64,000 nucleotides of DNA from Carboxydocella thermautotrophica (GTDB lineage Bacteria; Bacillota; GCA-003054495; Carboxydocellales; Carboxydocellaceae), in contig CP028514.1 of the NCBI GenBank assembly GCA_003054495.1, positions 298,501 through 362,500 on the forward strand, in the 5' to 3' direction. Shown one piece after another: positions 1 through 64,000 of the stretch (positions are counted from its first letter, which is position 1; the number at the start of each line of letters is the position of its first letter). The notes under the pieces are model-generated. The model saw nothing but the letters and a program-made list of their open reading frames with translations, searched no databases and was not told the DNA's origin. A program made the translations under genes and the position numbers.

Positions 1-1
1 T

Positions 2-1384
2 GATTTGCGCAGGGATGAACGCACTGTCTGGGTGCAGATGGTACGCTTTGAAGGGATCGTTTCCCTGCTGGTGGTACCTTTAAGGGGCAAGGGGGGGCTG
101 CTGGGAACCATTGAGGTCTATACCAAACATAAACACACTTTTACCCCCAGTGAGATCAGTCTGCTTTCATCTCTGGCTCACCAGATCGGGTTATCGGTGG
201 AAAATGCCATGCTCTTTGAGGAAATGCAAACCAGAGCAATTACCGACCGTTTAACTGGTTTATATAACCAGAAGCAATTTTATGAACTACTGCAATCAGA
301 GATTGCGGCTGCGCAGTTATATAAAAAGCCTCTTTCCTTGTTGATGCTGGATGTCGACTTTTTCAAGCAGTACAATGATACCTTTGGCCATCCGGCCGGG
401 GACCGTCTGTTAAAGGAATTTGCCCGTATTCTGGTGGAGAATGTGCGACCTGATGATATTGTCGCCCGTTACGGGGGTGAGGAATTTGCCATTATCCTGC
501 GGGAGACTTCCCTGGAACAGGCTCTGGACATTGCGGAACGCATACGCCAGAAAGTGGCTGATTCCAGGTTTGAAGGCCGGCTCCAGCAACCCAGTGGACG
601 GATAACCTGTTCCATCGGGATTGCCCAGTATCCCGTTCATGCCAAAACCCTGGAAGACCTGGTCAAACGGGCAGATGAAGCTCTGTACCGGGCCAAGTAC
701 AATGGCCGTAACCGGGTGGCTTACCACCTGACCTTTATGGATGCTCTGCTGGAGTCTCTGCCGGCGGAAGAGAAAAACAAGCTGGAACGGCTAAAGACTA
801 TGATTACAGTCATCAATGCCCGGGACCGCTATACTTTCGGGCATAGCGAACGGGTGATGATGCTGGCCTGTAAAGTAGGAGAACGAATGGGTCTGACGGC
901 AGAACGCCTTAATCTGTTACAACTGGCAGCCTATTTCCATGATATTGGTAAAATGGAAGTAACCAAGGAGATTTTGTGCAAAGAAGGCGATTTAACAGAA
1001 GCAGAATGGGAACAGTTAAAACAACACGCTGTTGCCGGTGGGGCAGTGGTCAAGACCATACCGGTTCTGGCAGAAGCAGCCCTGATTATCCGCCATCACC
1101 ATGAACGCTATGATGGTTCCGGATATCCTGACGGATTGGCGGGAGATAATATACCTCTGGAGGCCCGGATCCTGGCGGTGGTGGATGCCTGGGATGCCAT
1201 GACCAGTACCCGGGTGTTCCGGGAAGCCAAAGGTCCGGAACAGGCTCTGTTGGAAATCAGGGAACAGAGCGGGAAACAGTTTGATCCCCGAATTGTAGAA
1301 ATCTTTACTGCCCTGGTTGAAGGAGGTGAGCTAAATGGCCCAGGTAGTCATCAATGTCGAGGGCATGAGCTGCGGCCATTGTAA
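2..1384 (+). CDS. GAF-GGDEF-HD-GYP cyclic-di-GMP signalling protein (5' partial)
   Basis: The reading frame is already open at the window edge, so the N-terminus is missing. The visible part starts in the end of a GAF sensor domain (about residues 1-75 counted from base 5), then a GGDEF diguanylate cyclase domain with the active-site motif GGEEF near residue 157, then an HD-GYP phosphodiesterase domain with HDIGK and HHERYDGSGYPDGL. An RPDD inhibitory-site motif lies exactly five residues before GGEEF, so product inhibition by c-di-GMP is expected. By family knowledge the protein could both make and break c-di-GMP; which activity dominates cannot be read from sequence. Its last 50 bp overlap the next gene, implying co-transcription. 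Confidence 0.9.
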   Translation, partial: DLRRDERTVWVQMVRFEGIVSLLVVPLRGKGGLLGTIEVYTKHKHTFTPSEISLLSSLAHQIGLSVENAMLFEEMQTRAITDRLTGLYNQKQFYELLQSEIAAAQLYKKPLSLLMLDVDFFKQYNDTFGHPAGDRLLKEFARILVENVRPDDIVARYGGEEFAIILRETSLEQALDIAERIRQKVADSRFEGRLQQPSGRITCSIGIAQYPVHAKTLEDLVKRADEALYRAKYNGRNRVAYHLTFMDALLESLPAEEKNKLERLKTMITVINARDRYTFGHSERVMMLACKVGERMGLTAERLNLLQLAAYFHDIGKMEVTKEILCKEGDLTEAEWEQLKQHAVAGGAVVKTIPVLAEAALIIRHHHERYDGSGYPDGLAGDNIPLEARILAVVDAWDAMTSTRVFREAKGPEQALLEIREQSGKQFDPRIVEIFTALVEGGELNGPGSHQCRGHELRPL

Positions 1385-1544
1385 AATGGCAGTGGAAAAG
1401 GCGCTGAAGCAGGTTGGTGGGGTCACTGAGGCTGTAGTGGATCTGGCAGCCAAACAAGTGACAGTTACCTATGATGAAAATCAAACTGGTTTAGCTGCTT
1501 TGCATGCTGCCATTGAAGAGGCCGGCTATGATGTAGTCAAGTAA
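1335..1544 (+). CDS. Small heavy-metal-associated (HMA) domain protein, CopZ-like
   Basis: A 69-residue single HMA domain with the metal-binding motif GMSCGHC near the N-terminus and the usual ferredoxin-like fold length. Such proteins carry Cu(I) or related soft metals to P-type ATPases or regulators. The ATG is preceded by AGGAGG and lies inside the end of the upstream gene (50-bp overlap in a different frame). No copper ATPase or CsoR gene is nearby, so the partner is unknown. An intrinsic terminator follows directly. Confidence 0.88.
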   Translation: MAQVVINVEGMSCGHCKMAVEKALKQVGGVTEAVVDLAAKQVTVTYDENQTGLAALHAAIEEAGYDVVK

Positions 1545-1546
1545 GT

Positions 1547-1590
1547 AAAAGGGCAATACCTGAATACGGGTATTGCCCTTTTACTTTTTT
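1547..1590 (+). terminator. Intrinsic terminator after the HMA gene
   Basis: Perfect stem AAAAGGGCAATACC-like arm (1547-1560) pairing with 1569-1582, 8-nt loop, followed by a T-rich tract. It ends the two-gene transcript before the kinase-like gene. Confidence 0.85.
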
Positions 1591-1618
1591 GGCAGAATAT
1601 AACCTGAGGTGGTAAGAT

Positions 1619-3205
1619 TTGTACAGCAGAGTGGATCGTACCGGGGAAATAGCCTGGAAAATAGCCAATTACCTCTGGCGTTACCGGCATTTGCGGGAAT
1701 TGAAGGCCATTGGCGAGGTGGTCAGGGGTTTGCTGCAGGAACTGGGTCCGACTTTTATCAAACTGGGACAGGTAGCCAGTACCCGGCCGGATCTTCTGCC
1801 GGAAGAATTGTGTCAGCAGTTGCGGGAGTTACAGGATCAGGCCGGCTTGATGAGCCCTGAAGAAGTAAAGGTTCAGGTCCAGCGCGGCTTAGGCCGCTCG
1901 GTAGAAGAGCTTTTTGCTTATTTTGACTGGCAACCTCTGGCCTCTGCTTCCATCGCCCAGGTGCATTTTGCTATTTTGCCCAGCGGGGAAAAGGTAGCTG
2001 TTAAAATCAAGCGGGCCGGGATTGAACGACAGATCAACGGGGACCTGGTTGCCCTGGAGCGGCTGCTGCCTTATCTGCAAAAAGTGAGAGTAATCCAGGA
2101 GACGCTGGATAGTGAGCAGCTTTATCAGCAATTCCGGCGCATTATCCGACGGGAACTGGATTTCTCGGCAGAAGGACTGGCGGTAGAACATTTTGCCTTT
2201 CTCTATCGGGAATGTCCCTGGCCTGTGCGCTTGCCCCGGGTTTTCTGGGAATATAGCAGTAAGGATGTACTGACTATGGAATATATCGCGGGAGAAAAAC
2301 TATCTGTCCTGGCTGAGCGGGAGGAATGGGAACAAAGACGGCAGCTGGCACGGCACTGGCTGGGGGTTTTTCTTTATCCCCTGTTTAATGCCGGGGTTTT
2401 TCATGCCGATCCTCATCCCGGCAATATCCTGGTGGATGGAGAGGGCAAAATAGTTCTGCTGGATTTTGGGGCTGTAGGCCGGTTTGATCAACAGTTTCGG
2501 GAACAGGTAGCACAGCTGATGGTAGCTTTATGGCGGCAACGGACTGATGAGGTAGTGGAATTAACCCTCAAGATGGGTCAACCCCGGGGCCGGGTGGATT
2601 TTTACCGGTTATTCGAGGATCTGGCCTGCCTGCTGGAGCGAACCAGGGGCATGGGGAGAGGGAAAATCTCCTTTGGCCAGATCATTCAGGGCATGGTGGG
2701 AATTGCGGTTAATCATCAGATTCGCATGCCGCCTCCTTTTTTTCTGCTGGGTAAGGCTCTATTGCTGGCTGAGGGGCTGGCGGTTCAGCTGGATCCGGAA
2801 ATCAATATCCTGGAGGTAGCGGAACCCCTGGGCCGTCAGGCTCTGGTCCGGGAATGGCAGGGGTGGTGGCAGGATTTGCCCCGCTGGTGGGGGGAATGGC
2901 AGAAACTGAATCGGGACCTGCCCCGACAGATGCATGTAATTCTGGAGCAATTGGCCAGGGGGGAAATGCGCTTTATTTTTCATCACCGTAATTTACAGTG
3001 GTTATATGATATGCTGGAAGTTATATCCAGTCGGTTGGCTTTGAGTATGATTGTAGCGGCCATTACTGTTGGTTCGGCCCTGATTTTGCATGCCGGTTTT
3101 GGCCCCAAGGTATTTGGCTATCCTGTTCTGGGGGTATCCGGTTTTCTGGTTTCCACTTTATTTGGCGCCTGGATGGCCATGATTTTACTGAAAAAGGTAA
3201 AATAG
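1619..3205 (+). CDS. ABC1/AarF/UbiB-family protein kinase-like protein
   Basis: 528 residues. The family hallmark KxGQ region is present as TFIKLGQVASTRPDLLP near residue 50, followed by an atypical kinase fold with HADPHPGNILV and LLDFGAVGRF (catalytic and metal-binding loops). Two hydrophobic segments lie at the C-terminus (about 475-525), as in other bacterial members. UbiB/COQ8 proteins are membrane-bound ATPases linked to isoprenoid lipid or quinone biosynthesis; the substrate in Clostridia is not established. The TTG start is chosen because GAGGTGG lies 7 bases upstream. No quinone genes are adjacent. Confidence 0.85.
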   Translation: MYSRVDRTGEIAWKIANYLWRYRHLRELKAIGEVVRGLLQELGPTFIKLGQVASTRPDLLPEELCQQLRELQDQAGLMSPEEVKVQVQRGLGRSVEELFAYFDWQPLASASIAQVHFAILPSGEKVAVKIKRAGIERQINGDLVALERLLPYLQKVRVIQETLDSEQLYQQFRRIIRRELDFSAEGLAVEHFAFLYRECPWPVRLPRVFWEYSSKDVLTMEYIAGEKLSVLAEREEWEQRRQLARHWLGVFLYPLFNAGVFHADPHPGNILVDGEGKIVLLDFGAVGRFDQQFREQVAQLMVALWRQRTDEVVELTLKMGQPRGRVDFYRLFEDLACLLERTRGMGRGKISFGQIIQGMVGIAVNHQIRMPPPFFLLGKALLLAEGLAVQLDPEINILEVAEPLGRQALVREWQGWWQDLPRWWGEWQKLNRDLPRQMHVILEQLARGEMRFIFHHRNLQWLYDMLEVISSRLALSMIVAAITVGSALILHAGFGPKVFGYPVLGVSGFLVSTLFGAWMAMILLKKVK

Positions 3206-3208
3206 GGG

Positions 3209-3238
3209 TTGTAGAGGTACTGACCCAGCTGTTATAAT
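3209..3238 (+). promoter_or_regulatory. Sigma-A-type promoter for the Lrp/aminotransferase operon
   Basis: TTGTAG at 3209-3214 and a consensus TATAAT at 3233-3238, 18 bases apart, 44 bp upstream of the regulator start codon. The -35 is weak, consistent with a regulated promoter. Confidence 0.55.
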
Positions 3239-3266
3239 ATACAAAAGTAAAAATCAGCTGTTATAA
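3226..3266 (+). repeat. Two direct 12-bp repeats, candidate operator
   Basis: CAGCTGTTATAA occurs at 3226-3237 and again at 3255-3266, 29 bp apart (about three helical turns). The first copy covers the -10 element and the second lies just before the ribosome-binding site of an Lrp/AsnC-type regulator gene. Phased tandem sites are typical of Lrp-family autoregulation; the assignment as its operator is inference. Confidence 0.5.
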
Positions 3267-3281
3267 AGGGGAGGGAGTGGC

Positions 3282-3779
3282 TTGGATAAAAACATGGAAA
3301 GGGAAATTCTTGAGCTACTGGAACAGAATAGCCGCTACACGACGGCGGAAATAGCAAGCTTGCTGGGAGAACCGGAGGTGGAGGTGGCCCAGGCTATCGC
3401 CCGACTGGTGGCGGACAGGGTAATTGTCAAATACCATACCATCATTAACTGGGAGAAATTCGGTGATGATGCTGTTTCCGCCATGATCGATGTCAAGATC
3501 ACTCCCCAGCGGGATAAGGGCTATGATGCCGTAGCCCGGCGCATCTACCGCTATCCGGAGGTCAAGTCGGTTTTTCTGATGTCAGGTGCTTATGACCTGG
3601 CGGTACTGATCGAGGGACGCACTCTGAAGGAAGTAGCCCTGTTTGTGGCGGAAAAACTGGCTACTCTTGAAGATGTGCAGAGTACCACCACCCATTTTGT
3701 GTTAAAAAAGTACAAACAGGCCGGTGTAATTCTGGATGAGGATGCCGGTGATGATGAGCGGCTGGTGGTGTCACCGTGA
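3282..3779 (+). CDS. Lrp/AsnC-family transcriptional regulator (AlaR-like)
   Basis: 165 residues: winged helix-turn-helix at about 5-60 and an AsnC ligand-binding (RAM) domain at about 70-150. The TTG start follows GGGGAGGG. It overlaps the aminotransferase gene by 4 bases (GTGA), so the two are translationally coupled. B. subtilis has the same arrangement, alaR (yugG) followed by alaT (yugH), where the regulator controls the adjacent aminotransferase. Paired 12-bp repeats upstream suggest autoregulation. Confidence 0.88.
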   Translation: MDKNMEREILELLEQNSRYTTAEIASLLGEPEVEVAQAIARLVADRVIVKYHTIINWEKFGDDAVSAMIDVKITPQRDKGYDAVARRIYRYPEVKSVFLMSGAYDLAVLIEGRTLKEVALFVAEKLATLEDVQSTTTHFVLKKYKQAGVILDEDAGDDERLVVSP

Positions 3780-4942
3780 TTGAGAAGGTGGCCACTCTGG
3801 TCCGGGAGCTTCCGCCTTCCGGGATCAGGCGCTTTTTTGACCTGGTAGCAGAAACTCCAGGGGTGATTTCCCTGGGGGTAGGGGAACCGGATTTCGTCAC
3901 ACCCTGGGCGGGCCGGGAGGCCTGTATCTGGGGTCTGGAAAAGGGAAAAACCCATTACACCAGTAACCACGGCTTGCTGGAACTGCGGGAAGCCATTAGC
4001 AGGGATGTGGAAGCAAACCTGGGAGTAAAGTATGACCCCAGACAGGAGATTATGGTGACAGTTGGGGTCTCGGAGGCACTGGATGTCGCCTTAAGGGCCC
4101 TGCTCAATCCCGGGGAGGAAGTAATAATCCCGGAACCCTCATATGTTTCCTATCAGCCCTGTACTTTACTGGCAGGGGGGCAACCGATAACGGTAGCGAC
4201 CCGCTGGGAAGACGGATTTCGGCTGACTCCGGCGGCGCTGGAGCGGGCCCTCACCCCTCGTACCAAAGCATTATTGCTTTGTTATCCCAACAACCCTACC
4301 GGTTCCACCCTCAGTCGCCAGGACCTGGAAGGGATCGCCGAAATCGCCCGGGCCCGTGATCTTATCGTTATTGCCGATGAAATTTATCATCATCTGACCT
4401 ATGGGCGGCAGCATTTCAGTATCGCGGCTTTACCGGGCATGAAAGAGCGTACCATTTTGCTAAATGGTTTCTCCAAAGCCTATGCCATGACAGGCTGGCG
4501 TCTGGGCTATGCCTGCGGTCATCCTGATTTGATCAATGCCATGGTGAAAATTCACCAGTATACCATGCTCTGTGCCCCGATTACAGCGCAGCTGGCCGCA
4601 CTGGAAGTGCTGAAGAGCTGCCGGGGGGAAATGGAGGCAATGGTACGGGAATATGATCGACGGCGGCGACTGGTAGTGGCTGGATTGAGGGAAGCAGGCC
4701 TGGAGTGCCATGAACCGGAAGGGGCCTTTTATGTCTTTCCTTCCATTCGCAGTACAGGACTAACTTCCGAGCAGTTTGCCACCGAGTTGCTGCGGGAGCA
4801 AAAGGTGGCGGTAGTGCCGGGGTCGGCTTTTGGGGCAGCCGGCGAAGGCTGTATCCGTATTTCCTATGCCTATTCCCTGGCCCAGTTACAGGAGGCTTTA
4901 AAGCGTATCAGGATGTTTGTGCAGTCCAGGATGGCAGGATAG
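3776..4942 (+). CDS. Class I/II pyridoxal-phosphate aminotransferase
   Basis: 388 residues, normal for fold-type I aminotransferases. The PLP lysine is in NGFSKAYAMTGWR; the CYPNNPTGS motif and the C-terminal arginine in GCIRISYAYS are present. It overlaps its Lrp-type regulator. Substrate is not fixed by sequence: B. subtilis AlaT is the closest contextual match, but the downstream arylacetate-CoA ligase and IorAB suggest it may feed aromatic 2-oxo acids into oxidative decarboxylation. Confidence 0.88.
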   Translation: MIEKVATLVRELPPSGIRRFFDLVAETPGVISLGVGEPDFVTPWAGREACIWGLEKGKTHYTSNHGLLELREAISRDVEANLGVKYDPRQEIMVTVGVSEALDVALRALLNPGEEVIIPEPSYVSYQPCTLLAGGQPITVATRWEDGFRLTPAALERALTPRTKALLLCYPNNPTGSTLSRQDLEGIAEIARARDLIVIADEIYHHLTYGRQHFSIAALPGMKERTILLNGFSKAYAMTGWRLGYACGHPDLINAMVKIHQYTMLCAPITAQLAALEVLKSCRGEMEAMVREYDRRRRLVVAGLREAGLECHEPEGAFYVFPSIRSTGLTSEQFATELLREQKVAVVPGSAFGAAGEGCIRISYAYSLAQLQEALKRIRMFVQSRMAG

Positions 4943-4996
4943 TAGAGCTGAGCATGAGCAGGAAGCCAGGAAAGAGCAGAACGGAGGTATGGTAGA

Positions 4997-6517
4997 ATGA
5001 TGAAATGGGTGTTGCTGGTTCTTTTTGTTTCAATCCTGATCGGCAGTGGTTGGTGGGCGCGCAGCAAAAACAGGACACCGGGAGACTTCTTTCTGGGAGG
5101 CAGGAAGGTCGGGCCCTGGATGACTGCTTTTGCTTATGGTACCACTTACTTTTCTGCCGTTCTTTTTGTTGGTTATGCCGGTAAAGTAGGATGGGGGTTT
5201 GGTTTAAGCGCTCTCTGGGTCGCTCTCGGCAATGCCCTGCTGGGCAGTTGGCTGGCCTGGAAGGTGCTGGCCCGTCCCACCAGGCAAATGACAGAGCGCC
5301 TGGGAGTGATGACTATGCCGGAATTTTTCCGGGCCCGCTATCAGAGTCCGCTGATGAAGGTACTGGCATCCAGTTTGATATTTGTTTTCCTAGTGCCTTA
5401 TTCTGCTTCCGTTTACATGGGCTTAAGCTACCTTTTTGAACAAATCTTTGGTCTTCCCTACGCCCTGGTGGCCTGGCTGATGGCTGCCGTGACGGCAGTA
5501 TTTCTTATTCTGGGCGGTTATCTGGCAGTAGCGGTTACAGATTTTATTCAGGGGATTGTCATGCTGGGGGGAGTCGGAGTGATGACCTGGTATATCCTCC
5601 ATGCTCCCCAGGTAGGCGGTCTGGCTACCGGTATCAGCCGGCTGGCAGAGAAGGGGAGCCAGCTGGTCAGTTTTTTTCCCCAGGGCCCGGGTCTGGAGCA
5701 ATTGCTGGCCCTGGTCTTGCTTACCAGCTTTGGTACCTGGGGGATGCCCCAGATGGTGCAAAAATTCTGTGCAATTCGCGATGAGAAAGTGGTCTACACC
5801 GCTACTCGTATCACTACCTTATTTGCCCTGTTGATTTCCGGAGCAGCTTATGGCATCGGTGCCTTCAGCCGCCTCTTTTTTGACCAGATTCCCCTGGATC
5901 CGGTCACAGGGAAACCTTCTGCCGACCTGATCATGCCCCTGATTTTAAAACAGGCCCTGCCGGAATGGGCAGCAGCGGTCATCTTGCTGCTGGTCTTATC
6001 CGCTTCCATGTCGACTCTATCTTCTCTGGTACTGGTGGCCAGTTCAGCCCTGACCATGGATGTGATCCATAGCTGGCTGGCCCCTGGTTTAACCCCCCGT
6101 CGGGTTTTGCAGCTGTTGCGTTTGTTCAGCCTGGTTTTTGTCGGCTTTTCCCTCTATATTGCCCTGCAAAAACCCGCAATTATCCTGACCCTGATGGCTT
6201 TATCCTGGGGGACGGTGGCCGGGGCTTTTCTGGGACCCTATCTCTGGGGGCTGTACAGCCGCCGGGTCAATCAAACGGGGGCTCTGGCCGGGATGGTGGC
6301 AGGAGCGGCATTCTCCATTATCTGGGCCTGGTATTTTCAGATGGATGCCAAATATATACCTCTAGGCGGTTGTCTGGCCATGTTGACCTCTGTCCTGACG
6401 GTACCGGTGTTCAGTCTGGTGGGTCAACAATTACCGGCGGATCACCTGGCCCTGGTATTCGGTGAGGAAGGTGGAATCAACCAGGGAGAGGAAGGAGCAA
6501 TGGTGGATGTGGGATAA
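4997..6517 (+). CDS. Sodium:solute symporter (SSS family)
   Basis: 506 residues with about 13 hydrophobic segments and the conserved N-terminal FFLGGRKVGPWMTAFAYG signature of SSS transporters. It should import an amino acid or organic acid with Na+. GGAGG lies 9 bases before the chosen ATG. Its position between the aminotransferase and arylacetate-CoA ligase genes suggests it imports or exports a substrate or product of this amino-acid pathway. The last 11 bases overlap the next gene. Confidence 0.85.
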   Translation: MMKWVLLVLFVSILIGSGWWARSKNRTPGDFFLGGRKVGPWMTAFAYGTTYFSAVLFVGYAGKVGWGFGLSALWVALGNALLGSWLAWKVLARPTRQMTERLGVMTMPEFFRARYQSPLMKVLASSLIFVFLVPYSASVYMGLSYLFEQIFGLPYALVAWLMAAVTAVFLILGGYLAVAVTDFIQGIVMLGGVGVMTWYILHAPQVGGLATGISRLAEKGSQLVSFFPQGPGLEQLLALVLLTSFGTWGMPQMVQKFCAIRDEKVVYTATRITTLFALLISGAAYGIGAFSRLFFDQIPLDPVTGKPSADLIMPLILKQALPEWAAAVILLLVLSASMSTLSSLVLVASSALTMDVIHSWLAPGLTPRRVLQLLRLFSLVFVGFSLYIALQKPAIILTLMALSWGTVAGAFLGPYLWGLYSRRVNQTGALAGMVAGAAFSIIWAWYFQMDAKYIPLGGCLAMLTSVLTVPVFSLVGQQLPADHLALVFGEEGGINQGEEGAMVDVG

Positions 6518-7838
6518 GGAAGAGAGCTTGAACCGGGAAGAGCTGCAGGCAATACAGCTGGAACGTTTACAGGCAACAGTGAAAAGAGCCTATGAACGGG
6601 TACCCTATTACCGGGAACTGCTGGATGAGCAGGGAGTAACTCCGGCGGATATTCGGAGCCTGGAAGATGTGCGTTTGTTGCCTTTTACTACCAAGGATGT
6701 TTTGCGGGAGCAGTATCCCTATGGTCTGTTTGCCGTACCGCTGGAGGAAATCGTGCGTTTGCACGCCTCCTCCGGTACTACCGGCAAGCCTACTGTTGTC
6801 GGTTATACCAAACAGGATCTGAAAACCTGGGCCAATCTGATTGCCCGGATTGTAACCATGGCCGGAGTTGAGCGGCGGGATATCGCCCAGATCTGTTTTG
6901 GCTACGGCTTGTTTACCGGTGCTTTTGGATTGCATTATGGTCTGGAAGAGGTGGGGGTTACCATAGTGCCGGCTTCTACCGGCAATTCCGAGAAACAGAT
7001 AATGTTGATGCAGGATTTTGGCACTACAGTGCTGGTCAGTACGCCTTCCTACGCCCTTTACCTGGCGGAAGTAGCCCGGGGGATGGGGGTTGAACCCCGT
7101 TCCCTGGGCTTAAGAATCGGCCTGTTTGGCTCCGAGCCCTGGTCGGAGGAAATCAGGCAGCAAATTGAGGCGGAATGGGGCCTGTTTGCTACTGACAATT
7201 ACGGATTAAGTGAAGTGATGGGACCGGGTGTAGCGGGGGAATGCCAGGCGCGCCAGGGATTGCATATTAATGAAGACCACTTTCTGGTGGAACTGATCAA
7301 TCCCGAGACCGGTGAACCGGTTGGTCCGGGTGAACAGGGGGAACTGGTGTTTACTCCGCTGACCAAAGAGGCCTTGCCTATTTTGCGCTATCGGACCCGG
7401 GACCTGGCTACCCTTGACTATGCTCCCTGTGCCTGTGGACGTACTCTTGTGCGCATGAGCCGGGTTTGTGGCCGTTCTGATGACATGCTGGTGATTCGAG
7501 GTGTCAATGTTTTCCCCACCCAGGTGGAAAGCGTTTTGTTGACTGTGCCGGCCGTAGCCCCCCATTACCAGCTGGTGGTACGGAAAAAGGGATTTCTGGA
7601 TGATCTGGAGGTTCGGGTGGAAATAAAAGAAGAATACTTTACTGATGATTATAAGAAACTGGTGGAAATCGAAGAGGAAATTCGCCACAAGTTGCAAAAT
7701 GTTTTATCTATTGGCACCAAAGTCAGTCTGGCAGCACCGGGAAGTATTGAGCGTTTCACCGGCAAAGCCAGAAGGGTGCTGGATTTACGGCAAGAGGGGA
7801 AGGGGAGAAAGAATGAAGGAACTGCTGACAGGCAATGA
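6507..7838 (+). CDS. paaK: Phenylacetate-CoA ligase family protein (arylacetate/acyl-CoA synthetase)
   Basis: 443 residues from the ATG at 6507, chosen over a longer frame because GGAG sits 9 bases upstream and PaaK proteins usually begin here. It has the adenylate-forming motif SSGTTGKPTVVGYT, the YGLSE motif, and a C-terminal AMP-binding lid domain. PaaK makes phenylacetyl-CoA from phenylacetate with ATP; in fermenters related ADP/AMP-forming enzymes can act next to IorAB on arylacetates. It overlaps both neighbours (11 bp and 26 bp), a tight operon. Exact substrate is inferred only. Confidence 0.85.
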   Translation: MWDKEESLNREELQAIQLERLQATVKRAYERVPYYRELLDEQGVTPADIRSLEDVRLLPFTTKDVLREQYPYGLFAVPLEEIVRLHASSGTTGKPTVVGYTKQDLKTWANLIARIVTMAGVERRDIAQICFGYGLFTGAFGLHYGLEEVGVTIVPASTGNSEKQIMLMQDFGTTVLVSTPSYALYLAEVARGMGVEPRSLGLRIGLFGSEPWSEEIRQQIEAEWGLFATDNYGLSEVMGPGVAGECQARQGLHINEDHFLVELINPETGEPVGPGEQGELVFTPLTKEALPILRYRTRDLATLDYAPCACGRTLVRMSRVCGRSDDMLVIRGVNVFPTQVESVLLTVPAVAPHYQLVVRKKGFLDDLEVRVEIKEEYFTDDYKKLVEIEEEIRHKLQNVLSIGTKVSLAAPGSIERFTGKARRVLDLRQEGKGRKNEGTADRQ

Positions 7839-9573
7839 GGCCATTGCCCGGGGAGCTTATGAAGCCGGGGTTGTGGTAGCTGCCGGTTATCCGGGCACAC
7901 CCAGTACAGAGATTCTGGAAAACATGACCAAATACCCGAACATCAAGGCCCAGTGGTCTCCCAATGAGAAGGTGGCCCTGGAAGTGGGGGCAGGGGCGGC
8001 TATTGCCGGGGCCCGCACGATTGTGACCATGAAACACGTTGGGGTTAATGTGGCTGCTGACCCCTTGCTGACTCTGGCTTATACCGGTGTTAATGGTGGC
8101 TTTTTGCTGGTAGCTGCTGACGACCCGGGGATGCACAGCTCCCAGAATGAGCAGGATTCCCGCTATTACGGGCGTCTGGCTAAAATTCCGGTATTAGAAC
8201 CGGCAGACAGCCAGGAATGCAAGGATTTTGTCCTGCTGGGACTGGCTCTCTCCGAACAATTTGATACCCCGGTTATGCTCAGAACTCATACCCGTATTGC
8301 CCATAGCCAGACGCTGGTAGAGCTGGGAGAACCCCTGGTTATGGAAGTAAAACCCTACCAGAAAAACCCGCAGAAATATGTGATGATTCCTGCTTACGGA
8401 CGGCAGCGCCATCTGGTAGTGGAAGAAAGAATGCGCCAGTTGGCTGCCTGGGCGGAAACGGCGGAGATTAACCGCCTGGAGTGGGGAGACCGGGATATGG
8501 GTATTATCACTTCCGGTATTTGTTATCAGTATGTTCGGGAAGCTTTTCCGCGGGCAACAGTGTTGAAACTGGGACTGACCAATCCCCTGCCGGTAGAAAA
8601 AATAAAGGAACTGGCCGCTGGGGTGGAACAGGTCTTCGTTGTGGAGGAACTGGATGGTTTGATTGAAGAACAGGTCAAGGCCATGGGGATTATGGTGCAG
8701 GGCAAAAAGCTCTTCCCGCCGGTGGGGGAATTGAGCGCAACCCTGGTGCGGCGGCAAATCCTGCTGGCTTGTGGGCGGCAGGAGGAGGCAGAATATTTGC
8801 CCCGGCAACCGCAAGACCAGGAAGTGTCCAATCGGCCACCGGTATTGTGTCCTGGTTGCCCGCACCGTGCTACCTTTTTCATGCTGCGGGAATTGAAGCT
8901 GCGGGTGGCCGGGGATATCGGCTGCTACACCCTGGGAGTATTGCCGCCTCTCAATGCCATAGATACCTGTATCTGTATGGGTGCCAGTATCGGCGCGGCC
9001 CTGGGGATGGAAAAGGCCAATCCGGAAGAATTTAAAGGGCGGACGGTAGCGGTGATCGGGGATTCCACCTTCCTGCATTCCGGTATTACCGGTTTGCTGG
9101 ACCTGGTTTATAATGGCGGAACCGGCACGGTGCTGATTCTGGATAACCGGACGACAGCCATGACGGGACACCAGCCTCACCCTGGCACTGGCCAGCGGCT
9201 GAGCGGGGAAGCGGCTCCCCAGGTGGACCTGGCGGCGATTGCCCGGGCCTGTGGGGTTAAAAGAATAGCTGAAGTGGATCCCTTTGAACTGAAAGCATTC
9301 CGGCAAATCCTGAAGGAAGAACTGGCTGCTGCTGAGCCTTCAGTAATAATCGTACGGCGCCCCTGTGCCCTGATCGTCAAGGAGAAAAACCCGCCTCTGG
9401 TTATTGACCCGGAAAAATGCCTTAACTGTGGGCGCTGTATCTCCCTGGGTTGTCCCGCCATTAGCAAGGGAGAGGACAAGCCGGTGATCGATCAGGCTTT
9501 ATGTAATGGCTGTGACCTCTGTGCCCGGGTATGTCCGGTGGAGGCCATCAGCAGCAAGGGGGGCGAGGCATAA
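7813..9573 (+). CDS. iorA: Indolepyruvate:ferredoxin oxidoreductase, alpha subunit
   Basis: 586 residues from the ATG at 7813, preceded by AGGGGAGAAAG. The order is an N-terminal pyruvate-oxidoreductase-like domain (GYPGTPSTEIL), a central region, a thiamine-diphosphate-binding domain (PGCPHR, GDIGCY, GDSTFLHSGI), and a C-terminal pair of [4Fe-4S] motifs starting CLNCGRCISLGCP and CNGCDLCARVCP. With IorB it decarboxylates aryl-2-oxo acids to aryl-CoA and reduces ferredoxin; it is oxygen-sensitive and typical of anaerobes. The stop codon overlaps the iorB start (TAATG). Confidence 0.93.
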   Translation: MKELLTGNEAIARGAYEAGVVVAAGYPGTPSTEILENMTKYPNIKAQWSPNEKVALEVGAGAAIAGARTIVTMKHVGVNVAADPLLTLAYTGVNGGFLLVAADDPGMHSSQNEQDSRYYGRLAKIPVLEPADSQECKDFVLLGLALSEQFDTPVMLRTHTRIAHSQTLVELGEPLVMEVKPYQKNPQKYVMIPAYGRQRHLVVEERMRQLAAWAETAEINRLEWGDRDMGIITSGICYQYVREAFPRATVLKLGLTNPLPVEKIKELAAGVEQVFVVEELDGLIEEQVKAMGIMVQGKKLFPPVGELSATLVRRQILLACGRQEEAEYLPRQPQDQEVSNRPPVLCPGCPHRATFFMLRELKLRVAGDIGCYTLGVLPPLNAIDTCICMGASIGAALGMEKANPEEFKGRTVAVIGDSTFLHSGITGLLDLVYNGGTGTVLILDNRTTAMTGHQPHPGTGQRLSGEAAPQVDLAAIARACGVKRIAEVDPFELKAFRQILKEELAAAEPSVIIVRRPCALIVKEKNPPLVIDPEKCLNCGRCISLGCPAISKGEDKPVIDQALCNGCDLCARVCPVEAISSKGGEA

Positions 9574-10154
9574 TGGCAGATATACTGAATATATTGCTGG
9601 TAGGAGTAGGTGGTCAGGGAACCATTCTAGCAGCCAAAGTTCTGGCAGCGGCGGCCCTGGCCCAGGGGCTGGATGTAAAGATGTCGGAAATCCACGGCAT
9701 GGCTCAGCGGGGGGGAAGTGTGATCACTCATGTTCGGGTAGGGGAAAAAGTTTTTTCACCCCTGGTGGAAAGCGGGGAAGCCGATATCATTGTAGCCTTT
9801 GAGGAACTGGAAGCCCTGCGCTATGCTCATTATTTGCGGCCCGGTGGAATAATCATTGTCAATCAACGGCAAATTCCCCCGCTACCGGTGGTAATCGGGG
9901 CGGCCCCGTATCCGCAAGAAGTTACCGGGAAACTGGCAGCCTATGGGCAGGTGCAGGTAATAGCGGCCGAGGAACTGGCCGGCCAGGCGGGTAACCCCCG
10001 GGGTGCCAACCTGGTTTTGCTGGGGGCCCTGGCAGCCCGGTTGCCCTGGGCTCTGGCTGACTGGGAAGCAGCCATTCAAGCGAGAGTTCCAGCCCGTTTC
10101 CTGGAAAGCAATTTAACAGCCTTTCAACTGGGTTTCGCGAAAAATGTCGATTAA
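9573..10154 (+). CDS. iorB: Indolepyruvate:ferredoxin oxidoreductase, beta subunit
   Basis: 193 residues, matching the usual IorB length, with the gamma-type oxidoreductase motif GVGGQGTILAAKVLA at the N-terminus. The ATG overlaps the iorA stop and follows a strong AAGGGGGG site. It supplies the second subunit of the 2-oxo acid oxidoreductase. It is the last gene of the cluster that starts with the Lrp-type regulator; a terminator lies 84 bp downstream. Confidence 0.92.
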   Translation: MADILNILLVGVGGQGTILAAKVLAAAALAQGLDVKMSEIHGMAQRGGSVITHVRVGEKVFSPLVESGEADIIVAFEELEALRYAHYLRPGGIIIVNQRQIPPLPVVIGAAPYPQEVTGKLAAYGQVQVIAAEELAGQAGNPRGANLVLLGALAARLPWALADWEAAIQARVPARFLESNLTAFQLGFAKNVD

Positions 10155-10168
10155 TGTCGAAAAAGGAC

Positions 10169-10197
10169 TTGGCAAATTCAAAAAGTTTTGCTATTAT
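10169..10197 (+). promoter_or_regulatory. Sigma-A-type promoter upstream of the ywiB-argS pair
   Basis: TTGGCA (10169-10174), 17-base spacer, TATTAT (10192-10197). A terminator hairpin lies between this promoter and the next gene, so the leader could be attenuated. Confidence 0.55.
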
Positions 10198-10237
10198 GTT
10201 AGTGGTTATGCATAACATCTTTTCAGTCCCCCTTGAA

Positions 10238-10276
10238 ACCGGGTATCATAAACAATGATACCTGGTATTTTTTTTA
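10238..10276 (+). terminator. Intrinsic terminator/attenuator in the ywiB-argS leader
   Basis: A 12-bp stem with one G-T pair (10238-10249 with 10255-10266), 5-nt loop, then eight T residues. It may end the iorB transcript, or act as an attenuator for argS because a good promoter sits upstream of it. Confidence 0.8.
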
Positions 10277-10296
10277 GCTCGGGTGAGGTGATCAGG

Positions 10297-10713
10297 GTGT
10301 TAACGGTGAAAATTCAGCTGCGCAGTTATCAGCAGGAAAAAGGGGGAGAATATAGCGGGGGAGAGTGGGAAACCACTGGCTATTATCTGAGGGAAAACAA
10401 CCAGTATCGCCTGTTCTATCAGGAACCGGCGGAAACAGGGCTGGATACCCGGACGGAAATCACGGTGGATGGGGAGGAATTGACAGTTCGCCGCCGGGGA
10501 GCTGTGGAAATGGAACAGAGCTTTTGCCGGGGGGGACATTGCCGGGGGAATTATCGCACTCCCTACGGACAGTTGGCCCTGGAAACCAGAACGATTCAGA
10601 CAGAGGTAAACTTGACAGAGACCGGTGGAAATATTAAGCTAAAGTATGAACTTTTTTTGGCAGGAGAATACATAGGCATCCACTGGTTGGAAATAAATTT
10701 CCAGGCAGAATGA
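10297..10713 (+). CDS. DUF1934 beta-barrel protein (YwiB-like)
   Basis: 138 residues from a GTG start, chosen because GAGGTGA lies 5 bases upstream and an earlier ATG falls inside the terminator stem. The sequence is rich in alternating strands, as in the calycin-like YwiB family (DUF1934). Function is unknown. In B. subtilis ywiB is also adjacent to argS, which supports the family call. Confidence 0.75.
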   Translation: MLTVKIQLRSYQQEKGGEYSGGEWETTGYYLRENNQYRLFYQEPAETGLDTRTEITVDGEELTVRRRGAVEMEQSFCRGGHCRGNYRTPYGQLALETRTIQTEVNLTETGGNIKLKYELFLAGEYIGIHWLEINFQAE

Positions 10714-10733
10714 GTGGGTAGGAGGAACAGTGT

Positions 10734-12422
10734 ATGGATAATTTGATTGCCAGCTTGCGCCAACAGTTGAATGAAGCCATCCTTTATGCGGTGGAAGAGA
10801 GCCGTGAGCGGGGAGAGCTGACCCTTGAAAGTATACCCGAATTTGTGCTGGAGATACCGCGGGAAAAAGCTCACGGTGATTTTGCTACTAATATCGCTAT
10901 GTTACTAACCCGTCAGGCCAGAAAAGCGCCCCGGCAGATTGCCGAAACCTTGCTGCCTTACCTGCAAGCAAAACTGGGGGAGACAGTTACTGCTATTGAA
11001 GTAGCGGGACCGGGTTTTATCAATTTCCGCTTAAATCCTCGCTGGCTGCAACAGGTGGTACCTCTAGTGCTGAACAAAGGGGCAGATTACGGGCGCACTC
11101 AGGTCGGTGGTGGCAAAAAGGTTCAGGTGGAGTTTGTTTCCGCTAACCCTACCGGTTTGTTGCATATGGGCAATGCCCGGGGGGCGGCTTTAGGAGATAC
11201 CATTGCGGCTTTACTGGATTTTTCCGGTCATACTGTGACCCGGGAGTTTTATATCAATGATGCCGGTAACCAGATCGAAAACTTCGGCAAATCCCTGGAA
11301 GCCCGTTATTTGCAATTACTGGGCCAGGATGTAGAATTTCCGGAAGAGGGCTACCATGGTCGGGATATTATCGAGACTATGCAGAAACTGATCGATCAGG
11401 AAGGGGACAAATGGCTGACAGTTGCTCCTGCTGAGCGCCGGGCTTATTTTATCCAGTTTGGCCTCAAGGAAAAACTGGGGGCGATCAAAACTGTCCTGGA
11501 GCGCTTTGGCGTTCACTATGATGTCTGGTTCAGTGAGCAATCCCTTCATGACTCCGGGGCGGTGACCAATGTCATCGAGGAACTGCGGCAGAAAGGCTAT
11601 ATTTACGAAGAAGACGGGGCTCTCTGGTTTAAAGCAACCGCTTTCGGAGATGACAAGGACGAAGTAGTGGTTCGCAAAAATGGAGTACCTACCTACTTCG
11701 CGGCCGATATCGCTTACCATAAGAACAAGTTTGACCGCGGGTTTGAACGGGTAATCAATATCTGGGGGGCTGATCACCACGGCCATGTAGCCCGGATGAA
11801 AGGGGCTATGGCGGCTTTAGGTTATGATCCGGACAAGCTGGATGTGGTGATCATGCAGCTGGTGCGCCTTTTCAAAGGCGGCGAAATTGTCCGCATGTCC
11901 AAGCGTTCCGGGGAGTTTGTAACCCTGGAGGATTTGATTGAAGAGGTAGGGGTAGATGCCGCCCGTTACTTCTTCATCATGCGCAGTGCGGATAGCCACC
12001 TGGATTTCGACCTGGACCTGGCCAGGACTCAATCCAGTGAAAACCCGGTCTATTATGTCCAGTATGCCCATGCCCGTATCTGCAGTATTCTGCGCCAGGT
12101 CGAGGAGAAGGGGCTGAGCTTGCCGGCAGTGGAAAAAGCGGATTTTGCCTGCCTGCAGCAACCGGAAGAGCAGGATCTGCTCAAAAAACTGGCGGAACTG
12201 CCGGATGAGATTGCTTATGCGGCTATTAACCTGGAACCCCACCGGATTGCCCGTTATGCCCACGAGCTGGCAGCGGCTTTCCACAGTTTCTACAATCATT
12301 GCCGGGTGATCGGGGAGGAAGAGAAAATCTATCAGGCCCGGGTCTTACTGGTGAAGGCTACTCAGATCGCTCTGGCCAATACTTTGCGGCTGCTGGGAGT
12401 AACTGCTCCGGAACGGATGTAA
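10734..12422 (+). CDS. argS: Arginyl-tRNA synthetase
   Basis: 562 residues, a class I synthetase. The HIGH-type motif is NPTGLLHMGNARG and the KMSKS-type motif is VRMSKRSGE; the N-terminal Arg-tRNA recognition domain and C-terminal DALR anticodon-binding domain are both present. It charges tRNA-Arg in the cytoplasm. The ATG follows AGGAGGA. It is 20 bp downstream of the DUF1934 gene and probably co-transcribed with it. Confidence 0.96.
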   Translation: MDNLIASLRQQLNEAILYAVEESRERGELTLESIPEFVLEIPREKAHGDFATNIAMLLTRQARKAPRQIAETLLPYLQAKLGETVTAIEVAGPGFINFRLNPRWLQQVVPLVLNKGADYGRTQVGGGKKVQVEFVSANPTGLLHMGNARGAALGDTIAALLDFSGHTVTREFYINDAGNQIENFGKSLEARYLQLLGQDVEFPEEGYHGRDIIETMQKLIDQEGDKWLTVAPAERRAYFIQFGLKEKLGAIKTVLERFGVHYDVWFSEQSLHDSGAVTNVIEELRQKGYIYEEDGALWFKATAFGDDKDEVVVRKNGVPTYFAADIAYHKNKFDRGFERVINIWGADHHGHVARMKGAMAALGYDPDKLDVVIMQLVRLFKGGEIVRMSKRSGEFVTLEDLIEEVGVDAARYFFIMRSADSHLDFDLDLARTQSSENPVYYVQYAHARICSILRQVEEKGLSLPAVEKADFACLQQPEEQDLLKKLAELPDEIAYAAINLEPHRIARYAHELAAAFHSFYNHCRVIGEEEKIYQARVLLVKATQIALANTLRLLGVTAPERM

Positions 12423-12429
12423 AAAGCAC

Positions 12430-12458
12430 TTGTCAAAGGTCTGACCTTTCCGTATAAT
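12430..12458 (+). promoter_or_regulatory. Promoter with a palindrome in the spacer
   Basis: TTGTCA (12430-12435), 17-base spacer, TATAAT (12453-12458). The spacer holds a perfect inverted repeat, AAAGGT-ctg-ACCTTT (12435-12449), well placed for a repressor. It drives the small XapX gene; the cognate regulator is unknown. Confidence 0.65.
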
Positions 12459-12527
12459 AAGAATTGCCTTCTGTTAAAGGAGGCGGTTGGGTGTGAGGGG
12501 CTGAAACGGCGGAAAGGAGGATGACCG

Positions 12528-12683
12528 ATGAAAGAACTGCTGATGGCCACTTTGTCCGGCGCCATCGTAGGCCTGGTTTTTGGTTTCATGAAACTGCCCA
12601 TTCCAGCTCCCGCTAGTTTGACGGGGATTATGGGCATAGTCGGCATCTTTCTGGGCTATATTGTTTCGCAAAACTTGCGCTGA
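12528..12683 (+). CDS. XapX-domain small membrane protein
   Basis: A 51-residue protein with two hydrophobic stretches separated by KLPIPAPASLTG, which matches the XapX domain (DUF1427, TIGR03510) pattern. AAAGGAGG lies 7 bases before the ATG. XapX proteins are tiny inner-membrane proteins of unknown function. It has its own promoter and no coding neighbours within 100 bp. Confidence 0.7.
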   Translation: MKELLMATLSGAIVGLVFGFMKLPIPAPASLTGIMGIVGIFLGYIVSQNLR

Positions 12684-12731
12684 CCTGCTGGTTGGCGCTT
12701 TTGTTTTTTTGGTGAGAGCAGCAGGAAATCG

Positions 12732-12764
12732 TTGACAAACGGCGAATATTGTATCAAACAATAT
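12732..12764 (+). promoter_or_regulatory. TTGACA box and 7-bp palindrome upstream of rpoE
   Basis: A consensus -35 TTGACA (12732-12737) is followed by the perfect inverted repeat ATATTGT-atcaa-ACAATAT (12746-12752 with 12758-12764). No -10 at 17-18 bp is clean, so the palindrome may replace or cover it; likely a regulated promoter region. Confidence 0.4.
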
Positions 12765-12793
12765 CCCCGAAAGCGGGAGAGGAGTTGGGAGCA

Positions 12794-13060
12794 GTGGCAA
12801 AATACTCCTATGCCGAATTGGCTTATCGCATCCTCAGGGAGGCACAAAGACCCTTACCGGTACGGCAATTGCTGGAACAGGTAGTGGCTGAACAGCAAAA
12901 AAATGAAGGCCAGCTCAAGGGCAGTTTGCCCCAGCTGATGGCTAGTGCCTATACGGAAATCAACCTGGACCAGAGATTTGTTCACCTGGGTGAAGGGCTG
13001 TGGAGCATACGGGAACTGGTAGGTACCAGGACCACCCCTGATGACAGCTGGGATATCTAA
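12794..13060 (+). CDS. rpoE: RNA polymerase delta subunit, short form
   Basis: 88 residues from a GTG start (AGGAG 9 bases upstream). It consists of the HARE-HTH domain that is the N-terminal half of RpoE delta; the long acidic C-terminal tail of B. subtilis RpoE (173 residues) is absent. Delta stimulates RNA polymerase recycling, and in Bacillus the tail is needed for displacing nucleic acid. The gene is next to pyrG as in B. subtilis, which supports the identity despite its small size. Confidence 0.75.
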   Translation: MAKYSYAELAYRILREAQRPLPVRQLLEQVVAEQQKNEGQLKGSLPQLMASAYTEINLDQRFVHLGEGLWSIRELVGTRTTPDDSWDI

Positions 13061-13061
13061 C

Positions 13062-13091
13062 TTGACAATTATCGACGCCACAAGCTAAAAT
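13062..13091 (+). promoter_or_regulatory. pyrG promoter
   Basis: TTGACA (13062-13067), 18-base spacer, TAAAAT (13086-13091), starting right after the rpoE stop codon and upstream of a terminator hairpin that precedes pyrG. Confidence 0.7.
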
Positions 13092-13109
13092 AGTACAGTA
13101 TGGAAAAAA

Positions 13110-13147
13110 AACAAATCAGCTGGTACACGGCTGATTTGTTCTTTTTG
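13110..13147 (+). terminator. Terminator hairpin in the pyrG leader (candidate attenuator)
   Basis: AACAAATCAGC (13110-13120) pairs with GCTGATTTGTT (13130-13140) across a 9-nt loop, followed by CTTTTTG. It lies between a strong promoter and the pyrG ribosome-binding site. In B. subtilis the pyrG leader terminator is bypassed when CTP is low; here the start region lacks the GGGC initiation sequence of that mechanism. Confidence 0.8.
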
Positions 13148-13165
13148 TGAGGGGGCAAAATTATA

Positions 13166-14761
13166 ATGACCAAGTACATCTTTGTGACGGGCGGAGTAGT
13201 TTCATCACTGGGAAAAGGGATCACTGCGGCCTCTTTAGGTCGGCTCCTGAAAAGCAGAGGCCTGAAGGTGGCTATCCAGAAGTTTGATCCCTACATCAAC
13301 GTGGATCCCGGCACCATGAGCCCCTACCAGCACGGTGAAGTCTTTGTTACCGATGACGGAGCGGAGACAGACCTGGACCTGGGGCATTATGAGCGCTTTG
13401 TCGACATCAGTGTTACCAAAAACTCCAATGTGACCACCGGCAAAATCTACTGGTCGGTAATCAGCAAGGAACGGAAAGGGGACTATCTGGGCGGAACAGT
13501 ACAGGTTATTCCCCATATCACCAATGAAATCAAGGACCGGATTTACCGGGTAGCCAGGGAGTCCAATCCTGATGTAGTGATTACAGAAATCGGTGGTACT
13601 GTCGGTGACATCGAGTCCCTGCCTTTTCTAGAGGCCATCCGGCAGATTAAAGGGGATATCGGTAAGGAAAATGTCCTTTACATTCATGTTACCCTTGTAC
13701 CTTATATTAAAGCTGCTGGTGAGCTGAAAACCAAGCCCACCCAGCACAGTGTCAAGGAGCTGCGCAGTATCGGGATAAAGCCGGATGTTATCGTTTGCCG
13801 GACCGAACGGCCTTTGTCCCGGGAGATGGAAGAAAAACTGGCCCTGTTCTGTGACATCGATCCTGAAGCAGTGATTCAGGCAGTAGATGCTTCGTCCATA
13901 TATGAAGTGCCGCTGATGCTGAAAAAAGAGGGCCTGGATGATATCGTGATCGAAAAACTGGGCTTAACCTGCGGGGAAGCGGATTTGCGGGAATGGGAAG
14001 AAATCGTGGAAAAGGTCAAGAATCCCCGCGCCTTTGTCAATATCGCTGTCGTCGGTAAATATGTGGAGCTGCCGGATGCCTACATGAGTGTGGCTGAGGC
14101 CCTGCGCCATGGCGGTATTTATCACGAAGCTGCTGTTAATATCCTCTGGGTCAGTGCCGAGGAAATGGAACGCCGGGATCCGGCCGAGTTGCTGGCTGAA
14201 GCTGATGGTATCCTGGTACCCGGTGGCTTTGGGGATCGGGGAATTGAAGGCAAAATCCGGGCCATCAATTATGCCCGGGAGAAAGGGATTCCTTTCCTTG
14301 GTATTTGTCTGGGTATGCAATGCGCTGTGATCGAGTTTGCCCGTAATGTAGCCGGATTGAAGGGAGCTAACAGTTCCGAGTTTGGTGACACTCCCTATCC
14401 TGTTATCGACCTGCTGCCGGAACAGAAGGATATCGAGGAAATGGGAGGAACCATGCGATTGGGCATCTATCCCTGCAAGCTCGCCAGTGACAGCAGGGCT
14501 TATACGGCCTACGGGGAAGAGCTGATTTATGAACGCCATCGCCATCGTTTTGAATTCAATAACGAGTTCAGGGAACAGCTAACTGAGCTGGGCCTGGTGA
14601 TTTCCGGTACCAGTCCGGATGGGCGGCTGGTAGAAATTGTGGAATTGCCGGATCACCCCTGGTTTGTGGCTACCCAGTTCCACCCTGAATTCAAGTCCCG
14701 GCCTAACCGGCCCCATCCCCTGTTCCGGGATTTTGTCGGTGCAGCTCTGAATAGGGCATAA
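13166..14761 (+). CDS. pyrG: CTP synthase
   Basis: 531 residues. The N-terminal amidoligase domain starts [17 protein letters not shown]; the C-terminal class I glutamine amidotransferase domain has the catalytic cysteine in FLGICLGMQ and the His-Glu pair in QFHPEFKS. It converts UTP, ATP and glutamine to CTP. GTGAGGGGG lies about 10 bases before the ATG. Its leader holds a promoter followed by a terminator, suggesting control by premature termination. Confidence 0.97.
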
Positions 14762-14807
14762 GCCAGCAAAGCCCGCCATAAGCTGTAAGGAGAAGGGTGG
14801 GAACAGC

Positions 14808-15758
14808 ATGAAAAAAAGGCTCATAGTCCTTGTGTTGCTCGCTGTGATCGTAATCCCGGTACTGCTGGCCATTAAACAAAATGGTTTGGGAGGAGAAGGA
14901 AAGAAAAAGGCTGCACTCCCTAAAGGCGGGGATAAAATCGGAATTATATATGTCGAAGGGCCCATTGTAGGCGGTCGCTCAGAGGATGGAATCTTTGGCC
15001 AGGCGGTAGCTGCTGGTGATGATTTGATGGAGCAACTAAGGGAGGCCCGGGAAGATGATAGCATCAAGGCGGTAATCCTGCGCATAAACAGCCCGGGCGG
15101 CAGTGCAGCTGCTTCCCAGGAGGTAGGCGAAGAAATCGACCGCCTGCGGGAAGCCGGTAAGGTGATAGTCACTTCCATGGGGGATGTGGCGGCATCTGGC
15201 GGTTACTGGCTGGCTGCCAAAACCGATTATATTGTGGCTAATCCCGCTACAATGACCGGCAGTATCGGTGTGATTATGCGGTTTCAGGAACTAAAAGGCC
15301 TGTATGACAAGCTGGGCATTACCGATAATACCATCAAATCCGGGCCGTTGAAGGATATTGGCAGTGAAGCCCGGCCTATGACTCCGGAGGAAAAGGCTTT
15401 GCTGCAGGGCATGGTCAATGACATCTATGAACAGTTTGTGGATGTAGTGGCTGAAGGGCGCAAATTGCCCCGGGAAAAGGTCAAGGCCCTGGCTGATGGC
15501 CGGATTTTCACCGGCCGCCAGGCCAAAGAGGCCGGGCTGGTAGATGAACTGGGCAACTTCTATACCGCAGTGGAAAAAACCAGGGAGTTGGCCCATCTGG
15601 ATGAAGAAGCAGAACTGGTAGAACTGGGTAAACCTTCCCCCTGGCGCAAGATCTTCGGCAGCACTGAAACTGTCGGACTGAGCGGGCCTTTGCGCCTGTC
15701 TCCTGCGGAAGAAGTCGCTCTTAAGAAGCTGTTGAGTGGAATCAAAGGGGGAGAATAG
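14808..15758 (+). CDS. sppA: Signal peptide peptidase SppA (serine protease, short form)
   Basis: 316 residues with an N-terminal membrane anchor (about 4-22) and a ClpP-like protease domain. The catalytic serine is in GDVAASGGYW and the general-base lysine in SGPLKDIGS, as in B. subtilis SppA. It cleaves remnant signal peptides in the membrane. It is followed after one base by the Yip1-family membrane gene, so the two form an operon. Confidence 0.92.
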   Translation: MKKRLIVLVLLAVIVIPVLLAIKQNGLGGEGKKKAALPKGGDKIGIIYVEGPIVGGRSEDGIFGQAVAAGDDLMEQLREAREDDSIKAVILRINSPGGSAAASQEVGEEIDRLREAGKVIVTSMGDVAASGGYWLAAKTDYIVANPATMTGSIGVIMRFQELKGLYDKLGITDNTIKSGPLKDIGSEARPMTPEEKALLQGMVNDIYEQFVDVVAEGRKLPREKVKALADGRIFTGRQAKEAGLVDELGNFYTAVEKTRELAHLDEEAELVELGKPSPWRKIFGSTETVGLSGPLRLSPAEEVALKKLLSGIKGGE

Positions 15759-15759
15759 C

Positions 15760-16404
15760 GTGGGTTTTCTGGATTTAATTTATGGTGTATTTGTGCAGCC
15801 CCGGCGTCTTTTTCGCTCTCTGGCGGAACAGCCCCGGCCGGGTGCGGCATTTCTGGCTGTAATCATAGTTGCGGTCCTGAATCTGGTTACTCAGGTTTAT
15901 GTGGTTTTACCGGGGGAATTGAATAATGTTCCTCAAGGGGCAGAGGAGCTGGCCCTCGTTCAGGAGTTTTTTCGCCTGCCTTCCATGCAGATTTTGATGA
16001 TCATTGCAGGGGCGTTGTTTTCCCTGGTCTGGTTAGTAATGCAAGCGGGGTATTTTCAGGTACTGGCGGAGATGTTAGGGGGAATACCCCGCTCTGCTCT
16101 GGCGCTGTTTTCAGCACTTGCATTGGCCCAAACGGTGCAAGTAGTAATGATCCCCCTGCAGGCGCTGGTGGCAATAGGGGTGCTCAATCAATTGTTACTG
16201 GGGTTAGGAGCACTGATTGTATATATTTACAGTTCCCTGATCCTTCCCTACTGGGCTATGCGGGAAATCAGCGAACTCAGCAGTGGTCGCACCTTGTTGG
16301 TTGTATTTTCGCCTCTGTTGATTTTCCTGGCGTTCCTGATTTTAATCGGGGCAGGTATTGGGATAGCTGTTCAGCATTTTGGCGATTTTTTCAATTCTCT
16401 ATGA
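15760..16404 (+). CDS. Yip1-domain integral membrane protein
   Basis: 214 residues from a GTG one base after the sppA stop, preceded by GGGGGAG. The N-terminal GFLDLIYGVFVQPRRLFRSL region and five predicted membrane segments match the bacterial Yip1/DUF1282-type family. Function is unknown. Coupling to sppA suggests a membrane-related role. Confidence 0.75.
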   Translation: MGFLDLIYGVFVQPRRLFRSLAEQPRPGAAFLAVIIVAVLNLVTQVYVVLPGELNNVPQGAEELALVQEFFRLPSMQILMIIAGALFSLVWLVMQAGYFQVLAEMLGGIPRSALALFSALALAQTVQVVMIPLQALVAIGVLNQLLLGLGALIVYIYSSLILPYWAMREISELSSGRTLLVVFSPLLIFLAFLILIGAGIGIAVQHFGDFFNSL

Positions 16405-16419
16405 AAAAGACTTTACCTC

Positions 16420-16447
16420 AACCGCAGTGCGAACTGCGGTTTTTGTT
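16420..16447 (+). terminator. Intrinsic terminator after the sppA operon
   Basis: AACCGCAGT-gcga-ACTGCGGTT stem (16420-16441) followed by a T run interrupted by one G. Confidence 0.85.
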
Positions 16448-16492
16448 TGTCCAGCATAATATATGATTGTTTATAAAATTCCTGCCTTTTTG

Positions 16493-16521
16493 GCAGGAAA
16501 AGTTGTTTTTGTGCAGAATAT
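16493..16521 (+). promoter_or_regulatory. Sigma-H promoter of spo0F
   Basis: GCAGGAAAA (16493-16501), 11-base spacer, GCAGAATAT (16513-16521). Both halves fit the sigma-H consensus RNAGGAWWW-N11-12-RNNGAATWW at every position. B. subtilis spo0F is also transcribed by sigma-H. The -35 half overlaps the right arm of a hairpin (TTCCTGCC-ttttt-GGCAGGAA, 16479-16499). Confidence 0.75.
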
Positions 16522-16554
16522 GGAATTAAGCTAGTGAGATTGGGGGGACTAAAT

Positions 16555-16914
16555 TTGGCAGAAAAGAAAATTTTAATTGTGGATGTCCAGGTAGGAATTC
16601 GCATGTTAATGCGAGAAGCGCTCAAGGATTTAACCAGTCAGCTGGAAATGGCAGCTAGCGGCCAGGAAGCGATTGAAAAATTTCTTAGTTTTCAGCCAGA
16701 CATCATGTTGATTGACTTGAAAATGCCGGGGATGAATGGTTTGGAAGTTTTAGAAGCATTGCAGGATAAACGCGAAAAATGTCGAATTATCTTAATGACG
16801 GCATACGGGGAGCTAGATGTGATGTCCCAGGTGCCTAAAATAGGCATTGATGAGTATTTGACCAAACCTTTTGATATCAACGAGTTGCGCCAGATCATAA
16901 CCAGATACCTGTGA
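16555..16914 (+). CDS. spo0F: Spo0F-like sporulation response regulator with altered acidic pocket
   Basis: A 119-residue stand-alone receiver domain from a TTG start (GGGGGG 7 bases upstream). Numbering matches B. subtilis Spo0F: D10, phosphoacceptor D54 in LIDLKMPGMNG, T82 in ILMTAYGELD and K104 in TKPFDI are conserved. Residue 11, normally Asp and a Mg2+ ligand, is Val (codon gtc). Spo0F passes phosphate from sporulation kinases to Spo0B in the phosphorelay. The sigma-H promoter and the neighbouring fba gene agree with the Bacillus locus. Loss of D11 may weaken phosphorylation. Confidence 0.85.
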   Translation: MAEKKILIVDVQVGIRMLMREALKDLTSQLEMAASGQEAIEKFLSFQPDIMLIDLKMPGMNGLEVLEALQDKREKCRIILMTAYGELDVMSQVPKIGIDEYLTKPFDINELRQIITRYL

Positions 16915-17008
16915 TAGTGGGACAAAATTTTTATGGGTGGGACCAAAAACGTAGCAGGAATTTGGGGGTTGATGGCGAATACTCAATTTCGAGTGAGGTG
17001 TAAAAGCA

Positions 17009-17680
17009 ATGGTCATTACAACCCAGGCCAGTGTTGCGATCAGGTGTCCTGCCTGTGGACGGCTGGAACTGCATAGTTTGTCGCTTTTTCAACTGAATAA
17101 GGGTCAGAGCCTGGAAATTTTCTGTTCCTGCGGAGCACGGGTAGCAACTTTTAAGATGAAAAAAGGACAGGAAGTTTATTTGCAGGTGGATTGTGTCCTC
17201 TGTGATGCCAAACATCTCTACCAGTTCCACCGCAAACAGGTATGGGGCAAGAAGGTGCTGAACCTGATCTGTGCTGACAGCAAACTGGATCTGGGGCACC
17301 TGGGCCCGAAAGAGCAGGTAGCCCGCCTGGTGAAAAACCACGAGGCCGAGTTGCTGAAATTGCTGCAGGAGATAGAGGATGCCGACTATTTTCGGGCCCC
17401 GGAAGTGATGTTACAGGCGGTCAGTTATCTGCAGGACCTGGCGGTAGATGGGGCGGTTTATTGCAGTTGTGGCAATCCCCATATCGGCATGGATCTTCTG
17501 CCTGACCGAATAGAACTGCATTGCCGGGATTGTGATGCGGTAGGGGTAGTTTATGTGGAGAATGAACAGGAATTAGCTGCTATCAAAAGCCTAAAGGAAG
17601 TAGAATTGACTGCCGGCAGCCTGTCAATTATTGAACCGCCGCTGTTTTCTCCCTATCCCCAGGGACAAACCAAAAAATAA
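17009..17680 (+). CDS. Multi-zinc-ribbon protein of unknown function
   Basis: 223 residues, not recognised as a named family. Cysteine pairs occur as CPAC, CSC, CVLC, CSC and CRDC, which suggests two or three zinc ribbons, with a helical segment (about 95-145) in the middle. GTGAGGTG lies 8 bases before the ATG. No signal peptide or membrane segment is seen. It lies between spo0F and fba, which are adjacent in B. subtilis, so it is an extra gene in that block. A terminator follows. Confidence 0.75.
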   Translation: MVITTQASVAIRCPACGRLELHSLSLFQLNKGQSLEIFCSCGARVATFKMKKGQEVYLQVDCVLCDAKHLYQFHRKQVWGKKVLNLICADSKLDLGHLGPKEQVARLVKNHEAELLKLLQEIEDADYFRAPEVMLQAVSYLQDLAVDGAVYCSCGNPHIGMDLLPDRIELHCRDCDAVGVVYVENEQELAAIKSLKEVELTAGSLSIIEPPLFSPYPQGQTKK

Positions 17681-17707
17681 GCATAGAAGAGTTTGGGCTG
17701 GTCATAT

Positions 17708-17745
17708 ACTAAACTTGCAGGGACAAGTTTAGTATTTTCCTTTTT
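17708..17745 (+). terminator. Intrinsic terminator upstream of fba
   Basis: ACTAAACTTG (17708-17717) pairs perfectly with CAAGTTTAGT (17724-17733), then a T-rich tract. It separates the zinc-ribbon gene from fba. Confidence 0.8.
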
Positions 17746-17779
17746 CAGCCTATTTAAAAATATTAAGGAGGTTATCCGT

Positions 17780-18634
17780 ATGGCACTGGTACCGATTACC
17801 GAACTACTGAAAGAGGCAGAAGCTGGCGGATATGCCGTCGGTGCCTTTAACTGCAACAACATGGAAATTGTCCAGGCGATCATCGCTGCAGCTGAAGCGG
17901 AAAAGGCTCCGGTTATCATGCAGGCCAGTCAGGGAGCCATCAAATATGCTGGATTGGATTACATAGTGGCAATGGCCAGAACAGCAGCGGAAAAAGCTAC
18001 TGTGCCGGTGGCCCTGCATCTGGACCATGGCACCAGCTTCGAACAGGTGATGAAATGCATCCGGGCGGGCTTTTCGTCCGTCATGATCGATGGTTCCAAA
18101 TTACCCCTGGAAGAAAATATTGCTCTTACCAAAAAAGTTATTGACGTGGCCCATGCAGTAGGTGTTTCCGTAGAAGCGGAACTGGGTAAAATCGGTGGTA
18201 CTGAGGATGATATCTCTGTAGATGAAAAAGAGGCTTTGTTCACCGACCCGGAAGAAGCCCGCATTTTTGTAGAGCGCACCGGCGTAGATGCTCTGGCTGT
18301 GGCTATCGGTACTGCCCATGGTCAGTACAAGGGAGTGCCCAGGCTGGATTTTGAGCGGTTGAAGAAAATTCGCTCCCTGGTAAATGTTCCCATCGTTTTG
18401 CATGGTTCTTCCGGTGTACCTGATGAAGCCATCCAGGAAGCCATCCGTCTGGGGGTGCGCAAGGTAAATATTGACACCAATATCCGGGAAGCCTTCGTCG
18501 CCGCCATGCGGGAAGTGCTGGCTCGGGATGAAAAGGAAATTGATCCGCGCAAGGTGCTGACTCCGGCCAGGGAAGCGGCTATTGAAGTAATCCGGGAAAA
18601 AATACGGGTATTCGGGAGCAGTGGTAAAGCATGA
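17780..18634 (+). CDS. fba: Class II fructose-1,6-bisphosphate aldolase
   Basis: 284 residues from the ATG at 17780 behind AAGGAGG. Zinc ligands lie in [10 protein letters not shown], the conserved [12 protein letters not shown] and in [11 protein letters not shown]. It interconverts fructose-1,6-bisphosphate with the two triose phosphates. It overlaps the transaldolase-like gene by 4 bases (ATGA). spo0F-fba-tal order is as in B. subtilis. Confidence 0.95.
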
Positions 18635-19278
18635 GATTGTTTATTGATACAGCCAATATCGAAGAAATTAAAGCAGCTAACGATTTAGGAGTCATTGCCG
18701 GAGTTACCACTAACCCGTCCTTGATTGCCAGAGAAGGACGAAATTTCGAAGAGGTAGTACGGGAAATCTGCGCTATTGTGGATGGGCCCATCAGTGCCGA
18801 GGTAATCAGCACTGAAGCGGAAGGGATGCTGGTTGAAGCCCGGCAGCTGGCAGCTATTCATCCCAATATCGTGATCAAAATCCCCATGACCGGCGAAGGT
18901 TTGAAAGCGGTTAAGGTGCTGGCTAAAGAAGGGATTCGCACCAATGTCACTCTGATTTTTTCCGCCAGCCAGGCCTTGCTGGCTGCCCTGGCGGGGGCCA
19001 CTTATGTCAGCCCCTTTGTCGGGCGCCTGGATGATATCAGCCATGATGGTATCCAGCTGATTGCCGATATCGCTGCCATTTTCGACTTGCACGGACTGGA
19101 AACGGAAATCATCGCTGCTTCCATCCGTCATCCCATGCATGTAGTTGAGGCAGCCAAAGCGGGTGCCCATATTGCCACCATCCCATACGGGGTATTGCAA
19201 CAAATGCTGAAGCATCCATTGACTGACATCGGGATTCAGAAGTTCCTGGCCGACTGGCAAAAGGTAGCAGGCAAGTAA
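18631..19278 (+). CDS. fsa: Fructose-6-phosphate aldolase / TalC-type transaldolase
   Basis: 215 residues, the length of the short FSA/TalC class. It starts [13 protein letters not shown], has GVTTNPSLI, and the Schiff-base lysine in [10 protein letters not shown]. Members act either as transaldolase (pentose-phosphate pathway) or fructose-6-phosphate aldolase; transaldolase is more likely for Firmicutes in this position. It is translationally coupled to fba. Confidence 0.9.
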
Positions 19279-19281
19279 AAT

Positions 19282-19318
19282 AAGGCCCTTCCCCGCGGGG
19301 AAGAGGCCTTTTTTGTTT
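19282..19318 (+). terminator. Intrinsic terminator after fba-fsa
   Basis: GC-rich stem AAGGCC-c-TTCCCC with GGGGAA-ga-GGCCTT around a small loop, followed by six T residues. Confidence 0.9.
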
Positions 19319-19631
19319 TAGGAAATTATGCTTTAAGGCTTGATGTGGATAACTTAGAGTGTTAAGGTAGAAATATGAGGACAAGTGATGAAAGAAAAGA
19401 GACAAGCAATAAAGATAGTAGACATACTCAAGAACCATTGAAAGTGTCATTAAAGCAGTAGAAAAAGCCAGTTTTTCCGCTTATTTCGAGAGTTTGCTTG
19501 GTTTTCAGACATGCGAAAGTTGAGTTAGTAAATTATGAGTCCTGTTTGCTTTTGACTGCAGGCAGTTTTTTGTTTTTCTAGATTAATATTGTTAAAATTA
19601 AAAAAGTTCTAGGAGAGGAGGGAGGAGAACT
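19319..19631. other. Gene-free AT-rich boundary of the first island
   Basis: 313 bp without a supported gene. Composition drops to AT-rich here and stays so to about 26.2 kb. Only very short open frames (for example from 19375 and 19388) are seen, without ribosome-binding sites of note. The segment must hold the promoter of the sensor kinase gene, but no clear -35/-10 pair was identified. A GAGGAGGGAGGAG ribosome-binding site lies at its end. Confidence 0.5.
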
Positions 19632-21506
19632 TTGAAAAAAATATATTCTAAGGGCTTAATTTTTCAGATTTTAGTTTTAATAGGAATGGTATTGTTGATA
19701 ACATCAGTTCTGTCTTTTTTTATACTTTGGGAAATAAATCAAACACAAAAAGTTTTATTAGAGCAACAGAAAAGTAATCTTAATAAGATTTTAGAAATAG
19801 TTATCTCTAAAACGATTCCATTATATGAATTTAAAAAGACCAATTTTAAAATAATTGGAAAGAAACAGAAAAAAATAAATATAACTGTACCTAAGATTAG
19901 CATATCAAAACCATTTGGATTAGAAATTAAAAAAGTTATAGATTCTATTAGTAATAACTTTCCTAAAACAGAGATTGGATTTTATTCTTTAGAAAATCAG
20001 ATTATTATAAGTAATAGTCTGCCTGGCGAGATTTCTTTAATTGAAACTTTTACACCAAATCAACAAAATATTTTTATAAATGTAATTAGAAGTAGAAATA
20101 AAATAATAAGAGTAAATAATCAGAACGGTAGTATAGAGGGTTATTCACCTGTTTATGTAAACGGTAAAATTATTGGTGTAGTTTGGGTACGAGAAAATTT
20201 ACAACCATCAATACAAAATCTTGAAAATAGCAGGAATAAAATTTATAAAATAATTATATTAGGTTTTTTAGTTGGTATTAGTGGTAGTGTTTTTTTAATA
20301 AATAATTTTGAAAAAGAGGTAAAAAAAATAAAATATGGCCTGTCACAGTTAAAACAAAATTTAAATACTTTTATACCTGTTAGTGTAGGCCCGATAGGTG
20401 AGATCGCCAAAGCAATTAATAGTTTATCTGAAGAATTAAGAAGAGTTTATGGTTATAACAAAATAATATTAAATAGTATTGATGAAGGAATATTGGCATT
20501 GGATTTTGACAAGAAAATAATTTTAATTAATAGAGCTTTTATAAACATATTACAGATAAACCCGGTTATTGAAATGAACAATAAAAAGTATACTGAAATA
20601 ATAATTGAAGATGAAATTAAACAGGTGATAGATGAAACGTATAAATATGAACAAGGAATAAAAGATAAAAAAATAACATTAACAAATAGAGCAAAACAAC
20701 AAATAGATTTATTGATAGGAACAGCAATATTAAAAGATTTCAATGAAAAATTCTTGGGTATAGCTTTAACAATAAGAGATATAACTGAAAGAGAAAAAAT
20801 GCTTAGCATTATCAGACGAAGTGAAAGGTTAACATCTTTAGGGACGCTAGTGGCTGGGGTTGCTCATGAAATTCGCAATCCTCTTACTGCGATACATGGT
20901 TATATTCAATTTTGGCTAAAAAAAGGAAATCAAATTCCTAGTCAAAAAGCTTTAAAAACGATAACTAGAGAGATTGAACGTTTAAATAACCTGGTTGAAA
21001 AACTGCTTTTTTTTGCTAAACCACAACAGATAAATCTGATAGAACAAAATGTAAATCATATAATTAAAAAAGTTTTGGCTTTTGTCCAAGAAATTATTCC
21101 AACTTCTATAAAAATAAAAATTGATTTACAGCAAAATTTACCCTTGATTAGATGTGATGAAAGTCAACTGGAAATTGTTTTTAATAATATAATTTACAAT
21201 GCTATACAAGCTATGCCAGATGGTGGGACATTACATATTACTACCTGGTTTGATGAAAAACAGCAAGCCATAAAAATTAGTTTTAAAGATACTGGAGTGG
21301 GCATACCAACTCAGTTATACTCTAGGTTATTTGATCCTTTTTTTACTACAAAACCTAAAGGTATGGGATTAGGTTTGGCTATCGCATATGAAATTGTAAA
21401 AAATCATGGTGGGGAAATAGAAGTTCATAGTATGGAAAATAAAGGCAGTGAATTTGTTGTAATATTATCCTTAAACCACCCTGTTCCCCAAGAGTGTTGG
21501 GAATAA
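19632..21506 (+). CDS. NtrB-like sensor histidine kinase with extracytoplasmic domain
   Basis: 624 residues from a TTG start behind a strong ribosome-binding site. Order: membrane segment (about 12-33), extracytoplasmic sensor region (34-205), second membrane segment (206-226), linker, PAS domain (about 275-390), HisKA with the phospho-histidine in AGVAHEIRNPLTAIHG near residue 411, and HATPase_c with NAIQAMPDGG, DTGVGIP and GMGLGLAIAYEIVKNHGG. The family phosphorylates NtrC-type regulators; one is encoded 547 bp downstream. Codon usage is strongly AT-biased (AAA, ATA, TTA), unlike the surrounding genes, a sign of transfer. The sensed signal is unknown. Confidence 0.88.
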   Translation: MKKIYSKGLIFQILVLIGMVLLITSVLSFFILWEINQTQKVLLEQQKSNLNKILEIVISKTIPLYEFKKTNFKIIGKKQKKINITVPKISISKPFGLEIKKVIDSISNNFPKTEIGFYSLENQIIISNSLPGEISLIETFTPNQQNIFINVIRSRNKIIRVNNQNGSIEGYSPVYVNGKIIGVVWVRENLQPSIQNLENSRNKIYKIIILGFLVGISGSVFLINNFEKEVKKIKYGLSQLKQNLNTFIPVSVGPIGEIAKAINSLSEELRRVYGYNKIILNSIDEGILALDFDKKIILINRAFINILQINPVIEMNNKKYTEIIIEDEIKQVIDETYKYEQGIKDKKITLTNRAKQQIDLLIGTAILKDFNEKFLGIALTIRDITEREKMLSIIRRSERLTSLGTLVAGVAHEIRNPLTAIHGYIQFWLKKGNQIPSQKALKTITREIERLNNLVEKLLFFAKPQQINLIEQNVNHIIKKVLAFVQEIIPTSIKIKIDLQQNLPLIRCDESQLEIVFNNIIYNAIQAMPDGGTLHITTWFDEKQQAIKISFKDTGVGIPTQLYSRLFDPFFTTKPKGMGLGLAIAYEIVKNHGGEIEVHSMENKGSEFVVILSLNHPVPQECWE

Positions 21507-21516
21507 ATCACAAATA

Positions 21517-21596
21517 AACGGCCGATGATGGCGGCAGCGTATAAACGCCCACCGCAAGAGGCCATTATACACCACGCTCCTTTTCGCCTGTCAAGG
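21517..21596 (-). repeat. 80-bp repeat, copy 1, with minus-strand promoter-like pair
   Basis: This GC-richer segment resembles 54884-54965 at roughly three of four positions. On the minus strand both copies keep TTGACA (here 21594-21589) and a -10-like hexamer (TATAAT, 21569-21564) with the same 19-base spacer, followed by a conserved GC-rich stretch. It points back into the end of the sensor kinase gene. What it transcribes, if anything, is not evident. Confidence 0.6.
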
Positions 21597-22053
21597 GCGA
21601 GCGGAGCTGCTGTGTGGCCCTTGTCAGGCTCAAGACCGCGGCGTCAGGGGCAGTCAGGCGGTGTGCGGAAAGGAATGATTCTGTTTTTCTTGCTTAATCA
21701 ATAAAGATTAGCACTTTGACAACCAGGAGTCGGGATAGTCAGGCTAACATCCATTCGGGCTAAGACCCTGTAAAGGAGCATTTCTGACATTCCACCTCCA
21801 GTGCAGGCAGAACGAGGGAAATTAGGGCAAAGACCCTGTGAGACATGGGAGGGTTGCCGCTGGAGAATATGTGGAATTCTACCGACCAGATATTGTAAAA
21901 TGCATAAGCGGTCTGGTTGTGGTTACCCATATTCATCCAAGATTATGCACTGCCGTTATAATCAGCCAAATGGTTGGTTATTGTCAAAGTGAAATCTGAG
22001 ATTAAGCGAGAAAAACGGAGAAATTTAAAACCTTATGAAGGAGGGATCAGTAC
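21597..22053. other. Structured gene-free gap between sensor kinase and response regulator
   Basis: About 460 bp with no convincing gene but much pairing potential. TTCCAC-CTCCAG (near 21790) can pair with CTGGAG...GTGGAA (near 21870), enclosing GGCA/TGCC and an AGGG-CAAAG-A-CCCT hairpin; AAGACCCTGT occurs twice; TGCATAA and TTATGCA flank a further ACCAGA/TCTGGT stem near 21900-21950. GC content is higher than in the flanking genes. It matches no riboswitch class I could recall. A cysteine-rich open frame (21801-21992) lacks a ribosome-binding site. Confidence 0.5.
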
Positions 22054-23400
22054 ATGAATATATTAATAGTTGATGATGAAGATAGTGTGCTTGATTTTTT
22101 AGAAGAAGTACTTGAGGAAGAAGGTTATAAAGTTTTCAAGGCTGTAAACGGGCAGTTGGCTTTGGAATTAATAAACAAGCATCAAATTAGTGTAGTATTG
22201 ATGGATATAAAAATGCCAGGTTTAAGCGGTTTTGATATTTTAAAGAAAATACAAAATGAAAACAAAAACATTAATGTAATTCTAATGACTGCCTATTCTA
22301 CAACAGAATTAGCAATTCAGGCTATGAAGCTGGGGGCATTTGACTATATTGTTAAACCTTTTAACATTGAGGAATTATTATTAATAATCAAAAAAGCATT
22401 AGAAATGCAACAATTAGCTAGTGAAATAAAAGAGTTACGTTTGCAACTAGAACAGGTTTATCAACCAGAAACAATTATAGGAAATAGTTCAGCTATGCAA
22501 GAGGTTTATAAAATTATAGGTAAGGTTGCTAACACAAATGCTACTGTCTTAATAACTGGAGAAAGCGGAACAGGTAAAGAATTAGTAGCCAAAGCAATTC
22601 ATTTCAATAGTAACCGTCATAATGGACCATTTATTAAAGTAAACTGTGCAGCTCTACCAGAAAATTTATTAGAAAGTGAATTATTTGGTCATGAACGTGG
22701 AGCATTTACGGGTGCAGTTAGTAAAAAATATGGATTATTTGAACTGGCGAATAATGGAAGTATTTTTTTGGATGAAATTGGGGAGATAAGTTTACCTATT
22801 CAGGCTAAATTATTGAGAGTTTTACAGGAAAAAGAAATTCAACGAGTGGGTGGAACTGAATCAATTAAAATAGATGTAAGGATTATTGCTGCAACAAATA
22901 AAAATTTGGAGAGAATGATAAAAGAGGGTAGTTTCCGAGAAGATTTATATTTTAGATTAAATGTTATTCCTATCTTTTTACCTCCGTTAAGAGAACGCAA
23001 GGAAGATATACCACAATTGGTACAATATTTTTTGAATAAATATAGCATTGAATTTAACAAAAAAATTAAGGGTATATCTAATGATGCGCTGAGGATTTTG
23101 CAAAATTATGATTGGCCTGGAAATATAAGGGAATTAGAAAACGTTTGTGAAAGAGCGGTAATTATGACACAATCAAATATAATTTTGCCAGAACATTTAC
23201 CTATAAATTTAACAGATTTTGAAATTGAAAACGATTTTAAGCATTTGCCTCTTAAAGAGATAATTGCTGATATTGAAAAAAAGATAATATTAAAGGTTTT
23301 AGAGGAAACTAATTGGAATAGAACTTTAGCGGCAAAAAAACTTGGGCTTAATAGACGTTCTTTATATGCTAAGATGAAAGAGCATAAATTACAGGATTAA
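22054..23400 (+). CDS. NtrC-type sigma-54-dependent response regulator
   Basis: 448 residues: receiver domain (1-120, phosphoacceptor in VVLMDIKMPG near residue 52), AAA+ sigma-54 activation domain (about 145-370, Walker A GESGTGKE and the sigma-54 contact loop GAFTGA near 216), and a Fis-type helix-turn-helix (about 400-448, AAKKLGLNRRSLYAKMKEH). GAAGGAGGGA precedes the ATG. It shares the AT-rich codon usage of the upstream kinase and should be its partner. A sigma-54 promoter lies just downstream, in front of a small secreted-protein gene, which is its likely target. Confidence 0.92.
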   Translation: MNILIVDDEDSVLDFLEEVLEEEGYKVFKAVNGQLALELINKHQISVVLMDIKMPGLSGFDILKKIQNENKNINVILMTAYSTTELAIQAMKLGAFDYIVKPFNIEELLLIIKKALEMQQLASEIKELRLQLEQVYQPETIIGNSSAMQEVYKIIGKVANTNATVLITGESGTGKELVAKAIHFNSNRHNGPFIKVNCAALPENLLESELFGHERGAFTGAVSKKYGLFELANNGSIFLDEIGEISLPIQAKLLRVLQEKEIQRVGGTESIKIDVRIIAATNKNLERMIKEGSFREDLYFRLNVIPIFLPPLRERKEDIPQLVQYFLNKYSIEFNKKIKGISNDALRILQNYDWPGNIRELENVCERAVIMTQSNIILPEHLPINLTDFEIENDFKHLPLKEIIADIEKKIILKVLEETNWNRTLAAKKLGLNRRSLYAKMKEHKLQD

Positions 23401-23408
23401 AAAGATCG

Positions 23409-23456
23409 TGGGTAATTTTTGCCCAAAGGTATGGGCGAAAATTACCCATTTTTTTC
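23409..23456 (+). terminator. Intrinsic terminator of the response regulator gene
   Basis: Long stem TGGGTAATTTTTGCCC (23409-23424) with GGGCGAAAATTACCCA (23433-23448), 8-nt loop, then seven T residues. It isolates the next gene, which therefore needs its own promoter. Confidence 0.92.
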
Positions 23457-23508
23457 AAAAGTATTACAAGCAAGTCCTGTTAAATGAATAATTCGGCGAC
23501 AATTTGTT

Positions 23509-23524
23509 TTGGCATAGAATTTGC
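23509..23524 (+). promoter_or_regulatory. Sigma-54 (-24/-12) promoter
   Basis: TTGGCATAGAATTTGC fits the sigma-54 consensus TGGCAY-N5-TTGCW, with exactly 10 bases between the invariant GG (23511-23512) and GC (23523-23524). It lies 54 bp before the secreted-protein start codon and directly after the NtrC-type activator gene. Confidence 0.8.
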
Positions 23525-23577
23525 TTAAAAAATATATGCATGCCAAATAAATTTAAATTTAAAGGAGGCGTATTTTT

Positions 23578-23826
23578 ATGTTAAAAACAACCAAAAAAAT
23601 TATCTTAGTAGGCACCTTAGCCAGCTTTATAGGTTCTAGTATGGCATTTGCAGCTGCAACACCGGCAAAACCGGCAACTCCGGCAACTCCTACAACTCCT
23701 ACTAAAAAAGTTGAATTAACTGTTAAAAAACCTGTTAAAAAATCCACTAAAAAAGCGGTAAAAAAAGCAAAAAAAATAAAGGCAACTAAAAAAGGAGCAA
23801 AAAAACAAGTGAATAAGAAAAAATAA
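23578..23826 (+). CDS. Small secreted lysine-rich protein
   Basis: 82 residues with a clear signal peptide (about 1-26, ending AFA). The mature part is low complexity: an Ala-Pro-Thr stretch (ATPAKPATPATPTTPT) followed by a tail dominated by KK pairs; about 21 of 57 mature residues are lysine and only one is acidic. The tail resembles histone H1-like basic tails but no family is recognised. AAAGGAGG precedes the ATG. It has its own sigma-54 promoter and terminator, so it is a single-gene transcript probably activated by the upstream regulator. Confidence 0.75.
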   Translation: MLKTTKKIILVGTLASFIGSSMAFAAATPAKPATPATPTTPTKKVELTVKKPVKKSTKKAVKKAKKIKATKKGAKKQVNKKK

Positions 23827-23830
23827 ACAT

Positions 23831-23866
23831 AAAGAAAGGAGTCTGACTGCCAGACTCCTTTCTTTT
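23831..23866 (+). terminator. Intrinsic terminator after the lysine-rich protein
   Basis: Perfect 15-bp stem (23831-23845 with 23851-23865), 5-nt loop. Instead of a long T tract it is followed at once by the 5' end of a group II intron. Confidence 0.9.
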
Positions 23867-24493
23867 GTGCTGTACGCCCAGCATGGGCGTCATCTATAGA
23901 GTAAAAGTCTTGAACTGGGGCTGGCGAGCGCCTACCGTTAGCCAAAGGCAAGGGTGTGCTTCGCGAGGCGGAATCTGAAGGAAGCCGTAGGCAAACGCAC
24001 GGCTTGAGGTACACGAACCCAATTTGAGGCCGTTATAGTCGGATGAGTTGCCAACGCACAACAAAATCCAAAGCCGCCAAAGGCTGTAGCGGTAAACTTG
24101 GGCAAGCGCAGGAGGAAAGATGATGTTCTTATCTGAGGAGGCCTGTGGAATACGCCAAGTGATTTGGTAACCAGAGTCGAAAGATTCTACTGAATCCGCA
24201 GGAGTCAGCAGAGGCTATAGTACGCCAGTATGGGACGCCGGAAAGCGGAAGGGCCGAACCGAAAGGTGAAAAGGAACCGATGCGTTCGTACGACGAGCAC
24301 GACAGCGTCAACCATAATATACTCATGGCTCGAGTGGTCCGCAAGGTGAGAGATAAATTTGTGCTAAGGCTGATACGCGCTTATCTGAATGCCGGAGTGA
24401 TAGTGAACGGGGTCGTCCGGGAAACGGAGGAAGGAACGCCACAAGGAGGACCTTTAAGGCCTCTGTTAGCCAATATTCTACTGGATGACCTGG
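23867..24493 (+). mobile_element. Group II intron fragment (class C-like), 3'-truncated
   Basis: Begins GTGC and contains intron core stretches I recognise from bacterial group II introns (GCCCAGCATGGGCGTCATC, GGCGAGCGCCTACCGTTAGC, GAGGCGGAATCTGAAGGAAG). It starts directly behind a terminator stem, the preferred target of class C introns. The internal reverse transcriptase is reduced to a fragment, and domains V-VI are missing because an insertion sequence joins at 24492. It cannot splice or move by itself. Confidence 0.8.
24280..24493 (+). pseudogene. Group II intron reverse transcriptase/maturase remnant
   Basis: Encodes the palm-adjacent region only: SVNHNILMARVVRKVRDKF, LRLIRAYLNAGVIVNGV and EEGTPQGGPLRPLLANILLD, the conserved RT blocks 2-4. 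The start region before SVNHN does not fit intact LtrA-type proteins and the catalytic YADD block is absent, so the gene is cut at both ends. The frame then runs into the IS end. Confidence 0.82.
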
Positions 24494-25588
24494 TTTTTAG
24501 CGCAAAACAAGAGGCTGAGGGAAAAATTCACCCCAGCCTCAAATGTTGTAAAAAATAAGCAACAGGCATCCACCTGTGGTAAAATTGAAGTTGAAAGACA
24601 AACAATCCTACCCAGGGAGGGATGCCTGTTATGGCTATTATACCACAAATTAAGCTATTTGAGTGGACAGAAACACAAACAATTGGAGATTTAGTTCGTT
24701 TACGGCTGGTTCTGGATTACATGCCAGACGAAGAATTGATGAGGACCCTTGAGAGAAGCCGGGGTAAAGGGCGAAACGATTATCCGGTTCGGGCAATATG
24801 GAATTCCATACTAGCGGGTATTGTGTTCTAGCATGAGAGTGTGGAAAAGAATAAAGCCTGTTATTGACATACGTAACTTGTGGAGAGATGGGGAAAAAAC
24901 CAGGCTTCTGACCAATTACAAGAACGTGGCCTACAATTACAAGGGCAATGTATATTGCTATTGTCCGGAAACCGGAACGCAACGAGAAATGAGTAATGGT
25001 GGTTTTGAAAAAGACAGAGGGACACTAAAGAAGTTATGTCCGGCAAAGCGATACGGAATCAAGTGTCAGGGAATGGAACAGTGTTCAGTTAGTCATGGAA
25101 TACGTATACCGCTAGCGGAAAACCGACGGATTTTCACGTCGATCGACCGGGCAAGTTATAAGTGGGAAAAAGAATATAAAAAACGCACCGCAGTAGAACG
25201 GGTAAATAGCAGACTCGATGTATCCTTTGGATTCGAACAGCATACCATTCGGGGCATGGCCAAAATGAAGCTGCGGTGCGGACTGGCCCTATGTGTTATG
25301 CTAGCAATGGCGATAGGGCGAATCCGGGAGAACCAGGCAGAGAAGATGCGGAGCCTGGTAGCTTAAAAATGAGAATAAAAGTATTCTATATGAGTAAAAA
25401 TTTGCAGGCCAAATGATTTTAAAATCATTCTGGTGCTAAAGGGATTAGTGCGCCCTTTTTTGGGTTTAAATCAAAGAGAGATACCGATACTCTAGCAAAA
25501 CGACTCATAAATTTGTTTAAACTACTAATTTTTATATTAACTTTTCGCAGTTATCATTCTGAAAATGGGTACATCGCAAAAAGCATGT
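24492..25588 (+). mobile_element. Defective insertion sequence, copy A (IS1182/IS5-like, DUF772 transposase)
   Basis: Boundaries come from comparison with copy B (53638-54699): similarity starts at GGTTTTTAGCGC and ends at GCAAAAAGCATGT. The left end holds a GAGGCTG...CAGCCTC hairpin. Outer ends are only weakly inverted (TTTTTAGCG against TTTTTGCG). An internal deletion removes the middle of the transposase. It is inserted in the group II intron fragment. Family assignment rests on transposase features and is tentative. Confidence 0.75.
24631..25366 (+). pseudogene. Transposase remnant of IS copy A
   Basis: The N-terminal part (24631-24831, DUF772-type, ERSRGKGRNDYPVRAIWNSI) ends at an in-frame TAG where a Q codon is expected. 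After ten more codons a deletion joins it, out of frame, to the C-terminal part (about 24850-25366) with KPVIDIRNLW and the conserved KKRTAVERVNSRLDVSFGF block. The central catalytic region is missing, so the enzyme is dead. Confidence 0.85.
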
Positions 25589-25660
25589 ACCGGGAGAAAG
25601 GTAGGAAAAGAGGGTATGAAGTAGTATAATAAAGTAATACACACTTTTGGACGGGATCTA

Positions 25661-26233
25661 AAATTCAACCCACATGTTCATGTCTTGGTAACCGAAGGAG
25701 CGATAGACAAGAACAAGATAGGGAAAGGAGTAAGTTTTATTCCGTACGAGTATTTAAGAAAAGCCTGATAAAAAGGTATTGCTGGACTGGTTGAAACAGA
25801 AATATTCGAAAAGCATAAAAGAGCAAGAACAAATAAATATGTTATATAAAGAATAATCAGAAAGAATTTTACGTATATGCAGAGCGGCGGATGAAAAATG
25901 TAAAAGGGGCAGCCTAATACATAGGAAGATACCTGGCACGGCCAGCGATAAAAGAACTTTAAGATGGTGAGACTGTATGGGTTGTACCGGCGAAATCTGA
26001 ACAAACTGGTGCAAAAAATAATTGGACTTTGGAACAGGGTAAACCACAAAGTAAACGCAATAAAAACCAAAGCAAAGCAAGGTAAAAAGTTGGAAAGAGC
26101 GGATGCAAGAGGCATTTGGGAAAAACCCATTAAAATGCCCCTGTTGTGGGCAAGAGATGGAATTATGGTGGATATGGCATTACAAATATAGGACCATATG
26201 GTCATTTGAGTTTGTTCCAAAGAAAGGGGGAAG
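25661..26233 (+). pseudogene. IS91-like (Y2/HUH) transposase remnant
   Basis: Reading across several frameshifts and stops recovers FNPHVHVLVTEGAIDKNK, then VSFIPYEYLRKA, later LNKLVQKIIGLWN and a C-terminal zinc motif, NPLKCPCCGQEMELW, which together resemble the C-terminal half of IS91/ISPlu-type transposases. The N-terminal half is absent. The final stretch runs in frame, without stop, into the radical SAM gene at 26238. Confidence 0.7.
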
Positions 26234-26237
26234 GGAT

Positions 26238-27338
26238 ATGGCCAAACTGGATTATCTGGATTACCAGATTGTTATCAACAAAAAACCGGATATACGGGAA
26301 CTGTATCTGGAGCTGACCACTGCTTGTAATCTTAACTGCCAGAATTGTTATCGGCACAGCTGGCAGCAAGCGGGCGGGATGATGGCCCGGGAAACCTGGC
26401 AGCAGGCCCTGGCTGCAGCCCGGCGGTTGCCGGAATTGAAGCGGGTGGTGCTGGGAGGAATCGGTGAACCTCTGTTACATCCCGATTTCAAGGAAATAGT
26501 TACTGCTATCAAAAGAGAAGGCTGGTCACTAACCATTACTAGCAATGGTTTTTTGCTGGAGGAAAAACTGGGGCGCTTTCTGGTAGAACAACAGGTAGAT
26601 GAGATTGTTGTTTCCATTGATGGCTATAGCCCTGAGGTTTTTGCCCGCAATCGCGGGGAGAGTCCTGACCCGCTCTGGGCCAACCTGACTGCTTTGCATA
26701 AGGTTAAACAGGAGCTGGGGAGTCAGTGGCCCCAGGTGGCAGCGGAAATGGTGGTGACCAGGGAAAATTATCGGGAGATTCCAGCTTTGCTAGCTGCCCT
26801 GCCCCGCTGGCAAATCAATACTCTCTATCTCAGTCAGCTGCTGCCGGTAACGGCAGAGCGAACCGGGGAAGTTTTTTATCAGCTTTATCCGACGGAAGAA
26901 CTACTGAGCTGGCGTCGGGAAGTGATTACCCTGGCCATGCGCTATGGCATCAGGGTGGTTTTGCCCCAGGTAGGCCTGAATACCAATCGTTCCTGCCGCT
27001 TTGTGGATGAGAAGAAAGTGGTTATTCGCTTTGATGGGGAAGTGGCTCCCTGTTACCGTTTTCTCCATTGCGGGAAGGAGTATGTGTTTGGCCGTCCCAA
27101 AGATCTGGAGGCGGTTACCTTCGGCAATATCCTGAAGCAGGACCTGGCGGCTATCTGGATGCAGGATGAATATGTTAAATTCCGTTTCCTGGAATATCTC
27201 AACCTTTACCCCTCCTGCCCTGATTGCGAATGGGTGGATGGCTGTGATATGGTCTGGCATAACCGGGAGGATTGCTGGGGTAATACCCCCTCCTGTGCTG
27301 ATTGTCTCTGGGCCAGGGGATTGATTTTCTGTCCCTAG
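26238..27338 (+). CDS. Radical SAM/SPASM-type protein, similar to tungsten-cofactor oxidoreductase maturase
   Basis: 366 residues. The cluster motif is CNLNCQNC (CX3CX2C) near residue 30. The C-terminus is rich in cysteines (CPDCEWVDGC, DCWGNTPSCADCLWARG), as in SPASM-like auxiliary cluster domains, and recalls the maturase that accompanies tungsten aldehyde:ferredoxin oxidoreductases. No such oxidoreductase gene is in the window. The ATG at 26238 is chosen because upstream in-frame codons derive from an IS91 remnant; AAAGGGGGAAGGG precedes it. Composition returns here to that of the host backbone. Confidence 0.7.
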   Translation: MAKLDYLDYQIVINKKPDIRELYLELTTACNLNCQNCYRHSWQQAGGMMARETWQQALAAARRLPELKRVVLGGIGEPLLHPDFKEIVTAIKREGWSLTITSNGFLLEEKLGRFLVEQQVDEIVVSIDGYSPEVFARNRGESPDPLWANLTALHKVKQELGSQWPQVAAEMVVTRENYREIPALLAALPRWQINTLYLSQLLPVTAERTGEVFYQLYPTEELLSWRREVITLAMRYGIRVVLPQVGLNTNRSCRFVDEKKVVIRFDGEVAPCYRFLHCGKEYVFGRPKDLEAVTFGNILKQDLAAIWMQDEYVKFRFLEYLNLYPSCPDCEWVDGCDMVWHNREDCWGNTPSCADCLWARGLIFCP

Positions 27339-27439
27339 CAGGAATTCGGGCAAAGATGGCGAAATAGCATATAGGATAACATATTGGCATATATTGTGTT
27401 ATACTATATTCTGTTTTAGTATAAAAGGAGTGATATTTT

Positions 27440-28408
27440 ATGGGGCGTAAACTGGCGCTGGAATTTGCCCGGGTGACAGAGGCGGCAGCCCTGGCCTCGG
27501 CTCGCTGGATGGGACGGGGCAATAAAATGGCAGCTGATGATGCTGCTACTGAGGCAATGCGGGCTGTTTTCGATACGGTGGATATTAAAGGGACAGTAGT
27601 AATCGGTGAAGGGGAAATGGATGAAGCCCCTATGCTCTATATCGGGGAGGAAGTAGGGACAGGCAAAGGCCCGGAACTGGATATCGCCGTCGACCCGCTG
27701 GAAGGCACCAATCTGGTGGCCAAAGGGTTAAATGGCGCCATCGCTGTACTGGCTGCGGCACCCCGGGGCAGTCTCCTGCATGCCCCTGATATGTACATGG
27801 AAAAAATTGCCGTGGGACCGGAAGCAGCAGGCAAAATCCATCTGGATGCCCCCGTTCAGGAAAACCTGAAAGCCATTGCTGCGGCCAAAGGCAAACGGCT
27901 TTCCGACCTGACGGTAGTAATTCTGGACCGTCCCCGCCACAATCAGCTGATTGCCGATATTCGGGAAGCAGGAGCCCGGATTATGCTGATTTCCGATGGA
28001 GATGTCTCACCGGGAGTAGCGGTAGCTTTTGAGGAATCGGGCGTGGATTTGATGATCGGCATCGGTGGGGCGCCGGAAGGGGTAATTACTGCAGCTGCTC
28101 TCAAGTGCCTGGGCGGGGAAATGCAGGGGCGGCTGGTGCCAGAGGATGAAAGCGAATGGACTCGCTGCCAGGCCATGGGCATTACCGACCCCAAAAAGAT
28201 ATTGACCATGGATGATCTGGTCAAGGGGGATGACATTTTCTTTGCTGCCACCGGAATCACCCCTTCCAGCTTGCTGAAAGGAGTGGCCTTTACCGCCATT
28301 GGAGCCAAAACCCATACGCTGGTCATGCGAGGTAAATCGGGAACTGTGCGGTTTATTGAAGCCATACACCGCTTTGATAAGAAACCTAAATATAATCTGG
28401 GGCACTAA
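27440..28408 (+). CDS. glpX: Class II fructose-1,6-bisphosphatase
   Basis: 322 residues, the usual GlpX length. Metal- and phosphate-binding motifs [15 protein letters not shown] and DPLEGTN are present, along with [10 protein letters not shown]. It dephosphorylates fructose-1,6-bisphosphate in gluconeogenesis. AAAAGGAG precedes the ATG by about 10 bases. B. subtilis ywjI (glpX) also lies upstream of rho. Confidence 0.94.
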
Positions 28409-28411
28409 AAC

Positions 28412-28447
28412 AGGGCATGGCGCATTGGTTGACGCCATGCCCTTCTT
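28412..28447 (+). terminator. Intrinsic terminator after glpX
   Basis: AGGGCATGGCG (28412-28422) pairs with CGCCATGCCCT (28433-28443), 10-nt loop, followed by a short T-rich tract. Confidence 0.8.
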
Positions 28448-28457
28448 CCGTTATACT
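28429..28457 (+). promoter_or_regulatory. Promoter of the DUF2062-DUF2062-rho operon
   Basis: TTGACG (28429-28434), 17-base spacer, TATACT (28452-28457). The -35 lies in the loop and right arm of the glpX terminator. Confidence 0.6.
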
Positions 28458-28491
28458 GAAAGTTAGTGACTGACGAGGGCGAGGGGAGAAT

Positions 28492-28980
28492 ATGCGGCTG
28501 GGGCGGCGAATCCGCTTATTCTTATTGCTATTTTTTCGTATTAAGGACATGCCCGCAAAAGTGGCACTGGGATTTGCTGTAGGCTCCTGTGTCAATTTTT
28601 ATCCTACCTTCGGGGTAGGGGTTCCCATCGCCCTGGCCGCAGCCCGGCTGGCCCGGGGGAATGTTTTCGCCGGTTTATTAGGAGATCTCCTTTTCAAGCC
28701 TCTCTTTCCCTTCTTTTTTTATCTGGATTTACTGGCAGGCAACTTTCTGCTCGGTGAAAAAAAAGCCGCTATTTCTCAGCAATTACTAGGCCTGGTCAAG
28801 ATGGAATGGCAGGCCTTTGTTCAGGTAGGCAAAGCTTTTTTTCTGGGAGCACTGGTCAACAGCTTGCTGCTGGGGCTGATTCTTTTTCTGGTGATCTGGC
28901 GGACTTTTGCCCGTCTGCAGCCATGGTGTCTGAACCGTTTGCGGCATTCAAGGAGAAAGGAAGTATCAGATGCGCATTAA
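28492..28980 (+). CDS. DUF2062 membrane protein (first of tandem pair)
   Basis: 162 residues with three or so membrane segments and the DUF2062 start pattern (DMPAKVALGFAVGSCVNFYPTFG). Function is unknown. GAGGGGAG precedes the ATG. It overlaps the next gene, a paralogue, by 11 bp. Confidence 0.75.
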   Translation: MRLGRRIRLFLLLFFRIKDMPAKVALGFAVGSCVNFYPTFGVGVPIALAAARLARGNVFAGLLGDLLFKPLFPFFFYLDLLAGNFLLGEKKAAISQQLLGLVKMEWQAFVQVGKAFFLGALVNSLLLGLILFLVIWRTFARLQPWCLNRLRHSRRKEVSDAH

Positions 28981-29509
28981 CCGCTATTTTCGTTATCAGT
29001 ATCTCCGTATTTTACGCCTCAAGGATGCACCTGATAAAATCGCCAGGGGAGTGGCGCTGGGGGTGGCCCTGGACTTTTTACCCCTGCCATTTATCAGTTT
29101 GTTTGTAGCCTGGATAGTGGCCAAACTGGCGCGCTGGAATACCCTGGCGGCAGTGATTACGGCAGCGGCTTTAAAACCGGCGGTGTTCACTATTTTTTTT
29201 CCACTCAATATACTGGTGGGCAGCCTGTTTGTAGAAGGCCGGACTGTTCATCCCCAGCAGGTACAGGTACCGGTGGCTGAACCGGGGATGGACCCCCATT
29301 CTCTGGCCAATTTTTTCTCACTGGCTACCCTGAAAAGCCTGGGTTGGCCTTTTCTGGTGGGTTCTTTTATTAATGCAGGAGTCAGTTTCTTGCTGGTTTA
29401 CCTGCTGGTTAACCGCACCCTGATCTATCGGATGGAGAAAAGACTGGCCCGTTTAAAAACCGGGGTATCCGGGGAAAATAATAATTCAGAAAATCAACAG
29501 GAGGGTTGA
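28970..29509 (+). CDS. DUF2062 membrane protein (second of tandem pair)
   Basis: 179 residues, same family as the preceding gene ([20 protein letters not shown]) with about four hydrophobic segments. The two probably arose by duplication and may work as a hetero-oligomer. Only 4 bp separate it from rho. Confidence 0.75.
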
Positions 29510-29513
29510 GATT

Positions 29514-30770
29514 TTGACAACGCAACTGAATATGCAGGAGCTGGAGGCCATGACTCTGCAGGAGCTGTACAAGGTGGCCCGGGAACTGGAGATTCCCGGA
29601 TACCGGCAGCTGCGCAAAAAAGAGCTGGTCTTTGAGATTTTGAAAGCCCGTACCGAAAAGGATGGGCTGCTGTTCGCCCAGGGAATTCTGGATATCCTGC
29701 CTGATGGCTACGGTTTTTTGCGTCCCTTCGCTTATACCCCCAGTTCCGATGATATCTATGTCTCCCCATCCCAGATTCGCCGTTTTGATTTGCGCACCGG
29801 TGACCAGGTGGCGGGCCAGGTCCGGCCGCCCAAGGAAAATGAACGCTTTTTTGCCCTTTTACGGGTAGAATCGGTTAATGGCTTTCCGCCGGAATCCTCA
29901 CCGGAACGCTTGCCTTTCGATGCCCTAACACCCTTATACCCTGATGAGAGGCTGACTTTAGAAACCACTTCCGATAAACTGGCTTTACGCCTGATTGACC
30001 TGCTGGCCCCCATCGGTAAGGGACAGCGGGGATTGATCGTGGCTCCTCCTAAGGCAGGGAAAACTACGTTGCTGAAAGAAATCGCTAATGCCATTACTGC
30101 CAATCATCCGGAAGTGCATTTGCTGGTGTTACTCATTGATGAGCGGCCGGAGGAAGTCACTGATATGGAGCGCAGTGTCAAAGGGGAAGTGGTGGCTTCC
30201 ACCTTTGATGAACCGCCGGAACATCATGTCAAGGTGGCAGAAATGGTGTTAGAAAGAGCGAAACGGCTGGTGGAACACAAAGAAGATGTAGTGATTTTGC
30301 TGGATTCCATTACCCGGCTGGCCCGGGCCTATAACGTGGTAGTTCCGCCCAGTGGCCGTACCCTTTCCGGTGGTGTAGATCCCACAGCTTTGCATAAACC
30401 CAAACGCTTTTTTGGGGCAGCCCGCAACCTGGAGGAGGGAGGCAGTCTCACCATCCTGGCTACGGCGCTGGTGGAAACGGGCAGCCGTATGGATGATGTG
30501 ATTTTTGAGGAATTCAAAGGCACAGGCAATATGGAGCTGATTCTGGATCGCAAACTGGCGGAACGCCGGATTTTCCCGGCCATTGATGTCCAGCGCTCCG
30601 GAACCCGCAAGGAAGAGCTGCTGCTGAGCAAGGAGGAACTGGAGTTTGTCTGGAACCTGCGCCGGACTTCCAGCGGGGTGCCTTCCGCAGAAGTGGTGGA
30701 AAAAATGCGGGAATGGCTGAAAAAGTCCAGCTGCAATAAGGAACTGGTGGAGATGATCAAATGGGGATAA
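29514..30770 (+). CDS. rho: Transcription termination factor Rho
   Basis: 418 residues from a TTG start behind AGGAGGG. N-terminal Rho_N domain (about 5-45), cold-shock RNA-binding domain (50-115) with GYGFLRP, and a RecA-type ATPase with [26 protein letters not shown] and the R-loop region. It forms a hexameric RNA translocase that ends transcription. It overlaps the next gene by 10 bp. Confidence 0.97.
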
Positions 30771-31996
30771 GGATGCTGGTAGCGGATGCCAGGGGACGGG
30801 TTATGGATATCCCGGGCTGGGGTATGGCCGGGCGCAGTGGCCGCTTTTTTACTGAGCCGCACCCGGAAGAAATGATACCCTTGCCACCGGGGGCCAGTCT
30901 GACGCTGTTGCCAGGCTGTCGTCCAGTGGGGGTGGACCGCCTGGGTAAAATTCGGGTCTATGAGCGCTATTATGCGGTAGCGGCCTTATTGCCTCAGGGT
31001 TATACCCGGACCTTATTGCCGGCTTATCAGCGGGTGGAAGGGGACAAGCCTTTACCGCTGCTGGGCTATACGGCGGTGGGCTGGGCCAAAGGCCGTTACT
31101 GGGTAGCAGCCAGCAAAACGGACCGGCCCCGGAAGTGGAATCCCCTGCTTTATAATACCCCTGACCTGGCGGAGCGGGTGGCCCGCATCCGGAAGGAACT
31201 GCCCCATAACCGTATTATCCGTCAGTTGGCCCGTTGTAGCCTGGATTATGGCTGTCTGACAGCCCAGAATATTTTCTACCGCCGCTGGGAAGGGGGAATT
31301 CCCGTTTCCCCGGCCTGTAATGCCCGCTGTGTAGGCTGTATCTCCCTGCAGCCAGCAGAATGTTGCCCCTCCCCGCAGGAGCGGATTGGTTTTTCGCCCA
31401 CTAGAGAGGAAATTGTGGAAGTGGCCCTGCCCCATCTTCAACAGGCGGAAGGAGCAATTGTCAGTTTCGGCCAGGGCTGTGAAGGCGAGCCCAGTTTGGC
31501 GGCTCCTCTGATTGCGGAGGCAATCAAAGAGATCAGAACCCGAACCAGCCAGGGGACCATCAATATGAATACCAATGCCGGATATACCGAGGGTATTAGG
31601 CTGATAGCGGAAGCAGGAATCGATTCCCTGCGGGTAAGTCTAAACAGCGCTCAGCCCGACTGGTATCAAGCCTATTATCGCCCGCCCGGTTATACCCTGA
31701 GGGATGTGCGGGCATCCCTGAGCCTGGCGGCCAGGCAGGGGGTGTTTCTTTCCCTCAATTATCTGGTTTTCCCGGGGGTCAGTGACCAGAGAGCAGAGCT
31801 GGAAGCACTGGTGGAACTGGTCAAATCCACGGGCGTGAAGCTGATCCAGCTGCGCAATCTGAATATCGATCCAGACCTGTATTGTCAGCTGACCGGGGTG
31901 CAAGAACCGGGGATGGGGATGGTGGCTTTTCTGAAGGAGCTAAGGCGGCAATTGCCCGGGGTCAGCCTCGGCAATTTTTCCCGCCCTCTGCGCTAA
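30761..31996 (+). CDS. Radical SAM protein between rho and rpmE
   Basis: 411 residues. The first 170 residues are a basic N-terminal domain of unknown fold; the radical SAM motif follows late as CNARCVGC near residue 185, then a standard partial TIM barrel with [10 protein letters not shown] and [12 protein letters not shown] pair and CPSP follow the motif. No named family is recognised. Start could also be the ATG at 30773. Coupling to rho (10-bp overlap) and the following ribosomal gene hint at a conserved housekeeping or RNA/protein-modification role, which is inference. Confidence 0.75.
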
Positions 31997-32001
31997 AGCT
32001 C

Positions 32002-32030
32002 TTGTCACTCTCAGGGCCTTATGATATAAT
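32002..32030 (+). promoter_or_regulatory. rpmE promoter
   Basis: TTGTCA (32002-32007), 17-base spacer, consensus TATAAT (32025-32030). Confidence 0.72.
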
Positions 32031-32075
32031 CTTAAAGGCGTAATTTTGGACTTCCCAGGAAAGAGGTGAATCGAG

Positions 32076-32273
32076 ATGAAAGAAAATATCCATCCCAAAT
32101 ATCAGGAGACAACCGTAACTTGCGCCTGTGGTGCCAGTTTTGTTACTGGTTCAACCAAACCCGTTTTGCGGGTGGAAATTTGTTCTAATTGCCATCCATT
32201 CTTCACCGGGCAACAGCGTCTGGTGGATACCGGTGGCCGGGTAGACAAGTTCAAGAAAAAATACGGTCTATAA
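32076..32273 (+). CDS. rpmE: Ribosomal protein L31, zinc-binding type
   Basis: 65 residues. The cysteines CAC and CSNC form the zinc site of the C+ form of L31, which is replaced by a C- paralogue under zinc starvation in some species. It has its own promoter, an AGAGGTG ribosome-binding site, and a terminator, so it is transcribed alone. Confidence 0.95.
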
Positions 32274-32276
32274 GCA

Positions 32277-32312
32277 GAAAAGAGGCAGAGCCTACGGCTC
32301 TGCTCTTTTCAT
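32277..32312 (+). terminator. Intrinsic terminator after rpmE
   Basis: GAAAAGAGGCAGAGCC-tac-GGCTCTGCTCTTTTC, a stem of about 15 bp with 3-nt loop and T-rich 3' side. Its symmetry allows it to work in both directions. Confidence 0.88.
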
Positions 32313-32343
32313 AAATTTCTGCCGAACTAAAGGCGGTGTGTTT

Positions 32344-33231
32344 ATGTCTAAAAAAGAATGTTTTCAATACGGTGGACAGGCGGTTATCGAAGGGGTAATG
32401 ATGCGAGGGCCGCAGGAAATGGCCATCGCAGTCCGTTTGCCCGATGGCACTATTGAAGTAGAAAAACAGCAACTCTCTTCCTGGCTGACCAAATGGCCCT
32501 GGCTGAAATGGCCGGGCTTTAGGGGTGTGGTGGCATTGCTGGAGGCCCTGGTGGTAGGGACCCGGGCTCTGGCCTGGTCGGCCAGTAAAGCCATGCCGGA
32601 GGAAGAAGGGGAACTGAACACGAAAGAGCTGGTCCTGACCATTGCCTTTGCGCTGGGACTGGGGATTTTGCTGTTTGTTATCATCCCCACCGGAGCGGTG
32701 AAACTGGTGGAAAAATGGGTAACCACCCCGCTGGGACAGAATATAGCTGAAGGGGGACTGAGGATTGCCATTTTTCTGGCCTATATTGGCCTGATCTCCC
32801 GGATGAAGGATATTCAGCGGGTCTTTCAGTATCACGGGGCTGAGCATAAGGTAATTCACACCTATGAAGCCGGGCTGGAATTGACGGTGGAAAATGCCCG
32901 GGGCTTTTCTCCTTTGCATCCCCGCTGTGGCACCAGCTTTTTGCTGGTGGTAATGGTGGTGAGTATTTTTGTCTTTGCCTTTCTGGGCCATCCACCCAAT
33001 CTGCTCTGGCGAATAGGCAGCCGCATTTTGCTAATGCCCCTGGTGGCAGCTATTTCCTATGAATTTATCAAGCTCTCAGGCCGCTATGGAGACCGCTGGT
33101 GGCTGAAATGGCTGGTAGCCCCTGGCCTGGGATTGCAGAGACTGACCACACGAGAACCAGATGACAGTCAGCTGGAAGTAGCTATCCATGCTTTAAAAGC
33201 CGTATTAAGAGGTGAAGAACATGCTGGATAA
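32344..33231 (+). CDS. DUF1385 membrane protein (YqhQ-like)
   Basis: 295 residues from the ATG at 32344. It begins with the family hallmark [14 protein letters not shown] and has about four membrane segments plus the conserved [13 protein letters not shown] and HPRCGTSFL motifs, both rich in metal-type residues. Function is unknown. In Clostridia it commonly sits upstream of prfA, here overlapping it by 11 bp. Confidence 0.85.
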
Positions 33232-34288
33232 ACTGCAAGCAATTGAAGAAAAATACCTAGAACTGGAACGGCTGATTGCCGATCCGGAAGTGATTGCCAA
33301 CCAGAGCGAGTGGCAAAAACATGCCAGGGCCCATGCAGCTATGACGGAAATTGTTACCGTTTATCGGGAGTATAAAAAAGTGGTAGCCGGGATCGAGGAA
33401 GCCCGGGCCATTCTGGCCGAAAAAGGGGACCCGGAGATGATGGAACTGGCCAGAATGGAGCTGGATGAGCTTGAAGAAAAGCTGCCCGAGCTGGAACAGA
33501 GGCTCAAAATCCTGCTCCTCCCCAAAGACCCCAATGATGAGAAAAACGTTATTATGGAAATCCGCGCCGGAGCCGGGGGTGATGAGGCCGCTCTCTTTGC
33601 CGGGGACCTTTTCCGCATGTACACCCGCTATGCGGAACGCCAGGGCTGGCGGACGGAAATCCTGTCGGCTAATGAGTCGGATTTACGCGGGTTCAAGGAA
33701 GTCATTTTCCTGGTGGAAGGCCAGGGTGCCTATAGCCAGTTGAAATATGAATCCGGAGTACACCGGGTGCAAAGGGTACCGGTGACGGAATCAGGGGGTC
33801 GCATCCACACTTCTACTGCCACCGTGGCGGTTTTGCCAGAGGCGGAAGAGGTGGATGTGCACATCGATCCCAATGACTTGCGTATAGATGTGTTCTGTTC
33901 CAGCGGTCCGGGGGGACAGTCGGTAAACACTACCCAGTCGGCAGTGCGCATTACCCACATCCCCACCGGGCTGGTGGTCAGCTGTCAGGATGAAAAATCC
34001 CAGCATAAAAACAAGGAAAAAGCCCTGCGCGTCTTGCGGGCTCGCTTGCTGGAAATCGCCCAGCAGGAACAGCAGGCCAAACTGGCTGATGACCGCCGCA
34101 GCCAGGTGGGAACGGGCGATCGCAGCGAGCGCATCCGCACCTATAACTTCCCGCAGGGCCGGGTGACTGACCATCGCATCGGCCTCACCCTGCACAAACT
34201 GGATATGGTGCTGGACGGGGAATTGCAGGAGATTATCGATGCCCTGATAACAGCTGACCAGACGGAAAAACTAAAGAATATGGAGTAA
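33221..34288 (+). CDS. prfA: Peptide chain release factor 1
   Basis: 355 residues from the ATG at 33221 (AGAGGTGA 5 bases upstream). The stop-codon recognition tripeptide region [13 protein letters not shown] gives PVT, the RF1 type, and the catalytic GGQ is in [15 protein letters not shown]. It ends translation at UAA and UAG. The next gene, prmC, methylates the GGQ glutamine. Confidence 0.96.
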
Positions 34289-34299
34289 GGTGACCGGGG

Positions 34300-35169
34300 A
34301 TGACGGTAAAATTAGGGCAGGCGCTGCAGGATACAGTAAAGCAATTGCGAGCAGCAGGGGTAGAGGCTGCCCGGCTGGAAGCCGAACTGCTTTTGATGCG
34401 GATTACGGGTTTAAGCCGGGCCCAGCTCTGGACCCGGGAGGAGACGGTGCTCAGCCCGGTTCAGCGACAGGCGCTGACAGAGCTGGTGGCTGCCCGTTGC
34501 CAGCGCCGGCCGCTGGCCTATGTTCTGGGGGAAAAGGAGTTTATGGGCCTGGCATTTCGCGTTACGCCGGCGGTGCTGATCCCCCGGCCGGAAACGGAAC
34601 TGCTGGTGGAACGGATTGTGGCCGATCTGTCTGACCACCCTGCTCCCTGGATCGCCGATGTGGGGACAGGCAGCGGTGCCATTGCTGTCAGCCTGGCGGT
34701 CTTACTACCCCGGGCCCGCCTCTGGGCTACCGACTACTCCGGGGAAGCCCTGACCGTGGCCCGCCTCAATGCCTGCCGTCACCGGGTAACGATACGCTGC
34801 AGCTGGCAGCAGGGGGATTTGCTGGGCCAGTGGCAGGCCACCCTGACCGAGCGCCTGGACTGGGTTGCTGCTAACCTGCCTTATATACCCCGCGGGGAAC
34901 TGGGACAATTGCAGCCGGAAGTGCAGTTTGAACCGCGCCTGGCCCTGGATGGAGGCGAGGATGGCCTGGATTTGTACCGCCGTCTTTTGCCCCAGGCCTG
35001 GCGGGCGCTCAAGCCTGGCGGCAGGCTGGGCATGGAGATCGACTGCCGCCAGGGGGCAGCCCTTTCCGCTCTGTGTCGGGAGGTGGGCTGGCGGGAAGTA
35101 GAAATCGTCAAGGATTATGCCGGTCTGGACCGGTTTGTACTGGCCCGCAAACCGGAAAGGGAGGGGTAG
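34300..35169 (+). CDS. prmC: Release factor glutamine methyltransferase
   Basis: 289 residues: an N-terminal helical domain and a C-terminal SAM-dependent methyltransferase with VGTGSGAIAVSLA. The substrate motif that is usually NPPY reads NLPY here (WVAANLPYIP). It methylates the glutamine of GGQ in release factors. Position directly after prfA supports the identity. The N-L-P-Y variant keeps the catalytic Asn and Tyr. Confidence 0.93.
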   Translation: MTVKLGQALQDTVKQLRAAGVEAARLEAELLLMRITGLSRAQLWTREETVLSPVQRQALTELVAARCQRRPLAYVLGEKEFMGLAFRVTPAVLIPRPETELLVERIVADLSDHPAPWIADVGTGSGAIAVSLAVLLPRARLWATDYSGEALTVARLNACRHRVTIRCSWQQGDLLGQWQATLTERLDWVAANLPYIPRGELGQLQPEVQFEPRLALDGGEDGLDLYRRLLPQAWRALKPGGRLGMEIDCRQGAALSALCREVGWREVEIVKDYAGLDRFVLARKPEREG

Positions 35170-35173
35170 GTGC

Positions 35174-36202
35174 ATGGATACGCTTTGGTTAAAACCGGAA
35201 GAAATTTCTGTGGCAGCCCGGTTGTTACGGGAAGGTCAGCTGGTGGCCTTTCCTACGGAAACAGTCTATGGTCTGGGGGCCAATGCCTGGTCGGAAGAGG
35301 CTGTTGCCGGTATCTTTCTGGCCAAAGGCCGGCCTCAGGACAACCCTCTGATCGTACATATTGCCGGGCGGGCCCAGGTGGAGACTCTGGCGGCAGACAT
35401 CCCTCCGGAGGCAGAAAAACTGATGGAGCGCTTCTGGCCGGGGCCGTTGACCCTGCTCTTTCCCAAAAAGGCGGAAGTGCCGGAACTGGTCTGTGCTGGC
35501 CTGGAAACGGTGGCCATCAGGCAACCGGCCCATCCCCTGGCGCTGGAGTTGATCCGGCAGGCCGGGGTGCCGCTGGCGGCCCCCAGTGCCAATCTTTCCG
35601 GGCGCCCCAGCCCTACCTGTGCTGAGCATGTCTGGGAGGATCTGGCGGGCAGGATTGCTGCCATTCTCGATGGGGGCCCGGTGGGAGTCGGGGTGGAGTC
35701 TACGGTAGTGGACCTGTTAGGACCGGAACCCATGATCCTGCGCCCGGGAGGGATTACCAGGGAGGAACTGGAAGAGGTGCTGGGACGGCCGGTCCTGCTG
35801 GATCCGGCCCTGCTGGGGGCAGAGGAACGGCCTCGTTCGCCGGGGATGAAGTACCGCCATTATGCTCCTGCAGCTCCTCTGGAAGTGCTGGACGGGCCGG
35901 AGCGGGAGTTGATCTGGCAGACCATCTTGCAGGAGGCCACTCCCGACACGGGTTTACTCCTTAGTGAGGAAGGGGCAGCCTATCTGGCTGGTCGCTGTCC
36001 CGGCCAATTCCTGGTTCTGGCTCCTCTGAACCAGCCGGAAAAGGCAGCCCAGAGGCTGTATAGCGCTTTGCGCACCATGGACAAGGCCGGGGTTAAGCGC
36101 ATCCTGGCCGAGGCCTGGCCCCGGCAGGGTCTGGGGCTGGCCCTGATGAACAGGATGGAAAAAGCGGCAGGAGGACAATGCCGCCGGGTGGAGGTGCAGT
36201 AG
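35174..36202 (+). CDS. ywlC: L-threonylcarbamoyladenylate synthase (Sua5/YwlC type)
   Basis: 342 residues from the ATG at 35174 behind GGGAGG. N-terminal YrdC/TsaC domain (about 10-200) with FPTETVYGLGANA, KGRPQDNPLIVH and APSANLSGRPSPT, and a C-terminal Sua5 domain. It makes threonylcarbamoyl-AMP for the t6A37 modification of tRNAs. In B. subtilis spoIIR lies between prmC and ywlC; it is absent here. Confidence 0.93.
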   Translation: MDTLWLKPEEISVAARLLREGQLVAFPTETVYGLGANAWSEEAVAGIFLAKGRPQDNPLIVHIAGRAQVETLAADIPPEAEKLMERFWPGPLTLLFPKKAEVPELVCAGLETVAIRQPAHPLALELIRQAGVPLAAPSANLSGRPSPTCAEHVWEDLAGRIAAILDGGPVGVGVESTVVDLLGPEPMILRPGGITREELEEVLGRPVLLDPALLGAEERPRSPGMKYRHYAPAAPLEVLDGPERELIWQTILQEATPDTGLLLSEEGAAYLAGRCPGQFLVLAPLNQPEKAAQRLYSALRTMDKAGVKRILAEAWPRQGLGLALMNRMEKAAGGQCRRVEVQ

Positions 36203-36203
36203 G

Positions 36204-36656
36204 ATGAGTAAAATTCTCTTCGTCTGTACAGGCAATACCTGTCGCAGTCCAATGGCTGAGGCGCTGGCTCGCGCCCTCTGGCAGGAGGCGGGAATAGAGG
36301 CGGAATTCCTCTCCGCTGGCCTGGCGGCCTGGGGGGAAAACCCGGCCAGTCCGGAAGCTCAGAAAGTGATGGCTGAAAAGGGTCTGGATCTATCTGAACA
36401 CCGCTCCCGCAGTTTAACGGCGGAAATGGTGGCGGAAGCGGATCTGGTGCTGACCATGACCAGGGGCCATCGGGATTTAATCATCGAACGCTGGCCCCAG
36501 TTTGCCCATAAAGTCCACACCCTCTGGTATCATGCCCGGGGGGAAGATCGGGATGTTCTCGACCCCTTTGGCGGTACGGTGGAAGAGTATCGGCAGGTGG
36601 CCGGGGAAATTGAAGAGCTGCTAAAAAGGATTCTGGAGCAGGAAAAAGGCGTTTAA
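36204..36656 (+). CDS. ywlE: Low-molecular-weight phosphatase, YwlE-like protein-arginine phosphatase
   Basis: 150 residues with the CX5R loop at the N-terminus (FVCTGNTCRSPMAEAL) and the general-acid aspartate in DVLDPFGG. The Thr in GNT is the residue that gives B. subtilis YwlE its phosphoarginine specificity, so an arginine phosphatase is more likely than a tyrosine phosphatase. The ATG follows the tsaC-type gene stop by one base. Confidence 0.87.
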   Translation: MSKILFVCTGNTCRSPMAEALARALWQEAGIEAEFLSAGLAAWGENPASPEAQKVMAEKGLDLSEHRSRSLTAEMVAEADLVLTMTRGHRDLIIERWPQFAHKVHTLWYHARGEDRDVLDPFGGTVEEYRQVAGEIEELLKRILEQEKGV

Positions 36657-36680
36657 TGTAGAATTATTGGAGGTGGTCTG

Positions 36681-37130
36681 ATGAAAATCGCAATCGGCAG
36701 TGACCATGGCGGCTTTTTTTTAAAGGAGGAAATCAAGCGCCTGCTGGAAGAGTTGGGCCTGGAATATCAGGACTTTGGCTGTCATTCTCCGGAATCGGTG
36801 GATTATCCTGATATTGCTGAGGCTGTAGGGGAGGCAGTGGCCCGGGGTGAATACCCCAGGGGCATTCTCATCTGCGGTACCGGCATCGGCATCAGCATTG
36901 CCGCCAACAAAATTCCAGGGGTACGGGCTGCCCTCTGTCATGATACTTTTTCAGCCCGGGCCACCCGGGAGCACAATGATGCCAATATCCTCTGCATGGG
37001 GGAAAGGGTCATCGGGTTTGGACTGGCCCGGGAGATCGTCAAAACCTGGCTGGAAGGTTCCTTTGCCGGAGGCAGGCATCAGCGCCGGGTGGACAAGATC
37101 AGGCAACTGGAACAAAAACACAGCAAATAA
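36681..37130 (+). CDS. rpiB: Ribose-5-phosphate isomerase B
   Basis: 149 residues, as usual. Motifs SDHGGFFLKEEI, the active-site cysteine in LICGTGIGISIAANK, and RAALCHD are present. It interconverts ribose-5-phosphate and ribulose-5-phosphate. GGAGGTGG precedes the ATG. ywlE-rpiB-glyA-upp order is the same in B. subtilis. Confidence 0.94.
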   Translation: MKIAIGSDHGGFFLKEEIKRLLEELGLEYQDFGCHSPESVDYPDIAEAVGEAVARGEYPRGILICGTGIGISIAANKIPGVRAALCHDTFSARATREHNDANILCMGERVIGFGLAREIVKTWLEGSFAGGRHQRRVDKIRQLEQKHSK

Positions 37131-37155
37131 GGCAGACAGGTAAGGGGGAAAGGTG

Positions 37156-38403
37156 ATGAGGAAGTTTTTGCCACAACAGGATCCTGAGGTTTTTCGCGCC
37201 ATTGAACTGGAATTAAACCGGCAAAGGAGCAAGATTGAGCTAATCGCTTCGGAAAACTTCGTCAGCCCGGCGGTTTTAGAGGCCCAGGGTTCGGTACTGA
37301 CCAACAAATACGCGGAAGGCTATCCGGACAAACGTTACTATGGCGGTTGTGAATATGTAGATATTGTGGAAAAACTGGCCATTGAGCGGGCCAAGCAGCT
37401 TTTTGGTGCTGAGCATGTCAATGTTCAGCCCCATTCCGGCGCCCAGGCCAATATGGCTGCTTATTTTGCCTTGCTGGAACCGGGGGATACGGTGCTGGGC
37501 ATGAACCTGGCTCATGGTGGGCACCTGACCCATGGCAGCCCGGTCAATGCTTCCGGTAAGCTGTATAATTTCGTTGCTTACGGGGTGGAACCCGATACCG
37601 AAAAAATCAATTACGAGAAAGTGTTTGCCCTGGCTTTTGAACACAAGCCCAAACTGATAGTGGCCGGGGCCAGTGCCTATCCGCGGGTAATCGACTTCGT
37701 TCAGTTGCGGGAAATCGCCGATGAAGTGGGCGCGCTGCTGATGGTGGACATGGCCCACATAGCCGGCCTGGTGGCGGCAGGTCTGCATCCCAGTCCGGTG
37801 CCCCATGCCCATGTGGTGACAACTACCACCCACAAGACCCTGCGGGGACCAAGAGGTGGCCTGATTCTCTGTCAGGCTCGCTTCGCCCAGGCTATTGATA
37901 AAGCGGTATTCCCCGGTATGCAGGGTGGACCGCTGATGCATGTCATTGCCGCCAAGGCGGTGGCACTGGGTGAGGCCTTGAAGCCCGAATTCAAAACCTA
38001 TCAGGAACAGATTATCAAAAATGCCAGAGTGCTGGCTGAAGCTCTGATGGCCAAAGGCTTCCGCCTGGTCTCAGGGGGTACGGATAATCACCTGATGCTG
38101 GTGGATGTACGCAATTTTGACCTGACCGGCAAGGAAGCGGAGCACCTGCTGGATGAAGTAGGCATAACCGTAAATAAAAATGCCATCCCCTTCGATCCGG
38201 CCAGTCCCTTTGTTACCAGCGGTATCCGCATCGGTACGCCAGCGGCTACCAGCCGGGGCTTCAAGGAAGAGGACATGCGGGAAATAGCGGAAATCATTTA
38301 TCTGGTGCTCAGCCGCAAGGGTGATGAACAAGCTCTGGCGGAAGGACGGGCCCGGGTCAATGCCCTGTGTGCCAAATACCCCATGTACCCTGAACTGGGA
38401 TAA
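37156..38403 (+). CDS. glyA: Serine hydroxymethyltransferase
   Basis: 415 residues. The PLP lysine is in [14 protein letters not shown], and the folate-binding and N-terminal [20 protein letters not shown] motif are intact. It moves the serine hydroxymethyl group to tetrahydrofolate. The ATG at 37156 is preferred to a GTG three bases earlier for spacing from GGGGGAAAGG. Confidence 0.96.
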
Positions 38404-39054
<651 letters not shown>

Positions 39055-39066
39055 GGGGGAGTGAAG

Positions 39067-39525
39067 ATGAATCGTCCCTCCTGGGATGAATATTTTATGG
39101 AAATAGCCCGGACGGTGGCCAGCCGCTCCACCTGCCTCAGACGGCAGGTGGGGGCGGTCATCGCCCGGGATAATCGTATTTTAACCACCGGCTACAATGG
39201 CGCTCCCCAGGGCCTGCGCCACTGCCTGGACCGGGGGGGCTGCCGGCGGGAGCAGCTGCAAATCCCCTCCGGAGAACGGCATGAACTCTGTCTGGCTGTA
39301 CATGCCGAGCAAAATGCCATTATCCAGGGAGCCCTGCATGGTGTGGAACTGGCAGGGGCTACCCTTTATGCTACCACTCAACCCTGTGTCCTCTGCGCCA
39401 AGATGCTGATCAATGCCGGTATCCGCCGCATCGTTTTTCTGGGGGATTATCCCGATCCCTTTGCCAGAGAATTGCTGGCGGAAGCTGGAGTGGAGCTGTG
39501 CCGGCTGAAGGAGGAAAAACTATGA
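39067..39525 (+). CDS. Deoxycytidylate deaminase (ComEB-like)
   Basis: 152 residues. Zinc-site motifs HAEQNAIIQ and [13 protein letters not shown] are those of dCMP deaminases. It makes dUMP for thymidylate synthesis. Its stop overlaps the start of the MazG-like gene (ATGA). Confidence 0.9.
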
Positions 39526-39851
39526 CCCAGCAGGTAGATTTCAAGGAAATTCGCCTGCCCCGCTTGCGCGGACTGGATAAGGTAACTCTGGAAAGCACTT
39601 TGATCAAGCTGGCGGAGGAACTGGGGGAACTGGCCCAGTATATCGGCAAGTTTCGCGGCCTCAATGGGGAAAATATCGAGAAACAGGAAGCCGAGGTGCT
39701 GGATGGGCTGACCTCGGAATTGCTGGATGTGGCCCAGACCGCCATCACCATGATGTATGTGCTGGAAGATACCTATGGCGTGGATATTGCCGCCAAAGTT
39801 GAGCAACATATAGATAAACTCCAGCGCAAAGGATATCTCCACAAAAAATAG
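39522..39851 (+). CDS. MazG-like nucleotide pyrophosphohydrolase-fold protein
   Basis: 109 residues, all-alpha, with the metal-binding pattern [12 protein letters not shown] and [18 protein letters not shown] of MazG-like proteins. AAGGAGG lies 7 bases upstream of the ATG. It probably hydrolyses a (d)NTP; coupling to a dCMP deaminase suggests pyrimidine deoxynucleotides, which is inference. Confidence 0.75.
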
Positions 39852-39863
39852 GAGTGAGAAGGC

Positions 39864-41015
39864 TTGAAAAAGGTAATGCTAATATTCGGGACCAGGCCGG
39901 AGGCCATTAAGATGGCACCTCTGGTCAAGGAATTGGCCCGAGCGGAAGGGATACAGCCCCTGGTGGCGGTAACGGCCCAGCATCGGGAGATGCTGGACCA
40001 GGTACTGGAGCTGTTCGGGATTGTGCCGGACTTTGACCTGAATATTATGCAGGCCGGGCAGACTCTCTATGATATTACCGCCCGGGCCATCAAAGGCCTG
40101 GAAGAGGTGCTGGCCCAGGCCCAGCCTGATCTGGTGCTGGTCCATGGGGATACTACCACCACCTTTGCGGCCGCTCTGGCGGCTTTTTATAAGCAAATTC
40201 CTGTCGGGCACGTGGAGGCCGGCCTGCGCACCGGGAACAAATACTCTCCCTTTCCGGAGGAGATGAACCGGCGACTGGCCGGTGCCATTGCCGACTGGCA
40301 TTTTGCTCCCACTGCCACCAGTGAACAGAACCTGCTGCGGGAAGGGATACAGCCGGAACGGATTTTTGTTACAGGTAACACGGTAATCGATGCCCTGCTG
40401 CAGACGGTAAAGGATGACTATCGCTTCCATGATGAGCAACTGGCAGCTATCCCCTTCAATCAGCGCCGGGTGCTGCTGGTGACTACCCACCGGCGAGAAA
40501 ACTGGGGTGAGCCCTTGCGGCAGGTTTACCTGGCCCTGCGCCAGCTGGTGGAGGAATTTTCCGATGTGGAAGTGGTTTTCCCGGTCCATAAAAACCCTGC
40601 GGTACGTCAGGTGGTGGAGGAAGTATTAGGAGGGGTGGAACGGGTTCATCTGGTCGAGCCCCTGGATTATGAACCCTTTATTAACCTGATGGCCAGGTCT
40701 TACCTGGTGCTGACTGATTCCGGGGGGCTGCAGGAGGAAGCTCCCAGTCTGGGCAAACCGGTGCTGGTCCTGCGGGATACCACCGAGCGGCCGGAAGCGG
40801 TGGTGGCAGGGACAGTACGGCTGGTCGGTACTGACCGGGAGCGGTTGTATGCCAATGTGAAGGAACTGCTTACCGTTCAGGAGGCGTACCAGCGCATGGC
40901 CCAGGCGGTCAATCCATACGGTGACGGGCAGGCATGCCGGCGAATTAAACAAGCAATTGACTGGATTTTCGGTTTTTCCGACCAAAAACCTGCAAAATAT
41001 GACTATTCAGTATAA
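39864..41015 (+). CDS. wecB: UDP-N-acetylglucosamine 2-epimerase (non-hydrolysing)
   Basis: 383 residues from a TTG start with AGGAGTGAG upstream. It has [44 protein letters not shown] and [11 protein letters not shown]. It makes UDP-ManNAc for teichoic-acid linkage units or capsule. B. subtilis mnaA sits in the same place upstream of the atp operon. Confidence 0.93.
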
Positions 41016-41097
41016 TTGTATAAAAAAAAGTCCAAAATTTCTTCGTCTGGAAAAAGGATTTTTCGCAATTACATAGAATATTATTGCTTGGTAATAT

Positions 41098-41133
41098 CGG
41101 GTCAAAAAAGGACCCTCGTCGAGCGCCGACCCG
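41098..41133 (+). promoter_or_regulatory. Mutually exclusive hairpins in the atp operon leader
   Basis: CGGGTC (41098-41103) can pair with GGACCC (41110-41115, 5 bp) or with GACCCG (41128-41133, 6 bp), just before the ribosome-binding site of the first atp gene. No T tract follows either, so an effect on translation or RNA stability is more likely than termination. Confidence 0.35.
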
Positions 41134-41149
41134 TCCGGGAGGCAAAAGC

Positions 41150-41377
41150 ATGGCTGAAAATGGCAATTGGCAGGATGTGAAGGCCCTTGGTGTGATCATG
41201 TCTCTTGGCGGTACTATAGCTGGAGGCGTACTGGTAGGCTTCTGGCTGGGCCGCTTTCTGGACAAGAAACTCCATACTGAGCCCTGGTTGACGGTAGTCA
41301 TGCTCTTAGTAGGGATAGCAGCTGGTTTTAAAGCAGCCTATGATACCATGACCACCGTTCGGAAGGGGGATGAATGA
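41150..41377 (+). CDS. atpZ: AtpZ/AtpI-family ATP synthase assembly protein
   Basis: 75 residues with two membrane segments and the family core GGTIAGGVLVGFWLGRFLDKK. The ATG at 41150 is preferred over an upstream frame because GGGAGG lies 8 bases before it. AtpZ-type proteins help assemble or load Mg2+/Ca2+ for the F0 sector. It overlaps the next gene by ATGA. Confidence 0.8.
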   Translation: MAENGNWQDVKALGVIMSLGGTIAGGVLVGFWLGRFLDKKLHTEPWLTVVMLLVGIAAGFKAAYDTMTTVRKGDE

Positions 41378-41781
41378 TCCCCGTGCTAACCGATCTTTAT
41401 CACAGCAAAGGTAAACGCAATTTAGGGTTGCTGTTAGGCCTGATAGCTGTCATCTTACTTGCAGGCGGAGAGCGGTTGGCAGCATTGGGCTTCTTTTTTG
41501 GCTTTCTTGCTGGCTGGCTCAATTTGCTGGCTCTGCAGTGGTCATTAGGCCGGGCCCTGAATTTAAAAGGGGCAGGCTGGGTAAAGATTTATGTTTTTCT
41601 CTCCTACACCCTCCGCTGGTTAGCCCTGGGAGCGGTGACCTATGGAGTGATATCTGCAGGAGGTCGCAAGGCTGGGATAGCCTTTTTGCTGGGGCTGGCA
41701 GCTCTAAAGCCTTTGTTCTTTTTCAATTTTAGAGAGGTAAGAAATATCAGGAAAAAGGAGGTGGATGAGGATGTTCGGTAG
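41374..41781 (+). CDS. atpI: ATP synthase subunit I (AtpI)
   Basis: 135 residues with four membrane segments, matching the ATP synthase I family that assists c-ring assembly. It overlaps atpB by 11 bp and lies at the usual first position of the operon. Confidence 0.82.
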   Translation: MIPVLTDLYHSKGKRNLGLLLGLIAVILLAGGERLAALGFFFGFLAGWLNLLALQWSLGRALNLKGAGWVKIYVFLSYTLRWLALGAVTYGVISAGGRKAGIAFLLGLAALKPLFFFNFREVRNIRKKEVDEDVR

Positions 41782-42445
41782 TGCTGAAGCTCTTTTTCAC
41801 ATCGGCCCCCTGGAAGTAACCAAGTACACAGTAACAGCCTGGGGAGTTATTGCGTTACTGGGCCTGATCAGCTGGTTAGGGACCAGGAACATGCAAAAAC
41901 AACCATCAGGTCTGCAGAATGTGCTGGAGCTGTTTGTAGAAGGGTTGTACAACTTCTTTGAGGGCATGCTGGGCCCGGAACGGGTAAAACGCTATTTTCC
42001 GCTCCTGTGCACATTCTTCCTATTTATCCTAACCTCGAACTATGTGGGGCTGTTGCCGTTGTCCGGCCATGAAGGGCCCTATATTCCGCCGACAGCTACC
42101 TTGAGTACCACGGCGGCTCTGGCAATCATTGTTTTCTTTTCTACCCATATTTTCGGGATGATGACCCATGGAATCGGTTATTTCAAACATTTTGTTCAGC
42201 CCATGGCCTTTATGCTGCCACTGAATATTGTCGAAGAAATCGTCCGCCCGGTCTCGCTGGCCATGCGTCTTTACGGGAATATTTTCGGGCACGAGCTGGT
42301 AGTAGGTACTTTGCTGGCTTTGGCTCCCGCCATTGTTCCCGTGCCGATGCAGCTTTTAGGGGTTTTGACAGGGGCTATCCAGGCTTTCGTCTTTACCCTG
42401 CTGGCTGCCAGCTACATCGGTGGTGCTACCGAGAAGCACCACTAA
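41771..42445 (+). CDS. atpB: ATP synthase F0 subunit a
   Basis: 224 residues from the ATG at 41771 (AAGGAGGTGG at better distance than for an ATG six bases earlier). The essential arginine is in VSLAMRLYGNIFGHELV, and the C-terminal QAFVFTLLAASYIGGA is typical. It forms the ion half-channels beside the c ring. Confidence 0.95.
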   Translation: MFGSAEALFHIGPLEVTKYTVTAWGVIALLGLISWLGTRNMQKQPSGLQNVLELFVEGLYNFFEGMLGPERVKRYFPLLCTFFLFILTSNYVGLLPLSGHEGPYIPPTATLSTTAALAIIVFFSTHIFGMMTHGIGYFKHFVQPMAFMLPLNIVEEIVRPVSLAMRLYGNIFGHELVVGTLLALAPAIVPVPMQLLGVLTGAIQAFVFTLLAASYIGGATEKHH

Positions 42446-42487
42446 CGAGGTTCGAAGTTCGAGGTTCGAACTTTGGGCAGTAATCCT

Positions 42488-42620
42488 AAGCCTATAAACC
42501 AATGAGGCTGTTTAGAAGCGAGTATGGCAAGGTGCCAACAGCGGAGAGGCCGGAGGCGTACTGGAAGTGCGTCGAGGACCTCGGAGCTGGTGGCAACGCA
42601 GCCAGACGAAGCCTATAAAC
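42488..42620. repeat. Structured extragenic element in the atpB-atpE gap
   Basis: The 12-bp sequence AAGCCTATAAAC occurs at 42488-42499 and 42609-42620, enclosing GC-rich DNA whose ends are imperfectly inverted (GTTTAGAAGC at 42510 against GTTTATAGGC on the minus strand from 42620). The core folds: GGCGTACT (42555-42562) with AGTGCGTC (42566-42573), nested in GAGG/CCTC. It looks like a MITE or REP-type element; I recall similar sequences between genes of other Clostridia but cannot confirm. Short tandem CGAGGTTCGAA-like units lie just before it (42446-42471). Confidence 0.6.
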
Positions 42621-42658
42621 AACCGAACTAACCCGGCGTACTGATCCCTTAATCATAA

Positions 42659-42931
<273 letters not shown>

Positions 42932-43019
42932 GGCGAGAACATTCAGCAGGCGGGGGAGGTCTAACCTCCTTCCGCCTGCAATGGTACCTTGACCCTCACT
43001 GAAAGGAGGCAATTGGCTA

Positions 43020-43508
43020 ATGGAATTTAATCTCTCGACCTTTGTCTGGTCGTTTATCAACTTTTTTGTCCTCTTAGCCATTTTAAATAAATTACTCTAT
43101 AAACCGATGTTGCAAATGCTGGAGGAAAGAAAGAAAACCATTTCTGAATCCATGCAACAGGCTGAGCAGGCAAGGGCCGAAGCCGAACGGATTAAGCAGG
43201 AATATGCTGAACAACTGGCTCAGGCCAAGAAGGAATCCCAGGAAATCATCGCCCGGGCTGAGCGCATGGGCGAGGAAATGAGGGAAGAGCTGGTGCGCAA
43301 TGCCAGGGCTGAAGCCGATAAGGCCCTGAAAGCAGCCCAGGAAGAAATCGCTCGCGAAAAAGCCAAAGCTGTTGCCCAGCTGCGGGCTGAAGTGGCTAAC
43401 CTGGCGGTGCTGGCGGCCGGCAAGGTGGTGGGCAAGTCCATCACCGTCGAGGACCATGAAAAAATGGTCAAGGAATTCATCGATGAGGTAGGGGATCTCC
43501 CATGCTAA
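43020..43508 (+). CDS. atpF: ATP synthase F0 subunit b
   Basis: 162 residues: one N-terminal membrane helix (about 8-27) followed by a long charged coiled coil, as in the peripheral stalk b subunit. GAAAGGAGG precedes the ATG. It overlaps atpH by 7 bp. Confidence 0.95.
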   Translation: MEFNLSTFVWSFINFFVLLAILNKLLYKPMLQMLEERKKTISESMQQAEQARAEAERIKQEYAEQLAQAKKESQEIIARAERMGEEMREELVRNARAEADKALKAAQEEIAREKAKAVAQLRAEVANLAVLAAGKVVGKSITVEDHEKMVKEFIDEVGDLPC

Positions 43509-44041
43509 ACAAGGCAGTAGCCCGCCGCTATGCTGCCGCTTTTTTCAGCCTGGCTCTGGAAAAAGGGCTGATCGACAGCCTGGAGCAGGAGCTGGCCCAG
43601 GTAGTACAGACGGTGGAAGAGAATCCTGAATTGCAGCGTTTCCTGGACAACCCGATGGTGGTTGTGGCGGAAAAGAAGAAGCTCGTTGATGAGGTTTTCG
43701 GCGGCCGGGTGTCCGACCTGACCCTGGATTTCCTGAAGGTGGTACTGGACAAGCGGCGGGAAGCCTATCTCAAGGAAATTTACAATGAGTATGTGAAACG
43801 GGCCAATGAAGCCCGCAATCTGGTGGATGTGGAAGTTACCTCGGCCAGGGAGCTGTCCCAGTCCGACCTCACTGCCCTGGAAGCCCGCCTGGTCAAATTG
43901 ACCGGCAAGCAGGTACGGATTACCACCAAGGTGGACCCGGCTCTGATTGGTGGTCTGGTGGTACGCATTGGGGACAAGGTAATCGATGGCAGTGTAACCA
44001 AGCGGCTGGAGCTCCTCCGGGAAGCTCTTTTGCAAGCATAA
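43502..44041 (+). CDS. atpH: ATP synthase F1 subunit delta
   Basis: 179 residues, normal for delta/OSCP, with the starting ARRYAAAFFSLALEKG and the conserved C-terminal GGLVVRIGDKVIDGSV. It joins the peripheral stalk to the F1 head. Confidence 0.95.
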   Translation: MLNKAVARRYAAAFFSLALEKGLIDSLEQELAQVVQTVEENPELQRFLDNPMVVVAEKKKLVDEVFGGRVSDLTLDFLKVVLDKRREAYLKEIYNEYVKRANEARNLVDVEVTSARELSQSDLTALEARLVKLTGKQVRITTKVDPALIGGLVVRIGDKVIDGSVTKRLELLREALLQA

Positions 44042-44060
44042 GTTGAAGAGTTAGGGGTGA

Positions 44061-45572
<1,512 letters not shown>

Positions 45573-45617
45573 GCTGTCCCGGTCTGAATGGGACGAAAAA
45601 GGTGGTGAACAGCAGGA

Positions 45618-46463
45618 ATGCCCAGCATGCGGGATATTAAACGACGCATCAAGAGTATCAAGAACACAGAACAGATCACCAAGGCCATGAAGATGGTGGC
45701 GGCAGCCAAGCTGCGCAAGGCCCAGGATAAAGTGTTTCAGGCCCGGCCTTATGCCAGGGAACTGGCTGGCACCTTGAGCCGGTTGGCCGGCGCGGCTCTG
45801 GACTCCACCCATCCCCTGATGGTAAAACGGGAAGTAAAGAAAGTGGCTTTTGTGGTGGTTACCGCTGACCGCGGTCTGTGTGGTGGATATAATGCCAATA
45901 TCATCCGGAAAGTGCGGAGTGAAATCAGTGCTTTCAATGATGTCAGTCTGATTTGCGTAGGCCGCAAGGGCCGCGACTTTTTCCGCCGTATTGGTGTGCC
46001 CATCATTGCAGAGTTTACCGGTCTGGGGGAAGAGGCTCGCTATCAGGATGCCAAGCTGATTGCGGAGACCATTGTGGACTTATATCTTAAAGGGGAATTT
46101 GATGAAGTTTATGTCGTCTATACTGAGTTTTTCTCCGCTCTGACCCAGAGACCGAAAACCATCAAGCTCTTGCCTGTGGAGGCCCCGGCGGAAGAAGGAG
46201 CCAAAGTCGACTATATTTACGAGCCCAATGCGGAAACCGTGCTGTCGGCCTTGTTGCCCAAGTATCTCAATACCACCATGTTCAGGGCCATGCTGGAAGC
46301 CAAGGCTTCAGAACATGGTGCCCGGATGACTGCTATGGGTTCAGCAACCGACAACGCCAAGGAAATGATCGCCAAGTTAACCTTGAACTACAACCGGGCC
46401 CGGCAGGCCGCCATTACCAAGGAGATTTCCGAAATCGTGGGTGGCGCTGCCGCTCTGGAATAA
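45618..46463 (+). CDS. atpG: ATP synthase F1 subunit gamma
   Basis: 281 residues with the N-terminal helix [20 protein letters not shown] and the C-terminal helix [19 protein letters not shown] that form the central rotor shaft. A possible second ATG is at 45627; the first is used. Confidence 0.96.
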
Positions 46464-46485
46464 ACGCAAGGAGGGAAATGGCTGA

Positions 46486-47895
<1,410 letters not shown>

Positions 47896-47909
47896 GGATG
47901 TGACGGAAA

Positions 47910-48320
47910 ATGGCCGAGAATACCATTAAACTGGAAGTGGTTACCCCTGACCGCAAGGTGGTTTCCGAGGAAGTGGAGATGGTGGTAGCGCCGGCGGCCG
48001 AGGGTTACCTGGGCATTCTGGCCAACCACGCTCCCCTGATCACCAGCTTGCAGATCGGTGTCCTCAAGTACACTGCTGGTGGTCAGGAGCAGAAACTGGC
48101 CATCAGTGGCGGCTTCCTGGAGGTAAAAGATAACCGGGCGGTGGTGCTGGCTGAAGCAGCAGAACGTCCGGAAGAAATCGATGTGCAGCGGGCGCTGGCA
48201 GCTAAAGAGCGGGCCGAACGCCGTCTGGCTGAACGCTCAGCTGACATTGACATGGTGCGGGCTGAGGTTGCCTTGAAGCGAGCCCTCAACCGCCTCAAAG
48301 TTGCAGGTAAAATAGAATAG
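47910..48320 (+). CDS. atpC: ATP synthase F1 subunit epsilon
   Basis: 136 residues: N-terminal beta sandwich (to about 85) and C-terminal two-helix domain (about 90-135) that can inhibit ATP hydrolysis. It is the last atp gene and is followed by a terminator. Confidence 0.96.
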   Translation: MAENTIKLEVVTPDRKVVSEEVEMVVAPAAEGYLGILANHAPLITSLQIGVLKYTAGGQEQKLAISGGFLEVKDNRAVVLAEAAERPEEIDVQRALAAKERAERRLAERSADIDMVRAEVALKRALNRLKVAGKIE

Positions 48321-48328
48321 GTATCGAC

Positions 48329-48357
48329 AACCGGCACAGTATGTGCCGGTTTGTTTT
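48329..48357 (+). terminator. Intrinsic terminator of the atp operon
   Basis: AACCGGCAC-agtat-GTGCCGGTT stem followed by TGTTTT. Confidence 0.9.
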
Positions 48358-48400
48358 CGGAAAATAGTTCGGGTCAGAACTAATTTTAAGGGGTGGGAAT

Positions 48401-49057
48401 ATGGCTGCCAATAGAAAAACACTGCTGGTGAGTATTTTTCTGATGATGGTTGTAGTCCTGGCCGGGGTCAGCGGTTATTACTGGTATGAAAATACCTACT
48501 TTGTCAGTACGGAAGATGCCCGCGTAGCCGGAGACATAGTTAAGGTATACCCGCTGCTTGTGGCCAAACTGGCGGAAGTTAGGGCTGCCGAGGGCCAGAA
48601 AGTGGTAAAAGGAGAAGTGCTGGCCCGGCAGGAACTGAATAACCTCCCGGACAGCAGTGCGGAACAGACATTGCTGCGCGCACCGGTGGATGGCATTATT
48701 ATCAGGAAGCAGGGAACAGAGGGAGAAGTGGCAACACCAGGACAGGCTGTCTTCTGGCTGGTTGACCCCCATAAACTCTATGTGTCGGCTAATATAGAGG
48801 AGACGAAGATAAGCAGGATTAAACCTGGACAACTGGTGGAAGTTACTCTCGACCTTTACCCCGGGCGGACTTTCAACGGACGGGTGCAGGAAATCGGACA
48901 GGCTACTACTGCTACCTTTTCGGTTTTACCCCAGACGACCAGCAGCAATTTTACCAAAGTTACCCAGAAAGTGCCGGTAAAAATTCAGCTCACTGACCTG
49001 GAGAATTTACAATTGATACCTGGCACCAGTGCTGTGGTTAAAATCAGGGTCAGGTGA
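48401..49057 (+). CDS. EmrA/HlyD-type membrane fusion protein, short form
   Basis: 218 residues: one N-terminal membrane anchor (about 9-27), then VSTEDARVAGDIVKVYPL (start of the EmrA-type barrel), a lipoyl-like half motif with a very short connection at about residues 72-85 instead of the long coiled-coil hairpin, and a beta-barrel domain. It should link the MFS pump encoded next to the envelope. Lacking the hairpin fits a Gram-positive cell without an outer membrane. Confidence 0.85.
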   Translation: MAANRKTLLVSIFLMMVVVLAGVSGYYWYENTYFVSTEDARVAGDIVKVYPLLVAKLAEVRAAEGQKVVKGEVLARQELNNLPDSSAEQTLLRAPVDGIIIRKQGTEGEVATPGQAVFWLVDPHKLYVSANIEETKISRIKPGQLVEVTLDLYPGRTFNGRVQEIGQATTATFSVLPQTTSSNFTKVTQKVPVKIQLTDLENLQLIPGTSAVVKIRVR

Positions 49058-49060
49058 TGA

Positions 49061-50551
49061 ATGGTGACAGGTAGAAGGATTGATAACAGCAGAAAGTGGC
49101 TGGTTCTGGCGGTGCTGGTGCTGGGAACATTTATGGCTATCCTGGATACCAGCATTGTCAATATAGCCATTCCCAAGATGATGGCCGTGTTTGGCGTAGG
49201 GACAGAGCAAATTCAGTGGGTACTTACGGCTTATATGCTGACCATGGGGGCCATTATTCCCCTGACCGGATATTTAAGCGACAGGTTTGGCAGCAAAAAA
49301 GTATATATTTGGGCCCTGATAGCCTTTACTCTGGGTTCAGCTTTTTGTGGCCTGGCCTGGAGCAACCCCTCGATGGTAGTGGCCCGGGTTATTCAGGCAC
49401 TGGGTGGAGGCATGATCATGCCTGTCAGTATGAGCATCCTCTATCAGGTTATTCCCCAGCAGGAGCGGGGGTTGGCGCTGGGGATCTGGGGAATTGCCGC
49501 CATGGCGGCACCGGCTATTGGCCCAACGTTGAGCGGCTATATTGTCGAGCATCTGGACTGGCGCCTGATTTTCACCATCAATATCCCCGTCGGGATTGTG
49601 GCCGTGATTTTTTCGTTTATCCTCTTACCGGAGATACCGCGCCGCCCGGTGGGCAAGTTTGATTACCTGGGCGTACTCTTTGCTTCTGTGGGTTTGGTGT
49701 CTATTCTCTATGTTCTGGGTGAGGGGGCTTCTATTGACTGGAATGATATTAAAAACATCTTTTTACTGATTTTCGGCGGATTTTTCCTCCTGCTCTTTAC
49801 GGTTAATGAATTAACCCACAGTGACCCTTTGCTGGACTTGCGGGTATTAAAAATAGGGCCTTTTACCTTGAGTATTGTGATAGCAAGCATCACTAATATC
49901 GCTTTGTTTGGCGGGATTTTTCTACTGCCACTATTTTTGCAAAATTTGCGGGGATATACGGCAATGCAGACCGGGATTATCATGTTTCCGTCGGCAGTGG
50001 CTACCGGGCTGATGATGCCCATTGGCGGTAAACTCCTGGACCGCCTTGGACCAAAACCAGTAGTGATACCAGGCCTGGCCATCCTGGCTCTGGCAACCTA
50101 TGAACTGGCCCACTTATCGATGGAGACACCGCAAACCACCATTACCTGGTTGCTGGTCCTGCGGGGCCTGGGACTGGGTCTGGCCATGATGCCGGCTTCT
50201 ACGGCGGGCATGAACGCGGTACCTTTGCCGCTGGTGGCCCGGGCTTCCGCTCTCTCCAACGTGGTGCGCCAGGTGGCAGGCTCACTGGGAATCACTATTC
50301 TCACCACATTTATGCAGAGAAGACAGGCTCTGCATTACAGTGAACTGGCTGCCCGGGTGACGGAATTTAATGGCCAGGAACTGTATCTATACTGGCTCTA
50401 CGGCTCGGTACAGAAGGAAGCCTTGATTACAGCTATCAATGATACACTGGCACTGACGGCTGTTATCAGCTGTGTTGCCCTGTTTTTTGCCTTCTGGCTG
50501 AAAAAGGGGCAAACCCCTGCCGGCAAGGAACAGGTGATAATCAGTGAGTAA
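49061..50551 (+). CDS. DHA2-family (EmrB/QacA) MFS drug efflux transporter
   Basis: 496 residues, 14 predicted membrane helices, with LDTSIVNIAIPKM in helix 1, the motif-A-like GYLSDRFGSKKVYI and motif C region GIWGIAAMAAPAIGPTLSG of drug:H+ antiporters. Three bases after the membrane fusion gene and overlapping the MarR gene by 8 bp, it forms an emrAB-marR type operon. Confidence 0.9.
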   Translation: MVTGRRIDNSRKWLVLAVLVLGTFMAILDTSIVNIAIPKMMAVFGVGTEQIQWVLTAYMLTMGAIIPLTGYLSDRFGSKKVYIWALIAFTLGSAFCGLAWSNPSMVVARVIQALGGGMIMPVSMSILYQVIPQQERGLALGIWGIAAMAAPAIGPTLSGYIVEHLDWRLIFTINIPVGIVAVIFSFILLPEIPRRPVGKFDYLGVLFASVGLVSILYVLGEGASIDWNDIKNIFLLIFGGFFLLLFTVNELTHSDPLLDLRVLKIGPFTLSIVIASITNIALFGGIFLLPLFLQNLRGYTAMQTGIIMFPSAVATGLMMPIGGKLLDRLGPKPVVIPGLAILALATYELAHLSMETPQTTITWLLVLRGLGLGLAMMPASTAGMNAVPLPLVARASALSNVVRQVAGSLGITILTTFMQRRQALHYSELAARVTEFNGQELYLYWLYGSVQKEALITAINDTLALTAVISCVALFFAFWLKKGQTPAGKEQVIISE

Positions 50552-51086
50552 AGAAAAGCGAACTGTACAGGCAGAGGAAATTAACTTGCTCCTGAAAAGC
50601 ATTATCGGGCATTTTCGCAAATTTGTCTCCAACCATATTAAAGACCTGGGTTTGACTGTTCCTCAGTTACTATTGTTGCGGGTCCTCTACCAGCAGCCGG
50701 AACAGACCCTTTCGGAATTATGCCAGCAGCTGGGATTGGCTAAAAGCACTGTTTCCGATCTGGTAGATCGCCTGGAAAAACAGGAACTGGTTGTCAAGCG
50801 TAGAGGAGAGCAGGACCGGCGCACCGTCAGGATCAGCCTGGCGGAAAAAACCATGGCTCTGGGGGAGACTATCCAGGCCATCAAAACCGACTACTGGTCT
50901 GCCTTGCTCAGTCAGCTGACACCTGCCGAAGTGGAAGAAATTTTACGGGCTCTGCGCAAGCTGCAGGGATTAATTTCTGCCTCCCCTTCTCATACTAAGG
51001 GCGAGGTGAAAGTTCATGATAACAGAGGACAAACAGGCGCAACAGGAACTGGTCCAGCTGGCCCTCAATCTGGGGGAGTTTCCTGA
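50544..51086 (+). CDS. MarR-family transcriptional regulator
   Basis: 180 residues. The winged-helix domain (about 20-125) has LCQQLGLAKSTVSDLVDRLEKQ and the wing RRGEQDRRTVRISL. The last 25 residues, rich in Gly and Thr, overlap the next gene and may be an extension of no importance. It probably represses the efflux operon, whose end overlaps its GTG start. Confidence 0.88.
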   Translation: MSKEKRTVQAEEINLLLKSIIGHFRKFVSNHIKDLGLTVPQLLLLRVLYQQPEQTLSELCQQLGLAKSTVSDLVDRLEKQELVVKRRGEQDRRTVRISLAEKTMALGETIQAIKTDYWSALLSQLTPAEVEEILRALRKLQGLISASPSHTKGEVKVHDNRGQTGATGTGPAGPQSGGVS

Positions 51087-51315
51087 CCAGGTATTGGTTC
51101 GTCTGACCGATGATGAAGTAAAAGCGAAAGGCATTGACCCCCGCGTTAAAGCGGCTCTACAACAGCCCGAAGCTAAAAGAATGCTATTGCGGGCCCGGCT
51201 GCTGGAGGAAGGATATAAGTACTGGGAGCTGGCAGAGCAGGCAGGGGTGGAACCGGTAGTGGTGGAAGACCCTGGCTTTCACCCTGATACGGGTTTAGTT
51301 GTGGTACGGGATTAA
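51016..51315 (+). CDS. Hypothetical small protein
   Basis: 99 residues, mainly helical and acidic, with no family recognised; starts MITEDKQAQQELVQLALNLG. GAGGTGAAAG precedes the ATG. It overlaps the MarR gene by 71 bp in another frame, and shares its transcript. The strong ribosome-binding site and backbone codon usage support it being real. Confidence 0.6.
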   Translation: MITEDKQAQQELVQLALNLGEFPDQVLVRLTDDEVKAKGIDPRVKAALQQPEAKRMLLRARLLEEGYKYWELAEQAGVEPVVVEDPGFHPDTGLVVVRD

Positions 51316-51392
51316 ATTGATGTTTAAATCCTCCTTTTAGCGGGAACACTATCAGTAACGAATAGGATTCCTGAGGAGAAGGAGGAAGGCAA

Positions 51393-52178
51393 ATGCGCAG
51401 ATTTCTGGTGCTGCTGGGTCTAATATTGGCAGCGGTCTGGCTGGTAAAACACCCAGTCCTGCCTACCCTGGGACAGGGGTTGAGCGGGGAGAACAAACTG
51501 ATTCTGGCTTTTCGGGAGAGCAAGGCGCGCTTTGAGGACTACACCATTAATGGCTGGGCCAGGGTGAACCGAAAATTTATGACCTTTGCGGAAATGGAGG
51601 AACTGGCCTGGCAGGCAGCAAGGGTATTTCCCTATCGGGAAGGGAACCTGCGTCTGGACAAACAGGAGGACACCGGTTTTCGCAGTTTGCGCCTGGCTGG
51701 CAAGCTGGGGGAAAAAACGGAACTGGAAATCTGGATCCAGTCCATGGCCGGGGTTAAAACCAGGATAGGCCAGGAGGAAACCGGTCAAGAAGCAGAAACT
51801 TATGCAGTTATTACTATTAAAGAACTCGGGGACCTGGATAAACTAAGTCAGGATCGGCTCACAGTGGATGCTGCTTTCAGGAGAATCGCAAGTAGTGCCA
51901 AAGTGTCCGAGGTAGTGGCCGGCTGGTTGCCCCAGCTAGTAGACCAGCAGCAGGGGCGGGAAATCGTTGCCTCTATCTTTAAGGAACTGGATGGTAAAAA
52001 AATCGAAGGGTATGAAGAAGGGGCAGTGGTCAGCTGGACCGGATACAGTAATGAACTCAAGGATAACCTGCGCCTGGGCAACCGGGTGGTTAACCTCAAT
52101 GTGGCAGTTCGGACAGTGCCCGGGGAACAGCGCAGTTATCTGGTAATAGGCACCCCTTTGATTACTACCGAATATTAA
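51393..52178 (+). CDS. ywmB: YwmB-family protein (TATA-box-binding-protein-like fold)
   Basis: 261 residues with an N-terminal signal-anchor (about 4-19). The mature region fits the YwmB family in length and in its position directly before murA and spoIID, as in B. subtilis. Function is unknown; the fold name refers to structural similarity only. AGGAGAAGGAGG precedes the ATG. Confidence 0.8.
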
Positions 52179-52215
52179 TAAAAATAATGCAGAAGTAGAG
52201 GAAGGAGGGGCGCCG

Positions 52216-53475
52216 GTGGAACGACTGGTGCTAACCGGTGGTACCCCATTATCCGGCCGGGTTCGGGTAGGAGGCGCCAAAAATGCTGTCCTGCCCATCC
52301 TGGCCGCTTGCCTCTTGACTGACCAGGTCTGCCAGCTGGAGGATGTTCCCCGGCTGGCTGATGTCCGCACCATGCTGATGGTATTAAGCCGGCTGGGGAC
52401 GGAAGTGGCCTGGGTTGGACATTCTCATACCCTGGTGGTCAAGACTCCCAGGCTGGAAACGGGAGAAGCACCCTATGAATATGTACGGCAAATGCGCGCC
52501 TCTATTCTGGTGATGGGGCCGCTCCTGGCCCGATTGGGTTATGCCCGGCTTACCCTGCCGGGGGGATGTGCTATTGGGAGTCGCCCCATAGACTTGCATT
52601 TAAAGGGGTTTCAGGCACTGGGGGCAGAAGTGAGCTGGGGGCCAGGTCAAGTGGAAGTAAGATGCCAGCGCCTCAAAGGGAATACCGTCTACCTGGATTT
52701 TCCCAGTGTAGGGGCAACGGAGAATATCATGCTGGCAGCTACCCTGGCGGAAGGGACAACAATTATTGAAAACGCTGCGGAAGAACCTGAAATCGTGGAC
52801 CTGGCCCTCTTTCTCAATGCCATGGGGGCCAGAATCAGCGGGGCTGGCACAGCGGTGATCAAGATCGAGGGTGTAAGTAAACTGCAGGGAGCCAGGCATA
52901 CTGTCATCCCTGACCGCATTGAAGCCGGCACCTTTCTGGTGGCAGGAGCGATTACTGGCGGGGAAATAACAGTGGAAAATGTGATTGTGGAACACATCAA
53001 GCCGGTGATTGCCAAACTGCAGGAAGCAGGGGCGGAAATCACGGAGACGGCCCAGGGGCTGCAGCTAAAAGCCCCGACCCGCATTAAGGCCACTGACATC
53101 AAGACTTTGCCCTATCCCGGGTTTCCCACCGATATGCAGGCCCAGATGATGGCCATGCTGACTCTGGCTGAGGGTACCAGTGTGATTACCGAAACCGTTT
53201 TTGAAAATCGCTTTATGCATGTAGATGAACTGCGCCGCATGGGAGCGGATATTAAAATCGAGGGTCGGACCGCAGTGGTTCGCGGGGTGGAGCAGCTGTT
53301 AGGGACCCAGGTCAAGGCTACTGACCTGCGAGCGGGGGCGGCCCTGGTCCTGGCCGGGCTGGCGGCCCGGGGGGAAACGGAAGTCATCCATTTACATCAT
53401 ATTGACCGGGGTTATGAACGATTTGCGGAAAAGTTACAAAGACTGGGAGCTAAAATCAACCGCCTGCGCATATAA
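52216..53475 (+). CDS. murA: UDP-N-acetylglucosamine 1-carboxyvinyltransferase
   Basis: 419 residues from a GTG start behind GGAGGGG. The PEP-binding cysteine is in [15 protein letters not shown], and the N-terminal [16 protein letters not shown] is intact. First committed step of peptidoglycan synthesis. It is the only murA in the window; its last codons lie in a 54-bp segment duplicated 2 kb downstream. Confidence 0.96.
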
Positions 53476-53519
53476 TTTTCCCGGGAGGGGAAGACATGCG
53501 CAAAGGCGGTCTTTTTTTA
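53466..53519 (+). repeat. 54-bp direct repeat, left copy (murA end plus spoIID start)
   Basis: Identical to 55560-55613. It contains the last codons and stop of murA, a ribosome-binding site and the first eight codons of spoIID. The false gene it starts (ATG at 53496) runs into the insertion and ends at 53855. Confidence 0.92.
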
Positions 53520-53637
53520 GTTGTACGCAACTATCAAAAAAGTCATGAGCTAATTGCGCTGTCAGATAATCCTGACAGGCCAAGGGATAAGCGAAAGGTC
53601 GAAAATAAATTTACCCCAGAAAAAGTGTATAGAAAAG

Positions 53638-54699
53638 GGTTTTTAGCGCAAAACAAGAGGCTGAGGGAAAAATTCACCCCAGCCTCTAAATGTTGTAAAA
53701 ATAGGCAAAAGGCATCCACCTGTGGTTTTCATCATTTGCCAAACACAAAAATCAAAAGGGAGAAACAGACGGTCGCCGGGATACAGAAGCGGATTATGGC
53801 AGGAAGGAATATAGAGGGGTGCACGAGAACGGTAAGACATGGGAGAAGATCGTGAAATGGTTTGGGTACAAACTGCATCTGATTGTAGACGCAACCTAGG
53901 CGGCAGATAGAGGCTATGATGATACGAAACTAATAACAAAGTGCTGGGATAAATACCGAATAAAGCCTGTTATTGACATACGTAACTTGTGGAGAGATGG
54001 GGATAAAACTAGGCTACTGACCAATTACAAGAACGTGGCCTACAATTACAAGGGCAATGTATATTGCTATTGTCCGGAAACCGGAACGCAACGAGAAATG
54101 AGTAATGGTGGTTTTGAAAAAGACAGAGGTACACTAAAGAAGTTATATCCGGCAAAGCGATACGGAATCAAGTGCCAGGGAATGGAACAGTGTTCAGTTA
54201 GTCATGGAATACGTATACCGCTAGCGGAAGACCGTCGGATATTCACGCCGATCGACCGGGCAAGTTATAAGTGGGAAAAAGAATATAAAAAACGCACAGC
54301 AGTAGAACGGGTAAATAGCAGACTCGACGTATCCTTTGGATTCGAACTGCATACCATTCGGGGCATGGCCAAAATGAAGCTGCGGTGTGGACTGGCCCTG
54401 TGTGTTATGCTAGCAATGGCGATAGGGCGAATCCGGGAAAATCAGGCAGAGAAGATGCGGAGCCTAGTAGCTTAAAAAGGAGAAGAAAAGCATCTCTAAT
54501 ATGGGCAAAAAGTTACAGGCCGGATGATTAAGAAGTCATTTTAGGGCTAGTGGGATTAGTGCGCCCTTTTTTAGGATTTAAAAAAAGAGAGATACCGTTA
54601 TCCTTGCTAAACAACTGAATGATAATGTTTAAAAAAATTTATTTATAATATTTTTAGCAATTTTCATTCTGAAAAAGGGTACATTGCAAAAAGCATGTC
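53638..54699 (+). mobile_element. Defective insertion sequence, copy B
   Basis: Same element as at 24492-25588, with near-identical ends and C-terminal transposase coding. It has lost the N-terminal transposase part and a central segment, different deletions from copy A. Together the two copies give most of the original sequence. Confidence 0.78.
53741..54475 (+). pseudogene. Transposase remnant of IS copy B
   Basis: One frame reads ETDGRRDTEADYGRKEYRG, KWFGYKLHLIVDAT, an in-frame TAG at 53897, then AADRGYDDTKLITKCWDKY and KPVIDIRNLW through to KKRTAVERVNSRLDVSFGF and the stop at 54475. The expected residues between VDAT and ADRGYDD, and the whole N-terminus, are missing. Not functional. Confidence 0.85.
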
Positions 54700-54710
54700 A
54701 TTAAAATATA

Positions 54711-54739
54711 TTGCAAAAAAAGAAAAATAATGTTAATAT
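54711..54739 (+). promoter_or_regulatory. Possible promoter in the AT-rich stretch
   Basis: TTGCAA (54711-54716), 17-base spacer, TAATAT (54734-54739), upstream of the secreted-protein gene. AT-rich DNA gives such matches by chance. Confidence 0.3.
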
Positions 54740-54883
54740 GTTATTTGTAAATAAGCATATATTACAAAAAAGGAGCTTTCCTGTAATAAAAAATCTGGTC
54801 TTTGAAAAAAGAAGATACCTCGATTAGAATATGTCTGTGCCAGAGGAATGCACAATCGCTAATTCTATTGATGACTGATATTT

Positions 54884-54965
54884 AACGGCCGATGATGGCA
54901 GCAGCGTAAAAAAATACCCACCGCATGAGGCTATAATACGCTGCGCTCTTTTTTGCCTGTCAAGG
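54884..54965 (-). repeat. 80-bp repeat, copy 2
   Basis: Counterpart of 21517-21596. Keeps the minus-strand TTGACA (54963-54958) and a TATTAT hexamer (54938-54933) with the same 19-base spacer. It ends 34 bp before the secreted-protein start codon and points away from it. Confidence 0.6.
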
Positions 54966-54999
54966 TAGAAATTAAAATCTTATTGAGGGAGTGGTGTGT

Positions 55000-55533
55000 A
55001 TGAAGAAAAGTCAAAGATTAATACTTTTTTTATTAACAATTATTATTTTTAATACATTAACGCCTGTATACGCAAGTGATGCCGATATTTATCGAGCAGC
55101 CCTTAATGCAGGGAAAAAGGCAAGAAAAGATCTAAAGATAGGAATAAAGAAAGGCAAAGAAAATTTTATTAAAGGAGCAATAACTGGAATTAAAAGTATA
55201 GATAAACAGTTAAAAAACGGAGAGATAAGTGCAGGCACTGTCGGAGTATTATATTTAAAAGGGCTGGTATCTGAGGAGTTTGCCAAAAAACATATGCCGC
55301 AAAGGCAATTTAAGGCATTAAAAAAAGCAACACAACAATCAGATCTAATAACGTTTTTTTCGCCTTCAAACTGGGTAGGTGATAGACCGAAAAATATACC
55401 GGAGGCTTTAAAACTAATATTTGAAAAATCAACGGATATTAAAGATTTTATTGATACTTATAGGGAATTAAAAGATGATGAAAATCCATTGAAAATCTCA
55501 GAAAAAGAATTAAATAAATTTTTAAAAAAGTGA
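55000..55533 (+). CDS. Secreted lysine-rich protein of unknown function
   Basis: 177 residues with a signal peptide (about 1-24, ending VYA) and a basic, mostly helical mature region (KKARKDLKIGIKKGKENF, later KKATQQSDLITFFSPSNW). No family recognised. The ATG at 55000 follows GAGGGAG by about 9 bases; an upstream GTG at 54991 is less well placed. Codon usage is AT-rich, like the 19.6-23.8 kb genes. It is the only intact gene in the 2-kb insertion. Confidence 0.7.
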   Translation: MKKSQRLILFLLTIIIFNTLTPVYASDADIYRAALNAGKKARKDLKIGIKKGKENFIKGAITGIKSIDKQLKNGEISAGTVGVLYLKGLVSEEFAKKHMPQRQFKALKKATQQSDLITFFSPSNWVGDRPKNIPEALKLIFEKSTDIKDFIDTYRELKDDENPLKISEKELNKFLKK

Positions 55534-55559
55534 TTACAGGGTAAATATCAGGCTGCTAA

Positions 55560-55613
55560 GCGCATATAATTTTCCCGGGAGGGGAAGACATGCGCAAAGG
55601 CGGTCTTTTTTTA
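55560..55613 (+). repeat. 54-bp direct repeat, right copy (active spoIID start)
   Basis: Identical to 53466-53519. It supplies the ribosome-binding site and start of the intact spoIID. Inside it, CATATAAT (55563-55570) resembles a sigma-E -10 element; AAATATC (55543-55549) in the insertion lies 13 bases upstream and could serve as a -35. Confidence 0.85.
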
Positions 55614-56495
55614 TTGTTACTGACCACTATCCTGTTTTTACTGCCGATTATCATCGGCTGGATGCTGTACAGGCAGGAACCTGGTTTGCCTGGACCTGAA
55701 ATCAAAATCTACAGTCACCGAGAACAAAAGGTGTTGACTCTGAGCCTGGAGGAATATGTAGTGGGTGTGGTAGGGGCAGAAATGCCGGCGGCTTTTCACC
55801 CGGAGGCTCTAAAAGCCCAGGCGGTAGCGGCCCGGACTTACGCCTGGGAAAGGCTGCAGCGGGCCGGGGAACTGGGGGATTTTGCCCATGACCATGGCGG
55901 GGCCGTCCTCTGTGATGACCCGACCCACACCATGGCCTGGCTGGAGGAAAAGGAAATACTGGCCAAATGGCCCCGCAGCCAGGCAGGACGCTATTATCAG
56001 AAAATCCGGGAAGCAGTCAGCGCTACTGCCGGACAAATACTTCTCTATCAGGGAAAACCCATTCAGGCTCTTTTTCATGCATCCTGTAGCGGGCTGGGCA
56101 CGGAATCAGCGCTTGAAGTCCGGGGGCAGGATATTCCCTACCTGGCAGGAGCAGCCTGTCCGAAAACTGAGGCTCAGGATTTTCCGCCTCAGCGTCAGCG
56201 TGTACCGGCAGCCATCAGTGTCCTCAGTACCAGTCAGCATGGCACGGTGCTGCAGGCTCAGGTTAATGACCGTTCGGTAGCAGGAAGGGAGATCCGTAAT
56301 CGCTTTCAGCTGCCATCAGCCCGCTTCCGGGTGCTGGAGGTAAGGGCCGGGGTAAGTTTGCTGGAAATCAGCGGTTATGGCCATGGGCTGGGGCTATGCC
56401 AGCGGGGGGCCAATCTCTGGAGCCAGCAGGGCTGGGATTATCAGCGGATATTGCAACATTATTACCAAGGGACAGAAATAAAAAAATTGTATTGA
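55590..56495 (+). CDS. spoIID: Stage II sporulation protein D (peptidoglycan lytic transglycosylase)
   Basis: 301 residues with a membrane anchor (about 7-25) and the SpoIID domain: EEYVVGVVGAEMPAAFHPEALKAQAVAARTYA, of which EMPAAFHPE includes the catalytic glutamate, and the C-terminal GYGHGLGLCQRGA. It degrades septal peptidoglycan during engulfment, with SpoIIP and SpoIIM. The intact copy lies behind a 2-kb insertion, so its original promoter context is altered. Confidence 0.94.
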   Translation: MRKGGLFLLLLTTILFLLPIIIGWMLYRQEPGLPGPEIKIYSHREQKVLTLSLEEYVVGVVGAEMPAAFHPEALKAQAVAARTYAWERLQRAGELGDFAHDHGGAVLCDDPTHTMAWLEEKEILAKWPRSQAGRYYQKIREAVSATAGQILLYQGKPIQALFHASCSGLGTESALEVRGQDIPYLAGAACPKTEAQDFPPQRQRVPAAISVLSTSQHGTVLQAQVNDRSVAGREIRNRFQLPSARFRVLEVRAGVSLLEISGYGHGLGLCQRGANLWSQQGWDYQRILQHYYQGTEIKKLY

Positions 56496-56520
56496 CTTTC
56501 TGAAAACGTTTTCCTATAAT
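56492..56520 (+). promoter_or_regulatory. Promoter and LacI-type operator before the regulator gene
   Basis: TTGACT (56492-56497), 17-base spacer, TATAAT (56515-56520). The spacer holds the perfect palindrome GAAAACGTTTTC (56502-56513), typical of LacI/CcpA-family sites. Binding there would block RNA polymerase. Confidence 0.8.
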
Positions 56521-56542
56521 AAAATTAGAAAGGGGGAGGGTA

Positions 56543-57553
56543 ATGCCAGTAACGATCAAAGATGTTGCCAGAGAGGCGGGAGTATCGGTTTCTACCGTTT
56601 CCCGGGTACTAAATAACAGCAAACCGGTAAGTTCGGAAATCCGGGCCCGGGTTCTGGCGGCAGTAAATAAATTGAATTTTCAGCCCAACTCCCTGGCCCG
56701 CAGTCTGGTTCTGAAAAAAACCAGGCTGATCGGGGTTTTGGTCCCGGATATTGCTAACCCCTTTTTCCCGGTGGCTATCGCCGGGATTGAGGAAATTGCC
56801 AGTATGTATGGCTACAATATCCTGTTGTTCAACACTTTCGGGCAGATTGAGAAAGAATTGCAATATCTCAATATTTTAAAGGAAAAACAGGTAGATGGTA
56901 TCATCAAAATGAGTACACAGGTTACAGAAAAACACGAGGAATATTTTGCATGCACTTCTATTCCTATGGTAGTTACCAGCAATTGTACCGAACGGGAAGA
57001 TGTGCCCTGTGTAGTAATCGATGATGTGAGAGCTGCCTATGATGCTACCTCCTATCTGATTTCCCTGGGACATAAGCGAATCGGCATGATTAGCGGCCCT
57101 CTGGATGACAGTGCCGGACGGGATCGTTTTTTGGGCTATCAGCAGGCAATGCTGGAACACAAACTTAATATTGACTTCAACTTGCTCAAACAGGGGAACT
57201 TCAAGGTGGAGAGCGGCAAAAAGGCAATGGAAGAAATTTTGCGGACAGTAGCCAGAGAGGAGTTGCCAACCGCCATTTTTGCTGCCAATGATGAAATGGC
57301 GATAGGTGCTATCGGAGTGCTACTGGATAATGGGCTAGGAGTGCCGGAAGATATTTCGGTGATGGGTTTTGATGATATTTTTATTGCCCCTGTATTCCGA
57401 CCGGCTTTGACCACAGTGAAGCAGCCTATATATGATATCGGGGCGGTAGCCGCCAGAAAACTGGTAAAGCTAATTGAAGGAGAAAAATTAAGTGAAACAA
57501 AGACAGTCTTGCCCTATCACATAATAGAACGTAATTCTTGCCGTAGAATATAA
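56543..57553 (+). CDS. LacI-family transcriptional regulator
   Basis: 336 residues: N-terminal LacI helix-turn-helix (VTIKDVAREAGVSVSTVSRVLNN) and a periplasmic-binding-type sugar domain. It probably represses itself and the following sugar operon, because similar palindromes sit in its own promoter and upstream of the binding-protein gene. The inducer is likely an alpha-glucoside, inferred from context. Confidence 0.92.
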   Translation: MPVTIKDVAREAGVSVSTVSRVLNNSKPVSSEIRARVLAAVNKLNFQPNSLARSLVLKKTRLIGVLVPDIANPFFPVAIAGIEEIASMYGYNILLFNTFGQIEKELQYLNILKEKQVDGIIKMSTQVTEKHEEYFACTSIPMVVTSNCTEREDVPCVVIDDVRAAYDATSYLISLGHKRIGMISGPLDDSAGRDRFLGYQQAMLEHKLNIDFNLLKQGNFKVESGKKAMEEILRTVAREELPTAIFAANDEMAIGAIGVLLDNGLGVPEDISVMGFDDIFIAPVFRPALTTVKQPIYDIGAVAARKLVKLIEGEKLSETKTVLPYHIIERNSCRRI

Positions 57554-57569
57554 ATTTTTTTAAGGTGTA

Positions 57570-57583
57570 GGAAAACGGTTTCC
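57570..57583 (+). promoter_or_regulatory. LacI-type operator before the sugar operon
   Basis: GGAAAACGGTTTCC, a near-perfect palindrome matching the site at 56502-56513, 81 bp upstream of the solute-binding protein gene. No clean promoter was found beside it. Confidence 0.7.
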
Positions 57584-57663
57584 TAATTAGGGGGTGAGAT
57601 GGCAAATAAAAAGGTGATGTTTAGTTTCATTTAAAAATCAATTTAGATGGAGGAGGAGCAGAA

Positions 57664-58974
57664 ATGTCGAAGTGGAGAAAGGTAACCAGTATCGCCCTTG
57701 CCGCTGTCATGGCTTTTTCTCTCACTGCCTGCGGTACAGGCAAGCAAGCAGCAGAAGCACCCAAAACTGAGAACAAGCAAGCTACTGAACAACCGGCAGA
57801 AAAGGTAAAACTCATTTACGCTCGGGGTAAAGATGTCACCGGTGCTACCGAAAAAATTGTCGAGGCCTTCGAAAAGAAATACCCCAACATTGATGTGGAA
57901 TTCCGGGAAATGCCGGCTGATACCGGGCAAAGCCATGACCAGTATGTAACCATGTTCAGTGCCAAATCTTCTGAAATCGATGTTTTTGACCTGGACGTAA
58001 TTTGGCCTGCTGAATTCGCTCAAGCTGGCTATCTCTTGCCCCTGGATCGGTTTATTGAAAAAGATCAGATTGATATGAGTAAGTACATCAAAGGTGCTGT
58101 CGAAGCCGGTAACTACAATGGTCAGCAGTGGACCATGCCCAAGTTTATTGATACCGGTTTGCTCTACTACCGGAAAGATATCGTGAAGCAGCCGCCCAAA
58201 ACCTGGGATGAGCTGATCGCTCAAGCTCGTCAGTACAAAGGGAAAGGCGGAACTCAGTTTGGCTACCTGATGCAAGCCAAGCAATATGAAGGTCTGGTCT
58301 GTAATTTTGTAGAGTTCAATGCTGCTTATGGTGGTAAGATTCTGGACGAAAATGGCAATGTAGTCATCAATAACCCCAATAGCATCAAAGCCTTAAAGAA
58401 AATGATGGAAATCGTCAAGTCTGACATTGTGCCCAGGAATATCACTACCTTTACCGAACTGGAATCTCACACTGCCTTCATTGAAGGACAGGCACCTTTC
58501 ATCCGCAACTGGCCCTATATGTATGCCCTGGCCCAGGACAAAACCCAGTCCAAAGTTGTAGACAAAGTGGCTATCGCTCCGCTGCCGGCAGGGGATGCTG
58601 GTTCTGCTGCTACCCTGGGTGGCTGGATGACCGGTATTAACAAGTACACCAAACATCCCAAGGAAGCCTGGGAGTTTGTTAAGTTCATGACTGGTCCGGA
58701 AGGCCAGAAGATCACTGCTATCTATGGCGGTTCTGCTCCTACTCTGTTGCCTGTTTATGATGATCCGGAAGTGCAAAAAGCCAGCCCGCTCTTCGCCAAT
58801 AAAGACTTCATTAATGGTGTAAGTGCAGCTGTGCCGCGTCCTAGTTCCCCCATCTATCCCAAGATTTCTGAAATCATCCAGATCGAAGTCTCCAAGGCTC
58901 TGGCCGGTCAGCAAACTGCTGAGCAGGCAGTTCAGAACATGGAGAAGAAAATGAAAGAGGCCATTGGCAAATAA
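57664..58974 (+). CDS. Extracellular sugar-binding lipoprotein (ABC importer, MalE-like)
   Basis: 436 residues with a lipoprotein signal ending LTAC (Cys near residue 23) and a family 1 solute-binding fold (ARGKDVTGATEKIVEAFEKKYPNI, later GGWMTGINKYTKHPKEAWEF). It captures an oligosaccharide and delivers it to the two permeases encoded next. AGGAGGAG precedes the ATG. A terminator directly after it should keep its expression above that of the permeases. Confidence 0.92.
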   Translation: MSKWRKVTSIALAAVMAFSLTACGTGKQAAEAPKTENKQATEQPAEKVKLIYARGKDVTGATEKIVEAFEKKYPNIDVEFREMPADTGQSHDQYVTMFSAKSSEIDVFDLDVIWPAEFAQAGYLLPLDRFIEKDQIDMSKYIKGAVEAGNYNGQQWTMPKFIDTGLLYYRKDIVKQPPKTWDELIAQARQYKGKGGTQFGYLMQAKQYEGLVCNFVEFNAAYGGKILDENGNVVINNPNSIKALKKMMEIVKSDIVPRNITTFTELESHTAFIEGQAPFIRNWPYMYALAQDKTQSKVVDKVAIAPLPAGDAGSAATLGGWMTGINKYTKHPKEAWEFVKFMTGPEGQKITAIYGGSAPTLLPVYDDPEVQKASPLFANKDFINGVSAAVPRPSSPIYPKISEIIQIEVSKALAGQQTAEQAVQNMEKKMKEAIGK

Positions 58975-58978
58975 AATA

Positions 58979-59044
58979 CCATGAAAGCGCTGTTGAGGGA
59001 GGGATTTCCTCCTCCCTCAACAGCGGGTTTTCATGGTTTTTTTT
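58979..59044 (+). terminator. Strong hairpin between binding protein and permease genes
   Basis: A stem of about 25 bp with few mismatches (CCATGAAA...TTTCATGG outer, CTGTTGAGGGAGG...CCTCCCTCAACAG inner), then eight T residues. Partial read-through would set the usual excess of binding protein over permeases. Confidence 0.92.
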
Positions 59045-59086
59045 CTCACCTGAAAGGTTGTAAAAAACAGGAAGTTGGTGAATGCG

Positions 59087-60397
59087 ATGAAACCGGGTAA
59101 AGGCAAAGGCTTATCGGAAAAACAGATAGGTTATCTGATGGTATTGCCTGCACTCCTGATGATTACGGTTATTGCCATCTGGCCAGTGCTGCGTTCTTTC
59201 TGGCTGAGTATGTTTGATATTCGCCTCAATGACCCGGCCCGGACGGCTGTACATCTCAATTACGGGCTGGATATGGAAAGATATGTGGAAACCATGCCGG
59301 CTCTAATCCGGGTGTTAAATAAAAAGAGCGCAGAGGCAGCCGGAGAGGCTCTAACTGCCCTGACGGATTTGAAAACAGCAGCGGAAAATTTGCAAAAGGA
59401 ATTGAACCGGGATCCAGAAATTGCTAAAAGATATGAAGAGATTGACAAACTGCTCTATGATTTTCAGCCTGTGCCTGAACAGTTAAAATATCTGGAAGTA
59501 AAAAAAGAACAAGCAATCTTGATTAAAACCCAGCTGGCCAGTATGCAGGAAAAAATTGATGCCTTAAGCAAAGCTAAAACCATCGAAAAACCCGAGGAAA
59601 TCCTCGGTCCACTGCAGGGATTGCGGGCAGCTATGATTGAACCAAACTATCTCGGTCTAACCTACTACAAAACCTTTTTCAAGGAGCCCCGGCTCTGGGC
59701 AGCTCTATTTAATACCTTTTTCTTTACGGTTGTTTCAGTATTTATTGAACTGGTGCTGGGCCTGTGGATTGCCCTGCTGATCAATAAACAGTTTAAAGGC
59801 CGCGGACTGGTCAGGGCAGCAGTGCTGATTCCCTGGGCCATTCCCACAGTAATCTCGGCCTTAATGTGGAAATTTATGTACGATGGACAGAACGGAATCG
59901 TAGCCAGGTTTTTTGAAACCATTGGCCTGGTTAATGATATGAGTGTGTTGTTAACCACCAAATGGGGGGCTATGTTCTCGGTTATCTTTGCTGATGTGTG
60001 GAAAACTACGCCCTTTATGGCGTTACTCTTATTTGCCGGTTTGCAGACCATTCCTGACTCTCTCTATGAATCAGCGGAGGTAGAGGGGGCCAGCAAAACC
60101 CAGCAATTTTTCTACATTACTTTGCCTATGCTGAAATCCACCATTCTGGTAGCGCTCCTGTTCCGGACCCTGGATGCGTTCCGGGTCTTTGACCTGATTT
60201 ATGTACTAACCGGCGGTGGCCCGGCTAACTCTACCGAAACCATTTCCATCTATGCTTACAAAACCATGTTTGCGCAGATGAATTTCGGGGCTGGTTCTGC
60301 TCTCTCGGTCATAGTCTTCCTGTGTATAGCTATTATCAGTTTGATTTTCATCAAAGTTCTCGGCGCTGACCTGATCGGCGATAATCGAGGCAGGTAG
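59087..60397 (+). CDS. ABC sugar permease (MalF-like) with long extracytoplasmic insert
   Basis: 436 residues if the ATG at 59087 is used; upstream TTG and GTG codons (59075, 59078) are possible since no start has a well-placed ribosome-binding site. After membrane helix 1 (about 14-38) comes an insert of about 130 residues, charged and helical, before the usual PNYLGLTYYKTFF and the five remaining helices. The EAA loop (ESAEVEGASKTQQFFYITLP) that contacts the ATPase is intact. The insert is unusual for this family. Confidence 0.88.
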   Translation: MKPGKGKGLSEKQIGYLMVLPALLMITVIAIWPVLRSFWLSMFDIRLNDPARTAVHLNYGLDMERYVETMPALIRVLNKKSAEAAGEALTALTDLKTAAENLQKELNRDPEIAKRYEEIDKLLYDFQPVPEQLKYLEVKKEQAILIKTQLASMQEKIDALSKAKTIEKPEEILGPLQGLRAAMIEPNYLGLTYYKTFFKEPRLWAALFNTFFFTVVSVFIELVLGLWIALLINKQFKGRGLVRAAVLIPWAIPTVISALMWKFMYDGQNGIVARFFETIGLVNDMSVLLTTKWGAMFSVIFADVWKTTPFMALLLFAGLQTIPDSLYESAEVEGASKTQQFFYITLPMLKSTILVALLFRTLDAFRVFDLIYVLTGGGPANSTETISIYAYKTMFAQMNFGAGSALSVIVFLCIAIISLIFIKVLGADLIGDNRGR

Positions 60398-60410
60398 GGG
60401 GTGGCAGCAA

Positions 60411-61241
60411 ATGATTCAGAAAAAGGCAGGGCCGTTGTTTTATCTCTTTCTGGTGGGTTTCCTGTTTGTAATTATGTTTCCCTTTTTCTGGCAGTTAGTC
60501 GCTTCCATCAAACCGCCCGGTGAACTGTTTGGAGACAGGGCATTTAATGTACTGATTGAGAATCCCACCATTGAAAACTATATCCGGGTCTTCAGTGCTC
60601 GACCCTTTGGCAGATATCTCTGGAACAGTTTCGTAGTAGCTTCCACTACCACTCTGGTCAGTATTGTTATCGCCTCAATTGCTGCCTATGCTATTGCCTG
60701 GGTAAAATTCAGCGGCAAAGCCATCGTACTGGGGATAGTGCTGGCGGTATCCATGTTCCCTCAAATCGCTACCATCTCTCCCATCTTTCTGTTTTTACAG
60801 TCGGTGGGACTAACCAATAGCTATCTGGGGCTGATTTTGCCCTATACTACTTTTGCTCTGCCGCTGGCTATCTGGAACCTGACTGCTTTCTTCCGTAAAA
60901 TTCCCTACGACCTGGCTGAGGCAGCCAAAGTGGATGGAGCCAGTATCTTGCAGACTCTAACCAGAGTCTTTTTCCCGCTGGCCTTGCCCGGGATTTTTAC
61001 TACAGCGATCCTGGTCTTTATTGCAGCCTGGAATGAATTTCTCTTTGCCCTGACTATCAACACTGAAGAGGCAATGAAAACGGTACCGGTAGGGATTGCC
61101 ATGTTCCAGGGGCAGTATACCATGCCCTGGGGTGAGATTGCGGCAGCTTCCATTGTGGTTACCGTCCCGCTGGTAATCATGGTATTGATCTTCCAGAAAC
61201 GGATTGTATCAGGCTTAACCGCAGGAGCAGTTAAAGAATGA
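60411..61241 (+). CDS. ABC sugar permease (MalG-like)
   Basis: 276 residues, six membrane helices, with the EAA loop DLAEAAKVDGASILQTLTRV. It pairs with the preceding permease to form the channel of the importer. GGGGGTGG precedes the ATG. Confidence 0.93.
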   Translation: MIQKKAGPLFYLFLVGFLFVIMFPFFWQLVASIKPPGELFGDRAFNVLIENPTIENYIRVFSARPFGRYLWNSFVVASTTTLVSIVIASIAAYAIAWVKFSGKAIVLGIVLAVSMFPQIATISPIFLFLQSVGLTNSYLGLILPYTTFALPLAIWNLTAFFRKIPYDLAEAAKVDGASILQTLTRVFFPLALPGIFTTAILVFIAAWNEFLFALTINTEEAMKTVPVGIAMFQGQYTMPWGEIAAASIVVTVPLVIMVLIFQKRIVSGLTAGAVKE

Positions 61242-61257
61242 TGGGAGGAGAGGACGG

Positions 61258-62964
61258 ATGAAAAAAGCCTGGTGGAAAGAAGCGGTTGTATATCAGATTT
61301 ATCCCCGCAGTTTTATGGACAGCAATGGGGATGGCATCGGGGATTTGCGGGGAATTATCTCCAAACTGGATTATCTGCAGGAGCTGGGGGTGAATGTAAT
61401 CTGGCTCTGCCCGGTTTATAAATCCCCCAATGATGATAATGGCTATGATATCAGTGATTATCGGAATATCATGACGGAATTCGGCACCCTGGCCGACTGG
61501 GAGGAACTGCTGGCCGAGGTCCATAAGCGGGGGATGAAACTGATCATGGACCTGGTGGTAAACCACACCTCGGATGAACATCCCTGGTTTATCGAATCCC
61601 GCAAGTCCAGGGATAATCCCTACCGGGATTACTACATCTGGCGGCCAGGCAAGGATGGCCGGGAACCCAACAACTGGCGTTCCTTTTTCAGCGGCTCGGC
61701 CTGGGAGTATGATGAAACAACGGGGGAATATTATCTCCACCTCTTCTCCAGAAAGCAGCCGGATTTAAACTGGGAAAATCCCCGTTTGCGGGCAGAAATC
61801 TATGAGATGATGAAATGGTGGCTGGACAAGGGGATTGACGGGTTCCGCATGGATGTGATCAATGCCATCTCCAAGGTTCCGGGTTTGCCAGATGCACCCA
61901 AACGCAGTGATGACCCCTACCAGTGGGGAACAGAGTATTTCATTAACGGGCCCCGTATTCATGAGTTCCTGCAGGAAATGAAACGGGAAGTGCTGGACCA
62001 CTATGATATCATGACCGTGGGGGAAACACCCTTTGTCACTCCCGAAGATGCCATCAAATACACTCATGAGGAAAGCGGGACTCTGAATATGGTTTTCCAG
62101 TTCCAGCACATGGATGTGGATATGGCACCCAATAGCACTAAAGGGAAGTGGGAGCTCTATCCCTGGAAATTGACGGACTTGAAAAAAATCATCACCACCT
62201 GGCAAAAAGAGCTGGAAGGCAAAGGCTGGAACAGTATCTATCTGGAAAACCATGACCAGCCCCGTTCTGTCTCCCGCTTCGCTGATGATGGGGAGTATCG
62301 GGTGCCATCTGCCAAAATGCTGGCCACTTTCCTGCTCACTTTGCAGGGTACACCCTACATTTATCAGGGTCAGGAAATCGGCATGACCAATGTCAAATTC
62401 GATTCCATTGAAGACTACCGGGATATTGAAACCCTGAATATGTACCGGGAGGAACTGGCGAAAGGAAGTAAGCCGGAGGAAATTCTGCCCTTGATTCATG
62501 CCAAGGGCCGGGATAATGCCCGTACCCCCATGCAGTGGGATGCCAGTGAAAATGCGGGCTTTACCGGTGGTCAGCCCTGGATCAAAGTCAACCCCAACTA
62601 CCGGGAAATCAATGTGGCCCAGGCCTTAATGGACCCCGATTCCGTATTTCACTATTACAAGCGCTTGATTCGCCTGCGCAAGGAAATGCCGGTTTTCGTA
62701 TATGGTACCTATGACTTGCTGCTGCCTGAAGATGAACAAATCTATGCTTATACCAGAACCATGGGAGAAGAAAAACTGCTGGTGGTGCTGAACTTCTCCG
62801 CGGCTACCCCTCTTTTCACCATGCCGACAGAACTGGAGCGGTTTAGCCAGCGGCAATTGCTGATTGCCAGCTACCCGGTAAGCGATGAGGAAAGCAGGGA
62901 ATTCCGGCTCCGTCCGTATGAAGCCAGGGTTTACTGGTTCAGTTATGGCACAGACAGGAGGTAA
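61258..62964 (+). CDS. GH13 alpha-glucosidase, oligo-1,6-glucosidase type
   Basis: 568 residues, cytoplasmic (no signal peptide), normal length for the MalL/TreC group. Catalytic residues are in GFRMDVIN (nucleophile Asp), MTVGETPFV (acid Glu) and ENHDQPR (Asp). The QPDLNW motif is that of the oligo-1,6-glucosidase subfamily, and Val after the nucleophile points to alpha-1,6 rather than maltase specificity. It should hydrolyse sugars brought in by the importer. Its stop codon precedes the ATPase gene by 5 bp. Confidence 0.9.
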   Translation: MKKAWWKEAVVYQIYPRSFMDSNGDGIGDLRGIISKLDYLQELGVNVIWLCPVYKSPNDDNGYDISDYRNIMTEFGTLADWEELLAEVHKRGMKLIMDLVVNHTSDEHPWFIESRKSRDNPYRDYYIWRPGKDGREPNNWRSFFSGSAWEYDETTGEYYLHLFSRKQPDLNWENPRLRAEIYEMMKWWLDKGIDGFRMDVINAISKVPGLPDAPKRSDDPYQWGTEYFINGPRIHEFLQEMKREVLDHYDIMTVGETPFVTPEDAIKYTHEESGTLNMVFQFQHMDVDMAPNSTKGKWELYPWKLTDLKKIITTWQKELEGKGWNSIYLENHDQPRSVSRFADDGEYRVPSAKMLATFLLTLQGTPYIYQGQEIGMTNVKFDSIEDYRDIETLNMYREELAKGSKPEEILPLIHAKGRDNARTPMQWDASENAGFTGGQPWIKVNPNYREINVAQALMDPDSVFHYYKRLIRLRKEMPVFVYGTYDLLLPEDEQIYAYTRTMGEEKLLVVLNFSAATPLFTMPTELERFSQRQLLIASYPVSDEESREFRLRPYEARVYWFSYGTDRR

Positions 62965-62969
62965 TGGCG

Positions 62970-64000
62970 ATGGCCAAAGTCCGATTTGAACATATCTACA
63001 AGCGCTATGGCCAGCAAACCATTGTTAAGGATTTCAATCTCGAAATCAAGGATAAGGAATTTCTGGTGTTTGTCGGTCCTTCCGGTTGTGGTAAATCCAC
63101 TACCCTGCGCATGGTGGCCGGTCTGGAGGAAATTTCCGAAGGCAATCTATATATTGACGACCGGCTGGTCAATCATTTGCCACCGAAAGAACGGGATGTG
63201 GCCATGGTATTTCAGAACTATGCCCTCTATCCCCATATGAATGTTTATGAGAACATGGCTTTTGGATTGAAATTGCGGAATGTACCCAAAGAGGAAATCG
63301 ACCGCCGGGTGCGAGAGGCAGCCCGCATTTTGCAGATCGAACATTTGCTGGACCGCAAGCCCAAAGCCCTCTCCGGCGGACAGAGACAGCGGGTAGCTAT
63401 GGGACGGGCCATTGTGCGGGAACCCAAAGTCTTCCTGATGGATGAGCCCCTTTCCAACCTGGATGCCAAACTGCGGGTGCAGATGCGGACGGAAATCATC
63501 AAACTGCACCGGCGGCTGGAGTCCACTATCATTTATGTTACCCATGACCAGACGGAAGCGATGACCATGGGTGACCGCATTGTGGTGATGAAGGATGGGG
63601 TGATCCAGCAGGTGGATACACCTTTAAATCTCTATCACCATCCCTGTAATAAATTTGTTGCCGGGTTTATCGGTTCTCCGGCCATGAATTTCCTGGAATG
63701 TACCGTTAAACTGGAAGGTGAGACGGTCTCCCTGAATTTCGGTAATTTCGAGCTGGCAGTGCCCCAGGGGAAAGGGGAAAAATTGCAGAAGTATATTAAT
63801 CAGCGGATAATTTTCGGGATCCGGCCCGAGGACATTCACGATGAGGCGGTGGTGCTGGAAGCATATCCCCACAGCCAGGTGGAAGCGGTCATTGATGTGG
63901 TAGAACTGATGGGGGCTGAAACTTATCTCTATCTTTCTGCCGGCACCCATAACTTTACCGCCCGCCTGGATGGTCGTTCCCAGTATCGGGCCGGGGAAAA
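62970..64000 (+). CDS. ABC sugar importer ATPase (MsmX/MalK-like), 3' partial
   Basis: 343 codons are visible before the window ends. Walker A GPSGCGKST, signature LSGGQRQRVAMGRA, Walker B VFLMDEPLSNLD, and the C-terminal regulatory TOBE-like domain begins after about residue 235. The ATG at 62970 has AGGAGG 8 bases upstream; an ATG at 62964 is too close. It energises the importer formed by the preceding permeases. Confidence 0.94.
   Translation, partial: MAKVRFEHIYKRYGQQTIVKDFNLEIKDKEFLVFVGPSGCGKSTTLRMVAGLEEISEGNLYIDDRLVNHLPPKERDVAMVFQNYALYPHMNVYENMAFGLKLRNVPKEEIDRRVREAARILQIEHLLDRKPKALSGGQRQRVAMGRAIVREPKVFLMDEPLSNLDAKLRVQMRTEIIKLHRRLESTIIYVTHDQTEAMTMGDRIVVMKDGVIQQVDTPLNLYHHPCNKFVAGFIGSPAMNFLECTVKLEGETVSLNFGNFELAVPQGKGEKLQKYINQRIIFGIRPEDIHDEAVVLEAYPHSQVEAVIDVVELMGAETYLYLSAGTHNFTARLDGRSQYRAGE

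Follow-up and report, generated by a model that had tools for sequence, protein, structure and literature searches.

A recent one-base change replaces the Mg2+ ligand Asp11 by Val in the Spo0F of Carboxydocella thermautotrophica 41T and may weaken its phosphorelay

Introduction

Carboxydocella thermautotrophica is a hot-spring bacterium. A stand-alone receiver encoded in its genome resembles Spo0F, which in the sporulation phosphorelay accepts phosphate from the kinases and passes it on to Spo0B, but harbors a valine at a position where Spo0F has an acidic Mg2+ ligand. The question raised by this locus is whether the protein is a true Spo0F, how the valine arose, and what such a replacement would do to the relay. 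The window analyzed here is a stretch of 64,000 nucleotides from strain 41T (assembly GCA_003054495.1, contig CP028514.1, positions 298,501 to 362,500, forward strand), and its features are collected in Table 1.

Identity and genomic context of the protein

The best PDB match of the protein is Bacillus subtilis Spo0F (1fsp; phmmer, E 1.8e-26), with residues 3-119 aligned on residues 3-119, and the eight top-scoring PDB sequences are all Spo0F. PF00072 is its sole Pfam domain (residues 6-115, 94.7 bits), such that both size and architecture fit Spo0F, a protein of ~120 residues with no output domain. Because the alignment over residues 3-119 is ungapped, the B. subtilis Spo0F numbering is valid and is employed throughout.

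The gene is embedded in a pyrG-spo0F-fba neighborhood, as in B. subtilis, from whose gene order we take the names pyrG and fba. Of 83 orthologous loci, 82 have at least one of these two genes close to spo0F; the exception (L102) is a truncated locus of 2.4 kb that retains three other neighbors of the window spo0F. On the basis of orthology, gene position, and a same-species copy with Asp, the product is a true Spo0F orthologue. It also appears to be the only one, since no second Spo0F was found in the source genome, in which the next receiver matches have E values of 1.2e-19 or weaker. A search of plasmid proteins returned distant receivers only (best 43.7%), and 20,000 bases taken from the second contig of the source genome, when compared with plasmids, gave no match.

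Between spo0F and fba, positions 17009-17680 encode a 223-residue protein with Cys pairs and no Pfam or NCBIfam match. Relatives of this protein occur near spo0F in 8 of the 83 orthologous loci, making it an unnamed conserved neighbor of clostridial spo0F.

Table 1. Location of spo0F, its key codons, and surrounding features (window positions)
Feature	Position	Strand	Basis
spo0F, stand-alone receiver, 119 aa, TTG start	16555..16914	+	translation, PF00072, gene neighborhood
codon 10, Asp, first acid of metal site, intact	16582..16584	+	sequence, alignment
codon 11, Val (GTC) with T at base 16586; G001 has A (GAC, Asp)	16585..16587	+	sequence, G001 comparison
codon 54, Asp, phosphorylation site, intact	16714..16716	+	sequence, alignment
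codon 82, Thr, switch residue, intact	16798..16800	+	sequence, alignment
codon 104, Lys, intact	16864..16866	+	sequence, alignment
presumed pyrG (CTP synthase), conserved upstream neighbor	13166..14761	+	near spo0F in 67/83 orthologous loci
presumed fba (fructose-bisphosphate aldolase), conserved downstream neighbor	17780..18634	+	in 75/83 orthologous loci
tract identical to G001 bar base 16586, 8.9 kb	12944..21820		G001 alignment

Metal-binding site

The N-terminal segment, translated from the + strand, reads ILIVDVQVGIR, placing the valine immediately after the first acid. Relative to the full pocket (D10, D11, and D54 together with T82 and K104), D11 is Val and the other four residues are present. 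The window protein shares D10, D54, K56, T82, K104, and the K104-P-F-D107 segment with B. subtilis Spo0F (PDB 1fsp, 1pey, and 3q15, among others), from which it differs in the replacement of the Mg2+ ligand Asp11. Judged from its sequence, the incomplete acid pocket undercuts the claim that this protein works as Spo0F does. Aspartate-less receivers, or pseudo-receivers, are a family defined by the loss of the phosphorylated Asp; membership in it was rejected, as the window protein keeps this residue as D54. In the alanine scanning of Spo0F by Tzeng and Hoch (1997), replacements within the acid pocket reportedly eliminated function.

The original prediction placed a valine at residue 11 and numbered D10, D54, T82, and K104 as in B. 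subtilis Spo0F, which is borne out by the translation and the ungapped alignment. It also proposed that a change from gac to gtc would suffice, and the second available genome of the species (G001) indeed has GAC at this codon, one base away from the GTC found here. Its third premise, that the acid at residue 11 is a Mg2+ ligand, agrees with the RapH-Spo0F structure, in which Mg2+ is coordinated by Asp11, Asp54, and Lys56 (PMC3035606). According to the same source, a divalent metal is needed for both the autodephosphorylation of Spo0F and its Rap-mediated dephosphorylation. No report of an Asp11 to Val change in Spo0F was found in the open-licence literature, as searched by titles and abstract starts.

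Conservation of residue 11

Asp occupies residue 11 in 83 of 83 Spo0F orthologues compared, a sample chosen by similarity to the window Spo0F and consisting mostly of Bacilli; Spo0F proteins with no Asp11 may exist elsewhere. The sample comprises the best 80 of 546 confirmed matches in GTDB genomes as well as three further loci (L021, L102, and L103), one from the second same-species genome and two from the order; the order and class were searched for further relatives, amounting to four genomes in all. Because the residue never varies among the 83 orthologues, Asp appears to be normally demanded by selection. Thirty-one positions are near-invariant (at least 98.5% conserved among the compared orthologues), and the window Spo0F keeps 30 of them, deviating at residue 11 only. 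A divergent Spo0F class with a different metal site was considered and rejected, given the Asp in all of these orthologues, the same-species genome included.

The paralogues were also inspected. All 19 other receivers fetched from the source genome (from 24 other matches) carry an acid at the equivalent second position. Two of them, L013 ("VDL") and L016 ("VDF"), initially seemed to be devoid of the second acid; these were alignment-gap artefacts, and both proteins read VDD.

Comparison with a second genome of the species

The Spo0F of G001 has Asp at residue 11 and is identical to that of the window at 118 of 119 residues. In the region around spo0F, 3,356 of 3,357 bases are identical, with base 16586 being the sole difference. 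Across the sampled regions, the source genome and G001 exhibit 355 differences in 129,952 aligned bases (2.7 per kb); these differences are clustered by recombination, and no probability is given for the 8.9-kb tract of Table 1. The dN/dS between the two genomes is ~0.07, with 57 non-synonymous and 250 synonymous differences in 107 ORFs of at least 150 residues, which were called mechanically and possibly include a few spurious ones. Purifying selection therefore prevails in this comparison, and against it the replacement of an invariant active-site residue is unusual.

With Asp in G001 and no other difference in the 8.9-kb tract, Val11 is, on this comparison, derived, strain-specific, and young; of the two genomes available for the species, only one carries it. 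A comparison of orthologues had been suggested in the original prediction; what that prediction had missed is that the replacement is a single-base change at the level of the strain.

G001 is probably, by elimination, strain DSM 16521, once named "C. sporoproducens" and described as a spore-former. The NCBI taxonomy places the name C. sporoproducens within C. thermautotrophica and lists a single strain for it, DSM 16521.

Other components of the phosphorelay and sporulation

Both the source genome and G001 encode Spo0A (TIGR02875, 408.6 and 410.4 bits) and Spo0B (SPOB_a, 41 bits, above the cut-off). The spo0B gene is located between rpmA and obg, as read from the translated locus, and its product harbors the motif RRHD, which in B. 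subtilis Spo0B bears the phosphorylated His. Spo0B, which the original prediction proposed to look for, is present.

Genes for SpoIIE, SpoIIIAE, SpoIVA, SpoIIR, and sigma factors are likewise present in both genomes, the individual sigma-factor and smaller spo gene names being presumed from gene order. No stops or frameshifts relative to G001 were found in these genes or in those of Spo0A and Spo0B, within a comparison that covers the 129,952 aligned bases and 21 locus pairs; damage elsewhere may exist. A broken sporulation programme was thus rejected for the sampled genes. Their intactness would be expected from a very recent loss of sporulation and equally from a strain that still sporulates.

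Single amino-acid differences, given with the source residue first and in the numbering of the mechanical ORFs, are S133P in SpoIIE, S167G in the Spo0B ORF, and P136H in Spo0A. The last of these lies in the Spo0A linker (L122, L121), where the source genome, G002, and G003 have Pro; the His of G001 is the changed residue. As this His is private to G001 and the valine of Spo0F is private to the source genome, each strain has a private change in the relay.

Functional consequences of Val11

It is probable, although well short of assured, that the sole Spo0F of 41T has undergone a recent one-base missense change from Asp11 to Val that removed its Mg2+ ligand and that the phosphorelay is weakened or blocked at Spo0F. 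The valine side chain provides no ligand for the catalytic Mg2+, and metal binding would be weaker, while folding and partner binding should be retained. Phosphate uptake from the sporulation kinases and transfer to Spo0B would become much slower, leaving Spo0A under-phosphorylated and sporulation reduced or lost. The original prediction offered two outcomes, namely, that the protein may be poorly phosphorylated or may work differently. The former is the most likely consequence, Asp11 being a Mg2+ ligand (PMC3035606). The latter is unsupported; the nearest genome has Asp in an otherwise identical protein, so that nothing points to a mechanism that was compensated or rebuilt.

The persistence of such a change has a parallel in B. 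subtilis, in which all sequenced oligosporogenous isolates from serial batch culture had phosphorelay mutations, mostly in kinA (PMC11914059). Mutations in spo0F are absent from those listed for these isolates. Where sporulation is not under selection, its loss often begins with a mutation in the phosphorelay, and this could let Val11 persist.

Within Clostridia, the common kinase-Spo0F-Spo0B-Spo0A architecture extends to Desulfotomaculum acetoxidans, in which it was tested in vitro (PMC6136694). The D. acetoxidans Spo0F is phosphorylated, and the phosphorelay proteins of this species and of B. subtilis are reported to be interchangeable (PMC6136694), whereas the Carboxydocella Spo0F has a changed metal site. 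A closer counterpart of the change itself is the D10N variant of the Acinetobacter baumannii PmrA, likewise a natural point change of the equivalent acid of a receiver, which slows phosphoryl uptake (PMC12654582). The described fall in uptake is observable but not striking, which counts against simple loss, and in the isolates output is increased and not lost (PMC12654582). However, PmrA D10N is a limited guide: Asn is not Val, and PmrA, a DNA-binding regulator, is not Spo0F.

The considerable residual activity of PmrA D10N (PMC12654582) also lends itself to the view that Val11 is mildly harmful or bypassed and that 41T sporulates. Residues D10, D54, T82, and K104 would then suffice for slow transfer, or the kinases would phosphorylate Spo0A directly, as is known from Clostridia without a phosphorelay (PMC11210211, PMC6136694). 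The undamaged state of the sampled sporulation genes would fit such a strain. Nevertheless, the genome keeps both Spo0F and Spo0B, and Asp11 recurs in every one of the 83 orthologues, so that a mild or bypassed effect is unlikely, if the strongest competitor of a weakened relay.

A selected change of function is improbable. Val11 would, in this case, alter the kinetics of Spo0F such that, for example, phosphate is both gained and lost slowly and the threshold for sporulation is reset. Changes of the equivalent acid can accompany raised output, as in CheY D13K. The output of the PmrA D10N isolates is also raised (PMC12654582), and autodephosphorylation of Spo0F shares the need for a divalent metal (PMC3035606). 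However, no compensating change is found in Spo0F or in the 8.9-kb tract, and in none of the 83 orthologues is residue 11 a non-acid. Finally, the idea that the strain truly has Asp11 and that Val11 is an error of sequencing or assembly can be given very little weight, for although single-base errors occur and the second same-species genome has Asp, the 41T genome was sequenced at 247x Illumina coverage (PMC6085454), at which an isolated wrong base in a unique region is unlikely.

Sporulation phenotype and significance

A weakened phosphorelay thus remains the preferred reading, and the Val11 Spo0F most likely represents a recent weakening of spore formation and not a novel type of protein. 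The 2002 description of 41T reportedly does not mention spores. Carboxydocella is stated to form endospores with reference to the 2006 description of C. sporoproducens (PMC6687684). It is conceivable, but doubtful, that base 16586 explains a difference between the strains, with 41T (Val11) sporulating hardly or not at all and DSM 16521 (Asp11) sporulating, while both retain their remaining sporulation genes undamaged. Should 41T be non-sporulating, and G001 be DSM 16521, base 16586 would be the leading candidate for the cause of this difference; should 41T sporulate, the bypass or mild-effect reading would prevail.

If the preferred reading is true, the type strain of the genus has a phosphorelay broken by one base at its first acceptor, and a near-identical natural control strain exists. 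The moderate interest of this otherwise ordinary protein rests on that control. The pair would provide a clean natural test, in vivo, of the need for the second metal-site acid in Spo0F, as well as a test of whether this clostridial lineage truly relies on its phosphorelay and not on direct phosphorylation of Spo0A. It would also show how sporulation is lost and would call for caution in classification, as a single mutation may underlie a taxonomic trait (41T and C. sporoproducens were once separate species).

Other differences between the two genomes

Several observations concern regions outside the relay. An ORF of 388 residues (3776-4939) has 73 base differences from G001, of which ten alter the protein, against ~1-3 per kb in most of the flanking sequence; this cluster is probably a recombination tract. 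Indels relative to G001 are found in L148 (226-residue ORF), in L150 (145-residue ORF), and at 23562-24014 (151-residue ORF opposite a repeat protein), none of which was identified as a sporulation gene. An apparent C102* in L152 was considered as sporulation damage and rejected; the reading frame lies on a strand opposite other ORFs and was not taken as a gene.

A small protein with Ala/Pro/Thr/Lys repeats and a signal-like start is encoded at 23578-23826, and its repeat is variable in length, with nine bases (23669-23677) absent in G001. Nearby, a group II intron reverse transcriptase-like fragment and a transposase-like ORF (24280-24558 and 24821-25366) were recognized by eye as remnants of mobile elements. 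Lastly, a sporulation sigma-factor gene at 1821661-1822449 of the source chromosome (L130, L165), presumably sigG, has 22 differences from G001, all of which are synonymous, reflecting either import by recombination or very strong constraint.
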